Shown here: piece after piece, positions 1-64,000 of the stretch
How positions within the stretch are numbered: the first letter of the stretch is position 1
How the letters are laid out: every line of letters begins with the position of its first letter
Program-made: the position numbers and the translations under genes
Assembly: GCA_017886375.1 (NCBI GenBank)
Contig: JAGGNB010000113.1
Coordinates: 51,867-115,866 of the forward strand
From: Octadecabacter sp.
GTDB lineage: Bacteria > Pseudomonadota > Alphaproteobacteria > Rhodobacterales > Rhodobacteraceae
DNA: 64,000 bases
Reading direction: 5' to 3'
Notes under the pieces: model-generated
What the model saw: the letters and a program-made list of their open reading frames with translations, nothing else
Databases searched by the model: none
What the model was told of the DNA's origin: nothing

Positions 1-538
1 CGATGGCCATAATACGCATAAAAATCCGCCACTTAGATGCGTCCGCGAGGAGGGTTTTTAGCAGGCTTCCTGCATAGGTCCAAAACAGGCAGACACAAAG
101 GTTTGTGGCGGAGAAAGTTATTGCAAGCATTGTCGCCTGCATCATCGGTGACAGGTCTGCGATCATCGCGGATGCAGATGTGGCAACGGCCCATATTTTC
201 GGGTTTACCCATTGGAACAGGATCGCCTGAATGAACGTAAAGGGGCGATCGGTGTCGCGTGTTTGCACCGGTTTTGCATGCCACAGCTTCCACGCCATCG
301 AAAGGATCCACAACGACGCGATGATCATCAAAACGATACGCAAAGTTGGGAACGCCTCAATCAGCGCGCCCAATCCCAAGCCGGTGACGAAGGCAATAAA
401 CCCAACGCCCAGCGCCACGCCCAACAGATGTGGCAAAGTGGCGCGAAAACCAAACCGTGCGCCCGACGTCGTAAGAAGGATGACATTCGGACCGGGGGAA
501 AACAGGCCAAGGAAGACAAAGCCGACGAGCGCCGTCAC
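1..538 (-). CDS. LysE/RhtB-family amino-acid exporter, 3' end truncated by window edge
   Basis: Minus-strand reading from a GTG at 538 gives VTALVGFVFLGLFSPGPNVILLTTSGARFGFRATLPHLLGVALGVGF..., the typical LysE N-terminal pattern; GTGA overlap with the upstream cca stop. Confidence 0.8.
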   Translation of the reverse strand, partial: MTALVGFVFLGLFSPGPNVILLTTSGARFGFRATLPHLLGVALGVGFIAFVTGLGLGALIEAFPTLRIVLMIIASLWILSMAWKLWHAKPVQTRDTDRPFTFIQAILFQWVNPKIWAVATSASAMIADLSPMMQATMLAITFSATNLCVCLFWTYAGSLLKTLLADASKWRIFMRIMAI

Positions 539-1689
539 GGGAGTGCTAAGAGGTCAGGCTTTGCCATTGTAAAACCGGATGCGATCCATGCCGTTTCAAG
601 CTGTTTGAGGCGTGCACCCAATGCGGGACCTGCGTAGGTTGGCATCAGGTCTTTGGCCGTTACGGGGTAGTTTTGTGCACCACCAAACTGCGCCGCGTCC
701 ATATCGATCTTTGTAAAGGTGCCGCCGGACAATGCCGCCCGCAACATTAACGCTTCGATCGCAAGCTCAGAACCCAGATTGTAGCCCAAAGGTGCAGCAT
801 CAATCACCGACAACGCGCCGTCACGGATACGGGTGAATTCAAGGGTGTCGGCCTTGGAGAGGCGCAGCTGCGATGTAACATCACCGGGATTTATGGCAGC
901 AAGTCGCGTGTGCAAATGTGCGGGGCGGCCGAGTTGTTCTTGAAGATGGATAAGCGGCGCGAGGGCCGACACATCCGCGCCCGCAAGCAGACGACCCAAC
1001 GCCCCGCACATTGCCATGGACGCCATTGCAGGTGCGGGGTTTGGCGCAAGGAGGGTTTTCAAAAGCTCGGTCCGCACCCGTTCTTTTGCAAGGCCTTCCA
1101 ACCCATCAAGATTGGCGGCGCAGGCCGCAAACCCATCCGCATTTATCCCCTGATCGGGGTCGCCAAACCACGCATAGAAACGGAAAAACCGCAAAATACG
1201 CAGGTAATCTTCACGGATCCGCAAATCAGCGTCATTGATGAACCGCACGTGTCGGGCGTGCAAATCAGGGATGCCCCCGACAGGGTCGATGACCGTACCA
1301 TCCGGCGCGCAATACAGCGCGTTCATCGTGAAATCACGGCGCACAGCGTCTTCTTGCAGGGTGTCTGAAAACGCCACAACAGCATGGCGACCATCGGTTT
1401 CAACATCGTTGCGGAACGTCGTGATCTCAAACGGTCGATGATCAGAAATGACTGTAACTGTGCCATGGTCAATGCCGGTCGCAATAACCTTAAGTCTCGC
1501 ATCCTTTGCCAATTGCATGACCACATCAGGCCGCGCGTTTGTCGCAAGGTCCAAGTCAGCCACAGGCATATCGACCAAGGCGTTTCGCACACAGCCACCG
1601 ACGAAATAAACCTCATATCCCGCGTCCACCAGCATCCCTGTCACCGCCTTGGATGCATCCGAGTTCAACCAGTTTGCCGACAGTTTCAT
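535..1689 (-). CDS. cca: CCA tRNA nucleotidyltransferase / poly(A) polymerase family
   Basis: ORF 384 aa with VGGCVRNALVDMPVADLDLATNARPD and RRDFTMNALY motifs. Confidence 0.9.
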   Translation of the reverse strand: MKLSANWLNSDASKAVTGMLVDAGYEVYFVGGCVRNALVDMPVADLDLATNARPDVVMQLAKDARLKVIATGIDHGTVTVISDHRPFEITTFRNDVETDGRHAVVAFSDTLQEDAVRRDFTMNALYCAPDGTVIDPVGGIPDLHARHVRFINDADLRIREDYLRILRFFRFYAWFGDPDQGINADGFAACAANLDGLEGLAKERVRTELLKTLLAPNPAPAMASMAMCGALGRLLAGADVSALAPLIHLQEQLGRPAHLHTRLAAINPGDVTSQLRLSKADTLEFTRIRDGALSVIDAAPLGYNLGSELAIEALMLRAALSGGTFTKIDMDAAQFGGAQNYPVTAKDLMPTYAGPALGARLKQLETAWIASGFTMAKPDLLALP

Positions 1690-2282
1690 TCGACCACCGC
1701 CTCAGCCATTGCGCGCAGGATACGCGCGGTTGCGCCCCAGATATAATAAGGGCCGTAGGGGACGGTATAATAGTAGCGTTTTTGCCCACGCCAATGACGG
1801 CCTTCGATGCGATAATTCGCAAGTGTTAAGACGTGGCGCAACGGCACGGTGAACGCCTCTTCCACCTCACCCGGTTCAAGTTTGAACGTCAAATCCGAAG
1901 GCACCATCGCGATAATCGGCGTGATCGAATAATTCGTGATGGTGTCATGATAGGGCAATTGACCAAGGATTGTGGCCACCCTTCGGTTGAGGCCAATTTC
2001 CTCCTCTGCCTCACGCAGGGCAGTGTGGTTCAGGTCGCGATCGGTGTCGTCCCTGCGGCCCCCTGCAAACGCAATCTGCCCGGGGTGATGTTTCAGATGG
2101 GCCGCGCGTTTTGTCAGGATAAGCTGCCCGTTTTCCGTCACCGCGATCAACACGGCTGCTGGTTTCAAAATACGTCCTTCGGGCAACACCACGCCTGGAT
2201 TCAGATCAAAATCTGACGTCGACCTCCCTGCATTTTCAATACAGCGCTGAAGCGTCTTGTTCAGGTCTTCAGGGCTTTGCAT
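1686..2282 (-). CDS. NUDIX hydrolase (CoA pyrophosphatase-like)
   Basis: Nudix box GGRRDDTDRDLNHTALREAEEEIGL; start trimmed to MQSPEDLNKT. Confidence 0.85.
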   Translation of the reverse strand: MQSPEDLNKTLQRCIENAGRSTSDFDLNPGVVLPEGRILKPAAVLIAVTENGQLILTKRAAHLKHHPGQIAFAGGRRDDTDRDLNHTALREAEEEIGLNRRVATILGQLPYHDTITNYSITPIIAMVPSDLTFKLEPGEVEEAFTVPLRHVLTLANYRIEGRHWRGQKRYYYTVPYGPYYIWGATARILRAMAEAVVE

Positions 2283-3282
2283 CCGATCCCTTTGCATCCG
2301 GTCCTTCTGTTGCTTCAAACCCCAACGTGTTGGGTTGAAACACATAATGCGAACCACAGAACTGGCAGTCAGCTGTGACTGTGCCTTCTTCAGTAGTCAT
2401 ATGTTTGATGTCTTTGGCCGAATAAATTGACAGCGACTGGCGCACTTTATCTGGCGAACACGAACAGCCAAATTCAACCGCTTGCGGGTCAAACACGCGC
2501 GGGGCTTCTTCGTGAAACAGGCGCACCAGCAATTCGGTTGGCTGTACGGTCGGGCCGATCAATTCCATTTCTTCGGCCGTGCGCAGAAGGGTGGTGGCAC
2601 GGGTCCAATTTTCGCCTTCGTCATCATCCAGAATATCAGCGGCGGTCAGCAACCCATTGTCGGCCACTGGCTCACTCGCAACGGACGGGGACGCCTTAGG
2701 CATCGCCTGCAACATAATTCCGCCCGCACGCCACGATTCCGCCCCGCCCGGAACAGACGCCTTACCGTATGTCAGCTGGAAAGCTGTCGGCAGCTGTTCG
2801 GATTGCGCGAAATACGCCTCAGCGCAGGCAGACAATGACCCACCAGCAATTGGTGTGATTCCTTGATAGGGAACCATGCCTTCGCCTTGGTCAATCAGGA
2901 TCGCGAAATAGCCTTTGCCGACCTGACTAAACGGATGCCCAGTCGGGTCGATCGCGTCCTTGTCATAGCTGGCATAGGCACGCACGCGGGCCGGCTTGCC
3001 GTCAGCTGATGGGCCGTAATAATCCGTCGCGATCAAGCGTGCTGGGCCGTCGCCGCGCACTTGCAATGACAGCTTCCAACGCAGTTTAATCGTCTGACCA
3101 ATCAATGCGGTCAACAATGCCATCTCTGCGACCAATGCCTCAATGGCTGGGGGGTAATCGTGCTGCGCCAGCACATTGTCCAACACGCCATCAAGACGCG
3201 CGATGCGCCCACGAATATCAGACCGGTCAAGCTGAAATGGCAGGACGGTATCATCCCAAGCGATGTGTGATGCAATAGTCAT
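2269..3282 (-). CDS. hslO: Hsp33 redox chaperone
   Basis: ORF 337 aa; C-terminal FGCSCSPDKV...CQFCGSHY zinc-binding cysteines. Confidence 0.92.
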   Translation of the reverse strand: MTIASHIAWDDTVLPFQLDRSDIRGRIARLDGVLDNVLAQHDYPPAIEALVAEMALLTALIGQTIKLRWKLSLQVRGDGPARLIATDYYGPSADGKPARVRAYASYDKDAIDPTGHPFSQVGKGYFAILIDQGEGMVPYQGITPIAGGSLSACAEAYFAQSEQLPTAFQLTYGKASVPGGAESWRAGGIMLQAMPKASPSVASEPVADNGLLTAADILDDDEGENWTRATTLLRTAEEMELIGPTVQPTELLVRLFHEEAPRVFDPQAVEFGCSCSPDKVRQSLSIYSAKDIKHMTTEEGTVTADCQFCGSHYVFQPNTLGFEATEGPDAKGSDAKP

Positions 3283-3353
3283 TGGGGTTTCCTAACAAGT
3301 CCAAGGTTGGCATACCGCGTCCATATAGGTGCCACAAGGCGAGGAAAAAGGGC

Positions 3354-3797
3354 ATGATCAAACGGTACGGCGAACGGGTTGACCCTGCTATGCACTACAC
3401 GCCGCGCCCCGGCGCCTATGTGATCTTGCAACGCGGGCATGATTTGCTGCTGACGGTGCAAGACGGGACACGGCTCGAACATCCTGAAATACAACTGCCA
3501 GGCGGAGGGATCGATGCGGGCGAACAAATCTTGCCTGCGCTGCATCGTGAAGTTATGGAAGAAACCGGCTGGCGGATGGGCAAGCCGCGTCGCATAGGGG
3601 TCTACAAACGCTTTGTTTTTATGCCGGACTACGACATGTGGGCAGAGAAAATTTGCACGATCTATTGGTCGCGACCGACGCTGTGTTTGGGGGCCCCTTT
3701 GGAAGACAGTCACACCGCGGTTTGGGTCCCGATGAACGACGCCCCTGCCCTATTGTCCAATGATGGTGACGCTACGTTCGTGGCCAGCTTGCTCTAG
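3354..3797 (+). CDS. NUDIX hydrolase
   Basis: [26 protein letters not shown] Nudix box; start trimmed to [11 protein letters not shown]. Confidence 0.85.
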
Positions 3798-3849
3798 CGC
3801 AGAAATCGGAGTACCTCGCGAGCGATTAATGCTCAGGAGCCTTGCGCCA

Positions 3850-5082
3850 ATGTCTAAAGTCACCGCACCCAAAAAAGTCGTCCTCGCCTATTCCGGCGGT
3901 TTGGACACGTCGATCATTTTGAAATGGTTGCAGACGGAATACGGCTGTGAGGTCGTTACGTTCACCGCCGATCTCGGCCAAGGTGAGGAACTTGAGCCGG
4001 CGCGCGCCAAAGCTGAGCTTATGGGCATCCCGCCTGAGAATATCTATATCGAAGACGTCCGTGAAGAATTCGTGCGCGATTTCGTCTTCCCGATGTTTCG
4101 CGCAAATGCTGTCTACGAGGGGCTATACCTGCTGGGCACGTCTATCGCTAGACCATTGATTTCAAAGCGTTTAGTTGAGATTGCGGCAGAAGTCGGCGCA
4201 GATGCGGTGGCCCATGGCGCGACCGGAAAAGGCAACGACCAAGTGCGGTTCGAACTGGCTGCCTATGCACTGAACCCCGATATCAAAGTCATCGCGCCGT
4301 GGCGTGAGTGGGACTTGTCCAGCCGCACGAAACTGCTGGAGTTCGCCGAAGAACATCAAATCCCGGTCGCAAAAGACAAACGCGGCGAAGCGCCGTTTTC
4401 TGTCGATGCAAATCTGCTGCACACATCATCCGAAGGTAAGGTTCTTGAAGACCCCGCAGAGATGGCACCAGATTACGTTTATCAGCGCACAGTTGCGCCA
4501 GAAGACGCACCAGATACGCCCGAGTTTGTAGAGATCGGATTTGAGCGTGGCGATGCTGTTTCGATCAATGGCGAGGCGATGTCGCCAGCTACAATCCTTA
4601 CTAAACTCAATGAGTTAGGCGGAAATCACGGCTGTGGCCGTCTTGATCTGGTTGAGGGTCGTTTCGTGGGCATGAAGTCCCGTGGCATTTATGAAACGCC
4701 CGGTGGCACGCTGCTGCTTGAGGCGCATCGTGGGATTGAATCCATCACGCTCGATCGCGGCGCTGCGCATCTGAAAGACGAGCTGATGCCACGCTACGCT
4801 GAGCTGATTTACAATGGTTTCTGGTACTCGCCTGAGCGCGAAATGTTACAAGCCGCGATTGATAAATCGCAGGAGCATGTGACCGGAACCGTGAAGCTAA
4901 AGCTCTACAAAGGGTCGGCCAGAACGGTTGGTCGTTGGTCCGATCATTCGCTGTATTCAGAGGCGCATGTGACGTTCGAAGACGACGCCGGTGCATACGA
5001 TCAAAAGGACGCTGCAGGTTTCATTCAGTTGAACGCGCTGCGGCTTAAGCTTCTGGCGGCACGTAATAAGCGGCTGAAATAA
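3850..5082 (+). CDS. argG: Argininosuccinate synthase
   Basis: [18 protein letters not shown] and full-length family match; start at MSKVTAPKK. Confidence 0.97.
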
Positions 5083-5089
5083 AACAGAA

Positions 5090-5119
5090 AAGCCCGGAAG
5101 CAGTGATGGGTCCGGGCTT
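5090..5119 (-). terminator. Rho-independent-type hairpin between convergent transcripts
   Basis: Perfect 9-bp inverted repeat AAGCCCGGA/TCCGGGCTT, 12-nt loop; T-rich tail (CTTTTCTGTTTTATT) when read on the minus strand. Confidence 0.7.
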
Positions 5120-5249
5120 GGTACTTGTGAAGAACATAGGTTACTGGGCGGTCACAACTGTCATTACGAGATTGCCATCGGGCTTGATTAGGCCGTCTTC
5201 CATAGCGCCAAGCGTGTATTCAAATACGCCGGTCGCCATGCCACCAGTT

Positions 5250-5951
5250 TCAGATGAGCGTGGTTTTGTTGGACAGAAGATCGCAATAGTAGGGCATTGT
5301 TTCAATGCACAGGGCGCGATGCGGTCCGGTAAGCACTGGCAGGTCCGCTTCTGGCCCCGCAAAACCGGTACTTTGATGCACGGCACGATACCAATGAGAG
5401 GCCCAAATCCCATCAAAAGGGCGGGGACCAATGGGCCATGACAACATCGCGAAATCGAATGGAACCCCAATCATCAAACATAGGTTTTTTAATGCCTTTT
5501 CAGGATCTTGTCGGATCTCGGAGCTGTCGACAACGTGCCCACCGATCCGCTTATACAGGGCTAGTTGCTGGGGATATCCAATGTCGTTGAGTGTAAGGTT
5601 TTCCCGTTTGGCGGCGTAACTGGCGATGACACGGGCAGGGTGGCGGATCAGGTGGATGTTCACGCAGTCCTTGGTCCAATCCAACGGGAAACCGTCCAGC
5701 ATATGATGTGGCATATGTTTCATATACTTATGCGCTTTTTCGCCGTCATTTGCGCAGGCAGTTGCGACGCGTTGCGGGCCAGTTTCATGGGTCGTTAGAA
5801 TCGCATCCGACATGGGGTGGTCCAACCCTGTCGCCGCAAGGTAGGGGGCATAAAACGGTTCGTCCATTGCGGTGAAATCGGCGCGGTTTGCGAAGGAATA
5901 CATCAGCGCTGTCGACAGGTTGCGCGGGCCGGACCAGACGGCAATTTTCAT
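5250..5951 (-). CDS. Sulfotransferase-like family protein
   Basis: MKIAVWSGPRNLSTALMYSFANR (PAPS-binding-like loop) and NIHLIRHPARVIASY. Confidence 0.75.
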   Translation of the reverse strand: MKIAVWSGPRNLSTALMYSFANRADFTAMDEPFYAPYLAATGLDHPMSDAILTTHETGPQRVATACANDGEKAHKYMKHMPHHMLDGFPLDWTKDCVNIHLIRHPARVIASYAAKRENLTLNDIGYPQQLALYKRIGGHVVDSSEIRQDPEKALKNLCLMIGVPFDFAMLSWPIGPRPFDGIWASHWYRAVHQSTGFAGPEADLPVLTGPHRALCIETMPYYCDLLSNKTTLI

Positions 5952-6008
5952 GTTTCACTCGAATTTGTACAAAACTCTGACAGGGGGGTGCATGGTTTGT
6001 ACAAAACT

Positions 6009-6920
6009 TCAGCCCGCCGTTTCAGCCAGAATCAGCGCCTTATAGAGGTCGCGGATCTGTTTTGTGATCGGGCCCATGTCACCAGTCCCAATCTGACGCC
6101 CGTCGATAATGCTAACCGGAGTTTGCGCGCCAAAGGTTCCTGTCAAAAACGCCTCATCCGCGCCGTATGTATCGACCAGCGAAAAGTTACGTTCATACAC
6201 AGGGATGTCGTTCGCGCGGCACAGATCGATCACCTTTTGGCGGGTGATTCCGTTCATGCAATAATCGCCCGTGCTTGTCCAAACCGCACCCTTTCGAACG
6301 ATAAAAAAGTTACAGGCGTTGGTGGTGTTCACGAAGCCATGAACGTCGAGCATCAGCGCCTCGTCCGCGCCGGCCTTTTCAGCTGCGATGCAGGCAAGGA
6401 TACAATTGAGCTTGGAATGAGAGTTGAGTTTCGGGTCCTGTGTCATCGGCAAACCGCGTTGATGCGGGACGGTCGCAAGGGTGATCGGGCGCGGCAATTT
6501 CGGGGTAGAATGTTCCATGATGATAACCATCGTCGGGCCAGACCGGCTGAGAGATGGATGCTGGAACGGCAATATCTTAATGCCGCGCGTAATCATCAAC
6601 CGACAGTGGACGTCTGTGTGCATTGAATTGGCCAATTGCGTCTCTAACACAGCGGAAATTACGCCGTTTCGATCCATACCAATATCAAGATCAATGGCTT
6701 TTGCGGCTTCAAACAGGCGGTCGATATGTTCATCCATAAAGGCCCAATTGCCATCATAAAGCCGCATCCCTTCCCACACACCATCACCGAGCATGAAGCC
6801 GGAGTCATACACGCTTACCGTTGCTTGCGCGCGCGGGGTCAAGGTGCCGTTGATCCAGATCAGAATGGTCTGATTGCGTGGATCGTCTTCGGCGGTGTGG
6901 GTGGTGATTTTATCGGTCAT
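6009..6920 (-). CDS. Class IV (branched-chain / D-amino-acid type) PLP aminotransferase
   Basis: ORF 303 aa; NGTLTPRAQATVSVYDSGFMLGDGVWEGMRLYDG and LNSHSKLNCILACIAAEKAGADEALMLD. Confidence 0.85.
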   Translation of the reverse strand: MTDKITTHTAEDDPRNQTILIWINGTLTPRAQATVSVYDSGFMLGDGVWEGMRLYDGNWAFMDEHIDRLFEAAKAIDLDIGMDRNGVISAVLETQLANSMHTDVHCRLMITRGIKILPFQHPSLSRSGPTMVIIMEHSTPKLPRPITLATVPHQRGLPMTQDPKLNSHSKLNCILACIAAEKAGADEALMLDVHGFVNTTNACNFFIVRKGAVWTSTGDYCMNGITRQKVIDLCRANDIPVYERNFSLVDTYGADEAFLTGTFGAQTPVSIIDGRQIGTGDMGPITKQIRDLYKALILAETAG

Positions 6921-7039
6921 GCAGGGACGCTACGGCGCAGCGCCGATTGTTCCAAGAGGTAAACAGCGCGTGAGGACACGGTCCGGTGAATTGCGCGTGG
7001 ATGTGTTGGACGCGATGATAGCGCAAAGGGAGACACCAA

Positions 7040-7705
7040 ATGACTTCGATGATGCGAAATCTGAAGACCGTGGCGCTGGCGGCAGCGATTGGAGCGGCAA
7101 CATTGATGCTTGCTGGCAAAGCGGAGGCGCGCGACATGCAGACGATTACGGTCGCGGGCGGCTGTTTCTGGTGCGTCGAAAGCGATTTTGAGAAAGTGAC
7201 CGGCGTAACCGAGGTCACGTCTGGATATACCGGCGGAACCACGGCGAACCCGACATATAGCCAAGTTACCGGCGGCGGTACGGGCCATTATGAGGCTGTC
7301 GAAATCCGCTACGACGCCGACCAAGTTTCTGCCCGCCAGATTTATGATCTGTTTTTCCGGTCTGTCGATCCAACGGATGCCGGTGGGCAATTTTGTGACC
7401 GTGGCGACAGCTATCGTACAGCAATTTTCGTATCTAACACGGCGCAACAACAAGCGGCACAGGCAGCATTGTCAGCCGCGCAATCAGAGTTGGGACAACA
7501 AATCGTAACCCCGATATTGGCGGCTTCGACGTTCACCGATGCGGAAGAATACCATCAGGACTATTACAAAGGTCAGAACCGAGTCGTCACACGGCGCGGT
7601 ATTAAGACCGAAGCGGAGGCCTATGCGTTTTATCGTGACGCTTGCGGACGTGACGCGCGGGTTGAACAGCTTTGGGGCAGCAATGCACCATTTATCAATC
7701 ACTAA
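7040..7705 (+). CDS. msrA: Peptide-methionine (S)-S-oxide reductase with N-terminal signal peptide
   Basis: GGCFWCVESDFEKVTGV...SGYTGG motif; hydrophobic leader MTSMMRNLKTVALAAAIGAATLMLAGKAEA. Confidence 0.93.
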   Translation: MTSMMRNLKTVALAAAIGAATLMLAGKAEARDMQTITVAGGCFWCVESDFEKVTGVTEVTSGYTGGTTANPTYSQVTGGGTGHYEAVEIRYDADQVSARQIYDLFFRSVDPTDAGGQFCDRGDSYRTAIFVSNTAQQQAAQAALSAAQSELGQQIVTPILAASTFTDAEEYHQDYYKGQNRVVTRRGIKTEAEAYAFYRDACGRDARVEQLWGSNAPFINH

Positions 7706-8561
7706 AGGATTGCACGTCCGCTAAATCGGGGATCACGTCGGCGGTACCCCGTCGCGTGACCATGATTGCGGCTGCTTTGGACGCCATTTGCATGGCTTGC
7801 AACATGGGTTGGCCCCGATCAAGACCCGCAAGAACGTAGCCCGTGAAGGTATCACCGGCGCCAGTGGTATCTATGGGCGTCACTTTGTGGGCAGGAACGT
7901 TAATGGGGCCGTCGGGGCCAAACCAAGTGGCACCCTTGGCGCCGAGCGTGACAATGACGTCTTTGACGGGAATATCTTGCGGGCCTTGTCCAGTCGCGTC
8001 TTTAAGCTGCGCGGCTTCGACTTCGTTCAGGATCAGAAAATCAAGGTAAGGGAGCACCGCCATCACCGCGCCAGAGTCAAACGGTGCGGCGGCATAGGCC
8101 ACGCGCAGACCCATCTTTGCGGCGAGCGAGGCGGCTTGCACTTGCAGGTTGGTTTCGTTCTGAAAAACCAATGTATCACCGGTTTCGGCCTGCGTTAGTG
8201 CCTGTTCTAACACGTGGGTAGGGATTTTGACGTTGGCCCCTTGGTGCAAAATGATGATGTTTTCGCCATTTGTATCAACCGCAATAATCGCTTGCGCTGT
8301 TTCAACATCGATTTCAACGATATGGCGTGTATCAACACCGTATTCCAGCAGCCGTTCAACGGCCCAGCGCCCATCCGCACCAACTGCGCCGATGTGGGCA
8401 ACACGGGCGGCGGCGCGGGCGGCGGCGACGGACATGTTTGCGCCTTTACCGCCCAGAAAAACTGCGCGGCCTGTGCTGGCAAGCGTTTCACCGGGGCTGG
8501 GGATGTGCGGAACGGAATAGACAATATCCGCATTAATGGAGCCTAAGTTCCAGATGGTCAT
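7695..8561 (-). CDS. PfkB-family sugar kinase (ribokinase-like)
   Basis: ORF 288 aa; N-terminal GGKGANMSVAAARA and C-terminal DTTGAGDTFTGYV. Confidence 0.88.
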   Translation of the reverse strand: MTIWNLGSINADIVYSVPHIPSPGETLASTGRAVFLGGKGANMSVAAARAAARVAHIGAVGADGRWAVERLLEYGVDTRHIVEIDVETAQAIIAVDTNGENIIILHQGANVKIPTHVLEQALTQAETGDTLVFQNETNLQVQAASLAAKMGLRVAYAAAPFDSGAVMAVLPYLDFLILNEVEAAQLKDATGQGPQDIPVKDVIVTLGAKGATWFGPDGPINVPAHKVTPIDTTGAGDTFTGYVLAGLDRGQPMLQAMQMASKAAAIMVTRRGTADVIPDLADVQSFSD

Positions 8562-8577
8562 GGCTGATCTTTCTGGT

Positions 8578-10833
8578 TTATCTTGCCGTACTCGACGCGA
8601 GAACGGCCATGTTTAGGATGTCGTTCACCGTACTGCCCGTGGAGCAAATCTGGATCGGTTTATCGATGCCAGCAAGGATCGGGCCAATCACGGTCGCTCC
8701 GGCCATTTCTTGCATTAACTTGACAGAAATCGAGGCAGAGTGGCGCGCTGGAACGACCAAGACATTGGCTGGCCCTGTCAAACGCGAAAACGGATACGCC
8801 TCTTGCGCCTTGGTATTGAGCGCCACATCAACGGTCATTTCGCCCTCGTATTCAAAATCAACACCGCGCTCATCAAGCACATTCGTCGCTTTGTGCATTT
8901 TTTCGGCACGCTCAGAGATCGGGTATCCGAAGGTCGAGAATGACAGGAATGCGACGCGTGGTTCCAATCCAAGACGGCGCGCGACGTAGGCTCCGCGTTC
9001 GGCAATGTCTGCCAGATCGTTTTCATCGGGCCATTCATGAACCAATGTGTCTGCGATCAATACGATCTTTCCTTTGTTCAGGACAGCCGTCACACCCACT
9101 GCGCCATCATGGGGGCCAGCGTCGAATACGTGGTTAATCAATTCAAGCACATGGGCGGATTTACGGGTCGCGCCAGTCACCATGCCATCGGCGTGGCCGT
9201 GGGCCAACATCAACGACGCAAACACATGACGGTCGCGGTTTGCCAAGCGGTGAATGTCACTGCTGTCGTGGCCCTTGCGTTGCAGGCGATTGTACAAGAA
9301 TTCTTTATATTCATCGAGGTGCTCGGTGTTTGCCGCGTTGACGATTGTCAGTTCGGAAACCGCATCGCCGAGGCCTTCAAGAGTGAGCTTGGTTTTGACA
9401 TCATCCTCCCGCCCGACAACGAGCGCGCGGCCAAAACCGGAACGTTGATACAGGACCGCAGCACGCAAGATACGCGGATCGTCGCCTTCGGCAAAAACGA
9501 TCGTATGCTGATTTGCGCGCGCACGTGCGTTGATACCGCGCAGGATGGACGCCGTGGGATCCATCCGCGTTTTAAGAGATTCTTCATAGCCTTCGATATC
9601 GACAATCGGGCGTCGCGCGACGCCGGTGTCCATACCAGCCCGCGCCACGGCAGGCGGGATAACATGAATCAAACGCGGATCGAACGGCGTCGGAATGATG
9701 TAATCACGCCCGAATGTTAGCTTTCGCCCGTAAGCGAGAGCAACTTCGTCCGGCACATCTTCGCGGGCAAGTTGCGCTAGGGCATTGGCGCAAGCGATTT
9801 TCATTTCGTCGTTGATGGCACGCGCATGAATATCGAGGGCGCCACGAAACAGGTAGGGAAACCCAAGGACGTTGTTCACCTGGTTTGGATAATCGCTGCG
9901 ACCAGTCGCGACGATAACGTCGCTGCGAACGGCGTGGACTTCTTCTGGGGTAATCTCAGGGTCGGGGTTCGCCATCGCAAATATAACGGCATTCGGCGCC
10001 ATGGATTGAACCATTTCTTGCGTGACGGCACCCTTGGCCGACACACCGAGGAAGACATCGCAGCCATCAATTGCCTGCGCCAAAGTGCGGGTATCCGTTG
10101 CGGCGGCGTGGGCAGATTTCCACTGGTTCATGCCTTCGGTGCGACCCTGGTAGATCACGCCCTTGGTGTCGCACATGATGCAGTTGTTGTGGGTCGCGCC
10201 CATTGATTTAAGCAACTCAAGGCACGCGATGCCTGCCGCACCGGCACCATTCAACACAATTTTGACGTCTTCGATTTTCTTACCGGAGATTTTCAGCGCA
10301 TTGATCAAGCCAGCGGCGCAGATGACGGCCGTTCCATGCTGGTCGTCATGAAACACCGGAATGTCCATTTCTTCCTTCAGGCGTTGTTCGATGATAAAAC
10401 ATTCTGGCGCTTTGATATCTTCGAGGTTGATGCCGCCAAATGTCGGTCCCATCAGGCGCACGGCATTGCAGAATTCGTCGGGATCCTCAGTATCGAGTTC
10501 AATGTCGATAGAGTTCACATCGGCAAAGCGTTTGAACAAAACCGCCTTACCTTCCATCACAGGTTTCGAGCCTAAAGCGCCTAGATTCCCCAATCCAAGG
10601 ACCGCCGTACCGTTTGAAATCACGGCAACGAGGTTACCTTTGTTGGTGTAATCGTAGGCGAGTTCAGGGTTTGCAGCGATTGCCTCACAGGGGACCGCGA
10701 CGCCGGGGGAATAGGCCAGAGACAGATCGCGCTGCGTTGTCATCGGGACCGTCGCTTGAATCTCCCACTTTCCGGGGGTCGGATCCATATGGAATGCCAA
10801 TGCGTCTTCGCGCGTAACTTTCGTGTTTGCCAT
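8578..10833 (-). CDS. maeB: NADP-dependent malic enzyme with C-terminal phosphotransacetylase domain
   Basis: Malic enzyme motifs (SNGTAVLGLGNLGALGSKPVMEGKAVLFKRFA; FHDDQHGTA) fused to a PTA domain; start at MANTKVTRED. Confidence 0.93.
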   Translation of the reverse strand: MANTKVTREDALAFHMDPTPGKWEIQATVPMTTQRDLSLAYSPGVAVPCEAIAANPELAYDYTNKGNLVAVISNGTAVLGLGNLGALGSKPVMEGKAVLFKRFADVNSIDIELDTEDPDEFCNAVRLMGPTFGGINLEDIKAPECFIIEQRLKEEMDIPVFHDDQHGTAVICAAGLINALKISGKKIEDVKIVLNGAGAAGIACLELLKSMGATHNNCIMCDTKGVIYQGRTEGMNQWKSAHAAATDTRTLAQAIDGCDVFLGVSAKGAVTQEMVQSMAPNAVIFAMANPDPEITPEEVHAVRSDVIVATGRSDYPNQVNNVLGFPYLFRGALDIHARAINDEMKIACANALAQLAREDVPDEVALAYGRKLTFGRDYIIPTPFDPRLIHVIPPAVARAGMDTGVARRPIVDIEGYEESLKTRMDPTASILRGINARARANQHTIVFAEGDDPRILRAAVLYQRSGFGRALVVGREDDVKTKLTLEGLGDAVSELTIVNAANTEHLDEYKEFLYNRLQRKGHDSSDIHRLANRDRHVFASLMLAHGHADGMVTGATRKSAHVLELINHVFDAGPHDGAVGVTAVLNKGKIVLIADTLVHEWPDENDLADIAERGAYVARRLGLEPRVAFLSFSTFGYPISERAEKMHKATNVLDERGVDFEYEGEMTVDVALNTKAQEAYPFSRLTGPANVLVVPARHSASISVKLMQEMAGATVIGPILAGIDKPIQICSTGSTVNDILNMAVLASSTAR

Positions 10834-10970
10834 CTGATACTCTCCGCCATTTCCTGGTCCTGCGTCCGAACCTTGATAGGGGCGCCGCTTGATCCCCGCA
10901 ATGGGCGGTTTTTGCGCTTTCGTCGCTAACATAGGCTCGGTAGGTTGCGCAGACAGCATCAGGGGGATTT

Positions 10971-13589
10971 ATGAACAGCAATGTGACACCGATGATGGTG
11001 CAGTATCTTGAAATCAAGGCAGATCATCCCGACGCGCTGTTGTTCTACCGGATGGGCGATTTCTATGAGCTGTTCTTTGATGACGCGGTGGCTGCTGCGG
11101 GCGCGTTGGATATTGCGCTGACCAAACGCGGCAAACATTTGGGCGATGATATCGCCATGTGCGGTGTACCGTATCATGCCGCAGAGGGATATCTGCTGAC
11201 GCTGATCCGCAAAGGGCACCGCGTTGCTGTTTGCGAGCAATTGGAAAGTCCTGCGGAGGCGAAAAAGCGCGGGTATAAATCTATCGTTAATCGGGGCGTC
11301 ACGCGGGTTGTGACACCTGGAACGCTCACAGAGGATTCGTTGCTTGATGCACGGCGCCATAATTTTTTGGCAGCCTATGCAAACGTTCGTGGCGACGGGG
11401 CATTGGCGTGGGTCGACATTTCAACGGGTGCTTTTTCGGTGCTTGGCTGTGACGGGGCAGGGCTTGGACCGGAACTGGCGAGGCTGAACCCGAAAGAGGT
11501 TCTGTTGAGCGATGTGGGTGAGGCGGATTTCGGCACCATCGTCGAGGATTCTGGCGCAGCGGTGACAGTTCTTGGCAATGCGGCGTTCGACAGCACAAAC
11601 GGTGAAAAACGCCTGTGTCTTGTCTATGGCGTTTCATCCTTGGATGGATTTGGTGCGTTCACACGGGCTGAAGTGGCTGCTTTGTCGGCGGTGGTAGAAT
11701 ACCTTGATATCACGCAAAAGGGAAAACTGCCGCTGTTGCGTGCGCCAGTGCGCGAAAAACGCGAAGCGGCAATGCAGATTGATGCTTCAACGAGAAAGTC
11801 GTTGGAGTTAACGCGGGGAATGAATGGCGGCCGCGCTGGATCATTGTTGTCGGTGATTGATCGCACACAAACAGCTGGCGGCGCGCGGTTGTTGGAACGG
11901 CGGCTTTCATCCCCATCGCGCAATTTGGCCGAGATTGGCGCGCGGCAGGATGCAGTTGCTTGGTGCTTGGACAACGGTGATGTGGCCGCGTTTTTGGACG
12001 ATAGGTTGCGCGAAGTGCCTGATCTGGACCGCGCTTTGTCACGCCTGTCGATGGATCGGGGTGGACCACGGGACATGACGGCCATTCGCAGCGCTATTGA
12101 GCAGGCGACAGTCATCGCCGACATGTTGCCAGACGACATGCCTGACGCATTGGCAGCCGCAGCGCGGGATCTGGGCGGACAGGACGCTTTGCTTACGCTG
12201 CTGAATGACGCTTTGGTTGCCGAACCGCCGCTGTTGGCGCGCGATGGTGGATTTGTAGCGAGCGGATATGACACCGAACTGGATGAGTTCCGATCCCTTA
12301 GGGATGAAGGCCGATCCGTTATTGCCGCATTACAGAGCCGCTATGCGCAAGAGGCGAGCGTCACTGGATTGAAGATCAAGCATAACAACGTGCTAGGATA
12401 TTTCATTGAGGTCACAGCAACCCATTCGGCAAAAATGCTGGCCGCGCCACTGTCAGAGACATTCATTCATCGCCAAACAACGGCCAACCAAGTTCGGTTC
12501 ACCACAGTCGAGTTGTCCGAGCTTGAGACACGGATTTTGAATGCCGGCGGGCGATGTTTGGAAATTGAAAAGCGGCTCTATTCCAGCATAGTAGGTGCAA
12601 TAATCGCGCAAGCGCCATTGTTGTTCACCCTCGCACGTGCACTTGCAGAGTTTGATTTGAGCGCGGCTTTGGCACGATTGGCGCGCGAAGAGGGCTGGGT
12701 TCGACCAACAATGACGACAGAACGTGAGTTTGTGATCACGGACGGGCGTCATCCCGTGGTCGAAGCCGCCTTGAAGCCAAGTGGGACACAGTTTGTCGCC
12801 AACGATTGTGACCTGAGCGATGAGCAGATCTGGTTGCTGACCGGCCCCAACATGGCAGGTAAATCGACCTATTTGCGGCAGAACGCGCTGATTGCGGTCT
12901 TGGCGCAAATGGGCGCGTTCGTTCCTGCGAAATCAGCGACGATTGGGATCGTGAGCCAAGTTTTCAGCCGTGTCGGGGCGTCTGATGATCTGAGTAAGGG
13001 TCAATCGACCTTCATGGTTGAGATGGTAGAGACCGCTGCGATATTGAACCAAGCAGACGACCGCGCGTTGGTGATTTTAGACGAAATCGGGCGCGGCACC
13101 GCGACCTATGATGGCCTGTCGATCGCTTGGGCGACGTTGGAACATTTGCACGACATTAATCGATGCCGCGCGTTGTTCGCCACGCACTATCACGAGATGA
13201 CGGGTCTATCCGACAAATTGGACGGGGTGGCGAATGCAACGGTGACCGTCAAGGAATGGGAGGGGGATGTGATTTTCCTCCATGAAGTGAAGCGTGGCAC
13301 AGCGGATCGATCTTATGGTGTGCAGGTCGCGCGACTGGCGGGGCTGCCTGCGTCGGTTGTCGCGCGGGCCAAGGTTGTCTTGGAGGCCTTGGAAAAAGGC
13401 GAGCGTGAGGGAAAACAAAAGGCGGTCATTGATGATCTGCCGCTGTTCAGCGCAACACCAGCGCCAGCCCCACAAAAAACCGCGCCGTCCGAGGTGGAGG
13501 CGCGGTTGAAAGATGTGATGCCCGATGATCTGAGCCCGAAAGACGCGCTCAATCTGATCTACGAACTGCGTGGGTTGGTTAAGCCTTAG
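10971..13589 (+). CDS. mutS: DNA mismatch repair protein MutS
   Basis: ORF 872 aa; TPMMVQYLEIKADHPDALLFYRMGDFYELF, Walker A TGPNMAGKSTYLRQ, DEIGRGTATYDG. Confidence 0.97.
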   Translation: MNSNVTPMMVQYLEIKADHPDALLFYRMGDFYELFFDDAVAAAGALDIALTKRGKHLGDDIAMCGVPYHAAEGYLLTLIRKGHRVAVCEQLESPAEAKKRGYKSIVNRGVTRVVTPGTLTEDSLLDARRHNFLAAYANVRGDGALAWVDISTGAFSVLGCDGAGLGPELARLNPKEVLLSDVGEADFGTIVEDSGAAVTVLGNAAFDSTNGEKRLCLVYGVSSLDGFGAFTRAEVAALSAVVEYLDITQKGKLPLLRAPVREKREAAMQIDASTRKSLELTRGMNGGRAGSLLSVIDRTQTAGGARLLERRLSSPSRNLAEIGARQDAVAWCLDNGDVAAFLDDRLREVPDLDRALSRLSMDRGGPRDMTAIRSAIEQATVIADMLPDDMPDALAAAARDLGGQDALLTLLNDALVAEPPLLARDGGFVASGYDTELDEFRSLRDEGRSVIAALQSRYAQEASVTGLKIKHNNVLGYFIEVTATHSAKMLAAPLSETFIHRQTTANQVRFTTVELSELETRILNAGGRCLEIEKRLYSSIVGAIIAQAPLLFTLARALAEFDLSAALARLAREEGWVRPTMTTEREFVITDGRHPVVEAALKPSGTQFVANDCDLSDEQIWLLTGPNMAGKSTYLRQNALIAVLAQMGAFVPAKSATIGIVSQVFSRVGASDDLSKGQSTFMVEMVETAAILNQADDRALVILDEIGRGTATYDGLSIAWATLEHLHDINRCRALFATHYHEMTGLSDKLDGVANATVTVKEWEGDVIFLHEVKRGTADRSYGVQVARLAGLPASVVARAKVVLEALEKGEREGKQKAVIDDLPLFSATPAPAPQKTAPSEVEARLKDVMPDDLSPKDALNLIYELRGLVKP

Positions 13590-14151
13590 GCGCTGAAGAC
13601 ACCCCAACTTGCGCGGGGCGCAGCAGGCGGTCGTGCAGCATGAAACCGGTTGAGGCGACCTGAATGATGTCGCCCGCTTTGGTTCCGGGCAGAGGTGCTT
13701 CGAACATCGCTTCGTGGATTTGCGGATCGAACCGTTCGCCCACTTCGGCAACGATAGGGTCGATCCCATGCTTCTTAAACACACCGACGAGAGCACGCAT
13801 TGTGAGTTCGACGCCTTCGAGCAAGGCCTTGTCACCGTCTTTGCCGTCTTCTTTGTTCATCTTAAGCGCACGTTCAAGATTGTCATAGATCGGGAGCAAG
13901 TCACGGGCGAGGCGGGACCCACCATAGTTTTCGGCCTCACGACGGTCACGGTCCGCACGTTTACGCGAATTTTCGACATCTGCGAGCGCGCGCATGTAAC
14001 CGTCTTTGAGTTGTGACATCTCAGTCTTCAAGGCGACAATATTGTCATCTTCGGCGATCATCTCATCCAGAGTCATCTCATCCTCTGGCCCAACGTTCGG
14101 GTCGGACATGATATCGTCGAGAAAATTGTTTTCATTTTCGTTTTCAGCCAT
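13579..14151 (-). CDS. grpE: Nucleotide exchange factor GrpE
   Basis: ORF 190 aa; YMRALADVENSRKRADRDRREAENYGGSRLARDLLPIYDNLERAL. Confidence 0.95.
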   Translation of the reverse strand: MAENENENNFLDDIMSDPNVGPEDEMTLDEMIAEDDNIVALKTEMSQLKDGYMRALADVENSRKRADRDRREAENYGGSRLARDLLPIYDNLERALKMNKEDGKDGDKALLEGVELTMRALVGVFKKHGIDPIVAEVGERFDPQIHEAMFEAPLPGTKAGDIIQVASTGFMLHDRLLRPAQVGVSSAPKA

Positions 14152-14163
14152 AGTTTACGTCCC

Positions 14164-15228
14164 TTATCCACGATCAGAGATCAGTTTCCCGACCAGCTGC
14201 GCGGTGTAATCCACAATCGGCACAATGCGCCCATAGTTCAAGCGCGTCGGCCCAATGACCCCGACCGCACCAACAATCTTTCGGTCTGCGTTCATATAAG
14301 GTGAAACCACCAAAGATGAACCCGTAAGTGAGAAAAGTTTGTTCTCTGACCCAATGAAAATGCGAACGCCCTCGCCTGTATCCGTCAATTCAAGGAAATC
14401 GGCGATATCACGTTTGCGTTCTAGGTCATCAAACAGGGTGCGAATGCGGTCGAGGTCTTTGTGATCATCGTCCGAAATAAGGTTTCCATGGCCGCGTACA
14501 ATCAAGCGTTCGGTTGATTCGCCCTTATTTTCCCACATGGCGGCGCCAGAATCGATGAGTTCTCGTGCGAGAACGTCAATTTCGAGACGGCGGGATTTAA
14601 CTTCGCGAGCGATGGCCACGCCGAGTTCGGAAAGCGTGCGCCCTTCTGCGACGGAATTGATGAAATTTGTAGCTTCGCGCATGGAAGACGGCGTTTGACC
14701 GGGCGGCGGCGTGAAAAGGCGGTTTTCGACGTGGCCATCGGCAAAGACCAACACCACAAGCGCACGATCCGCAGCAAGACTGACGAATTCGACGTGTTTT
14801 ATCGGCGCTTCTTCGTGTTTTGGTGTGAAAACAAGGCTGGCCCCACGGGTCACACCAGATAACGCCGACCCAACACGATCGAGGAGGGTGCCGACATCAC
14901 TGTCATTGGAGCCCAACGTTTGGTCGATCTTTTCGCGATCACCACCGTCCAGATCGCCGACTTCCAGAATGCCGTCGACGAACATCCGAAGACCCTGTTG
15001 TGTCGGAATACGGCCCGCACTGATATGCGGACTGCCGATTAGGCCAAGCTGTTCAAGGTCTTGCATAACATTGCGGATCGTCGCTGCGCTGACTTGTTCA
15101 GACAGGCTTTGAGTAAGCGTGCGGGAGCCAACGGGCACACCCGTTTCGAGATAGCCTTCGACGACGCGGCGAAACACCTCGCGGGAGCGGGCGTTCATGT
15201 CGTCAAGTGATGGCGTCTGATCTGACAT
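14164..15228 (-). CDS. hrcA: Heat-inducible transcription repressor HrcA
   Basis: ORF 354 aa; [37 protein letters not shown] and [21 protein letters not shown]. Confidence 0.96.
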
Positions 15229-15344
15229 TGCAGGCTTTTCCTAGGGCATCGGTAACTTGGCGGATGGATGCACGAAGGTCAATCGGGGTTGGAATTTTGT
15301 GCGGTGAGGCGTATCGGGTTGCTAACCCATATAAGGATGATGCG

Positions 15345-16052
15345 ATGCGCCCCTCAGGACGGACAATTGATGAAATGCGGCCGATTTCAATTGAGGTTGA
15401 CGTAACCCGTCACGCCGAAGGGTCGTGCCTGATCAAATGCGGTGACACCCATGTCCTGTGTACCGCGTCAATCGACGAGCGTGTGCCGCCGTTCTTGAAA
15501 AATTCCGGTCTTGGCTGGGTGACGGCAGAATACGGCATGTTGCCACGGGCCACGAACACACGGATGCGCCGTGAGGCCAAGAACGGTCAAAGTGGACGGA
15601 CACAGGAAATCCAGCGTTTGATTGGGCGGTCTTTGCGCGCAGGGGTTGACCGCGTGGCATTGGGGGAGCGACAGATCATCATTGATTGCGATGTTATTCA
15701 GGCCGACGGTGGGACGCGTTGTGCGTCGATCACTGGCGGCTGGGTTGCGTTAAAGCTGGCGGTGCAGAAGTTGATGAAAGCGGGAGACGTGATTTCGGAC
15801 CCATTGTTGATCCCCGTGGCTGCGGTGTCGTGTGGTGTTTATGCGGGCCAATCGGTACTGGATTTGGATTACCCTGAGGATTCCGAGGCGGGCGTTGACG
15901 GAAATTTCGTTATGACCGGGGATAAGCTGATTGAGATTCAGATGTCTGCTGAAGGATCGACGTTTTCGCGTGAACAGATGAATGCGATGATGGATTTGGC
16001 CGATAAGGGCATTGCGGAGCTGACGGCGGCGCAGATTGCGGCAGTTGGTTAA
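15345..16052 (+). CDS. rph: Ribonuclease PH
   Basis: [42 protein letters not shown]; start trimmed from the longer ORF. Confidence 0.96.
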
Positions 16053-16660
16053 TGCGTAAGTTTGACGGAACGGACCTTCTAATCGCAACGCACAATCACG
16101 GCAAACTTGTGGAAATTGCAGATTTGCTGTCGCCCTACGGGGTCGCGGTATCATCGAACGCGGATCACGGCCTCCCCGAGCCGGAAGAGACAGAGACGAC
16201 GTTTGTTGGAAACGCCCAAATCAAAGCCCATGCAGCAGCAAAGGCCACAGGTTTGCCTGCTTTGTCAGATGACAGCGGCATAACCGTAGATGGATTGGGC
16301 GGCGCACCTGGTGTTTATACCGCAGACTGGGCCGAAACCCCAAAAGGACGCGATTTTGTAATGGCAATGACGCGGACTTGGGATGAGTTGGAGGCGCGCA
16401 GAGCACCTGAGCCACGTTTGGCGCAATTTCGGTGTTGTTTGGTTTTGGCGTGGCCCGACGGTCACGACGAAGTTTTTGAGGGCGTGATGCCCGGGCGTTT
16501 GGTTTGGCCGATGCGGGGCGATCAAGGGCATGGATATGACCCGATTTTTCAGCCTGACGGTTTTGAGCAGACGTTTGGTGAAATGGACCGGTTCGAGAAG
16601 AACAGGATCAGCCACCGTGCGGACGCGTTTGCGAAGTTGATCGAGGGCTGTTTTGCCTGA
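16052..16660 (+). CDS. rdgB: Non-canonical purine NTP pyrophosphatase (RdgB/HAM1)
   Basis: LLIATHNHGKLVEIADLL...LSDDSGITVDGLGGAPGVYTADWA. Confidence 0.95.
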   Translation: MRKFDGTDLLIATHNHGKLVEIADLLSPYGVAVSSNADHGLPEPEETETTFVGNAQIKAHAAAKATGLPALSDDSGITVDGLGGAPGVYTADWAETPKGRDFVMAMTRTWDELEARRAPEPRLAQFRCCLVLAWPDGHDEVFEGVMPGRLVWPMRGDQGHGYDPIFQPDGFEQTFGEMDRFEKNRISHRADAFAKLIEGCFA

Positions 16661-17801
16661 CGCTTTGGAATTCGGGGGGTTCGGTCTTTATCTTCATTGG
16701 CCGTTTTGCCAGGCGAAATGCCCCTATTGCGACTTTAATTCGCACGTTGTGGCGTCAGTCGACCAAACACGTTGGGCCGCCGCGTTCGAGAAAGAAATCG
16801 ATCGCATTGCGGATATGACCGGTGATCGCGTTCTGAATTCGGTGTTCTTTGGCGGTGGCACACCCAGTATGATGGACGTGTCTACGGTTGATCGGATTTT
16901 AACGCGCATCCAGAAACGTTGGAGGTTGGCCAACGATCTTGAGGTCACACTTGAGGCGAATCCAACATCAATAGAGGCCCAGCGGTTTGCGGGGTATTAC
17001 GCCGCCGGCGTGAATCGTGTGTCTGTGGGCGTTCAGGCGTTGAACGATGCCGATTTGAAGGCCTTGGGTCGTCTACATTCTGCAGATGAAGCAATGGCCG
17101 CAGTGGAAATTGCGAGAACAACGTTTGATCGGGTTAGTTTCGATCTGATTTATGCGCGCCAAGACCAGAGCGTTGGGCAATGGCAGGCCGAGTTAACTCG
17201 CGCACTGGAATTTGAACCAGATCATCTGTCATTGTATCAATTGACTGTTGAGGACGGGACTGCGTTTGGCGACAGATTCAAGCGTGGACTACTGCGAGGA
17301 TTGCCAAACGAAGATCTTGGTGCGGATCTTTGGGATGTCACGCAAGACGCATGCGAGAAGGCTGGATTGCCCGCCTATGAAGTGTCTAACCACGCGAAAA
17401 TAGGCCAGGAGAGCCGCCATAATTTGATTTATTGGCGGTCAGGCGATTGGGCTGGAATCGGACCTGGGGCGCACGGCCGACTTACATTGGACGGTGTCCG
17501 CCGTGAAACTGTTTGCGTGAAGAGCCCTGGGATGTGGATTGCGCAGGTCGAATCCGGTGCTTTGGATCTTGATACGGGATCTGCCCTTGGGGCATCAGAC
17601 ATCTTGGAAGAGCGTGTCCTTATGGGGTTGAGAATGGTTGAAGGCATAGAGATGTCGGCGGATTGGATGACGGATAAATTGAATAGAATCAATGAGTTGG
17701 TGGTCATTGGCCATCTCGAAAGGACTACAAACCGGCTGACTGTGACAGCCCAAGGGCGTCCCGTCTTAAACGCCGTGATCAGCCATCTTTTGACAGACTA
17801 G
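16653..17801 (+). CDS. hemW: Radical SAM heme chaperone HemW
   Basis: LYLHWPFCQAKCPYCDFNSHV; FFGGGTPSMM; GPGAHGRL. Confidence 0.93.
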   Translation: MPDALEFGGFGLYLHWPFCQAKCPYCDFNSHVVASVDQTRWAAAFEKEIDRIADMTGDRVLNSVFFGGGTPSMMDVSTVDRILTRIQKRWRLANDLEVTLEANPTSIEAQRFAGYYAAGVNRVSVGVQALNDADLKALGRLHSADEAMAAVEIARTTFDRVSFDLIYARQDQSVGQWQAELTRALEFEPDHLSLYQLTVEDGTAFGDRFKRGLLRGLPNEDLGADLWDVTQDACEKAGLPAYEVSNHAKIGQESRHNLIYWRSGDWAGIGPGAHGRLTLDGVRRETVCVKSPGMWIAQVESGALDLDTGSALGASDILEERVLMGLRMVEGIEMSADWMTDKLNRINELVVIGHLERTTNRLTVTAQGRPVLNAVISHLLTD

Positions 17802-18688
17802 TTTCCAGACAGCAGTCGCAACAAGTCGTCCAATTGTTCAAGATCGCGGTAGTTCAACACGACCTGACCATTTTCACGTCCTGCGGCATGCGCGATGTTG
17901 ACCTTCAACCCAAGATGCGCGGACAGATCGTTTTCAATCTGAACGGTGTCGGCGTCTTTCGTCACTGTCTTGCCTGAAGTAGGGCTTTTCTTTGGATTCT
18001 TTGATGTCTTCACAAGCTTCTCAGCGTCTCGAACGGATAGCCCTTTCTTGACGATCTCCGCTGCAAGTTTGTCCGCATCCGGATGACCAATGAGGGTTCG
18101 AGCGTGGCCCGCAGACAGCGTTCCATTTTGTAAAAGTGACTGAACGGATGCAGGGAGCGTGAGGAGGCGTACTGAATTGGCGATATGGCTGCGGCTTTTA
18201 CCAAGCGCTTTGCCCATATCTTCTTGAGTTCGACCGAATTTTTCCATCAGCTGCTTGTATCCAGCCGCTTCATCAATTGCGTTGAGGTCGGATCGTTGGA
18301 TATTCTCAATAATCGCAACTTCTAAGACTTCGAGGTCTGTAAATTCTCGAATAATAACAGGAACGTCATGCAATTGGGCGCGTTGCGCTGCGCGCCACCG
18401 ACGTTCGCCGGCGACGATTTCATATGAGCCATTCTCTGAGGGTTTTCGGCGTACAATAAGAGGTTGGATGATGCCTTTTTCTGCGATTGAGGCGGTTAGA
18501 TCATCCATCGACTGATCATCAAATGTGCGGCGCGGTTGATCCGGGTTTGGATAGATTTGGCCCGTAGGTACGGTGTAATCCGTCGGGCTCAGCGCAGATT
18601 TTGGTGCCTCAACAGGGGTGTTCACATCGGACATGAGGGCGGAAAGCCCACGACCGAGACCGCGTGTGGGTGTCTTAGGTGTGCTCAT
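17798..18688 (-). CDS. parB: Chromosome partitioning protein ParB
   Basis: GLGRGLSALMSD, YPNPDQPRRTFD, EIVAGERRWRAAQRA, GHARTLIGH. Confidence 0.96.
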   Translation of the reverse strand: MSTPKTPTRGLGRGLSALMSDVNTPVEAPKSALSPTDYTVPTGQIYPNPDQPRRTFDDQSMDDLTASIAEKGIIQPLIVRRKPSENGSYEIVAGERRWRAAQRAQLHDVPVIIREFTDLEVLEVAIIENIQRSDLNAIDEAAGYKQLMEKFGRTQEDMGKALGKSRSHIANSVRLLTLPASVQSLLQNGTLSAGHARTLIGHPDADKLAAEIVKKGLSVRDAEKLVKTSKNPKKSPTSGKTVTKDADTVQIENDLSAHLGLKVNIAHAAGRENGQVVLNYRDLEQLDDLLRLLSGN

Positions 18689-19488
18689 GATACTCTCCGG
18701 TTTCTGGGGGTTGGCTCGCGGTCAATAATTTCTTTGGCCAGAGCGTGATATGCATGTGACCCTTTGGATGCGGGGTCGTAATCGATGACCGGTAGGGCGA
18801 AGGATGGCGCCTCACTCAGTCGGACGTTGCGTGGGATGACTGTTTCAAAGACCAGGTCCCCCAAATTTCCGCGGGCATCTGCTTCGACTTGTTGGCACAG
18901 GTTGTTGCGCTTGTCGTACATGGTTAGAACGACGCCCTCGATGCGAAGCGATGGTTTTGCTGTCTGTCGGATATCGCGAACTGTTAACATCAATTGTGAC
19001 AAACCTTCGAGGGCGAAGAATTCACTTTGGAGCGGAACAACGACTGAATCTGATGCAATCATGGCATTCACTGTCAAGATGTTGAGCGAAGGCGGGCAAT
19101 CTATCAATATGTAGTCTAAGGCGAGTGTATCAATGTCAGGTTGATGCAGGGCATCGTGCAACATAAAGCTGCGTTTTTCGTTCGCCATGAGGTTGATATC
19201 AGCCGAACTTAGATCGGTAGTGGCAGGTATTATTAGTAGATTCTCAACACTTGTGTTTTTTACAGCGTTTGATGGCAGCACATCCCCCGTCAGGAGATCG
19301 TATGTCGTTATATTGCGATCTGCCAACTCAATCCCCAAGCCAGTTGACGCGTTACCTTGAGGGTCAAGATCAATCAGAAGCACCCGACGACCAGCGCGGG
19401 CGAGCGCGGCGCCCAGATTTATGGTTGTTGTCGTCTTTCCGACGCCGCCCTTTTGGTTTGCGACTGACAGGATCTTTGGGTTCGTCAT
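18685..19488 (-). CDS. parA: Chromosome partitioning ATPase ParA
   Basis: ILSVANQKGGVGKTTTTINLGAALA; LLIDLDPQGNASTGLG. Confidence 0.96.
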   Translation of the reverse strand: MTNPKILSVANQKGGVGKTTTTINLGAALARAGRRVLLIDLDPQGNASTGLGIELADRNITTYDLLTGDVLPSNAVKNTSVENLLIIPATTDLSSADINLMANEKRSFMLHDALHQPDIDTLALDYILIDCPPSLNILTVNAMIASDSVVVPLQSEFFALEGLSQLMLTVRDIRQTAKPSLRIEGVVLTMYDKRNNLCQQVEADARGNLGDLVFETVIPRNVRLSEAPSFALPVIDYDPASKGSHAYHALAKEIIDREPTPRNRRVS

Positions 19489-19492
19489 TCGA

Positions 19493-20113
19493 CTAAGATT
19501 CACGGCGGATTATCCTTGAAAGTATGAGCACGCGAGAATCTGGATTGGTCTGACTGGTGTGCTCTTTTACGTCAAAATGCCAAGATTGTGCTGCATGGTC
19601 CAGTTCTTCTTGGTAGCGAGCACCCTTTGGAAATATTGCAGTGCCTTCTGGCTGCAAAAATTGGTCGGCATAGCCCAAGAGATCACTCAATGGAGCCAAG
19701 GCGCGTGCGCTTAATACGTCGGCTTTCGCGACATCTGCATCCAGGAGTCTTCTATTTATGATATTGATATCTAAACCCAATTCTCTTCGAGCCGTTGCTA
19801 GAAAAAGGCATTTGCGTTTGTCGCTTTCAATCAACGTCATTGGCCGTTTCTGTTGATCCAATATTGTCACGACCAGCGCCGGAAGTCCGCCGCCGCTGCC
19901 AAGATCGGTCCAGCACGTCCAATCGTCAGGAGCACAATGAAAAACCTGCGCACTATCAACGATATGTCGATCCCAAAGATCTGGGACACTGTTTGGCGCG
20001 ATAAGGTTGATCGCCTTCGTCCATTTGGTGATCAGAGCGCACAACTGCTCAAGTTTTTCCATTGTTTCACGTGAAACATCCACACCTCCAACAGAGGTCA
20101 CATCATTGCTCAT
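19493..20113 (-). CDS. rsmG: 16S rRNA (guanine527-N7)-methyltransferase RsmG
   Basis: ORF 206 aa; [28 protein letters not shown]; position next to mnmG. Confidence 0.93.
20063..20078. promoter_or_regulatory. parS centromere site
   Basis: Exact 16-bp palindrome TGTTTCACGTGAAACA, within rsmG codons (DVSRETM). Confidence 0.95.
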
Positions 20114-21987
20114 GACGCTTTGGCCGTAGGTTGTCGCTTCTTTATCTCAGCCGCAACGAGCATTAGGGCAGCCGGGGTGATTCCGTCGATGCGGGCCGCC
20201 TGAGCAAGATTGTCGGGCAGGGCGGTTTTCAGCTTCGACTTCAGTTCGTTGGACAGACCAGAAATTGAATCGTAGCTCATATTATGTGGAATAAGTTTGT
20301 TGCTGTCCCTTTTCATACCTTCGATATCTCGCATCTGACGTTCGACGTAGTGGGAATACAATGCATCCCGTTCCAGCTGGGAGGCGATCTCTTTTGGGAT
20401 TTTGGACAACTGCGGCGCAATCGCAGCAAGGTCGTTAACGGTGGTTCCTGCTATGGTCAGTGCATCCGCCAATGTGCGCTTTGGGCCATCAGCACTCACC
20501 TTCACGCCTGCGCCATTCAATTCGCGAGATGACGCGATAATACTCAATAATTCCTCTCGTCCACGATTCAGTTCATTCTTTTTATTGGAATAGACGATCC
20601 ACCGCGCGTCTTCGACACAGCCAACGTTTCTACCAAAGCTCGTTAGACGCTGATCTGCATTATCAGCTCGCAATGAAAGCCGGAATTCCGCCCGTGACGT
20701 GAACATGCGGTACGGCTCTGAAACCCCACGCACCGTCAGATCATCTATCATCACTCCGATGTATGATGTTGAACGGTCAAAAAGAACGGGATCATGGTTC
20801 TTGGCCTGCGCGGCAGCGTTCAGACCCGCAACGATTCCTTGCGCGGCGGCTTCTTCGTAACCTGTTGTTCCATTAATTTGACCAGCCAAAAACAACCCTG
20901 GCATGCGCTTCAGCTCAAGCTGTGTGCTTAAACTGCGTGGATCGATGTAATCGTATTCAATTGCGTAGCCAGGTTGCAGTATCTTCGCGTTCTCAAGGCC
21001 CACGATTGAGTGAACATATTCCTCTTGCACATCGACGGGCAGAGAGGTGGAGATGCCATTGGGGTAGATCGTGTGATCCGTAAGCCCCTCAGGTTCAAGA
21101 AAAATTTGGTGCGACGTTTTATCAGCGAATCTTACGACCTTATCTTCGATGGACGGACAATAACGCGGTCCGACACCATCGATATGCCCCCCATACATGG
21201 CCGACCGTTCGAGGTTTTTAGCAATGATTTCATGAGTTTCAGGGTTTGTATAGGTGATCCCACAGGCAATTTGTTTTGCAAACGTGGTCCGATGCATAAA
21301 CGAAAAAAGTTCTGGTTCCACGTCTGCGTCCTGACGTTCGAGTCCATCCCAATTGATCGTTCTGCCATCGAGACGCGGTGGGGTGCCGGTTTTTAGACGG
21401 CCCAGTGGTAGATCGTACGACGAGAGGCGTTCGGCCAGTGCGATAGAGGGAAGATCCCCCAAGCGTCCACCCGCTTTGGCAACGTCGCCGATATGGATAA
21501 CCCCACGCAAGAAGGTCCCTGATGTGAGCACGACAGCTGTCGCGGAGATTTTTGAGCCATCTTTTAGAACAACACCGGTAACGCGCCCGTTCTCTAGCGT
21601 AAGGTCAACAACCTCGCCCTCACGCACGTCTAGGTTTGATCGTGCGGCTGTAAGTTCTTGAACGGCATTGCGATAAAGGGCGCGGTCGGCTTGGGTCCGT
21701 GGGCCTTGCACCGCGGGGCCCTTTCTCCGGTTCAAAAGCCGGAACTGGATGCCCGCGCGATCCGCAGCGCGGCCCATAATCCCATCCAGCGCATCAATTT
21801 CACGCACAAGGTGCCCTTTGCCCAAGCCACCGATCGCTGGGTTACAGGACATCACGCCAAGATCCGTTAGCCGAAGCGTGATCAGCAACGTGCGAACACC
21901 GGACCGGGCAGATGCATGCGCAGCCTCACAGCCAGCGTGACCACCCCCGATAATAATAACATCATATGTATGTTTCACGTGAAACAA
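20110..21987 (-). CDS. mnmG: tRNA uridine-5-carboxymethylaminomethyl synthesis enzyme MnmG
   Basis: [45 protein letters not shown]; alternative start TTG at 21987 or GTG at 21978. Confidence 0.96.
21971..21986. promoter_or_regulatory. parS centromere site
   Basis: Exact 16-bp palindrome TGTTTCACGTGAAACA, overlapping the first codons of mnmG. Confidence 0.95.
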
Positions 21988-21990
21988 TCC

Positions 21991-23283
21991 TCACTTACCG
22001 ATGCAGAAACTCGAGAAAATCTCGCCTAGCACGTTTTCAACGTCAACGCGACCGATGAGACTATCGAGAGATCGAATCGCGATCCGAAGATCTTCTGCTA
22101 ACAAATCAACAGGCATGTCATCAACATCTAAACCCAACGTGACCGCATCCAATGCAACCGCAGCAGCCTCTAACGCCCTTTGATGACGCGTTCGTGTTGC
22201 GACTCCCGCCCCAGCAAGCTGTTGGCGAAGGTGGGATGAAATCTGGTCCAACAGGCGATCCATACCATAGCCCGTCATACCCGAAACAGCATCGTTCACA
22301 GGTTGAATTTCTAGATCCGCCTTTGATTTCAAATATATATCTAGTCCAAAACCTGATTGGGCAGGGTTTTTCGACAAATTTTCCATAAGATGAACCCGAA
22401 CATCTGCCGCCGATGCCCGGTCTTTGCCGCGCGCGATTCCGATACCTTCCAGAACATCGTCAGAGTCCCTTAATCCAGCGGTGTCCAGGATTGTGACCGG
22501 CAATCCATCAAGATCCATCTTAACTTCGATCACGTCACGGGTCGTGCCAGCAATATCCGATGTAATAGCGGCTTCGCGACCAGCCAGCCTATTTAAAAGC
22601 GTCGATTTCCCTGAATTCGGAGGCCCAACAAGCGCCACCTCAAACCCATCTCGCACGCGTTCGCGCACGCGGACACCAGCGGCTTCGTAGCGGACTTCCT
22701 TGGTCACTATGTCAATTAGCGCTCTGACTTCTGGATACACATCAACTGGCACATCTTCGTCAACAAAGTCGATTGTGGCTTCCAACAATGCCGCAGCACG
22801 GACAAGGCTAACGCGCCAACCAGATGCCAGATCGCCCAATGCGCCTTGGAAAACCCGCACTGCTTGGCGCCGTTGGCTCTCCGTTTCGGCATCTATTAAA
22901 TCGGCCAAACCTTCGACCTGCGCCAGATCCAGTACGCCATTTTCCATGGCACGCCGCGTAAATTCACCAGGCTCAGCCGGACGCAAATCTAACCCGCCAA
23001 GGCGTTTAAGGACTGCGGATACGATAGCGGGTGAGCCATGCGTTTGGAGTTCAACAACCTGTTCACCCGTAAAGCTTCGGCGCGGCGCAAAACTGATCGC
23101 AAAGGCTTGATCAATCAAACTGCCATCTGCCGATGTCAGTTTAACCAATCGCCGATCATGATTGCCCAAAACCGCACCCATGGTTGCACAGCTTTTCAGA
23201 GCGTCCGGCCCAGAAACCCGAATGATCGACACACCAGCTTTACCAGCCGCAGATGCAAGAGCAAAGATTGTATCCATCTTCAA
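21991..23283 (-). CDS. mnmE: tRNA modification GTPase MnmE
   Basis: ORF 430 aa; GPPNSGKSTLLNRLAGREAAITSDIAGTTRDVIE; C-terminal FCIGK. Confidence 0.96.
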   Translation of the reverse strand: MKMDTIFALASAAGKAGVSIIRVSGPDALKSCATMGAVLGNHDRRLVKLTSADGSLIDQAFAISFAPRRSFTGEQVVELQTHGSPAIVSAVLKRLGGLDLRPAEPGEFTRRAMENGVLDLAQVEGLADLIDAETESQRRQAVRVFQGALGDLASGWRVSLVRAAALLEATIDFVDEDVPVDVYPEVRALIDIVTKEVRYEAAGVRVRERVRDGFEVALVGPPNSGKSTLLNRLAGREAAITSDIAGTTRDVIEVKMDLDGLPVTILDTAGLRDSDDVLEGIGIARGKDRASAADVRVHLMENLSKNPAQSGFGLDIYLKSKADLEIQPVNDAVSGMTGYGMDRLLDQISSHLRQQLAGAGVATRTRHQRALEAAAVALDAVTLGLDVDDMPVDLLAEDLRIAIRSLDSLIGRVDVENVLGEIFSSFCIGK

Positions 23284-23309
23284 TTAACACATTGTTTTAT
23301 AACAATAAT

Positions 23310-24623
23310 TTATGTGTTCATTGAATCGAAGAAATCTGAATTTGTCTTGGTCTGTTTCAGTTTCGAAATCAAGAATTCAATCGCATCTGTAGTTCCCATA
23401 GGGTTCAGGATTCGACGCAGAACAAAAGTTTTCTGCAGATCAACTTTGTTGATCAACAGGTCCTCTTTGCGGGTACCCGACTTAAGAATATCCATCGCAG
23501 GGAACACGCGCTTATCAGCGATCTTGCGATCCAAGACGATTTCAGAGTTACCGGTACCTTTGAATTCTTCAAAAATAACTTCGTCCATCCGGCTGCCTGT
23601 ATCGATGAGGGCCGTTGCGATGATCGTCAAGGACCCACCTTCTTCGATGTTACGTGCAGCACCAAAGAACCGCTTCGGGCGTTGCAGCGCGTTCGCGTCC
23701 ACACCACCTGTCAGCACTTTACCAGACGACGGAACTGTCGTGTTAAACGCACGACCCAAGCGTGTGATAGAATCCAAAAGAATGACAACGTCGCGCTTAT
23801 GTTCAACAAGGCGCTTAGCCTTCTCGATCACCATTTCAGATACAGCCACGTGACGGGTTGCAGGTTCATCAAATGTCGAAGAAACCACTTCGCCTTTCAC
23901 AGAACGCTGCATATCAGTAACTTCCTCAGGGCGTTCGTCGATCAAAAGCACGATCAAATAACACTCAGGGTGATTGGCAGCGATGGAATGTGCGATGTTT
24001 TGCAACAGGACCGTCTTACCTGTCCGCGGGGGCGCAACGATCAGACACCGCTGGCCTTTACCAATCGGGGCCACAAGATCGATGATCCGCGCTGAGCGGT
24101 CTTTCATCGTTGGATCTGCAGTCTCCATAATCAAACGCTCATCAGGATATAGTGGCGTGAGGTTCTCAAAGGCCACCTTGTGGCGCGCGCGTTCTGGGTC
24201 TTCAAAGTTGATCATTTCAACCTTGGTCAGCGCAAAATAACGCTCTGTCTCAGATGGCTCCTGAATAACACCGTCAACTGTGTCGCCTGTCCGCAAGGAA
24301 TGTAGACGAATCATATCGGGGGAGACGTAAATATCATCTGGGCCGGGCAGATAGTTTGCACCCGGAGAGCGCAGAAACCCGAAACCATCTTGCAGCACCT
24401 CAAGAACCCCGTCGCCGCCAATGATCCAATCATCTTCGGCCCGTTCCTTGAGGATCGAGAACATGATGTCGCCTTTGCGCATCGTCGACGCGTTCTCAAT
24501 CTCCAGCTCTTCCGCAAGTGACAACAAATCTTTCGGGCTTTGCGCCTTGAGATCGGCAAGGTTCAAGCGGTCCGTTGTCACGATTTCTTCGGGAACTTCG
24601 GCGGGCATTACGTCGTCAGGCAT
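23310..24623 (-). CDS. rho: Transcription termination factor Rho
   Basis: [62 protein letters not shown]. Confidence 0.97.
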
Positions 24624-24641
24624 CGTTCGGTCTCCGGCCAC

Positions 24642-25140
24642 ATGCGCGGCCTTTTCATAATCTGTTCTGGAAAATTACCATTCGGACGAACGGTTTCTTT
24701 GACTAAGCCTTCTCGGCAAGCCTGTCAATTCTATGAACCGGACGTATCTGGCGACACGCAACGACCCTTACTTTTCTATCTAACAAAGAAGAATCTTAAA
24801 AAGGTGTTTGTAGTAGTAGTGCTGTGGACAGCCGTTGAGATTAAACATCTCCACAAGTTTATCCCCGTGTGTCCAAGGCGACAATTGATACCAAAGGCGA
24901 GAATATAAGTTATAAATTATTGAATAATATTGATTTTTTTAGACACTTAGGACTTGTTGGATAAGAACTAACGAGTCCGATCAGATTTTATCCACAGCAC
25001 CGATTCGTCCTTATCCCTCGTGGATAAGCGGGATATCGATTAGGATATCTCGCATAACTTTCACGATCTGTGGGATGTGTTGCGCTTAACCCCAAATCGT
25101 CCCATGACGTGTTAACACAGTCACCCACTGGGATATCCAC
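24642..25140. other. Putative chromosomal replication origin (oriC)
   Basis: About 0.5 kb non-coding between divergently transcribed rho and maf; perfect DnaA box TTATCCACA at 24988-24996, other TTATCC-core boxes at 24859, 24956(-), 25011 and 25019(-); AT-rich block around 24900-24950; adjacent parAB/parS. Confidence 0.75.
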
Positions 25141-25740
25141 ATGGCCAACCAGATTATTCTAGCATCCTCGTCCGACATTCGCGCCAGATTGCTGCGAAAT
25201 GCCGGCGTTACCTGCGAGGTCATACCAGCGCGAATCGATGAAGATTCGATTAAGCGAGCGCTTGAGGCAGAAGCCGCAACGCCACGTGACATTGCCGACA
25301 CATTGGCCGAAATGAAAGCCCGTAAAGTTGCTGAAAAAGGCGTTGGGCCGTTGGTCTTGGGGTGCGACCAAGTGCTGTCGTTCAAGGGGTCGGTCTTGTC
25401 AAAGCCGCAAAACCCACACGATGCACGTGATCAGCTCCGTATGTTGCGGGGTGAGACGCATCAGCTTCTGTCTGCGGCCGTTGTCTATGAGGGTCTCGAA
25501 CCTGTTTGGCGCCACGTTGGTGTGGCCCGGCTCTCCATGCGCGATTTCTCGGACGATTATCTGGATGACTATATCGATCGGAATTGGGACAGCATTCGTT
25601 GGTCTGTCGGCGGCTATAAAATCGAAGAAGAGGGCATTCGTCTGTTTCGTATGGTACAAGGCGATACGTTTACTATTCAGGGCCTGCCTCTCTTGGAGCT
25701 CTTGTCTTACCTCACGCTTCGCGGAACACTGCCAACATGA
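25141..25740 (+). CDS. maf: Maf-family nucleotide pyrophosphatase
   Basis: IILASSSDIRARLLRNAGV and LGCDQVLSFKG. Confidence 0.93.
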   Translation: MANQIILASSSDIRARLLRNAGVTCEVIPARIDEDSIKRALEAEAATPRDIADTLAEMKARKVAEKGVGPLVLGCDQVLSFKGSVLSKPQNPHDARDQLRMLRGETHQLLSAAVVYEGLEPVWRHVGVARLSMRDFSDDYLDDYIDRNWDSIRWSVGGYKIEEEGIRLFRMVQGDTFTIQGLPLLELLSYLTLRGTLPT

Positions 25741-26570
25741 CTGACCTTAACATTCCCCTCGCCGGTGTTATCGGCAACCCCATTGCGCAGTCACGCTCGC
25801 CGCAGTTGTTTCGCCATTGGTTGAAGACCTATAATCGGGCGGGATTCTACATCCCTATCCATGTGACCGAAGCGAATTTGGCGGACGTGATCCGAACATT
25901 GCCAAAAATGGGTTTTGTTGGGTGTAACGTGACGGCACCACACAAGGTCGATGTGCTTGAGATCGCGGACCTCGCGACCGACCGCGCGACATTGATAGGG
26001 GCGGCTAACACGTTGATCTTTCGTAAAGACGGCAAGATTCACGCTGACAACACCGACGGGTACGGATTTATCGCCAACTTGAAGCAGGGCGCACCAGGGT
26101 GGGCGCCTTCCATCGGCCCCGCCGCGGTTCTTGGTGCTGGTGGTGCGGCGCGCGCAGTCATTGCGTCTTTGATTGATGTTGGCGTGCAAGAGATTTTTTT
26201 AAGTAATCGCACGCGCCCCAAGGCGGAAGCCTTGAAATCGTCGTTCGGGACAAAAATTACAGTGGTTGATTGGGTGCAAGCGGGCAATATGCTTGAGGAT
26301 GCGGCGACAGTCATAAACACCACATCCCTTGGCATGACGGGAAAGCCCGAATTTCGCGTGCCTTTGGACGGTCTACGACGGGGCACAGTTGTCACCGATC
26401 TTGTTTACAGCCCCTTAAGAACCCGACTCCTTATCGAGGCTGAGGCAGCAGGATGCGTCGTTGTCGATGGTTTAGGGATGCTTTTACACCAAGCTGTGCC
26501 GGGGTTTGAGCGCTGGTTTGGTGTTCGTCCCGAGGTGGACGTCGACACCCGCGCTGCCGTCCTCGCATGA
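25737..26570 (+). CDS. aroE: Shikimate dehydrogenase
   Basis: LAGVIGNPIAQSRSPQLFRHWL, NVTAPHKVDVL, LGAGGAARAVI. Confidence 0.95.
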   Translation: MTDLNIPLAGVIGNPIAQSRSPQLFRHWLKTYNRAGFYIPIHVTEANLADVIRTLPKMGFVGCNVTAPHKVDVLEIADLATDRATLIGAANTLIFRKDGKIHADNTDGYGFIANLKQGAPGWAPSIGPAAVLGAGGAARAVIASLIDVGVQEIFLSNRTRPKAEALKSSFGTKITVVDWVQAGNMLEDAATVINTTSLGMTGKPEFRVPLDGLRRGTVVTDLVYSPLRTRLLIEAEAAGCVVVDGLGMLLHQAVPGFERWFGVRPEVDVDTRAAVLA

Positions 26571-27160
26571 CGTTCATCCTTGGACTTACGGGGTCCATTG
26601 GCATGGGCAAATCCACCACTGCGCAGATGTTTGCCGATCAAGGCGTTCCAGTTTGGGATGCGGACGCCGTCGTGCGCAAATTATATGGGGTTGGCGGTGC
26701 AGCGGCTAATCAGATCGCCCAGCATTATCCCGATACGATTGAGAATGGGGCGGTGTCACGCAGTAAATTGCGTGATCTTATCGCAAATGATCCAAAGGTT
26801 CTTGATCATATTCAAACACTTGTGCATCCCTTAGTTGCCGCGGATCGCGCGACGTTTTTGGCGGCGTCCACCGCCAAAGTGGTCCTGTTGGACGTTCCGC
26901 TTTTGTTTGAAACTGGCACTGATGGGCTGTGTGATGCGATTGCAGTTGTATCCGTTCCTTTTGATGTTCAGAAAAGCCGGGTTTTAGCACGTGGTGAAAT
27001 GACCGAGGCGGATTTCGATCTCATTCTGGCACGACAAATGCCTGATGCGGAAAAACGCAGCAAAGCGCGTTGGGTCATCCCGACGCTAGAACTGGACGAC
27101 GCGCGAATACACGTGAAAGATATCCTCGCAGAGATTGATAAGGATTTGGCCAATGCGTGA
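26567..27160 (+). CDS. coaE: Dephospho-CoA kinase
   Basis: [34 protein letters not shown]. Confidence 0.95.
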
Positions 27161-27881
27161 AATTGTCCTCGACACCGAAACCACCGGATTCGAACCGAGT
27201 GAAGGCGACCGCATCGTCGAAATCGGCGCGATTGAGTTGCACAATCACATGCCGACCGGCCGCACGTACCATCAGTATATTAACCCAAAACGGACAATGC
27301 CTGCTGGCGCATTTGGTATTCACGGCATTGGCCCCGATCTACTTGAACCGCCGCAGACACCAACTGCGGGTCAGGTTCTTTTGCGCGATAAACCAGTGTT
27401 TGCCGAAATTGCGCAAGCGTTTGTAGATTTCATCGGTGATTCAAAGCTGGTCATTCACAATGCTGCGTTTGATATGAAGTTCCTGAATGCGGAACTGGGC
27501 TGGGTTAATCGCGCTTTGCTGCCTATGGATCAATCGCTCGACACACTTGGGATCGCGCGTAAGAAATTTCCTGGATCGCCCGCTTCGTTGGATGCGCTGT
27601 GTCGTCGGTTTGGGATCGATAATTCCAATCGCACATTGCACGGCGCGCTGTTGGACAGCGAAATTCTAGCTGAGGTGTATCTGGAACTGATTGGTGGTCG
27701 CCAACCGGATCTGGTGATGGGTGGTCAGTCAGGTTCAAAGGCCAAGATCGTGGGCGGCGGGGAATGGCGTGCGCAGCCGCGTGGCACACCTTTGGCGCCT
27801 AAAATAAAAGCGGCGGAGGTCGATGCCCACGCCGCTTTTATCAAATTGCTTGGCGATAACGCCCTTTGGAACAAATCCTAG
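27153..27881 (+). CDS. dnaQ: DNA polymerase III epsilon subunit (proofreading exonuclease)
   Basis: [40 protein letters not shown]. Confidence 0.95.
27804..27841. terminator. Bidirectional terminator-like hairpin inside the dnaQ 3' coding end
   Basis: Perfect 12-bp inverted repeat ATAAAAGCGGCG / CGCCGCTTTTAT, 14-nt loop, with A and T tracts. Confidence 0.6.
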
Positions 27882-27888
27882 ACCTAGT

Positions 27889-28404
27889 TTACGCCTTGGC
27901 CTCGGCTTTTTTCTGCTGTTCCGCACGTAGCGCAAGCTGCTGGCGATAGATTGCCACGAAATCGATCTGCTCAAGGTTCAGCGGCGGGAAGCCACCGTCG
28001 CGTGTGATGTCGCTGACAATGCGGCGCACAAACGGGAACGTCATACGTGGGCATTCGATCATCAGGTAAGGATGCATCTGTGCCTCTGGTACGCCTTCGA
28101 TTTCGAACACGCCGGAATATTCAAGTTCAAGCAGGAACAACATATTCTCTGTGCCAGCGTTCTGCGAAGAAACCTTGAGCTTGGTGATAACCTCAAACTG
28201 ATTTTCCGCGCCGCGTTTGCGGGCATCGAGGTTCACCTCGACTTTGATTTCAGGCTTTACTTCGCCATCAACGCCTTTTTGCGCCATAACGTTTTCAAAC
28301 GAGAGATCGCGGACAAACTGGGCAAGAACGCGTTGTTTGATCTGTGGCGCTGCTGGCGCTGCGTCGGCTGCGCCATTTGGCTGTGTCTTGTCTTCTTCGG
28401 CCAT
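27889..28404 (-). CDS. secB: Protein-export chaperone SecB
   Basis: ORF 171 aa; FVRDLSFENVMAQKG, YLMIECPRMTFPFVRRIVSDITRDGGFPPLNLEQIDFVAIYRQ. Confidence 0.96.
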   Translation of the reverse strand: MAEEDKTQPNGAADAAPAAPQIKQRVLAQFVRDLSFENVMAQKGVDGEVKPEIKVEVNLDARKRGAENQFEVITKLKVSSQNAGTENMLFLLELEYSGVFEIEGVPEAQMHPYLMIECPRMTFPFVRRIVSDITRDGGFPPLNLEQIDFVAIYRQQLALRAEQQKKAEAKA

Positions 28405-28460
28405 GTGGCCCTCCGATGTTTAATAAATTCGGTGTTGTGTATCAGGCGCTGGCATGGGCC

Positions 28461-28958
28461 TCAATGTTTAGTCCATCCAGATGGGCCGTCTTGTGGCGGA
28501 TTTTCTGGATCGACCTCTTTAAATTCGCCATCAATGACGCGATCGCGGGGTTGGCCATGGGGATCAGACGGCCGTGGTTGCTGGCCATCTGGACCCATTT
28601 GAAAATTCTGGACATTAATTCTGGCACGCAGATAGCGATAAACTGCGGACCGAACGGCCGGAACAAGAAGGGCAAAACCGATAAAGTCGGTAAAAAAACC
28701 AGGTGTGAGCAGTAAAGCACCGGAAAAAAGGATCATCGCACCATGTGCCAATGGTTCGGTCGGGTCTTGCAAGTTTGAGAACGACGTTCGCAAGTTGAGC
28801 ATCGCCCGCGCGCCTTGACTGCGGACCATCCACGCCCCCAAAACCGCCGTTCCGATCACAATAGCGAGTGTCCAGCCAAGCCCGATTGCACCGCCAACTT
28901 GGATAAACAGTGTGATTTCAAGCAGCGGGACGCCGACAAAGAGTAAAAGCAACAGCAT
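28461..28958 (-). CDS. fxsA: FxsA family protein
   Basis: LLLLFVGVPLLEITLFIQVGGAIGLGWTLAIVIGTAVLGAWMVRSQG; PGFFTDFIGFALLVPAVRS. Confidence 0.88.
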   Translation of the reverse strand: MLLLLLFVGVPLLEITLFIQVGGAIGLGWTLAIVIGTAVLGAWMVRSQGARAMLNLRTSFSNLQDPTEPLAHGAMILFSGALLLTPGFFTDFIGFALLVPAVRSAVYRYLRARINVQNFQMGPDGQQPRPSDPHGQPRDRVIDGEFKEVDPENPPQDGPSGWTKH

Positions 28959-29081
28959 GAGGCCTCCAGATAAGCAAATGAATCGTCGGGGCTAAGGTGG
29001 ACTTGGCCCTATGTCAGCCTTACATAAGGTCGATACCCAGATGTTACCACTTGCCTTGAAATTATCTTGAAAGAAACGCAC

Positions 29082-29741
29082 ATGAATTCGCCTGTACTTC
29101 AACTTCTGGTTCTTGCCGGAATTGCGATCTTCCTGATCCTGCGCTTGCGCAATGTTTTGGGCACACGCGAGGGGTTTGAAAAACCAAAAGCGCCGCCAGC
29201 CGTTCCGACGCGCCGGTCCGGACCTGATCTTGAAGTGATCGAAGGCGGCCCTGATCCCGATGTGACCGATTATGTCGATGCCGATAGTGATATGGCCAAG
29301 GCATTGACCGCAATGAAAACTGTGGATCGGTCATTCAATGTCCGTGAATTTCTGCGTGGCGCGCGTGGAGCCTATGAAATGATCCTGACCGGATTTGAAA
29401 AAGGCGATTTGGCCGAAATCAAACCGTTCCTGTCGAGCGACGTCTACGACGTCTTCGCGGGTGTGGTTGAATCGCGAGAGAAAGATGGCCTAAGCATCAA
29501 TTTCAAGTTCATTGGTATTTCCGAAACGACATTGGTTGATGCGGACTTTGACGAGGCGACAAATAACGCCGAGATTTCGATCAAGTTCCTTAACGAAAGC
29601 ACGTCTGCTGTCTATGACAAGGGTGGTGACCTGAAAGAAGGCTCTCCAACAGATATCAAAAAGCAGCGCGATGTCTGGACGTTCGGCCGCACCATGGGCA
29701 CTGGGGATCCGAACTGGTTCCTTGTCGCCACTGGTGAATGA
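29082..29741 (+). CDS. Tim44/TimA family putative adaptor protein
   Basis: N-terminal TM then Tim44-like domain FLRGARGAYEMILTGFEKGDLAEIKPFLSSDVYDVFAGVV. Confidence 0.87.
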   Translation: MNSPVLQLLVLAGIAIFLILRLRNVLGTREGFEKPKAPPAVPTRRSGPDLEVIEGGPDPDVTDYVDADSDMAKALTAMKTVDRSFNVREFLRGARGAYEMILTGFEKGDLAEIKPFLSSDVYDVFAGVVESREKDGLSINFKFIGISETTLVDADFDEATNNAEISIKFLNESTSAVYDKGGDLKEGSPTDIKKQRDVWTFGRTMGTGDPNWFLVATGE

Positions 29742-30787
29742 AGACTGGGCGAATAAATTTCAGGGCGGCAGCCTTAGGGCTGTCGGTGATCGCGCCACCA
29801 TTTTTCTGGACTGAGGCGGCAATGGCCAACCCGACCTATCAACTTTTACAATTCGGTGATCTGAACGGCTGGGCCGAAGACGATCATCAGGCGGCGTTTG
29901 ACGTGTTCCTGTCCACCTGTGGCGATATGCGCGACCCCGCGTGGGCAACGATTTGCGATGTGGCGCGCCAAGGCCAAGAGGCGCGCGATTTCTTCGAACG
30001 TTTTTTCACGCCCGTTCTGATTGATGATGGCCAAGACCCACTGTTTACGGGCTACTACGAACCTGAACTGCGCGGATCGATGACCCGTGGTGGCCCCTAC
30101 CAGTACCCGCTTTACAGATTACCCCCCAATTCAGGTGAGTTCTCGCGTCGTGAGATTGAGGAGACCAACGCCTTTGAAGGGCGTGGACTTGAGATTGTTT
30201 GGATCGATGATCCGGTCGATGTGTTTTTCTTGCAAGTTCAGGGATCAGGCCGCGTTGTGCTTGATACGGGGGGCGGTATTCGCGTCGGATATGGCGGTGC
30301 GAACGGGCGTGAATATTCATCAATCGGATTGGAACTGGTGCGCCGCGGTGTCTATCAATCCCATCAGGTGTCCGCTGATGTGATCCGCAATTGGGTCCGC
30401 AATAATGGAGAAGAGGGTCGTCAGCTTTTGTGGGCGAACGACAGTTATGTCTTCTTTCGTGAGGTCAACGAAGTACCTGCGCATATGGGACCGCTTGGGG
30501 CGATGAACCGATCTGTCACCACAATGAGAACCGTTGCGATTGATCCGGCCTTTGTTCCGCTGGGCGCACCTGTCTGGATTGAAAAGGACGGCGCTGACCC
30601 GCTGAACCGTTTGATGGTCGCGCAAGACACGGGGTCGGCGATCAAGGGATCACAACGGGCTGATATTTTCTTTGGAACGGGGGACGTCGCTGGGCGTGAT
30701 GCGGGCCGCATAAGGGACGATGGTCGGCTGGTTATTTTGATGCCGATTCAAAGTGCGTATGCGCTATTGCCAGATGTGATCGAATGA
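29738..30787 (+). CDS. mltA: Membrane-bound lytic murein transglycosylase A (MltA)
   Basis: FTGYYEPELRGS, FFLQVQGSGRV, MVAQDTGSAIKGSQRADIFFGTG. Confidence 0.93.
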   Translation: MKTGRINFRAAALGLSVIAPPFFWTEAAMANPTYQLLQFGDLNGWAEDDHQAAFDVFLSTCGDMRDPAWATICDVARQGQEARDFFERFFTPVLIDDGQDPLFTGYYEPELRGSMTRGGPYQYPLYRLPPNSGEFSRREIEETNAFEGRGLEIVWIDDPVDVFFLQVQGSGRVVLDTGGGIRVGYGGANGREYSSIGLELVRRGVYQSHQVSADVIRNWVRNNGEEGRQLLWANDSYVFFREVNEVPAHMGPLGAMNRSVTTMRTVAIDPAFVPLGAPVWIEKDGADPLNRLMVAQDTGSAIKGSQRADIFFGTGDVAGRDAGRIRDDGRLVILMPIQSAYALLPDVIE

Positions 30788-31374
30788 AAAAGCCTCGGCA
30801 TGTGTCAGCTGAGGAACGGGCATTGTGGGACGTTGTGGCGAAGCGGACCGAACCGCTTCACAAGCCAGCGGCGAAACTGATTCGCGCGGCACCCCGAAAA
30901 CCTGATCCGCAGCCAAGTCAGACCAAGCCTCGGCCCATTCCGGCATTCAGAATTGGTGCTGTTGTTGACCACCGCGCGGATCATGATCTGTTGCCATCGC
31001 TTGGCCAACAGATCAGGGCGGCACCGGTTCAAATGGATCAAAAGGCGTTTGGTCGGCTCCGTCGTGGCAAGCTAAAGCCAGAAGCGAGGGTTGATCTACA
31101 TGGAATGACCCTTGCCCAGGCGCATCCGGTTTTGACGGGATTTATCCTGCGGTCTGCGGGCGCTGGGCATCGGCTGGTGTTGGTCATCACCGGCAAGGGC
31201 AAGCACCGCGATGATGGAGGCCCGATCCCGACGCGGTTTGGTGTGTTGCGCCATCAAGTACCGCAATGGTTGGCGATGGCGCCGCTGGGGGGGTTGGTGA
31301 TGCAGATCACTGAAAGCCACATTCGCCATGGCGGGCAGGGCGCCTATTACGTCTACTTACGCCGCACCCGTTGA
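30784..31374 (+). CDS. Smr/MutS2-C-terminal domain protein
   Basis: VDLHGMTLAQAHPVLTGFI and LVITGKGKHRDDGGPIPTRFG Smr motifs. Confidence 0.88.
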   Translation: MKKPRHVSAEERALWDVVAKRTEPLHKPAAKLIRAAPRKPDPQPSQTKPRPIPAFRIGAVVDHRADHDLLPSLGQQIRAAPVQMDQKAFGRLRRGKLKPEARVDLHGMTLAQAHPVLTGFILRSAGAGHRLVLVITGKGKHRDDGGPIPTRFGVLRHQVPQWLAMAPLGGLVMQITESHIRHGGQGAYYVYLRRTR

Positions 31375-32601
31375 TCGCCGAACGACTGAAACTGGGTAAA
31401 GCAACAAAATGGCGGCGATGAAAAACGTCGCTGCATATCCTAACATTTGCTGTTCGAAGCCGACGCCTTGGTCGATGAGCCAACCACTGACACCCGGCCC
31501 AAGTGCGGACCCAAGTACCATCAAAGCGGCCGTTGCGGCCTTGATGGAGCCAAGGTGCAACGTGCCAAAAAATTCTGCCCAGCACGCATTCAGCAACGTC
31601 GCCTGACCGCCGCCAGCCGCGCCCATGAGGATCAAAGCGAGGGCTGTCCAGCCGAGGCTTGGCGCGTACCAATGCAGGATGAATGCGAATATATAGGGGA
31701 TCAAATAAAACGGCAGGAGCCTAACCGCCCCGATCCGATCCACGGCCCAGCCGTAAAAGATCGTCGAAAACAGAAGGGTGATGGTGCCCAGTGGAAAGAC
31801 CGCAACAAGGGCCAGATGTGAATACCCTTTGATTTCAGCGAAATGAACTTGGTGGAACCAGAACGCGGTGCCGAAACCGGAAAATGACATGACCGCAGGG
31901 GCCATCGCCCAGAATATCGGATGGCGCAGAACGTCGGCGCGGGTCCAGTGTTTCCCGTAAAGTCCAGTAGATTGATCGTCTTGCGCAACTGACTGTGGGG
32001 TGCGTTCAAGGCGCAGCAGACGCATTAGGGCAGGGGCCATGGCAAAACAAAAGAGGGCGCAACCGATCCAGATATAATGCCAATCAATGTAGGATTTCAG
32101 CCAAACCATAATCAGGGGCAGTGCCGCTTCAGCCAGCATGAACCCCATCGCAGCAACGGCCAAGGCGCGGCCGCGTGTGGCGATAAACCAGCGCGCCATG
32201 GCCACGGTCGCCACATGCGTTGTCATCCCTTGGCCAAAAAAGCGAAGCGTAAATACGACGAGAGGCAGAAGGGCGGCAAGCGGATTGAGCGCCATAAGCA
32301 CACAAGACAGCCCAAGCAGCAGAATAACCGTGATGCCAAGTTGTCGAACGCGGAACCGATCAGCGAGGCCGCCTGCAAACACCATGACTGCCGCTGATGC
32401 ACCAGTGCCGATCATATAAATCAGGCCCCAGTCGCCGTTGCTCAGCCCGTATTCAGCCCGTATTTCACCGCCGAAGATCGAGATGAAGAAAGTCTGTCCG
32501 AAGCTTGAGAGAAACGACAGCAACGCGCCCGTCGCAAGGAAGGGCGCGTTCTCGCGGATGAAGGAAATGTATCCGGTGTCGTGAATAATTCTTGTGGTCA
32601 T
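31357..32601 (-). CDS. MFS transporter
   Basis: ORF 414 aa with about 12 hydrophobic segments; YMIGTGASAAVMVFAGGLADRFRVRQ. Confidence 0.85.
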   Translation of the reverse strand: MTTRIIHDTGYISFIRENAPFLATGALLSFLSSFGQTFFISIFGGEIRAEYGLSNGDWGLIYMIGTGASAAVMVFAGGLADRFRVRQLGITVILLLGLSCVLMALNPLAALLPLVVFTLRFFGQGMTTHVATVAMARWFIATRGRALAVAAMGFMLAEAALPLIMVWLKSYIDWHYIWIGCALFCFAMAPALMRLLRLERTPQSVAQDDQSTGLYGKHWTRADVLRHPIFWAMAPAVMSFSGFGTAFWFHQVHFAEIKGYSHLALVAVFPLGTITLLFSTIFYGWAVDRIGAVRLLPFYLIPYIFAFILHWYAPSLGWTALALILMGAAGGGQATLLNACWAEFFGTLHLGSIKAATAALMVLGSALGPGVSGWLIDQGVGFEQQMLGYAATFFIAAILLLYPVSVVRRSTGAA

Positions 32602-32638
32602 GGGGTCTTATTGGCCGAAAGCCCACAACTGGAAAGCG

Positions 32639-33943
32639 CTAAAGCACGTACCGGCTTAAGTCGGTGGACCGCGCAAGTGCGCCAAGGTGTTCTTCGACAA
32701 AGGCAGCGTTGACTTCGATTTCATCACCGCCACGGTCTGGTGCGTTGAACGACAGATCCTCAAACACGCGTTCCATCACGGTATAGAGACGACGCGCACC
32801 GATATTTTCGATGCTTTCATTCACCTCAGCCGCGATGCGCGCGAGGGCGGCAATGCCATCTTCGCTGAATGACACGGTGACTTCTTCGGTGCCCATGAGT
32901 GCGGTGTACTGGCGGGTCAGGGCATTGTCAGTTTCTGTCAGGATACGGACAAAATCGTGTTCAGTCAGTGCCCGCAGTTCGACACGGATCGGCAGGCGAC
33001 CCTGTAGTTCGGGCAACAGATCGGATGGTTTGGCGATGTGAAACGCGCCCGAGGCGATGAACAGGATATGGTCGGTTTTTACCGATCCGTGTTTCGTGCT
33101 GACGGTCGTGCCTTCGATCAGTGGCAGCAAATCACGCTGCACGCCTTCGCGGGACACATCCGCGCCACGTGCGTCGGCATTGCGACAGACTTTGTCGATC
33201 TCATCCAGAAAGACGATGCCGTTTTGTTCAACTGACTCGAGTGCGATTTTCGTGACGGTTTCATCGTCCAGCAGTTTGTCCGCTTCGTCCGCGACCAACA
33301 ACGCGTAGCTTTCCGAAACGGTCACGCGTTTCTTGACGGTGCGCGCGCCGAATGCTTTGCCAAACATCGCGCCGAGGTCCATGCCGCCCATACCAGGGGG
33401 CTGGCCGGGGATTTCCATGCCACCCATCGGGTTGGAATTGTCGGCGAGTTCAAGTTCGATGATGGTATTGTCCAACTCACCAGTCTTGAGCTTCTTGCGA
33501 AACATATCGCGGGTTCCTTCGCGGGCGTCTGTCCCTGCGATGGCATCAATCACGCGGGCTTCGGCAGCTTCCTGCGCTTTTTGTTTCACGTCTTCGCGCA
33601 TGTAGTCACGGGTTTCGACAATAGCAGATTCAACCAGATCGCGGATGATCTGTTCAACGTCGCGACCGACATAGCCCACTTCGGTGAATTTGGTTGCTTC
33701 GATTTTGATGAATGGCGCGCGGGCCAGTTTTGCCAAGCGGCGCGAAATTTCAGTTTTGCCAACGCCTGTCGGTCCGATCATGAGGATGTTCTTGGGGTAG
33801 ACTTCGTCGCGCAGATCGTCGCCCAGTTGTTTGCGCCGCCAGCGATTGCGCAGCGCCACGGCAACGGCGCGTTTTGCGTCAGATTGGCCGATGATAAACC
33901 GGTCGAGTTCGGATACGATTTCGCGGGGGGTCAGGTCAGTCAT
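32639..33943 (-). CDS. hslU: ATP-dependent protease ATPase subunit HslU
   Basis: [56 protein letters not shown]. Confidence 0.97.
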
Positions 33944-34496
33944 GCTTGATGGTCTCCACGGTGAGATTGCCGTTTGTGTAAACGCAAATGTCAGATGCAA
34001 TGGCCATAGCGCGGCGGGCAATTTCTTCGGCGCTAAAGTCCATATCCATAAGTGCGCGACCAGCGGCGAGGGCAAAGTTGCCGCCCGATCCGATGGCCGT
34101 CACGTCATATTCAGGTTCCAGAACGTCCCCTGCACCGGTGATCACAAGCAGGTCTTTGCCGTCGCTCACGATCAGCATTGCTTCGAGCTTCTGAAGGTAT
34201 TTGTCCGTGCGCCAATCCTTGGCGAGTTCAACTGACGCGCGGGCGAGTTGTCCCGGTGTGGCCTCAAGCTTCTTCTCAAGCCGTTCGAGCAGGGTGAACG
34301 CATCTGCCGTTGATCCTGCAAAACCACAGATCACATCGCTGCCGCCAGCCGTCAGACGCCGCACCTTTCGTGCAGTGCCTTTCATCACGGTCTGGCCAAC
34401 GGACACTTGCCCGTCGCCCGCGATGACAACTTCGCCGCCCTTGCGCACGCCAATGATTGTCGTGCCGTGCCAACCTGGGAATGTGTCGTTCGTCAT
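33936..34496 (-). CDS. hslV: ATP-dependent protease peptidase subunit HslV
   Basis: [40 protein letters not shown]. Confidence 0.97.
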
Positions 34497-34562
34497 GTTG
34501 TGTCCTACCTTTGATTATAAATTATATGGCGGCGCGATGCGGTCGACACAAGGTTGCAACGA

Positions 34563-34591
34563 AAAAGGGCGCCCCGATGGGACGCCCTTTT
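34563..34591 (-). terminator. Rho-independent terminator downstream of trxA
   Basis: AAAAGGGCG / CGCCCTTTT inverted repeat; T-run on the minus strand. Confidence 0.75.
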
Positions 34592-34607
34592 ATACAATTG
34601 AATTGGC

Positions 34608-34928
34608 TTAGATGCCTTCTTCAATCCAGCTTTTCAGCGCGGCTTTCGGGGCTGCGCCAGTTTTGTTGGAGACAACTTCGCCGTCCTTGAAAAGGAACAG
34701 CGCCGGAATGCCGCGCACACCCATTTGGGCGGGGGCGTTGGGGTTTTCGTCAACGTTCACTTTGACGATTTTGATTTTTCCGTCCATCTCAGCCGACAAT
34801 TCTTCGAGCGCTGGGCCGATCTGTTTACAGGGTCCGCACCACTCCGCCCAGAAATCCACGACAACGGGGATGGTGGACTGACGAACTTCGGCGTCAAAGG
34901 TGTCGTCGGTGACTGCTACGGTGGCCAT
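34608..34928 (-). CDS. trxA: Thioredoxin
   Basis: [22 protein letters not shown]; 106 aa. Confidence 0.97.
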
Positions 34929-34988
34929 TGGCTCTACTCCTCAAGGGGTTTTGTTAGATGCGGAACGTATGATCGCACCAAGGGGGCG

Positions 34989-37900
34989 TCAAGGCGTGGT
35001 CACGCCAATGAGAGCAGCGTCAAGCATCGCATCTGGAAGTTCCGTTGTCGTCCCGGTTTTGGTCCACAAAAGAACCGTGCGAATACGGTGGTTTGGATAG
35101 ATTTGTTTCAACGCATCACGATATGCCGCCATTTGGCGGGCAAGGCCAAGGGGCGTTTTTTCCGGTATTTCTGGAACCACACGATTGGATTTAAAATCGA
35201 CGGCGATGACGTCTGTGTCCGTTATGATCAAACGGTCGATGATGCCGAACATGCGATCCAGCCCAAGGGATGGCAGCGTTGCCGAAATCGGGACTTCGGC
35301 CAGACCAGCCTCAAAGATCCAAGACAGGTTGCTGGCATCAAGCGTTCCAAGCGCCTCTTCGATTAGCTCACCGATATTTGGGATCAGACCCGCATCAGGA
35401 TGGTTTTTGGCAAGTCCTTCGGCGGTACCTAGCCGCATCATTGGGTCCGTTTCCGGCAGAATTTCCAGTAAAAGGTGGATGATGCGCCCCCACGCGAGCG
35501 CCAAATTGGAGGCATCTGTGTGCGTTTCACCTGCCATGATCTTTGTGCCGCCGAGGTCGGACGGGGAAAGGGTCTTTGGACGATCCAGTAGATCGGGAAG
35601 CGCGTCGCCAAACAGTGGCATCACCGTCTCGGCTGCGGGTTCTTGGGCGGTGATAGCCATTGGTCCCGCGTCCCATTCCCAGCGACTAAACCGCTTGATC
35701 GTGCCAAAGGGCGCGGGGTGTTCGACAGCGTCCAGATGGTCGAGCGCGCTTGAAACTGTTCCATGCCAACTGTCTTGTGGTTCTTTCCCGACATCGCCAG
35801 CCGCCGCGATAATGAGCCAATTTTCCGCACGGGTTAGTGCCACATAAAGCAGCCGCCGCCGTTCGCGGTCTTGGGCATCCAGCATGTCGTCTTGTATGTC
35901 CCGCATGACTTGCGGCATCACATCCGATTTGGGCTTCCAGTACACAGGGCCACCCGCCGTCAAAAGATCGCCGCGGACCTCACGCTTGCGTTTGGTTGTG
36001 TCGGGCAGGATCACAATCGGCGCTTCGAGCCCTTTGGCACCATGCACCGTCATCACGCGGATCCGATCGCCAGCAGAATCCATCTGGCGTTTGACAACTA
36101 CGTCTTCGGTTTGCAGCCATGTCAGGAACCCCGTCAGGCTTGGCACCGCTGATTGTTCATAGCCAAGCGCCTGAGACAGCAGCGCATCAATCCCGTCTTC
36201 AGCCTCATGACCGAGCCGCGCAATAAGGTTTCGCCGCCCGCTGTGACGGATCAACAGACGGTTGATCAGATCGTAAGGGCGCAGAAAATCTGCGCGGTTT
36301 CGCAAATCGTGAAGGATCGCCAACGTGTCTTCATGGGTGCCAGAGGTGCGCAATGCCTCCCACAAAGTCTGTCGTTTCTTACGCGGTTGTGCGAGGTCAT
36401 AGAGCTGTTTTTCAGTCCATCCGAACAACGGCGATTTCAGCGCAGCGGCGAGGGACAGATCATCGTCTTGCAGGGCAAGAAATTGCAGCAGAGCCGAGAT
36501 GTCTTTGACAGCAAGTTCACCGCCCAGCTTAAGCCGGTCCGCACCAGCGATATCGAGACCCGCTGTTTTGCACGCCAAGATAATCTCACTGAACAAATCG
36601 GATCGGCGTTGCACGAGGATCAAGACATCCCCTGGTGTGATCTTTCGACGCGACCATCCGGTGTTGTCGGAGTTTTTCACGGGCAACGTTTCATGCGCGA
36701 TCATACGTTTGATCTCAGTTGCGATCTGCGTGGCAAGGACGACCTTGTGGTTAGTCCGCCCCTTTAGGTCGACGGGATCATCCCAATCACGTTCTTCTGG
36801 TTTCTCGGAGGGTTCGATCACTGGCCAGACATCCACGCGCCCTGGCATGGCGTCTTTGAACGCGATGTGTTCGATGTGGTTGCCAAGTCCCTCGGCCATC
36901 TCGCCCTTGAAGGTCTGATCGACCAACTGCAGCACCGCCGCAGAGGACCGGAAGGAATACAGCAGTTCAAGCTTATGGAGCGGCTTTTGGACCTTTTCCA
37001 ATTCACCACTGAAGTGGTCACTCATCCGGTCGAACCCTTCGGGATCAGCACCTTGGAAAGAATAGATCGACTGCTTTTTGTCACCCACAACGAACACGGT
37101 CCGTTCACGGTCAGGGTTCGCGCCGATTCCGGTTGAAAATTCTTGCGTCAGAAGACGCACGATGTCCCATTGATCTGGCGCGGTGTCTTGGGCTTCGTCG
37201 ACCAACACGTGATCGACACCACCATCAAGGCGGAACAGCACCCATTGCGCTACTGCAGGGTCTTCTAACAACGCCTTCGCTTTGCTGATCAGATCGTCAA
37301 AATCCAGTGCTGCACGCTGCGCCTTTTTAGTTTCATAGCCCCGCACAAACGGGGCCGCAAAATCGATCAGGGCGCGCGTTTTTTCGAGAGCGAGCCAACA
37401 CCACCGTGTGTCTCGACCATCCTCAACCCGCTGCATGAGATCATTCAGCTCATCAATGAGATCAGGATTGGCAGTACGAATGGCTTTGGTGGGAAAGCTG
37501 TCAATCTTGGCGCCGTAGGGATTTTTGGCGTCCTTCCCGAACAGAAAGACGTCCTCCATCACGGCCAGAACGGCCATGTCAGGGGGCGTGGTAAAGTCGA
37601 TAGCGTTTAGTTTGATTGCGGCCTTCTGATCGTTGGCGCCCGAGGCGAGGCAGATCGGGATTAGCCTTTGGATCGCATCCAGATCATCAGGTCCAACAAT
37701 TGCGTCTATCAGTCCGCTAAGAGTGAGGCTGGACGGAATGTCGAACGTCTGCGCCAGATCATCTGCGGTTGGTGGTGATAGGAACGCCGATCTGCGCGAT
37801 GTGATGGCCGCCAAGAAATTGCCGACCTCTGCACCTGTGTAATGGCGTGCAAACCCCGCGACTTCATCCGCGTGATTTCCAGTCGCCATCTCATCCAAAA

Positions 37901-38375
37901 CCTCTTCACGCAGCAATTGCGCGGCGCGGTCTTCCATTTCTTTGAACTGCGGGCTGACCTCAGCCTCAAGTGGAAACCGCCGCAGCACCCCCGCGCAGAA
38001 AGAGTGGATCGTCTGGATTTTCAGCCCACCAGGAGTTTCAATCGCGCTGGCAAACAGGGTCCGTGCATTGCTGAGGTAATCGTCATCAATCGCCACGTCT
38101 GTGCCCAGTTCGACCAACTGTTTGTGCAGCGCTGGTTTGGCCATCATCGCCCATTCGCCCAAACGCTGGAACAACCGGTTCTGCATCTCTGACGCGGCGG
38201 CCTTGGTGTAGGTCAGACACAACACGTTCTCAGGGCGGGTTCCGGCCAACAGCAACCGCGCCACGCGGTCGGTCAAAACGCGGGTTTTGCCAGAACCCGC
38301 ATTGGCCGACAGCCATGTGGACCGCGTTGGATCGGCGGCTTCGATCTGGCGTCTGGTTGCGTCGTCGGGGATCAT
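34989..38375 (-). CDS. addA: Double-strand break repair helicase AddA
   Basis: ORF 1128 aa; WLSANAGSGKTRVLTDRVARLLL, VDEAQDTAPDQW, VMTVHGAKGLEAPIVILPDT, C-terminal nuclease VDFKSNR. Confidence 0.95.
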   Translation of the reverse strand: MIPDDATRRQIEAADPTRSTWLSANAGSGKTRVLTDRVARLLLAGTRPENVLCLTYTKAAASEMQNRLFQRLGEWAMMAKPALHKQLVELGTDVAIDDDYLSNARTLFASAIETPGGLKIQTIHSFCAGVLRRFPLEAEVSPQFKEMEDRAAQLLREEVLDEMATGNHADEVAGFARHYTGAEVGNFLAAITSRRSAFLSPPTADDLAQTFDIPSSLTLSGLIDAIVGPDDLDAIQRLIPICLASGANDQKAAIKLNAIDFTTPPDMAVLAVMEDVFLFGKDAKNPYGAKIDSFPTKAIRTANPDLIDELNDLMQRVEDGRDTRWCWLALEKTRALIDFAAPFVRGYETKKAQRAALDFDDLISKAKALLEDPAVAQWVLFRLDGGVDHVLVDEAQDTAPDQWDIVRLLTQEFSTGIGANPDRERTVFVVGDKKQSIYSFQGADPEGFDRMSDHFSGELEKVQKPLHKLELLYSFRSSAAVLQLVDQTFKGEMAEGLGNHIEHIAFKDAMPGRVDVWPVIEPSEKPEERDWDDPVDLKGRTNHKVVLATQIATEIKRMIAHETLPVKNSDNTGWSRRKITPGDVLILVQRRSDLFSEIILACKTAGLDIAGADRLKLGGELAVKDISALLQFLALQDDDLSLAAALKSPLFGWTEKQLYDLAQPRKKRQTLWEALRTSGTHEDTLAILHDLRNRADFLRPYDLINRLLIRHSGRRNLIARLGHEAEDGIDALLSQALGYEQSAVPSLTGFLTWLQTEDVVVKRQMDSAGDRIRVMTVHGAKGLEAPIVILPDTTKRKREVRGDLLTAGGPVYWKPKSDVMPQVMRDIQDDMLDAQDRERRRLLYVALTRAENWLIIAAAGDVGKEPQDSWHGTVSSALDHLDAVEHPAPFGTIKRFSRWEWDAGPMAITAQEPAAETVMPLFGDALPDLLDRPKTLSPSDLGGTKIMAGETHTDASNLALAWGRIIHLLLEILPETDPMMRLGTAEGLAKNHPDAGLIPNIGELIEEALGTLDASNLSWIFEAGLAEVPISATLPSLGLDRMFGIIDRLIITDTDVIAVDFKSNRVVPEIPEKTPLGLARQMAAYRDALKQIYPNHRIRTVLLWTKTGTTTELPDAMLDAALIGVTTP

Positions 38376-41320
38376 GTCATGTCCTGTGCAATAGCGTCGT
38401 GTGTCTCATCCCATTCGCCATACCGCGCAAGGTGGTCGTAGTTGCCCTCAAACGACAGAATCTCGTTCGCGCTACGGGATGTGTATCCTTTGGTTGGGTC
38501 CATCCATTTGGCGATGAGGCCTTCGAAACGCGCCCAGGTTTCGTCTGGGGTTTCATTGTCTAGCGGGGCGGGCTGGTCTTTCAGATCGCTGCCCAAACCA
38601 ATGTAAACTGCGGCTTTGGTACGGACGCGCCCCAGCGCTTTGAATGCGCCGCGTTCGACCATTGCGGCCTCAAGCAGCAGTTGTTTATCAAAGTATTTTT
38701 GTTGTGGCGGGGTGGGGGCCTTGCCAGTTTTGTAGTCATAAATCAGCGCTTCGCCATCATCGGACATGTCGATCCGGTCTGCCGTTCCAGTTAGCGTAAA
38801 AGGCAGGTTTGCCAGCTTCAATTCGCCGCGCATTTCAGTGTCTACATTGGCCGAAAACACGCGGCGCTTCTGTTCTTCAATCAAAAAATGCGGCGTGAAG
38901 GACGCGATACGTGCGAACCAAAGCGCGCGAACAGCAGGCCATGGGCAGTGTTCAATCAGCACATCGGACGCGATGGACAGCAACGCGGCGCGCGCGCCAG
39001 AGTCTGCGGGGTCAATTTTGTCCTTAACGAACCGTTCAAGGACTTTGTGCACGATTGTACCACGCAATGGCGCGTCAGGTGTGTGGGCCAAACTGTCCAG
39101 CGCATTCAGTCCAAGAATTTTGCGGGCGTAGATTGCATAAGGATCGCGGATCAGCGTTTTGATCTGTGTAACTGACAATTGGTCTGGCCGCGCATCAGCT
39201 GGCGGACAGGGTGACGGGCGCGGCGCTGGATCAACGGTCACGGTCGGAGCCGCGATGTTCGCCGCGAGGGTTAGCCAATGCTGTCCGCGTTCCCGCATCG
39301 CCTTAAGATAAGCGGGGCCGCCTTTATCTTCCAAGCCCCCAAGCAAATTTGTCAGGCGGTTGATCCATCGGCTTGGCACTGTTTCGGCTTCGTCAGACCG
39401 CACGGCGCGGCTCAGCACAACTTCGCGCGCGCAGACAGCTTGCTGATAATCGTGCGCGCTAAGGCCGATGCGCCGTTCTGGTAATAACAACCCAGCTTGC
39501 ATCCGCAGCGGGCGGTTGAGCCAAGGGTCAGGGGTGGGGGCCTCGGGCCAAGTGCCTTCGTTGAGGCCCGCAAGGATCACCAGATCGGCCGACTGAACCC
39601 GCGCTTCTAAAGTGCCCCAGATCAGGACCTGCGGGTGGCCATCGTCGCGGTCGCGCACCTCACCACCTGCCAGAACGCTGCCGATGAGCCGGCGATATTC
39701 CCGCGCTGACATCACACCACCCGCGTCCGAATGAGCGCGCAATTCTGACATGACACGCAAGGCTTCGCGTCCGGCTGGTTTCTTCCAAAGCTCACCTGAG
39801 CCATCCAGATTCGGCCCTGCTGAAATTCGCTCAGCGATGTCCAAATGGTGCGTTAAGTGATCGATAAGCGGTTTTTCGTTGGTAGCACATAGCCCCAGCA
39901 GAACGGACCCGACCCATGCAACCCAATCGGCGTGCTCTGGATGGCGATCGGATGTCGCCACCGCCCATTTGGTCAGGCTTTCAGCCGTTGGAAAGGGTGG
40001 CCCGTTTCGCCGCAGGTCCAATTCTAAAGCGTTGGTGCGCAAGGCGTGGGCGCCGCGATCAGGACGGTCTGAATGGCTGAGCGGATGCCGCAACAACACC
40101 AAAAGACGTTCAGCGTCCAGTGGTTCACAGAACAGATCAGCGATATGGCGCAAAAACCGACCCGGTGCCGTAAGTTGCAATGGAAGACCCGCGCTATCGT
40201 CCGGCGTGATGTCCCAACGATCCAGCGCAGCAGTCACCTGTCGTGTCAGCATCCTGTCGGGTGAAATCAGCGCAGCGGTTTGACCATCTTCAACCGCTTG
40301 GCGCAAACGCGCGGCTATTGCATCTGCTTGCGCGCGCGGGGTTGGGGCCTCAATCAAAGTGATGCCATTTGTCGCCTCGCCCAGATCGCCCAGATCGGGG
40401 CCGTCGTTGATCCACTGATGGGTCACTGGTGCAGGCCGCAATGAAAGTGAAATCAGCCCAGTGCGTGCGGCGTTGATGTTGGTGGTGTTGCCCCACTGCT
40501 GGATGTCGGATGGTTGAATGCTGAGCGCGTCGCAGAATGCCTTGAACCGATATTGCGGATGATCCTCACCGCCTTTTTTCTGTTCCATCATATCCCAAAC
40601 ATGGGCTGGCATATCGCAGTCCAGACCGGGCAGAATAACTGCACCTTGTGGCAGCTTCGCGACGGCCTGCATGAACAGGGACGTGGCCCCACGCGATCCG
40701 GTGGAACCCGCCACGATGATTGGATGGTCTGGCGGTGTATCAGCCCAACGGTCTACGAGCGTTTCAATCACAAGACGTTGGCGGCCTTCGCCATCTAACC
40801 GATCATCCGCAAAGAACTGCTGCACCAATTGAATGAATGACAACGCGCGCTGCCAATGCCCTGATTGGTCCGTAACGTCGAGGCCCGCGATTGTTTCAGG
40901 CGCGACACCTTCGCCCTGCATCTCGCTCATCAGTGCGACAAGACTGTCTGCCAAATCAATCGCCGCATCTTGCGATGCAAGGGTCGGGTCCGCATCAATC
41001 AGGCCTTTAACCAGCTGCGCAACTTCAAGCCTGCGACGCAACGGAGCAATGGATGGCGCAATTGCGCGCCCGACGGCGTCTTGTGCAAGATCGGTGACAA
41101 GCCGGATGCGCGGCAACAAAAGCGCGTCGCCTTGGTGAAACAAGGACGTCAGGCGCCGCTGCATGCGACGGGTGTTCACATAAATCACAACGCGGGCCAC
41201 ATCCGCAGGCGACATTGTTTCAAAAGCCGCCCTTAGGCCGTCATAAAGAGCGGTTGAAAAGTCTGCGCCGAGGGGAACCCCATAGACGCGCGGGATTTTC
41301 GTTGGATTAAACATCATCAC
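38372..41320 (-). CDS. addB: Double-strand break repair protein AddB
   Basis: ORF 982 aa upstream of addA; RecB-like nuclease region LTGTADRIDMSDDGEALIYDYKTGKAPT. Confidence 0.94.
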   Translation of the reverse strand: MMMFNPTKIPRVYGVPLGADFSTALYDGLRAAFETMSPADVARVVIYVNTRRMQRRLTSLFHQGDALLLPRIRLVTDLAQDAVGRAIAPSIAPLRRRLEVAQLVKGLIDADPTLASQDAAIDLADSLVALMSEMQGEGVAPETIAGLDVTDQSGHWQRALSFIQLVQQFFADDRLDGEGRQRLVIETLVDRWADTPPDHPIIVAGSTGSRGATSLFMQAVAKLPQGAVILPGLDCDMPAHVWDMMEQKKGGEDHPQYRFKAFCDALSIQPSDIQQWGNTTNINAARTGLISLSLRPAPVTHQWINDGPDLGDLGEATNGITLIEAPTPRAQADAIAARLRQAVEDGQTAALISPDRMLTRQVTAALDRWDITPDDSAGLPLQLTAPGRFLRHIADLFCEPLDAERLLVLLRHPLSHSDRPDRGAHALRTNALELDLRRNGPPFPTAESLTKWAVATSDRHPEHADWVAWVGSVLLGLCATNEKPLIDHLTHHLDIAERISAGPNLDGSGELWKKPAGREALRVMSELRAHSDAGGVMSAREYRRLIGSVLAGGEVRDRDDGHPQVLIWGTLEARVQSADLVILAGLNEGTWPEAPTPDPWLNRPLRMQAGLLLPERRIGLSAHDYQQAVCAREVVLSRAVRSDEAETVPSRWINRLTNLLGGLEDKGGPAYLKAMRERGQHWLTLAANIAAPTVTVDPAPRPSPCPPADARPDQLSVTQIKTLIRDPYAIYARKILGLNALDSLAHTPDAPLRGTIVHKVLERFVKDKIDPADSGARAALLSIASDVLIEHCPWPAVRALWFARIASFTPHFLIEEQKRRVFSANVDTEMRGELKLANLPFTLTGTADRIDMSDDGEALIYDYKTGKAPTPPQQKYFDKQLLLEAAMVERGAFKALGRVRTKAAVYIGLGSDLKDQPAPLDNETPDETWARFEGLIAKWMDPTKGYTSRSANEILSFEGNYDHLARYGEWDETHDAIAQDMT

Positions 41321-41990
41321 CCCCGGCGAGCATTACTTCTGCAACCTTGATGGTGTCAGGTCTGCCAACATCACACCATTGCCCGTCATAGACGACACCA
41401 AACATCGTTTTTCGTTTTAGCATTCCGTCCCACAGTGCCCACATTGAAAACGCATCTTCAGTAATATCAGCCAGCCCATCTGTGTGGATAATCTGGACGC
41501 CGGAATAAACATATTTGGTTCCGCGTGTCAGGCGACCAGAGCTATCGAGATCAAAGTCCCCCGACCCAGTATGGCCAACTGCATGAGCGCGAGGGATCAA
41601 CAGCAATACAGCCTCCATTTCAATGGGCGTCCACGCTTGAGTGAGCGCCTGTACGGGGTTCGGTCCCTTCCAAACAGCGTCGGTGTTCATCGTCAAAACC
41701 GGATCGCTACCCAGCAATGGAAGCGCGTTTTTCAGCCCACCGCCGGTTTCCAGCAATTGTTTGGATTCATCAGAGATCAGGACATCGGTTTGCACCAAGT
41801 GATCGCGGATCTGGTCTGCAAAGTAATGCACATTCACGACTGTCCGAAGACCCGCGCAGTGCGCCAATGCATGATCGAGCAACGCGATGCCTGCGACATT
41901 TACCAATGGCTTTGGCCGTGTGTTGGACAGCGGGGCCATGCGGGTTCCAAGACCAGCGGCGAACAGCAATATAGCGGACGGTGTTGTCAT
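41307..41990 (-). CDS. murU: Nucleotidyltransferase, MurU-like (MurNAc-1-P uridylyltransferase)
   Basis: LFAAGLGTRMAPLSNTRPKPLVNVAG; paired with an AmgK-like kinase. Confidence 0.82.
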   Translation of the reverse strand: MTTPSAILLFAAGLGTRMAPLSNTRPKPLVNVAGIALLDHALAHCAGLRTVVNVHYFADQIRDHLVQTDVLISDESKQLLETGGGLKNALPLLGSDPVLTMNTDAVWKGPNPVQALTQAWTPIEMEAVLLLIPRAHAVGHTGSGDFDLDSSGRLTRGTKYVYSGVQIIHTDGLADITEDAFSMWALWDGMLKRKTMFGVVYDGQWCDVGRPDTIKVAEVMLAGGDDV

Positions 41991-42949
41991 GTAATTGCCC
42001 GATCTGGATCAAACGCCCGCGCGACAAGACGCCCGAGGTCGATAAGGTCAGGGGTCGCAAGGTCGGTCTGTAAATGCGCCCAAACCCGTGGGACGAGGGA
42101 TAGGTATCCGGTCTTGCCATCCTGTCGCGCAAGTCGATGAAAGATGCCCAGAATGCGCAGATTGCGCTGCACCGCCATCACATGAAACGCGCGTTTGAAA
42201 TCCGCAATGTTCCAATCGTCGCCAGCCAGTTGGGTGAGAAGAGGGTCGAGCAGTGCGGGGTCAACGTCCCGCCGCGCATCACGCAGAAACGACGCCAGAT
42301 CGTAGGTTGGGTGGGTGATAAATGCGTCCTGAAAATCGAGTAGACCAACGCGTAAATTACCATGGTGAGCGGGTCGCCAAATCAGGTTTTCCGCGTGAAA
42401 ATCCCTGAGCGACAGCACACACGGGTCGGGATCTACGTCGTGCAAAAGGCGGCGCAGACGCGCGGTTATCTCTGTGGCGAGATCCATGCTTTGATCTGTT
42501 GCGGCCCATTCAAATGCCACGCCAATCATGTTCGCGCCGACATCGGGTGTCATTCTCGTCAGGCCATTGGGGGGTGGTGTGGATTGCAGAGTTCGCAATA
42601 CGTCAACCGCTGCGCTATACAGAATTGCTTCGTCTTTTGGCGCCGCGTTTAGAAATGTTGCGAAATCGTGTTGGCCAAGATCGCTGAGGATCATCAGACC
42701 CTTTGTGTTATCCCATTCCAGAATCTCAGGCGCCGCGAGGTTGAGCGTTTTGAGGTGCGCCGCGATGGTCACGAAACGTGATTGGCTGCCGCATGTTTCT
42801 GGCGGCGCATCCATCAAAATGACGGATTGGCCCTTGGGACCCAGCAGGCGCTCATAACGGCGCGCCGACGCGTCGCCGGACATTGCGATCCTTTGCCAAT
42901 CGGCCCATTCGGTTGCCGCCAACCATTGGGTTACGACAGTGTTACGCAT
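41987..42949 (-). CDS. amgK: Aminoglycoside phosphotransferase-like kinase, AmgK-like
   Basis: APH fold motifs LRDFHAENLIWRP, VGLLDFQDAFITHPTYDLASFLRDARRDV; start trimmed to MRNTVVTQ. Confidence 0.82.
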   Translation of the reverse strand: MRNTVVTQWLAATEWADWQRIAMSGDASARRYERLLGPKGQSVILMDAPPETCGSQSRFVTIAAHLKTLNLAAPEILEWDNTKGLMILSDLGQHDFATFLNAAPKDEAILYSAAVDVLRTLQSTPPPNGLTRMTPDVGANMIGVAFEWAATDQSMDLATEITARLRRLLHDVDPDPCVLSLRDFHAENLIWRPAHHGNLRVGLLDFQDAFITHPTYDLASFLRDARRDVDPALLDPLLTQLAGDDWNIADFKRAFHVMAVQRNLRILGIFHRLARQDGKTGYLSLVPRVWAHLQTDLATPDLIDLGRLVARAFDPDRAIT

Positions 42950-43412
42950 CTTGCGCGAAGTCCTTGAGCCGATCGCGCCAATTTTCGCCAAACGTAAGCG
43001 TCGCGAGGTGGCAATCCGGCGCCACTGAAAGTTCAACATCAAGGGCGGTGTTTGGCGTAAGATCGCCCAATAGCTCCGGCCATTCGATCAGGCAAATGTT
43101 GTCGTTGAACGCGTCCGTAAGGCCAAGCTCAACCGCCTCCTGCGCGTCGCCCAGGCGATAGAGGTCGGTGTGCCAGATTTCTAGGTCGTCATAGTCGTAG
43201 GTCTGCACGAGGGTGAAAGTGGGTGAAGGCACTTCGGTATCGGGGCCCAGCAGGGTGCGGATAAACGCCCGCGCCAACGCAGACTTGCCAGACCCAATTT
43301 GTCCGCGCAGAAGAAAACAATCACCCGCGCGTGCATACTTAGCGAGAACGCGACCGAGGTGATCGGTGTCGTCCTGTGTGGTCAGTCGAAGTGTGGTGGA
43401 TGTGCGCGCCAT
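42942..43412 (-). CDS. tsaE: tRNA threonylcarbamoyladenosine biosynthesis ATPase TsaE
   Basis: LLRGQIGSGKSALARAFIR, PSPTFTLVQTYD. Confidence 0.93.
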   Translation of the reverse strand: MARTSTTLRLTTQDDTDHLGRVLAKYARAGDCFLLRGQIGSGKSALARAFIRTLLGPDTEVPSPTFTLVQTYDYDDLEIWHTDLYRLGDAQEAVELGLTDAFNDNICLIEWPELLGDLTPNTALDVELSVAPDCHLATLTFGENWRDRLKDFAQDA

Positions 43413-43452
43413 GTGCCAACCTTAGGCAGCCGCGTTCCGCCTGCAAGGTCAT

Positions 43453-45054
43453 TCAGACTGACTTGGCCAGACTCGGTCCAAAAACGGCGGGTTCGAACGC
43501 TGAAGCATCGCCTGATTCACCTTCCGACGGGGTAAATGTGATCTGGTGGTTGCCGTCGGGCAAAGGCGCGTAGTGGCAGGCAATTTCGATGTGACTGTCA
43601 AGCCAAACAGACCCATTCCACGGCACACCGATCGCACCGCGTGTGACCGTTTCCTGCAACTTAATCCACACCGGTGAAGGCGCTGAAGTGGATTGCCAAA
43701 CCTGAAGCTCTTCTGAAAAGGCACGGCTGCTTATCGCGTCTTCGGATTGGGTGCCCCAAAGGTCCCGATAGGCGTTGTTTGCCAAAACCAGTGATCCAGA
43801 AGAAGAGAACACCGCGACAGCAGAGGTTAAATTGTCGATCACGGCCGCACCAATATCGATCTGCGAGCGGAACTTGCGTGTCAAAGAAACCTCATCACTG
43901 ATGTCTTCAAGCAAGAAAGCAATAGCGCCATTGGGATGCGGTTTCCCGGTCACACGAAAGGTTTGCCCGTTCGGTAGAGGCCATGTTTCGTGGTAATTGC
44001 CCTCGGCCGCGGCGGATTCAAGCGCGACCATCTGATTGCGCCAGGATGCGTAATCCTTGGGTTCTGGAATCATCTGATTGTCGCGCAAACGATCAAGGAA
44101 TGAAAATAATGTTGGCCGCGCAATCAAGAAATTTGTTGGTAGAAGCGTCAAATCAACTAGCGCAGGATTAAACAGGACAAGACGGCGGTCCGCGTCAAAT
44201 ATAGCCAGACCGACAGACAGTTGCGCAAAGGTTTTTGTCAGGGTTTGAACAAAGCTGCGCTGGGCATCGCGCGCAAAAACGACTGCGCTCGCATCGACGG
44301 CAAAATGGATCGTGTCAGTCCCGCGTTTCAGGCTCGTGATTTCGTACCAGACCGGTTTGTCGTGATCGGGTATGTCAACGCGGTGCATGTCGATGACGGG
44401 GACTGTTCCGGCAGGGCGGGCCGTGTGGGTAAAGACCGCGCGTGGTGGCCATGGCAGAACTTCATTTGACCCGATAGGATGAAGGACTTCTGACAGTTCT
44501 ATGTAGGATCGGTTCGCCCAGATCAGCACACCGTCGGCATCGTGTTTCCAAATCAATTGGGGAGAATCTTCACCGATGCTGCGCAGGGTCACAAGCTCAT
44601 GTTCCATGGCAGTCGCGGTCAGTGGGTCTATGGTCTCATCTGGATGATCGCGGTCTTGAACCAACGTGATGCGCGCCATTCCATTCCAAAACTCAGCCTC
44701 GATCCAGCCGGTCTGACCATCGGCTGGCTTGATTGTTTTCTTGCGGATGACCGCCAGATCGCCACATTGAGACCGCAGATTTGGAAAACGAGGCGACAAT
44801 AGCGTGAGGAAATTTTCCCAATCGGAACGGTGTTCTTCGTGGTATTCCATCAGATCGCGCGCAAGGGGGGTGGCATCCACAAGTGTTTCATCTTCAAAGA
44901 GAAAAGTGATGGACCCTTCCGCTTCTTGCATCAACGTTCGCGCTGTCACGGCCGTTTTGCTGTTCGTGCGGATCCAGATCGACATTAACCCAACAGCGGT
45001 CAATGCACCGAGGATCAGAGCACCTGACGCACCAAGAAAAGCTAATTGTGACAT
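43453..45054 (-). CDS. Membrane-anchored multi-PAS-domain protein without a recognisable kinase or output domain
   Basis: N-terminal TM, several PAS-like segments (LIWKHDADGVLIWANRSYIELSEV; GLAIFDADRRLVLFNPALVDLT; SAVAVFSSSGSLVLANNAYRDLWG); no HisKA/HATPase/GGDEF seen. Confidence 0.75.
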   Translation of the reverse strand: MSQLAFLGASGALILGALTAVGLMSIWIRTNSKTAVTARTLMQEAEGSITFLFEDETLVDATPLARDLMEYHEEHRSDWENFLTLLSPRFPNLRSQCGDLAVIRKKTIKPADGQTGWIEAEFWNGMARITLVQDRDHPDETIDPLTATAMEHELVTLRSIGEDSPQLIWKHDADGVLIWANRSYIELSEVLHPIGSNEVLPWPPRAVFTHTARPAGTVPVIDMHRVDIPDHDKPVWYEITSLKRGTDTIHFAVDASAVVFARDAQRSFVQTLTKTFAQLSVGLAIFDADRRLVLFNPALVDLTLLPTNFLIARPTLFSFLDRLRDNQMIPEPKDYASWRNQMVALESAAAEGNYHETWPLPNGQTFRVTGKPHPNGAIAFLLEDISDEVSLTRKFRSQIDIGAAVIDNLTSAVAVFSSSGSLVLANNAYRDLWGTQSEDAISSRAFSEELQVWQSTSAPSPVWIKLQETVTRGAIGVPWNGSVWLDSHIEIACHYAPLPDGNHQITFTPSEGESGDASAFEPAVFGPSLAKSV

Positions 45055-45097
45055 TCCAGACCTCCGACACTACGGATTTCAGGATGCGTCCATTAGA

Positions 45098-45112
45098 TTA
45101 ACTGTCGGTTAA
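45098..45112. promoter_or_regulatory. Candidate full CtrA-binding site
   Basis: TTAACTGTCGGTTAA = TTAA-N7-TTAA, 44 bp upstream of the PAS protein start. Confidence 0.5.
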
Positions 45113-45115
45113 TGA

Positions 45116-46498
45116 TCAGGTAATCAACGTATTATCACCCAGCGCGCCACGGGATGTTTCGGCACGCGCTTCGACATTGGCACGTGGCCAGTCTACCGTC
45201 ACGATTGCGCCGCCGCGATGTCCAGAAACCGCGCGCGCGCTGCCGTTTGCGAAATTCAACGTCGCGCCGGATCGTTCCAAAAGCGTCTTGGCAATAAACA
45301 GGCCAAGCCCCATGCCTTCATATCCGGGGCGCCGCACGCGTCCTTCTTGGGAACGTCGCCGTCGTACAAACGGTTCACCAATACGTCCAAGAACCGAATT
45401 CGGAAAGCCGGGGCCATCGTCACTGATCCGAAGGCTGATGGTGTCGTCGGTCCAGCTGATTTCAACCAAGACTGCGTTTTGTGCGAAATCCACGGCGTTC
45501 TGAACGAAATTGCGGATTCCATGAATGATCTCTGGCCGCCTAAAAATGTCTGGCTGACGAGATTCATCATTTTTAGGTGGAATAGTCTCAAATTTAACGA
45601 TCTTGCCGCGTCCAAGATGTGGCTCGCTCGCCTCTCTCACGACGGTCTCGATGGGCGCTTGGCGCATCAAAAGGTCCTCTTTGCCGGCACGCCCCATAGA
45701 ACGCAGGATGTCGCGGCATCGATCCGCTTGTTCACGGATCAAAATCGCGTCTTCGCGCAACTCGTCTTGATCACCAAGTTCATCAATCAACTCGCTGCTC
45801 ACGAGTTTGATGGTCGCCAAGGGCGTGCCAAGTTCATGGGCGGCGGCGGCGACAACACCACCAAGGTCGGTCAGTTTTTGTTCCCGTGCGAGGGCCATTT
45901 GCGTTGCTACCAAAGCCTCGCTCATAGAGAGTGTTTCTTGGGTAACTTGACGGGCGTAGATACCGATGAAGACGACGCCGATGACCAGCGCGACCCAGAA
46001 TCCAAAGACAAACAAGTCGGGCAAAATTAGCGATTCACCCGATGCCGTCATGATTGGAAAGCTCACGAACCACAGCAGCGTCACGATTCCCAACGCGATT
46101 GCCCCAAGGATCAGCGTGCTGCGCAGCGGAAGGATCGTCGATGCGACAGTCACAGGGGCAAGCATCAACAACGCGAACGGATTGTTCAGCCCGCCGGTCA
46201 GATACAATAGCACGCCAAGCTGCGCGAGGTCGAAGCCGATCATCAGGTCGGCCTCCCTTTCCGACAGGCGACGACTTTCCGGGTAAACGAAATAAAAGAC
46301 GATGTTCATGAGAACAGGCAGGCCAATCACCATGGCGATCAGCCCGACCTCAAGTGAGAGGTGGTAAATATAGGTTGCGACCAGAACCGCACCGATCTGT
46401 CCTGCCACAGCATACCAACGCAACTGGGCGAGCGTGCGGACCCGCACCCAATTGCTGCGTTTTTCGTTCTGAAATACGTCGTGCTCCATCTGCGCCAT
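45116..46498 (-). CDS. regB: Redox sensor histidine kinase RegB/PrrB/ActS family
   Basis: AAAHELGTPLATIKLVSSELIDEL H-box; six hydrophobic segments; adjacent to SenC and RegA. Confidence 0.93.
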   Translation of the reverse strand: MAQMEHDVFQNEKRSNWVRVRTLAQLRWYAVAGQIGAVLVATYIYHLSLEVGLIAMVIGLPVLMNIVFYFVYPESRRLSEREADLMIGFDLAQLGVLLYLTGGLNNPFALLMLAPVTVASTILPLRSTLILGAIALGIVTLLWFVSFPIMTASGESLILPDLFVFGFWVALVIGVVFIGIYARQVTQETLSMSEALVATQMALAREQKLTDLGGVVAAAAHELGTPLATIKLVSSELIDELGDQDELREDAILIREQADRCRDILRSMGRAGKEDLLMRQAPIETVVREASEPHLGRGKIVKFETIPPKNDESRQPDIFRRPEIIHGIRNFVQNAVDFAQNAVLVEISWTDDTISLRISDDGPGFPNSVLGRIGEPFVRRRRSQEGRVRRPGYEGMGLGLFIAKTLLERSGATLNFANGSARAVSGHRGGAIVTVDWPRANVEARAETSRGALGDNTLIT

Positions 46499-46586
46499 AA
46501 TGCCCTAATTAACTTTTGCGACTTACCCTTCTAACATGGTGCGCATAATTACAGATCAATCGCGACCCAAAGTATGGATATCAATC

Positions 46587-47204
46587 ATGTCTAAGACCTA
46601 TGCAATCGCCGCTGGTTCAGTCGTTGTCGCTTTATTGGGCGGCACGTTTCTAGCCACCCAATTTGGTGGAAGTGATGATGTCTTTGCCAATTGCCGCGCC
46701 AGCCAGTCTGCAGGGGGTGCAATCGGTGGACCGTTTGAACTGGTCGATGAGAACGGTGTGACCGTCACCGACACGGATGTCATTACTGGCCCAACGTTGA
46801 TCTATTTTGGCTACACGTTCTGCCCCGACGTTTGCCCGCTAGACAACATGCGAAATGCACAAGCGGTTGATATTCTGGATGCGCAAGGCGTTGAAGTGAC
46901 GCCTGTTTTCATCTCCATCGATCCGGAACGTGACACCGTAGACGTGGTGCGCGATTTCACTGACAATTTTCATGACCGGATGCTTGGACTGACAGGGTCA
47001 CCCGAGCAAGTGCGGGCCGCGTCACAAGCGTACCGAACCTATTATGCCAAGCAAGACAGCGAAGACGAATTCTACCTCGTTGACCATACAACGATGTCCT
47101 ACCTCGTCTTTCCGGAGCAGGGTTTTCAGGAATTCTATCGCCGCGATGTAACACCTGAGCAGATGGCAGAAAGTCTTTCATGCTTTATTGACGCGGCAGG
47201 TTGA
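46587..47204 (+). CDS. senC: SCO/SenC family copper-binding protein (PrrC)
   Basis: FGYTFCPDVCPLDNMRNAQAVDIL, VFISIDPERDTVDVV; between regB and regA. Confidence 0.93.
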   Translation: MSKTYAIAAGSVVVALLGGTFLATQFGGSDDVFANCRASQSAGGAIGGPFELVDENGVTVTDTDVITGPTLIYFGYTFCPDVCPLDNMRNAQAVDILDAQGVEVTPVFISIDPERDTVDVVRDFTDNFHDRMLGLTGSPEQVRAASQAYRTYYAKQDSEDEFYLVDHTTMSYLVFPEQGFQEFYRRDVTPEQMAESLSCFIDAAG

Positions 47205-47267
47205 GCAGACGATTTGACCGGACAGGGTGTGAGCGCTAGTTCATACAACAACCTGGAAGGACGAATT

Positions 47268-47813
47268 ATGGATCTGCAACCAATCGGCGACGACACATCC
47301 CTGCTATTGGTCGATGACGACGAGCCGTTTTTGCGTCGACTTGCCAAAGCCATGGAAAAACGCGGTTTTTCTGTAGAGACAGCGGATAGCGTGGCGGCTG
47401 GCAAAGCCATCGCGATGGCACGCCCGCCTGCATACGCTGTGGTTGACCTGCGACTTGAGGACGGAACCGGCCTAGATGTGGTTGAAACCCTGCGTGAACG
47501 CCGCCCCGAAAGCCGGATTGTTGTTTTGACAGGCTACGGTGCGATTGCGACGGCGGTTGCTGCAGTGAAGATTGGTGCGACGGATTATTTGTCGAAACCT
47601 GCTGATGCGGCTGATGTGATGAACGCGCTTTTGACACCCGAAGGCGCGCTTCCACCTGCGCCCGAAAACCCGATGAGCGCGGATCGTGTCCGCTGGGAAC
47701 ACATCCAACGTGTCTATGAGTTATGCGACCGCAATGTGTCTGAAACAGCGCGTCGGTTGAATATGCACCGTCGCACGTTGCAAAGGATTTTGGCGAAACG
47801 TAGCCCGCGTTAA
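47268..47813 (+). CDS. regA: Response regulator RegA/PrrA/ActR
   Basis: LLLVDDDEPFLRRLAKAMEKRGFSVETAD; C-terminal HTH NVSETARRLNMHRRTLQRILAKRSPR. Confidence 0.95.
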   Translation: MDLQPIGDDTSLLLVDDDEPFLRRLAKAMEKRGFSVETADSVAAGKAIAMARPPAYAVVDLRLEDGTGLDVVETLRERRPESRIVVLTGYGAIATAVAAVKIGATDYLSKPADAADVMNALLTPEGALPPAPENPMSADRVRWEHIQRVYELCDRNVSETARRLNMHRRTLQRILAKRSPR

Positions 47814-47859
47814 GGTTGAAAATCGGCAGGTCTTTTGCGTACATAGCTTGTGAATATTG

Positions 47860-48735
47860 CTAGGTGGCGGCCTCTGCTTTCAGCCACCGAACGAAGACAT
47901 CGCGTTGCGGCGACACGATTTCTGGCCGGGTGAGAACGTGATAGGCTGCGGCGCTGTTTTCTTCATAACACAGGGCGACAAAGGTTCCCGCGGCGATATG
48001 TGGTTCTGCAATCGGCGCAGGTATGACACTGATGCCCAAGCCTGCGCGCGCAGCTTCGCGGGACAATTGATCAGTTTGAAAAACGGTGACGTTTTCCAGC
48101 TCAAGGTCAATGTTATTGGCAGCCAACCAAAACCGTTCTTCGGTTTGTGATCGGCCCATCAACCATCGCGCGCCCTTCAGATCGCTAAGGCAATCAACCC
48201 TGCGGTCTTTCAGGTAATTTGGCGCTGCGACTGCGACGTGTCCGGCTGCCATCAGCTTGGTCACTTTCGCGCCAGTCCATCCGCCTTTTCCGTACCGCAG
48301 GGCGACATCGACATTGTCACGCCGCAAATCGACAAGCTTTCCAGCGGGGAGCAGTTCGAGCTCGATATCGGGGTACATGTCCCAGAATGCGCCAATACGC
48401 GGCATCAGCCAATTGGTCGCCAAAGAGGGCGTGAGAGCAACGCGGATCGGGCGGGTTTTGGACTGATCAAGCAGATCATTAGACGCGACCCCGATGAGCC
48501 CGAAGGCATCAGACAAAGCATCAGCGAGTTTGCGACCCTCGGCAGTGACGGACATCCCGCGCCCTTGTCGCTGCATAAGCGATTGACTGAAATGATCTTC
48601 AAGCGCGCGCACGTGCTGTCCGATGGCGGCGTGGGTCACATTGAGGTCACGCGCCGCAGCAGAAAAACTGCGGTGCCGTGCTGCGGATTCAAACGCGCGA
48701 AGGGCCGCGAGGGACGGGATGTCATGCCAGTTCAT
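47860..48735 (-). CDS. LysR-family transcriptional regulator (GcvA-like)
   Basis: IPSLAALRAFESAARHRSFSAAARDLNVTHAAIGQHVRALEDHF. Confidence 0.9.
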   Translation of the reverse strand: MNWHDIPSLAALRAFESAARHRSFSAAARDLNVTHAAIGQHVRALEDHFSQSLMQRQGRGMSVTAEGRKLADALSDAFGLIGVASNDLLDQSKTRPIRVALTPSLATNWLMPRIGAFWDMYPDIELELLPAGKLVDLRRDNVDVALRYGKGGWTGAKVTKLMAAGHVAVAAPNYLKDRRVDCLSDLKGARWLMGRSQTEERFWLAANNIDLELENVTVFQTDQLSREAARAGLGISVIPAPIAEPHIAAGTFVALCYEENSAAAYHVLTRPEIVSPQRDVFVRWLKAEAAT

Positions 48736-48832
48736 TTGAAAGTTAGGCTAACATACAGAAATTCTTCCTGACTAGGGGAAATCGCATGGAGCCTCTATTC
48801 ATTGATCATCAACACAGCCAATGGAGGCCGAT

Positions 48833-48997
48833 ATGCTTACTTTACTTGCAGACGCAATGTTCACAGCAACGCTTAATAAACGGCGTGGTGGTATTCCTGA
48901 ACACCCTAAATCGCATGCGGACCGCTACGTGCCAGACCACGAACGCAAACGGACCCAAGCCAGATTTTCGCACAATCCATACCGCGATCTTTGGTAA
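48833..48997 (+). CDS. Small uncharacterised protein, 54 aa
   Basis: MLTLLADAMFTATLNKRRGGIPEHPKSHADRYVPDHERKRTQARFSHNPYRDLW; SD GGAGG at 48823-48827, 5 nt from ATG; terminator hairpin right after the stop; not in the supplied ORF track. Confidence 0.6.
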   Translation: MLTLLADAMFTATLNKRRGGIPEHPKSHADRYVPDHERKRTQARFSHNPYRDLW

Positions 48998-49002
48998 GGT
49001 TC

Positions 49003-49036
49003 GCGCGGGCGGTCCTCATGGAAGAACCGCCCGCGC
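49003..49036. terminator. Strong hairpin between the 54-aa gene and the convergent GNAT gene
   Basis: Perfect 11-bp inverted repeat GCGCGGGCGGT / ACCGCCCGCGC. Confidence 0.65.
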
Positions 49037-49037
49037 A

Positions 49038-49511
49038 CTATAAAATGAAACGCGTCACGATACGGTCGACCACCTTGCCGCTGTTGCGGGTAAAGTGATT
49101 GGGTAAGGTTGTATCAGGTTGAAAGCCCATCTTTGAATAATAGGCCAGACCGCCGATGTTATCAGGCGTAATTTTGGCGATGATGGACGACCCGCCTAAT
49201 GACCGGCAATCGGTTTGGGTTTTGGCAAACAGCGCAGCACCTGAACCCCGTGCGGGGTGTTTCTGATCGGTGAAGCTGCCGATAGAATAGACGCCTGTTT
49301 CAATTTCAAACGCCGCCTGAAACCCGACAATGCGCCCATCTATAAGCACCACGTTAGCGACTTCGGGTTCTTCGAAATAATGATCTGCAAAACCAGCTTC
49401 ATCAAAGGCGTCTTCATGGGCCGTGCTGCCGCCAAGTGAGATGATGTGGTTGATGATTTCAACGCAGGCGGCAACATCGCCGCGCTGCATATCGCGGGTT
49501 TCAAATGTCAT
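49038..49511 (-). CDS. GNAT family N-acetyltransferase
   Basis: MTFETRDMQRGDVAACVEIINHII; GSGAALFAKTQTDCRSLG; GLAYYSKMGFQ. Confidence 0.83.
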   Translation of the reverse strand: MTFETRDMQRGDVAACVEIINHIISLGGSTAHEDAFDEAGFADHYFEEPEVANVVLIDGRIVGFQAAFEIETGVYSIGSFTDQKHPARGSGAALFAKTQTDCRSLGGSSIIAKITPDNIGGLAYYSKMGFQPDTTLPNHFTRNSGKVVDRIVTRFIL

Positions 49512-50098
49512 AGCTGGTTCAATAGTTCGGCATGTCGACGGGTAAAATCGCGACGCACTTCTATCGGGGCGCGCAGGCGAATTTGCGCGGATTTAGCAAT
49601 GTTAGGGTCTGGTTTTCCGAAGAACTTGTCGGCCTCCGCGACAGTAAATCCTGCGATCTGGATGGCTTCTAGCCAAGCGCTGATCTTATCGGCTTTCTTG
49701 ATCTGTTTCTTGATCGCAACCGGCACCTGAGCGGGCAGCCCGAACCGAATGTGGATCGCGGCCATCAGCCGATCATCAAGTGTTTCATACCCTGGCCCGA
49801 CGGCGGCCTTAACGGGGCTGATCATATCGCCGATCACGTATTCTGGCGCGTCGTGCAGCAGCGCGGCGAGCCGCCATTTGATTGGTGCTTTGGGATTCAT
49901 CCGCGCAAAAATTTCTTCTACCAGCAGCGAGTGTTCGGCGACAGAATACGCGAAATCACCGATAGTCTGCCCGTTCCAACGCGCAACAAAGGCAAGCCCG
50001 TGTGCAATATCTTCGATCTCAATATCCATCGGGGTTGGGTCCAGCAGATCTAATCTGCGACCCGACAACATTCGCTGCCACGCACGGGGTTGTTTCAT
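49508..50098 (-). CDS. HD-domain phosphohydrolase (YfbR-like)
   Basis: YSVAEHSLLVEEIF...LAALLHDAPEYVIGDMISPVK. Confidence 0.87.
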   Translation of the reverse strand: MKQPRAWQRMLSGRRLDLLDPTPMDIEIEDIAHGLAFVARWNGQTIGDFAYSVAEHSLLVEEIFARMNPKAPIKWRLAALLHDAPEYVIGDMISPVKAAVGPGYETLDDRLMAAIHIRFGLPAQVPVAIKKQIKKADKISAWLEAIQIAGFTVAEADKFFGKPDPNIAKSAQIRLRAPIEVRRDFTRRHAELLNQL

Positions 50099-50206
50099 TG
50101 GCCACTCTCCACAATCGAACCGCGACCCTAAGGCGACCCGCCCAGCATTGTCGAGACCATAAGGCGGTGCTATGAGGCATCAAATTTACCTTAAGGAGTG
50201 CGGCCC

Positions 50207-51595
50207 ATGCCCAAGGATTACATCGTTAAAGACATCACGCTTGCAGCATTTGGTCGCAAGGAACTCGACATTGCTGAAACCGAAATGCCGGGCCTGATGG
50301 CGTGTCGCACCGAATTTGGCACAACCAAGCCGCTAAAAGGCGCGCGGATTGTTGGATCGCTGCATATGACGATCCAGACAGCGGTGTTGATTGAGACTCT
50401 AGTAGAACTTGGCGCGGACGTGCGCTGGGCATCTTGCAACATCTTTTCGACACAAGACCACGCGGCCGCAGCGATTGCTGAAGGAGGCACGCCTGTGTTC
50501 GCAATCAAGGGTCAGTCACTGGAGGAGCATTGGGATTACCTCGACAAATCGTTCGCATTCCCGGATGGCGCGAACATGATCCTCGACGATGGTGGCGACG
50601 CTACGTTGTACATTTTGTACGGCGCGCGCATGGAAGCTGGCGAAGATCTGCTGTCTGTGCCGCAGTCCGAAGAGGAAGTCGCAATCAAGGCGCAGATCCT
50701 AAAACGTATCGCAGAGACACCCGGTTGGTTCGCCAAGACCAAAGCCGACATTCAGGGCGTGTCCGAGGAAACAACGACAGGTGTTCACCGCCTGTATGAT
50801 CTGCACAAGAAGGGTGAGCTGCCGTTTCCTGCGATCAACGTGAACGATTCTGTGACCAAGTCGAAGTTCGACAATAAATATGGCTGCAAGGAATCGCTGG
50901 TCGACGGTATTCGACGTGCAACAGATACGATGATGGCCGGTAAGGTTGCCGTCGTGATGGGTTACGGCGATGTCGGCAAAGGGTCTGCTGCATCCCTGTC
51001 TGGTGCTGGTGCACGCGTGATCGTCACCGAAGTCGACCCGATCTGTGCGCTTCAGGCGGCGATGGACGGATTTCAGGTCACGACGTTGGATGATGTCGTT
51101 GAAACAGCTGATATTTTCGTCACCACGACGGGCAACAAAGACGTGATCCGTATCGAACATATGCGCCGCATGAAAGACATGGCGATCGTCGGTAACATCG
51201 GTCACTTCGACAACGAAATTCAGGTCGCAGCACTGAAGAACCACAAGTGGACCAACATCAAAGAACAGGTCGACATGATCGAGATGCCGAATGGCCATCG
51301 CCTGATTCTGTTGTCCGAGGGACGTTTGTTGAACCTTGGCAATGCGACGGGCCACCCGTCGTTTGTGATGTCCGCTTCGTTCACCAATCAAGTTCTCGCG
51401 CAGATCGAATTGTGGACCAAGGGTGACGAATACCAGCCCGGCGTTTACATCCTGCCCAAACATTTGGACGAGAAAGTTGCGCGTCTGCATCTTGATCGCA
51501 TTGGCGTGAAGCTGTCCAAACTTGATGCGGAACAAGCGGCCTACATCGGTGTGTCCCCAGATGGTCCGTTCAAGCCCGAGCATTACCGCTACTAA
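50207..51595 (+). CDS. ahcY: Adenosylhomocysteinase
   Basis: ORF with [41 protein letters not shown] and C-terminal FKPEHYRY. Confidence 0.98.
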
Positions 51596-51619
51596 TAAGA
51601 TACGACATGCATGACGTTG

Positions 51620-51650
51620 ACGCCGATCCAATTGGGTCGGCGTTTTCGTT
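51620..51650 (+). terminator. Rho-independent terminator after ahcY
   Basis: ACGCCGATCC AATT GGGTCGGCGT stem followed by TTTCGTT. Confidence 0.7.
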
Positions 51651-51664
51651 GGCGACCTCGGGAA

Positions 51665-51687
51665 TTCGCATTAGGTTCTAATGCGAA
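51665..51687. repeat. Perfect inverted repeat upstream of the extensin-family gene
   Basis: TTCGCATTAG-GTT-CTAATGCGAA, 10-bp arms, 3-nt loop. Confidence 0.85.
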
Positions 51688-51702
51688 AAGTAGGGCATAC
51701 CC

Positions 51703-52491
51703 GTGCAACCAGATGATCCAATAGACAACGAAGCAGACGATACCCCAAAGGCAAAGCGCCGTGTATCGCGCTGGGTAATCTTTGGATCTGTCAGCAGCGC
51801 TGTGCTTTCTTTGGCGACCATAGGGACAATTCTTGCAGGATTCTTGGCACTTTTTCACCCGGACTCGCCATTACCACCAGAATGGAATCCAACAGTCCAG
51901 TTGGACGTGGCGCATCATGTCACACCCTTGACTACGTCTAAGCTACGGGTGGTACTGAACGATGTGGAGCAATGCCGAGCCGTGCTGGCGCGAGCGGCAC
52001 AAGTGTCCGTCATGAGCCCGCTTGAGACGTCGGAAAACTGTCATATCCGCAACCGGGTTGCGCTGTCGGCAGTTGGGTTGGCCCGCATGAACCGCGTTGA
52101 AACATCTTGCGTAACGGCGCTTCGGCTGGCGATGTGGGAACAACACGGTGTCCAGCCCGCTGCGCGTGAAATCCTAGGGACACAAGCCACGGCTTTCCAT
52201 CAGATTGGCAGCTACAATTGCCGACCCATTCGCACAACGCGTGGCGTCAGCGATCGTTGGAGCACCCATTCCACGGCCGACGCGATCGACATAACAGGGT
52301 TTGATTTCCTGGACGGGCGGCGGATCCAGCTGATAAATGACTGGGACGAAGGAACCGCTGAAGGTCAATTTTTGCGGGCAGTTCGGGACAGTGCTTGCAC
52401 ATGGTTCGCCACAACGCTGGGGCCTGATTACAACAGCCTACATGCTGACCACTTTCATCTACAGGCCCGTGGTTGGGGCACATGCCGCTAG
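51703..52491 (+). CDS. Extensin-like family protein (D-Ala-D-Ala carboxypeptidase-like), membrane anchored
   Basis: GSYNCRPIRTTRGVSDRWSTHSTADAIDITGFDFLDGRRI; N-terminal TM. Confidence 0.85.
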   Translation: MQPDDPIDNEADDTPKAKRRVSRWVIFGSVSSAVLSLATIGTILAGFLALFHPDSPLPPEWNPTVQLDVAHHVTPLTTSKLRVVLNDVEQCRAVLARAAQVSVMSPLETSENCHIRNRVALSAVGLARMNRVETSCVTALRLAMWEQHGVQPAAREILGTQATAFHQIGSYNCRPIRTTRGVSDRWSTHSTADAIDITGFDFLDGRRIQLINDWDEGTAEGQFLRAVRDSACTWFATTLGPDYNSLHADHFHLQARGWGTCR

Positions 52492-52600
52492 GGTGACGGG
52501 GAAATAGGTATCGGTTTTCCCTTTGCTCAAATGATTTCTGCCATTACCATTTCCAAAGCGCCGACTTAACCGGCCAAATTACAATAGGTGGGAGAATACC

Positions 52601-52942
52601 ATGAGCAAGCGTGATGATCTGATCGCAAAGTACGCAGACGACCTTAAGAACAAGTGTGGCATGACGCCGGACATGGACCTTTTGACGAAGGTGACAATTG
52701 GCTGCGGCCCGTCAATCTACAACGACGATGCGTCAACCGTTGCAGGCTCGCAAGCGTCCGAGTTGGAGACAGTGAAGAATAATTTTTTGATTAAGAAACT
52801 TGGCCTCGCGGATGGTCCACAGCTGATGGATGGGATCAATTCTGTAATCGAGACTTACGGAAAATCCGAGCGCAGCAAGTACCGCGCTGTTGTATATTAC
52901 ATGCTGACCAAACACTTCGGCAAAGAATCTACTTACGGTTAA
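52601..52942 (+). CDS. DUF2853 family protein
   Basis: ORF 113 aa; YADDLKNKCGMTPDMDLLTKVTIGCGPSIYNDDASTVA; good RBS-proximal start. Confidence 0.8.
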   Translation: MSKRDDLIAKYADDLKNKCGMTPDMDLLTKVTIGCGPSIYNDDASTVAGSQASELETVKNNFLIKKLGLADGPQLMDGINSVIETYGKSERSKYRAVVYYMLTKHFGKESTYG

Positions 52943-52973
52943 TTGCCGTTAAAACCCAGAAAACCTCGTGTAA

Positions 52974-52997
52974 ACGCCCGCCTTAATCGGTGGGCGT
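52974..52997 (+). terminator. Terminator-like hairpin after the DUF2853 gene
   Basis: ACGCCCGCC-TTAATC-GGTGGGCGT stem-loop, one G-U pair. Confidence 0.6.
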
Positions 52998-53136
52998 ATT
53001 GCATTTTAGGCTTATTTTATGGGCAATTGATTTGCTTCAATCGAAGTGCACGGTGTATCACATAGAAGTGGCCAGTATGGCCCGGACCAGTTTCAGAGAT
53101 ACGTGTGGTGGCTTTTAGGAGTGCACGTTGGTGAGA

Positions 53137-53177
53137 GAAAGGGTCTGGGCGGGGTGCTTGGACCCTTTCATTTTTTC
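53137..53177 (+). terminator. Rho-independent terminator with no ORF directly upstream
   Basis: GAAAGGGTC / GACCCTTTC 9-bp stem, 15-nt loop, followed by ATTTTTTC. Confidence 0.7.
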
Positions 53178-53183
53178 AGACAC

Positions 53184-53579
53184 TTAAAACAACGTTAGGA
53201 TAGCTCCAATGATGGCGCAGCCGAACGTTGCATAACCGCTATCAATCAATGTCAGTTTGAACGGACGGCTGGTGTAGCCGTTGTTGATCATAATCCATGG
53301 ACTAATGAAAAACAGCCCGATGCTAAAGCCATAAACCAGACCCTTGCCGAACGTTTCGATGCCCGAAAGCGCAAATATGTGCCGCATCATGCCCGATACA
53401 AGGATCATTGCGACGAGTGCCATGATGTAGGGAACCATTGTGTCGCCTTCCGGTCGGCCATTCTCATCAGCTTTGATACCAGCAGCTTCCATCCACGGCT
53501 TCGACAATGTCATGTACCAGACTGCCCCAAACGCAAAACCCGCAAGTGCGGCTACTATTACTGCTAGAAAATTCATCAC
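53184..53579 (-). CDS. DUF1761 family membrane protein
   Basis: ORF 131 aa; AGFAFGAVWYMTLSKPWMEAAG and four hydrophobic segments. Confidence 0.8.
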   Translation of the reverse strand: MMNFLAVIVAALAGFAFGAVWYMTLSKPWMEAAGIKADENGRPEGDTMVPYIMALVAMILVSGMMRHIFALSGIETFGKGLVYGFSIGLFFISPWIMINNGYTSRPFKLTLIDSGYATFGCAIIGAILTLF

Positions 53580-53635
53580 GTTCTCCTGTTTATGGGTGGC
53601 TGGGCCGCAGTTTAGGGACGAACTGGATCAAAAAG

Positions 53636-54055
53636 CTAGGGGTTCGTACGGCCAAGGGCACAAACGGTCAGCCATTCATCTTTTGAAACAGGTTGAACGG
53701 ACAGCCGTGAATTCTTGACGAGGACCATTTCGCCCAGCCGTTCGTCCGCCTTGATTTGCTCAAGCGTTACGGGTCTTTCGAAGGGGCGAACCGCCTTTAT
53801 GTCCACACATGCCCATCGATCATCATCGGTGGTGCTGTCGGGATGGGCCGGCGCGCAGACTTCAACGATGCCAACAACGGCCTTCTCTTTTTGGGAGTGG
53901 TAAAAGAATCCTCGATCACCGCGCGCCATGTCACGCATAAAATTACGAGCTTGGTAATTTCGCACGCCGTCCCATTCCTCGCCCGCGTCACCTTTGGCAA
54001 CTTGGTCATCCCAGCCCCACGTGGACGGTTCGGATTTGAACAGCCAGTACTGCAT
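53636..54055 (-). CDS. EVE domain protein (thymocyte nuclear protein-like)
   Basis: MQYWLFKSEPSTWGWDDQVAKGDAGEEWDGVRNYQARNFMRDMARGDRGFFYHS. Confidence 0.9.
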   Translation of the reverse strand: MQYWLFKSEPSTWGWDDQVAKGDAGEEWDGVRNYQARNFMRDMARGDRGFFYHSQKEKAVVGIVEVCAPAHPDSTTDDDRWACVDIKAVRPFERPVTLEQIKADERLGEMVLVKNSRLSVQPVSKDEWLTVCALGRTNP

Positions 54056-54327
54056 CAGCCGATGACCTTCTTCCACTCTTGGATGCGGACATGCTTGAAC
54101 AATCCGGCCTTCTCATAGGGATCATTGGCGGCCCAAGTCTGCGCCGCCGCGACTGAATCAACATTCATGATGATCATCGATCCACACATTTGACCGTCCA
54201 GGTCCAGAAGCGGACCCGCCATTTCGACAACACCTGTCTCAGCAATATAGGCCAAATGGGCATCGCGATTATCAAGACGGATTTGTAAGGAGTCAGGATT
54301 ATCCCGACTGATGAGAGCAACGCGCAT
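54055..54327 (-). CDS. YciI family protein
   Basis: ORF 90 aa; RLDNRDAHLAYI, GSMIIMNVDSVAAAQTWAANDPYEKAGLF. Confidence 0.85.
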   Translation of the reverse strand: MRVALISRDNPDSLQIRLDNRDAHLAYIAETGVVEMAGPLLDLDGQMCGSMIIMNVDSVAAAQTWAANDPYEKAGLFKHVRIQEWKKVIG

Positions 54328-54329
54328 GT

Positions 54330-55292
54330 TTATTCCTTTCGAAGGGGGCGAGAGAGAAGGGCGACCAGTGCAGTCTCGGGGTCGATTTTGCCAGATGAAA
54401 GATCAGCGACAACACGGCAGATCGGGAGGTCTAGACCGTGCTTTTCCGCAAGGTTAGTGACCGAAATTGCAGTGGCCGCACCCTCAATCGTTGTGTTTGG
54501 GTCAAATTCTTTTGCGGCCCCAATGGCCAAGCCAAAGCGGTAGTTGCGCGATGCATCCGACGTGCAGGTCAGCGCCAGATCACCAAAGCCAGACAGCCCC
54601 ATCAGTGTTTCAGGCTCGGCACCGAGCGCGCGGCCGATGCGCTGCATTTCCGCAAACCCACGTGTGATTATAGCCGCGCGCGCGCTTTCGCCAAAACGGG
54701 CGCCCATACAAACACCAGACGCAATCGCAATCACATTCTTGAGGGCACCACCAAGTTCCGCGCCAATTACGTCATGACTAAGGTAAAGCCGCAGTGTCGG
54801 CGTCGAAAGGCAGGCCTGCAGATAGGCGCCTTCGTCCATGTTTTTACAGGCCAACGTTAAGGCTGTGGGCAGGTTTTGGGCGATGTCAGTCGCAAAACTT
54901 GGCCCGGTTAGCATCGCACCGATCGCATCAGGCACATAGGCTTCAATCTGCGCGACGGGGCCGCGTAAAGAGGTTTGATCGATGCCTTTACAGCAAGCGA
55001 TCAACCGTTTGCCTGCAAGATGTTGGGCGTGTTCTTCCAGCCAAACCCCAAGCTTTTGCGCCGGAATCGTCAGCAAGATCGTGTCGGCGGCGAAGACGTC
55101 GTCAAGATCGGAGGTTATGAGAACATTACTTGGAATTTTATGGTTGGGCAGACGGGCAGTATTTTCGCGCGACACTGCCATCGCTAAGGCCGCATCTGAA
55201 TCGCGGGCCCAAAGCGTTACCGGCCCATTGGCGGCCAAAGAAATCGAGAGCCCTGTTCCGAACGCGCCAGCCCCGGCGACTGCGATCTTCAT
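54330..55292 (-). CDS. gpsA: NAD(P)H-dependent glycerol-3-phosphate dehydrogenase
   Basis: [46 protein letters not shown]. Confidence 0.95.
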
Positions 55293-56383
55293 GCCTTGGC
55301 CCCTTTCTTACCGCTGCCCAATAAGGTCGGGCTGGTTTGATCCAATGGCCATCGCGGTCGGGCAGAGAGGGTCATATCGTCGGTCATGCCAGCAGTTAAT
55401 CGCAGCAAACCCGCATAAGCAATCATTGCCGCATTATCAGTGCAAAGAGCGAGAGGTGGTGCGACAAAACCAGTCTCTGTTTCGGCGCAAAGCTCTTTCA
55501 GAGCATGGCGAATTGCGCCATTCGCAGCGACGCCACCGGCAACGGCGATCGTATCAACATCGGGTGAAATAGCGCGCGCTGCCATCAAAGCCTTGCGTGA
55601 TTTACCTACCAAGACGTCGGTGACAGCCGCTTGAAAACTGGCACAAAGGTCAGCGCGAACTGCCAAGGGGAGTCCACCGTTCTTTGCGATCACATCATCG
55701 CGCGCGCGCAGAACGGCTGTCTTCAAGCCAGAGAACGACATGTTGCAATCGTCACGGCCCAGAAGCGGGCGCGGCAGGGCGAATGCACGCGGATCGCCAT
55801 TTTTCGCAGCGTGTTCAACGGCGGGCCCACCTGGTTGCGGAAGGCCCAGAATACGTGCGGTTTTGTCAAACGCTTCGCCCGGCGCGTCGTCAATTGTTCC
55901 GCCAAGTCGCGTATACTTGTCGTGGTCTTGCACCAGCAAAAATTGGCAATGACCGCCTGAAACCAGCAACATCAGATAGGGAAACGCGATGCCGTTAGTC
56001 AGTTGCGGCGTCAACGCGTGACCGGCCAGATGATTCACACCGATCAGCGGCAGACCAGTCGCAGCGCTTAGTCCTTTAGCGCACATCACACCTGACAGAA
56101 CGCCGCCAATCAGGCCGGGTCCAGCAGTGACCGCGATAGCGTCAATCTGCGAAAGGCCAACGTTCGCTACCGCCAAGGCGTCTTCGATCGCATGATCAAT
56201 TTTTTCCGCATGGGCGCGTGCAGCGATTTCGGGCACAACGCCGCCAAAATCAGCATGTGCTTCGGTCTGACCAAAGATAACATTCGAAACGACCGTGGCA
56301 GTGCCTGCAACACCGCGCACGATAGCGGCAGCCGTATCATCGCAGCTGCTTTCGATACCAAGAATGGTTAGGGGTGCCGACAT
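55289..56383 (-). CDS. tsaD: tRNA threonylcarbamoyladenosine transferase TsaD
   Basis: [37 protein letters not shown]; start trimmed to MSAPLTIL. Confidence 0.96.
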
Positions 56384-56479
56384 GATAAGGGGGCTCGCCT
56401 GCTTGCGTCTGGAATGTCCGCAGGTAACACTTGGCCGCAATCGCCACAATGGTCTGGCGATCGTCTGGAGGATGTTGCT

Positions 56480-57169
56480 ATGCTGCGCTTCGACAATCCT
56501 GTCGTTCTCGTGACCAGACCAGAGGCCGACGCGCAGCGATTTGTTGATGTTCTTCGCACGGTATCCGGCCCGTTCAGCGCGATCATCAGCCCGTCATTTG
56601 AAAATGAGACGCTTTCGGCTGAAATACCGGATTTCGAGACCGCAATCTTCACCTCCCGAGCGGGCGTCGCGCAGGCGCCACGCGGCAATGGGCGGTTGGC
56701 CTTTTGTGTCGGCGATGCAACTGCACGTGCTGCAAAGGATGCGGGTTACATTTCCATCAGCGCAGATGGGTCTGCTGATGATTTGGTGACACTGATTCTA
56801 AGGCAGCGACCCAACGACGCGTTGCTTCATATACGGGGAGAGACTTCGCGTGGTGACATTACCAAAAGACTGAACGATGCGGGTTTGAGGTGCAAAGACG
56901 TGGTTGCGTATCGCAAAGCGGCGAAGGCTCCATCTCAAACAATTCGCGATGCGTTGGCGGTGAACGAAATGGTCATTCTTCCGGTGTTTTCCGCCGAAAC
57001 AGTGTCAATTCTTGAAACCTGGCCGCTAAACTTTGAAGGCTGCGCGGTCGTCGCGATAAGTGACTTGGTCGCTGGTGCTTCTGCAACTCTGTTGCCGCTA
57101 AATGTTGTGGTGTCGCCCGCTCCTAACGTTCACGCAATGGCGCAAGCGACGGCGCGTTTGATTGCTTGA
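56480..57169 (+). CDS. hemD: Uroporphyrinogen-III synthase
   Basis: [17 protein letters not shown] and HemD-like layout ([18 protein letters not shown]); upstream of mitofilin/hemY genes. Confidence 0.82.
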
Positions 57170-57241
57170 GGGTCTGCAACCACCGCGATACACTGTCTAT
57201 GTGAGCGATGACGCTCTGGGCGAAGTGAGTAGGGTGTAAAC

Positions 57242-58567
57242 GTGGCCAAGACGACCAAGCGTAAGGCTGGAGAAACCAAGATTGACGCGTCGGTCACTGA
57301 CGCAGTTGAGCTGTCTGGGAGTTCCGAAGATGGGAGGACTGAGACAGAACCTAAAGCAGTCGTGATTGACGAACGTGTCGACAATTCTGTTGGCTCCGAT
57401 ATTGCTGAAGATGACCACGACACGCCCGAAGATGAAGGCGGCCTTGATTTGGAGAGCGCTCCTGATGATGGTTTGGAAGTTGGGGGTGTCGACGACGCTT
57501 TTACTGAACCTGCAGAAGAAGCGCATATTGATCCGACTGAAGCACCCGACATGGACGGATCCGTTTTGCCCGCGACCCAAGGCGAGAGAACGTCGTCTGG
57601 CGGCTTTATTCCGCTTTTGATCGGTGGCGTTGTCGCGGGCGTGATCGGGTATGGGGTCGCGACATACTATCCCCTTAGTGATGGAACGGGCGATATGGGC
57701 GTTCAATTGGCCGCGCAAGCGGATCAAATAGCAGCGCTTGAAATGCTGATCGCAAACATTCCGGCCCCTGATCTAGCAAGCGTGGACGCGCAGTTTTTGG
57801 AGTTGTCCGATCAGACAGCCGCGCAACTTGATGAATTGTCCGACCGTTTGAGCACGCAAATTACTGATTTTGACGACCGTTTGGCAGTGGTTGAGAAAGC
57901 CCCCGATGCTGACGGTACACTGTCCGACACAGCACTTGCTGCCTATCAGCGTGAATTTGACCAGCTTCGAGCGGAACTGACCGCCCAGCAGGAAGACGTA
58001 ATGTCTGTGGCAGCGCAGGCTGAGTCTAATCTGGCCGCGGCCCGCGAAGAAGCCGCCCAGCTTGAACAAGAGGCAACAGCAACCGCACAGGCTGCATCCG
58101 TGCGCGCCGCATTGAACCGTGTTGCGATGGCAGTTGAAACCGGCGCGCCGTTCGATGACGCGCTGTCCGATATCGGCGCGACTGATCTGCCAGTTGCACT
58201 GACGGATGCTGCCGAAAGCGGTGTTGCGACGACGGCGCAGCTAACAGAGGACTTCCCGGTCGCTGCGCGATCCGCACTTGCAACTGCACGCGCTGAGGGC
58301 GTTTCTGATGATGCAGGTGGGATTGGCGGGTTCTTGCGTAGCCAGTTCGACGTGCGATCTACTGCGCCACAAGAGGGTGCAGGTCCTGACGCGGTCTTGT
58401 CACGCGCAGAGGCGGCCATCAAAGCAGGCCGCGTCGCGGATGCCTTAGCTGAACTCGAAGCGCTGCCAGAAGTGGCCCGCGCTGAAATGACCGACTGGAC
58501 CGCACGTGCCACCCAACGTGCAGATGTTCTCGACGCGATTGCGACCCTTTCCGAAACATATAATTAA
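57242..58567 (+). CDS. COG4223/mitofilin-like membrane protein
   Basis: Acidic N-terminus, single TM (FIPLLIGGVVAGVIGYGVATYY), coiled coil, C-terminal helical domain. Confidence 0.78.
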   Translation: MAKTTKRKAGETKIDASVTDAVELSGSSEDGRTETEPKAVVIDERVDNSVGSDIAEDDHDTPEDEGGLDLESAPDDGLEVGGVDDAFTEPAEEAHIDPTEAPDMDGSVLPATQGERTSSGGFIPLLIGGVVAGVIGYGVATYYPLSDGTGDMGVQLAAQADQIAALEMLIANIPAPDLASVDAQFLELSDQTAAQLDELSDRLSTQITDFDDRLAVVEKAPDADGTLSDTALAAYQREFDQLRAELTAQQEDVMSVAAQAESNLAAAREEAAQLEQEATATAQAASVRAALNRVAMAVETGAPFDDALSDIGATDLPVALTDAAESGVATTAQLTEDFPVAARSALATARAEGVSDDAGGIGGFLRSQFDVRSTAPQEGAGPDAVLSRAEAAIKAGRVADALAELEALPEVARAEMTDWTARATQRADVLDAIATLSETYN

Positions 58568-58585
58568 AACTGAGGCTGCACCCTA

Positions 58586-60058
58586 ATGCTCTGGTCCCTT
58601 GTAAAGATTTTGGCTTTCGTCGCTGCTGTTATGGCCGCAACGTTCGGCGCTATAATGCTGCTCGAAATGGAGGGGAGTGCGACGATTGATATCGGCGGAC
58701 AGGCTGCAAGTTTCTCGGTGATTGAAATGGTGATCGGGCTTATTGTTCTGGTCGTCTTGATTTGGCTGGTTTTCAAATTGACCGGCCTTTTGATTGCAAC
58801 GTTCAAGTTCCTGAACGGGGATGAGACAGCGATTTCACGCTACTTTTCCCGCAACCGTGAGCGCAAAGGTTATGAAGCTCTGTCCGAGGGAATGATGGCA
58901 CTGGCGTCAGGCGAAGGGCGTCTGGCTATGGCAAAAGCGAACCGCGCTGAAAAATTCCTCGAACGTCCCGAATTGACGAACCTGCTGACCGCGCAAGCGG
59001 CTGAATTGGCAGGGGACCGCAAGACTGCGGAGATGACCTATCGCAAATTGCTGGAAGATGACAAAACCCGCTTTGTCGGTGTGCGTGGAATCATGAAACA
59101 AAAGCTGCAAGATGGCGACACGGACACGGCACTGCTGCTAGCACAAAAAGCGTTCGCGATTAAGCCAAAGCACGTTGAAACACAGGATACATTGTTGCGC
59201 CTTCAGGCTGAGAAATCTGACTGGAAGGGCGCGCGTGAAACATTGACCGCTAAGCTGAAGACCGGACAGTTGCCGCGCAATATTCACCGCCGCCGCGATG
59301 CGGTTTTGGCGCTATCTGAGGCAAAGGGCGTGTTTGCCGAGGGTGCAACGCTTGAGGCGCAGGAAGCGGCAATCGAGGCCAACCGCATGTCCCCCGATCT
59401 GGTGCCTGCAGCTGTCATGGCAGCGCAAGCCCACGTTGCAAAGAATTCTAGTCGCGCCGCAACGCGGGTTATCAAGAAGGCATGGGATGTTGCACCGCAC
59501 CCCGATCTTGCATCAGCATTTGCGGCGATTGCGCCGGATGAAGAACCGGCCGCACGTATCAAACGTTTCCATACTTTGACGAAGGTGCATCCCAATCATC
59601 CTGAGACAAGAATGCTTTTGGCAGAATTGAACATTGCCGCGGAAGATTTCCCTGAAGCGCGCCGTGCAATCACCGAATTGGTTGCAAAAGATCCAACCGC
59701 GCGCAGTCTAACGATCATGGCAGCAATTGAGCGCGGTGAAGGATCGGCTGATGCGGTTGTTCGTGGTTGGCTCGCCAAAGCGCTCACTGCCACGCGCGGC
59801 CCACAGTGGATTTGCGACAATTGCCAACATATCCATCCTGTCTGGGCGCCAATCTGCGTTAATTGCTCCGGCTTTGATACCTTGGCCTGGCGCGAACCGC
59901 CAAAAGGCGAAGTGGCGATGCCGGCAGGTGTTGAAATGTTACCGCTGATCGTTGGGCAAATCGAATCCCCGTCAGACACCTCGGACGTTGAGATTGTGGA
60001 AGCAGAGGTCATCGAGGATGATGTTGCTATCGTGTCGAGTTCCGATGACATAAAATAG
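58586..60058 (+). CDS. hemY: HemY-like tetratricopeptide membrane protein
   Basis: ORF 490 aa; two N-terminal TMs then EGMMALASGEGRLAMAKANRAEKFL and TPR-like repeats. Confidence 0.87.
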   Translation: MLWSLVKILAFVAAVMAATFGAIMLLEMEGSATIDIGGQAASFSVIEMVIGLIVLVVLIWLVFKLTGLLIATFKFLNGDETAISRYFSRNRERKGYEALSEGMMALASGEGRLAMAKANRAEKFLERPELTNLLTAQAAELAGDRKTAEMTYRKLLEDDKTRFVGVRGIMKQKLQDGDTDTALLLAQKAFAIKPKHVETQDTLLRLQAEKSDWKGARETLTAKLKTGQLPRNIHRRRDAVLALSEAKGVFAEGATLEAQEAAIEANRMSPDLVPAAVMAAQAHVAKNSSRAATRVIKKAWDVAPHPDLASAFAAIAPDEEPAARIKRFHTLTKVHPNHPETRMLLAELNIAAEDFPEARRAITELVAKDPTARSLTIMAAIERGEGSADAVVRGWLAKALTATRGPQWICDNCQHIHPVWAPICVNCSGFDTLAWREPPKGEVAMPAGVEMLPLIVGQIESPSDTSDVEIVEAEVIEDDVAIVSSSDDIK

Positions 60059-60099
60059 CACTTTTCGAATGTTTGGCGCAGTGCTAACCCTGCGCCGTG

Positions 60100-60175
60100 G
60101 CCGCTGTAGCTCATCAGGTAGAGCACATCATTCGTAATGATGGGGTAGTAGGTTCGAGTCCTATCAGCGGCACCA
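60100..60175 (+). tRNA. tRNA-Thr (anticodon CGT)
   Basis: Cloverleaf by eye: GCCGCTG...CAGCGGC acceptor, anticodon stem CATCATTCGTAATGATG, GGTTCGAGTCC T-loop, encoded CCA. Confidence 0.95.
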
Positions 60176-60279
60176 TAACTACCTCTTGAAGGCATTGTTT
60201 TTCATACATATCATAGCGTTAGAGCCTCCCCTGAGACACAACTTGGGACACAAAGGGGACACGCAAGGTGGCGTTTTTG

Positions 60280-60643
60280 ATGAAGCTGAAGCGGGTAGAT
60301 GCACTTTCAGGTGGCCGTATGCGCTTCCGCAAAAGGTATCCTAAGGCTGTTATTGAGGTTCTTGGTGAGCCGGCATCTTCAGGTGGCGATGAAAGCCCGT
60401 GGTGGGGCCGCTCTAGTTGCTGAGCAAGAAAACCTGATGGCCGAATATGCCAAGATCGTCGCAAAGGCCCAGCGCACAGCTGCTGACCTTGGCCAACTTT
60501 CCCCGTTAGAACATTGGCGTGAAGCCGCGAAGGAAGCTGAGGAGTTGTTGGCGGGTAGGGGGCATCACGTGGCGGCTAATCAATTAAGAACCCGCTTTGA
60601 CAGGTGCCAAGGTTTCGCGAAGAATAGGTCTGGTCGGCAGTAG
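60280..60643 (+). pseudogene. N-terminal remnant of a tyrosine-type site-specific integrase, frameshifted and truncated
   Basis: Frame 1 MKLKRVDALSGGRMRFRKRYPKAVIEVLGEP continues in another frame as LQVAMKARGGAALVAEQENLMAEYAKIVAKAQRTAADLGQ; no catalytic domain; next to a tRNA. Confidence 0.55.
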
Positions 60644-61606
60644 CACGGATTTTATCGGTGTTCCGTTTTTCACATGATCTACAAGGACCTGACCCGCGCG
60701 GCGGCCCATTTCACGATGTGGAACGTGGACGGTTGTCAGGGGCGGATAAGCCACCTGAGCCAATTCGATGTCGTCAAAACCTACGATTGATACGTCTTGT
60801 GGCACTGCGATCTTTAACTCTCTCGCACGGCGAAGCGCGCCAACGGCTAAGACGTCATTACCGCATAATATAGCTGTTGGCCTCGGGCCGTTGGTCATGA
60901 GCCGATCAAAAGCCACCGCGCCTTCTTCGATTCCATAGTTGGTTTCGATGCAGCGCAGATCGTTGGCATTCAATCCAGCAGAACTCATAGCGTTCTGAAT
61001 GCCGTTCAGTCTCGCGGAGGCGCGGTCATTTTGGGCCGTCACAGCAGAGATGAAGGCAAGTTTGGTGTGACCAAATTCAATGACCTTCATCGCCATTTCC
61101 ATCATCGCCGCCCTGTTGTCAAAACCTACCGAGGGCCGTTCGGATCTGGGGTCAAACACCCAAGTGATCAAAGCAGGGACACCTTGGGCTTCAAGAAAGC
61201 GGTAGATCTCAGGGTCTCTTTCATGGCCGATCAAAAGCAGTCCATCAGCCCCGCGTGCTACCAGTGATTTGATTTGTTCTTCCTCAATTTCAGGGCGGTA
61301 GGATGTGCTGGCCACAAGCATCGTAAACCCGTGCAGGCGCAGTTCTTCCTGAAACGCCTCAAGTCCGCGCGCGAACATCGCGTTTTCCATCGTTGGAATG
61401 ATCGCGCCGATGGTATTTGTCCGCCGAGCGGCCATCGCCTTTGCGCCGAAGTTGGGCGAGTAACCGAGGGATTCGACGGCCGACATAACCTTGTCACGGG
61501 TCTGTTTTGCGACTTGATCGGGAAAATTCAGGCAGCGCGATACAGTTGCTGTCGACACGCTGGCTGCAATTGCCACGTCATGAAGGGTAGGGGCTGGCCG
61601 TTTCAA
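60584..61606 (-). CDS. LacI-family transcriptional regulator
   Basis: TLHDVAIAASVSTATVSRCLNFPDQVAKQTRDKVMSAVESLGY. Confidence 0.95.
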   Translation of the reverse strand: MKRPAPTLHDVAIAASVSTATVSRCLNFPDQVAKQTRDKVMSAVESLGYSPNFGAKAMAARRTNTIGAIIPTMENAMFARGLEAFQEELRLHGFTMLVASTSYRPEIEEEQIKSLVARGADGLLLIGHERDPEIYRFLEAQGVPALITWVFDPRSERPSVGFDNRAAMMEMAMKVIEFGHTKLAFISAVTAQNDRASARLNGIQNAMSSAGLNANDLRCIETNYGIEEGAVAFDRLMTNGPRPTAILCGNDVLAVGALRRARELKIAVPQDVSIVGFDDIELAQVAYPPLTTVHVPHREMGRRAGQVLVDHVKNGTPIKSVLLPTRPILRETLAPVKAGS

Positions 61607-61685
61607 GTTCGTTTTATCCCTGTCGGGTATCTGTTAAGATTTGCGATCGAATTTCTTGCCTTAGTTCAAACCAGCCAGCCCTCTT

Positions 61686-61722
61686 TGTAAAGGCTTGCAT
61701 TTGATAAATGTAATGGCTTACA
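61686..61722. promoter_or_regulatory. Paired LacI-family operator-like palindromes
   Basis: TGTAAAGGCTTGCA (61686-61699) and TGTAATGGCTTACA (61709-61722) between divergent lacI-type and hisD-like genes. Confidence 0.6.
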
Positions 61723-61811
61723 TAAGAAGTGCAAGACTACGAATCGATTGTGCGATGGGTGACAGTACCCGCCCGCGATGCCGCGGCCTCTAGACATAAG
61801 GCGACCCTAAT

Positions 61812-63119
61812 ATGGCACGGACCTATCTCAAGAAAGCGACGCTGACGGCACAATCTGGCGCGTCGGACGTTCATGACATTGTGCAGGGGATCCTGACGGA
61901 CATTGAGGCAGGCGGGGATGACAAGGCCCGTGAATACGCGGTCAAGTTCGACAAGTATGACGGCAACATCATCCTGACGGATGAAGAAATCCAAGCGGCC
62001 TGCGATCGTGTGCCGGAGAAGTTGAAACAGGACATCCAATTCGCCCATGACAACGTGCGTCGGTTTGCCGAGGCCCAAAAGGGCACGGTCAAAGACATTG
62101 AATTTGAAATCACGCCAGGTCTGATCGCGGGACAGAAAGCAATCCCCGTGGATGCTGCGGGCTGTTACGTTCCAGGGGGGCGTTATAGCCATATCGCAAG
62201 CGCAATTATGACGGTGACAACGGCAAAGGTCGCAGGGTGTAGCCACATCACCGCAACATCCCCGCCGCGTCCCGGCTTGGGCGTTGCCCCCGCGATTGTT
62301 TATGCGGCCCATATTTGTGGCGCCCATAAAATTATGGCGCTGGGCGGTGTGCAAGGCGTCGCCGCGATGACGTTTGGGTTGTTCGGCTTGCCCAAGGCGA
62401 ACATTCTTGTGGGTCCTGGTAATCAGTTCGTCGCTGAGGCCAAGCGCATCCTGTTCGGTCGTGTCGGAATCGATATGATCGCGGGTCCGACTGACAGCTT
62501 GGTTCTGGCCGACAAGACTGCGGATCCGCATATCGTGGCGACGGACTTAGTGAGCCAAGCAGAGCATGGATATAACTCACCAGTCTGGTTGATAACCGAC
62601 GACGTGGCCTTGGCCAAAGATGTCATGGCCCGCGTGCCCGTATTGATTGACGATCTTCCGGAATTGAACCGCGAAAATGCATTCGCCGCGTGGCGTGATT
62701 ATGCCGAAGTGATCGTGTGCGAAGACCGCGAAGACATGGCCGCCTGTTCGGATGAATATGCACCCGAACATTTGACCGTTCAGGCGGAAGACCTCGATTG
62801 GTGGTTGGGGCGGCTGTCGTGCTATGGTTCGCTGTTCTTGGGCGAAGAAACGACCGTATCTTACGGTGATAAGGCGTCGGGCACGAACCACGTTCTGCCA
62901 ACGTCTGGCGCGGCGGGTTACACGGGTGGTCTGTCAGTTCACAAGTACATGAAAATCGTCACCTGGCAGCGATCTACCCGCGATGGGTCCAAGCGGGTTG
63001 CTGAAGCGACCGCGCGGATTTCGCGGCTGGAAGGAATGGAAGGCCACGCGCGCGCAGCCGATGTTCGCCTTGCCAAATACTTTCCTGATGAGACGTTCGA
63101 TCTGACCGCAGATGGCTAA
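61812..63119 (+). CDS. Histidinol dehydrogenase-like enzyme; candidate sulfopropanediol 3-dehydrogenase (HpsN-like)
   Basis: HisD fold motifs PGGRYSHIASAIMTVTTAKVAGC, GPGNQFVAEAKRILFGRVGIDMIAGPTDSLVLAD; neighbours are a regulator, SDR and Zn-ADH rather than his genes. Confidence 0.8.
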   Translation: MARTYLKKATLTAQSGASDVHDIVQGILTDIEAGGDDKAREYAVKFDKYDGNIILTDEEIQAACDRVPEKLKQDIQFAHDNVRRFAEAQKGTVKDIEFEITPGLIAGQKAIPVDAAGCYVPGGRYSHIASAIMTVTTAKVAGCSHITATSPPRPGLGVAPAIVYAAHICGAHKIMALGGVQGVAAMTFGLFGLPKANILVGPGNQFVAEAKRILFGRVGIDMIAGPTDSLVLADKTADPHIVATDLVSQAEHGYNSPVWLITDDVALAKDVMARVPVLIDDLPELNRENAFAAWRDYAEVIVCEDREDMAACSDEYAPEHLTVQAEDLDWWLGRLSCYGSLFLGEETTVSYGDKASGTNHVLPTSGAAGYTGGLSVHKYMKIVTWQRSTRDGSKRVAEATARISRLEGMEGHARAADVRLAKYFPDETFDLTADG

Positions 63120-63873
63120 TCCAGACACCCTTTTTGATCTGGGCGGCAAGGTCGCCTGCGTCACCGGTGCCAGTTCCGGTCTGGGGCGGCGCGCGGCACT
63201 CGTGCTGGCGGAAGCAGGGGCTAAAGTCGTGTGTGTGGCTCGCCGTGCGGATGCTTTGGATAGCCTATGCAACGAGATCGGTGTGGTCGCCGCCGCTGTG
63301 GTCGCCGACGTCGCAGATCGGGACCAGATGGAAAACCTGGTCTCAAAGATTGCCGCCCCCTTTGGTGCGCCAGACATTATTGTGCACGCCGCAGGCATCA
63401 ACACCCGTGAACAGGCCGATGATGTGACGCCACACGGCTGGGACCAGACGCTGGCGCTCAACCTCACGGCACCGTTTTTTCTAAGCCAAGCGATGGTCCC
63501 TTCCATGAAAGCCAAGGGCTGGGGCCGGATTGTGAATTTCGCGTCACTGCAAACGACGCGCGCCTTTTCGGGTGGTATCGCCTATGGCGCTTCCAAGGCG
63601 GGTATCGCCCAATTGACCCGCGCTATGGCTGAGGCGTGGTCCAAGGACGGCGTCACTGCAAATGCCATTGGACCAGGATTTTTCCCGACGGAACTGACCG
63701 GCCCTGTGTTTGCCGACCCCGAACGCGCAGCGCGCAACGCGGCGCAAACTTGTATCGGGCGCAATGGCACGCTTGAGGACATCGATGGTCCGTTGCTGTT
63801 CCTGTGCTCAGACGCATCCGCCTATGTTACGGGCCAGATTCTGATGGTTGACGGGGGATATACCGCAAAATGA
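63112..63873 (+). CDS. SDR family oxidoreductase
   Basis: VACVTGASSGLGRRAALVLAEAGA, YGASKAGIAQLTRAMA. Confidence 0.92.
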   Translation: MANPDTLFDLGGKVACVTGASSGLGRRAALVLAEAGAKVVCVARRADALDSLCNEIGVVAAAVVADVADRDQMENLVSKIAAPFGAPDIIVHAAGINTREQADDVTPHGWDQTLALNLTAPFFLSQAMVPSMKAKGWGRIVNFASLQTTRAFSGGIAYGASKAGIAQLTRAMAEAWSKDGVTANAIGPGFFPTELTGPVFADPERAARNAAQTCIGRNGTLEDIDGPLLFLCSDASAYVTGQILMVDGGYTAK

Positions 63874-64000
63874 AAGCGCTGGTTTATGACTCTGTTCAAA
63901 CACTTGTGTACCGCGATATGCCCGATCCTGTCGCAGGAGCAGGACAAAGCCTGATCCGGATTGAGGCGTCGGGTATCTGTGGGTCTGATATGCATGCCTT
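63870..64000 (+). CDS. Zinc-type alcohol dehydrogenase (MDR superfamily), 3' end truncated by window edge
   Basis: MKALVYDSVQTLVYRDMPDPVAGAGQSLIRIEASGICGSDMHA. Confidence 0.88.
   Translation, partial: MKALVYDSVQTLVYRDMPDPVAGAGQSLIRIEASGICGSDMHA

Follow-up and report, generated by a model that had tools for sequence, protein, structure and literature searches.

Where does chromosome replication start in this Octadecabacter-group roseobacter? The window, by which we mean the whole 64-kb stretch of DNA that was analyzed, is part of a 115,866-bp contig from a draft genome of 3.26 Mb in 225 contigs. It contains a gap between two divergent genes, rho and maf, which a sequence-only reading had put forward as a candidate origin. 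That reading described about 0.5 kb without a convincing gene, and we likewise found no convincing ORF in the 499-bp gap (24642-25140; AT-rich, 42% GC). The gene setting is also as it was named, with rho, mnmE, mnmG, rsmG, parA, and parB on the minus strand and maf, aroE, coaE, and dnaQ on the plus strand. From the sequence comparisons set out below, we predict with a probability of roughly 0.94 that the rho-maf gap is the chromosomal oriC. The call is supported by boxes conserved in 18 congeners, skew minima at or near maf in three relatives, nearby parS sites, and published DoriC predictions. The gene setting and the DnaA sites of the locus are as follows:

17798-19503, minus strand: parB and parA, near the rho-maf gap
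20063-20078: perfect parS, TGTTTCACGTGAAACA (exact match)
21971-21986: perfect parS, TGTTTCACGTGAAACA (exact match)
23310-24641, minus strand: rho, flanking the predicted oriC
24642-25140: predicted oriC, the rho-maf intergenic gap
24823-24831, minus strand: DnaA box CTGTCCACA, two mismatches (two or fewer mismatches in 14 of 18 congeners)
24859-24867, plus strand: DnaA box TTATCCCCG (two or fewer in 18 of 18)
24988-24996, plus strand: perfect DnaA box TTATCCACA (two or fewer in 18 of 18)
25011-25019, plus strand: weak TTATCC-core DnaA site, three mismatches (core kept in most congeners; two or fewer in six of 18)
25019-25027, minus strand: DnaA box TTATCCACG (two or fewer in 17 of 18)
25133-25141, plus strand: box ATATCCACA, which shares its last base with the maf start codon (two or fewer in 18 of 18)
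25141-25740, plus strand: maf-like nucleotide pyrophosphatase gene, flanking the predicted oriC

Counting as a DnaA site any TTATCC core or any match to TTATCCACA with at most one mismatch, we find six box-like sites in the gap plus the first base of maf, against 0.14 expected from the rate in the rest of the contig (Poisson P ~ 1e-8). The gap is the densest cluster of such sites on the 116-kb contig, and no other 500-bp stretch comes near it. The orthologous gap is likewise the densest cluster in the samples taken from the congeners G015 (1.02 Mb) and G003 (0.5 Mb). Since the gap is AT-rich, its boxes might simply be a chance product of intergenic DNA of that composition. However, in 2000 dinucleotide-shuffled versions of the gap the count never reaches six (mean, 0.46), and the box positions are conserved in 18 species. 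Because of this conservation we regard a chance origin of the cluster as refuted, its remaining likelihood being negligible.

The congener set comprises 18 loci of the same genus (Octadecabacter group), the window locus included. All 18 carry rho on the minus strand and maf on the plus strand, with 459-503 bp between them. Most congeners share only 54%-65% sequence identity with the window in this gap, yet across the set the length of the gap and the positions and orientations of the boxes are all conserved. Measured from the maf start, the boxes stand at approximately -318 (minus), -282 (plus), -153 (plus), -130 (plus), -122 (minus), and -9 (plus). All the boxes quoted in the sequence-only reading are present in the window. 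One of them, on the minus strand at 24956-24964, is found in only one of the 18 aligned congeners, the window's own species, and we rejected it as a functional site. Two boxes had been overlooked, those at 24823-24831 (minus) and 25133-25141. The latter is the best conserved of all, reading ATATCCACA in 17 of 18 congeners and TTATCCACA in the remaining one; it may serve DnaA in the control of maf or belong to the origin.

The position of the gap on the chromosome was assessed through cumulative GC skew, the follow-up that the earlier reading had proposed, sampled in three near-complete relatives, the host itself being a draft. In G015 (a 5.2-Mb contig) the sampled minimum lies at ~4.72 Mb and maf at 4.705 Mb, within ~20 kb of each other. 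The G015 maximum lies at ~2.0 Mb, half a chromosome from the minimum, and KOPS-like GGGCAGGG octamers flip polarity near it. In G021, which belongs to another genus, the lowest sampled value adjoins maf and the maximum is nearly opposite. In G003 the maximum is also nearly opposite maf, and the sampled minimum is broad, reaching ~0.4 Mb past maf. The skew of the window itself has a local minimum near 25 kb that is not its lowest point. The two parS sites point to the same neighborhood: Each of four family relatives has two exact parS copies, always 3-6 kb from maf, and no other exact copy in the genome.

The same data bear on a rival view, in which rho and maf merely share a divergent promoter region regulated by DnaA and replication starts at another site, such as dnaA. 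Two features would fit such promoters: a TTGAC-type, -35-like element for rho that is conserved at ~24724-24732 (minus), and the overlap of a DnaA box with the maf start codon. The host dnaA lies on a different contig, however, and we found no cluster of DnaA boxes at that locus. In relatives, dnaA is roughly 80-500 kb from maf; in G015 it is ~0.5 Mb away and far from the skew minimum. Both the skew and the parS sites indicate the rho-maf gap. We therefore reject an origin adjacent to dnaA and consider the promoter-only explanation very improbable. The G015 chromosome also contains many weak DnaA-family matches (model residues ~143-240), which look like repeated insertion-sequence AAA+ ATPase genes.

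Within the predicted oriC, the boxes form a left pair (24823 minus and 24859 plus) and a right group (24988, 25011, 25019, and 25133, the last at the maf start). These are accompanied by further elements:

24772-24806: A/T-rich tract, preferred candidate DNA unwinding element (weak duplex here in congeners and other genera)
24811-24819, plus strand: TAGTAGTAG, a DnaA-trio-like run of three 3'-GAT-5' repeats that reads away from the 24823 minus-strand box
24913-24925, minus strand: IHF-consensus site ATTCAATAATTTA, one mismatch, inside the AT block 24900-24950
24973-24977: GAGTC, a conserved GANTC site (CcrM-type methylation motif; congener alignment)
25002-25006: GATTC, a GANTC site (18 of 18 congeners)

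The conserved IHF-consensus site separates the left pair from the right group. At its alignment position, 13 of 18 congeners match the consensus with at most one mismatch. A perfect consensus occurs in the central block of six of 18 congeners (1.1% expected) and of 17 of 80 loci from other genera (2.1% expected).

Two regions of weak duplex, centered at about -360 and -220 from maf, occur at conserved positions in congeners and other genera, giving two candidates for an AT-rich unwinding element beside the boxes. The sequence-only reading had favored the central AT block (24900-24950) for this role. The block is AT-rich, as it said, and contains the 30-mer of lowest stability in the whole window; within the window it is intrinsically less stable than the tract at 24772-24806. 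Congeners and other genera keep a weak duplex at this position too, and on these grounds the gap could be oriC with the central block as its unwinding element and the left A-rich tract serving mainly as rho upstream region. We consider this arrangement rather unlikely. The block is more likely a bend site because the conserved IHF site lies inside it, and its sequence is poorly conserved outside that site. The left tract is also conserved in its low stability and, in addition, adjoins ordered 3-nt repeats and a box oriented as in the unwinding system of Bacillus subtilis. The better candidate is thus probably the A-rich tract at 24772-24806, beside TAGTAGTAG and the 24823-24831 box.

This left-hand layout, an A-rich tract and then 3-nt repeats directly left of the left box pair, has counterparts across the family, where an AT-rich tract with trinucleotide repeats recurs. 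Among congeners, 67% have a period-3 repeat of at least 8 nt there, compared with 2% of shuffled sequences; for other genera the figures are 30% and 1%. Under the published sequence criteria for a DnaA-trio unwinding system (BUS; a box with at most two mismatches, a spacer of at most 16 bp, and at least three trios), the minus strand of the window reads CTGTCCACA-GCA-CTACTACTA, with all three parts within these limits. A strict trio search matches 12 of 110 loci, duplicates counted (eight distinct congeners and one other genus). The strict TAGTAG definition fails in other genera, where a motif search finds that position occupied by GATGATG-type repeats, which follow an A-rich tract of greater length.

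From these parts we propose a scheme of opening. IHF would bend the DNA at the central AT block so that the right group of DnaA meets the left pair. From the minus-strand box of that pair, DnaA would then spread over the TAGTAGTAG repeats, and the A-rich tract 24772-24806 would open; the helicase would be loaded there and forks would leave in both directions. ParAB could segregate the new origins through the parS sites 3-5 kb away. DnaA, IhfA, and a CcrM-type protein with a RAMA domain, the C-terminal domain of CcrM, are all encoded in the host genome. GANTC density in the congener gaps is ~3.6 times that of the window, and a link between initiation and CcrM methylation through these sites is conceivable.

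A location of oriC beside maf has been described as conserved in Rhodobacteraceae, as predicted by DoriC/Ori-Finder in work on Ketogulonicigenium vulgare (PMC4793288), and in a study of 101 genomes the oriCs of the family were assigned from Ori-Finder, skew, and parAB (PMC6699656). A DoriC/Ori-Finder comparison had been suggested for the present locus, and the published family predictions do place oriC where we find it (PMC4793288). The gap described here is in the same family and in the same place, beside maf and near parAB and parS, and therefore belongs to a known kind. What is added beyond published knowledge is only the corrected internal map. Rhodobacteraceae origins have so far been predicted by Ori-Finder and skew, as far as the literature we found shows. 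For a draft marine roseobacter genome the present analysis fixes a predicted replication origin, and it resolves the conserved elements of that origin to the base (DnaA boxes, the IHF site, the trinucleotide repeats, and the GANTC sites), in a map that makes specific predictions on where DnaA opens the DNA.

The gap in the Octadecabacter group is shorter than in the predicted maf-adjacent origins of the family (~500 vs. ~915 bp), and in other genera the rho-maf distance is mostly ~900-950 bp. In Ruegeria atlantica, from the one other genus examined in this respect, a HemJ gene accounts for the difference; its match scores 135.6 bits, slightly short of the 138-bit family cut-off. Judged from gap length, hemJ probably lies between rho and oriC in most other genera as well. 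Unlike Ruegeria (L146:2147-2596), the Octadecabacter group has no hemJ between rho and oriC; elsewhere in these genomes we found just a HemJ-like protein, divergent and scoring below the family cut-off. In other alphaproteobacterial families (L212-L231), the DnaA boxes are frequently some 0.9-1 kb upstream of maf, a spacing consistent with a gene between oriC and maf, and some of them adjoin TAGTAGT repeats.

The Caulobacter crescentus origin, Cori, is AT-rich and has DnaA boxes and one IHF site (PMC1914354, PMC4285127), and in all three respects it resembles the gap. It differs in being flanked by hemE and COG1806 and in having five CtrA sites. No TTAA-N7-TTAA site with at most one mismatch occurs in the window's rho-maf gap, and a Caulobacter-style origin under CtrA control is unsupported there; nine of 18 congener gaps contain such a site.

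In B. subtilis, the BUS runs in the order box, spacer, 3'-GAT-5' trios, A-rich DNA, and such a system is predicted in 85% of bacterial origins (PMC8287927). The window has a box, a short spacer, three candidate trios, and A-rich DNA in the same relative orientation (PMC6669920, PMC8287927). It differs from B. subtilis in its weak box (two mismatches), its 3-bp spacer, and its number of trios, only three; other Rhodobacteraceae genera differ further in carrying GATGATG-type repeats.

In the Escherichia coli oriC, an unwinding tract at one side is followed by a box and then by an IHF site that divides the left from the right group of boxes. The predicted origin shares this order; one difference is its conserved GANTC sites. 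Rhodobacteraceae origins might join a split box array bent by IHF, as in E. coli, with a trinucleotide (TAGTAG/GATGATG) unwinding module like that of B. subtilis at a fixed place, a proposal for which we judge the odds to be even. If true, this combined IHF/trinucleotide arrangement would be a family-wide origin layout, directly testable.
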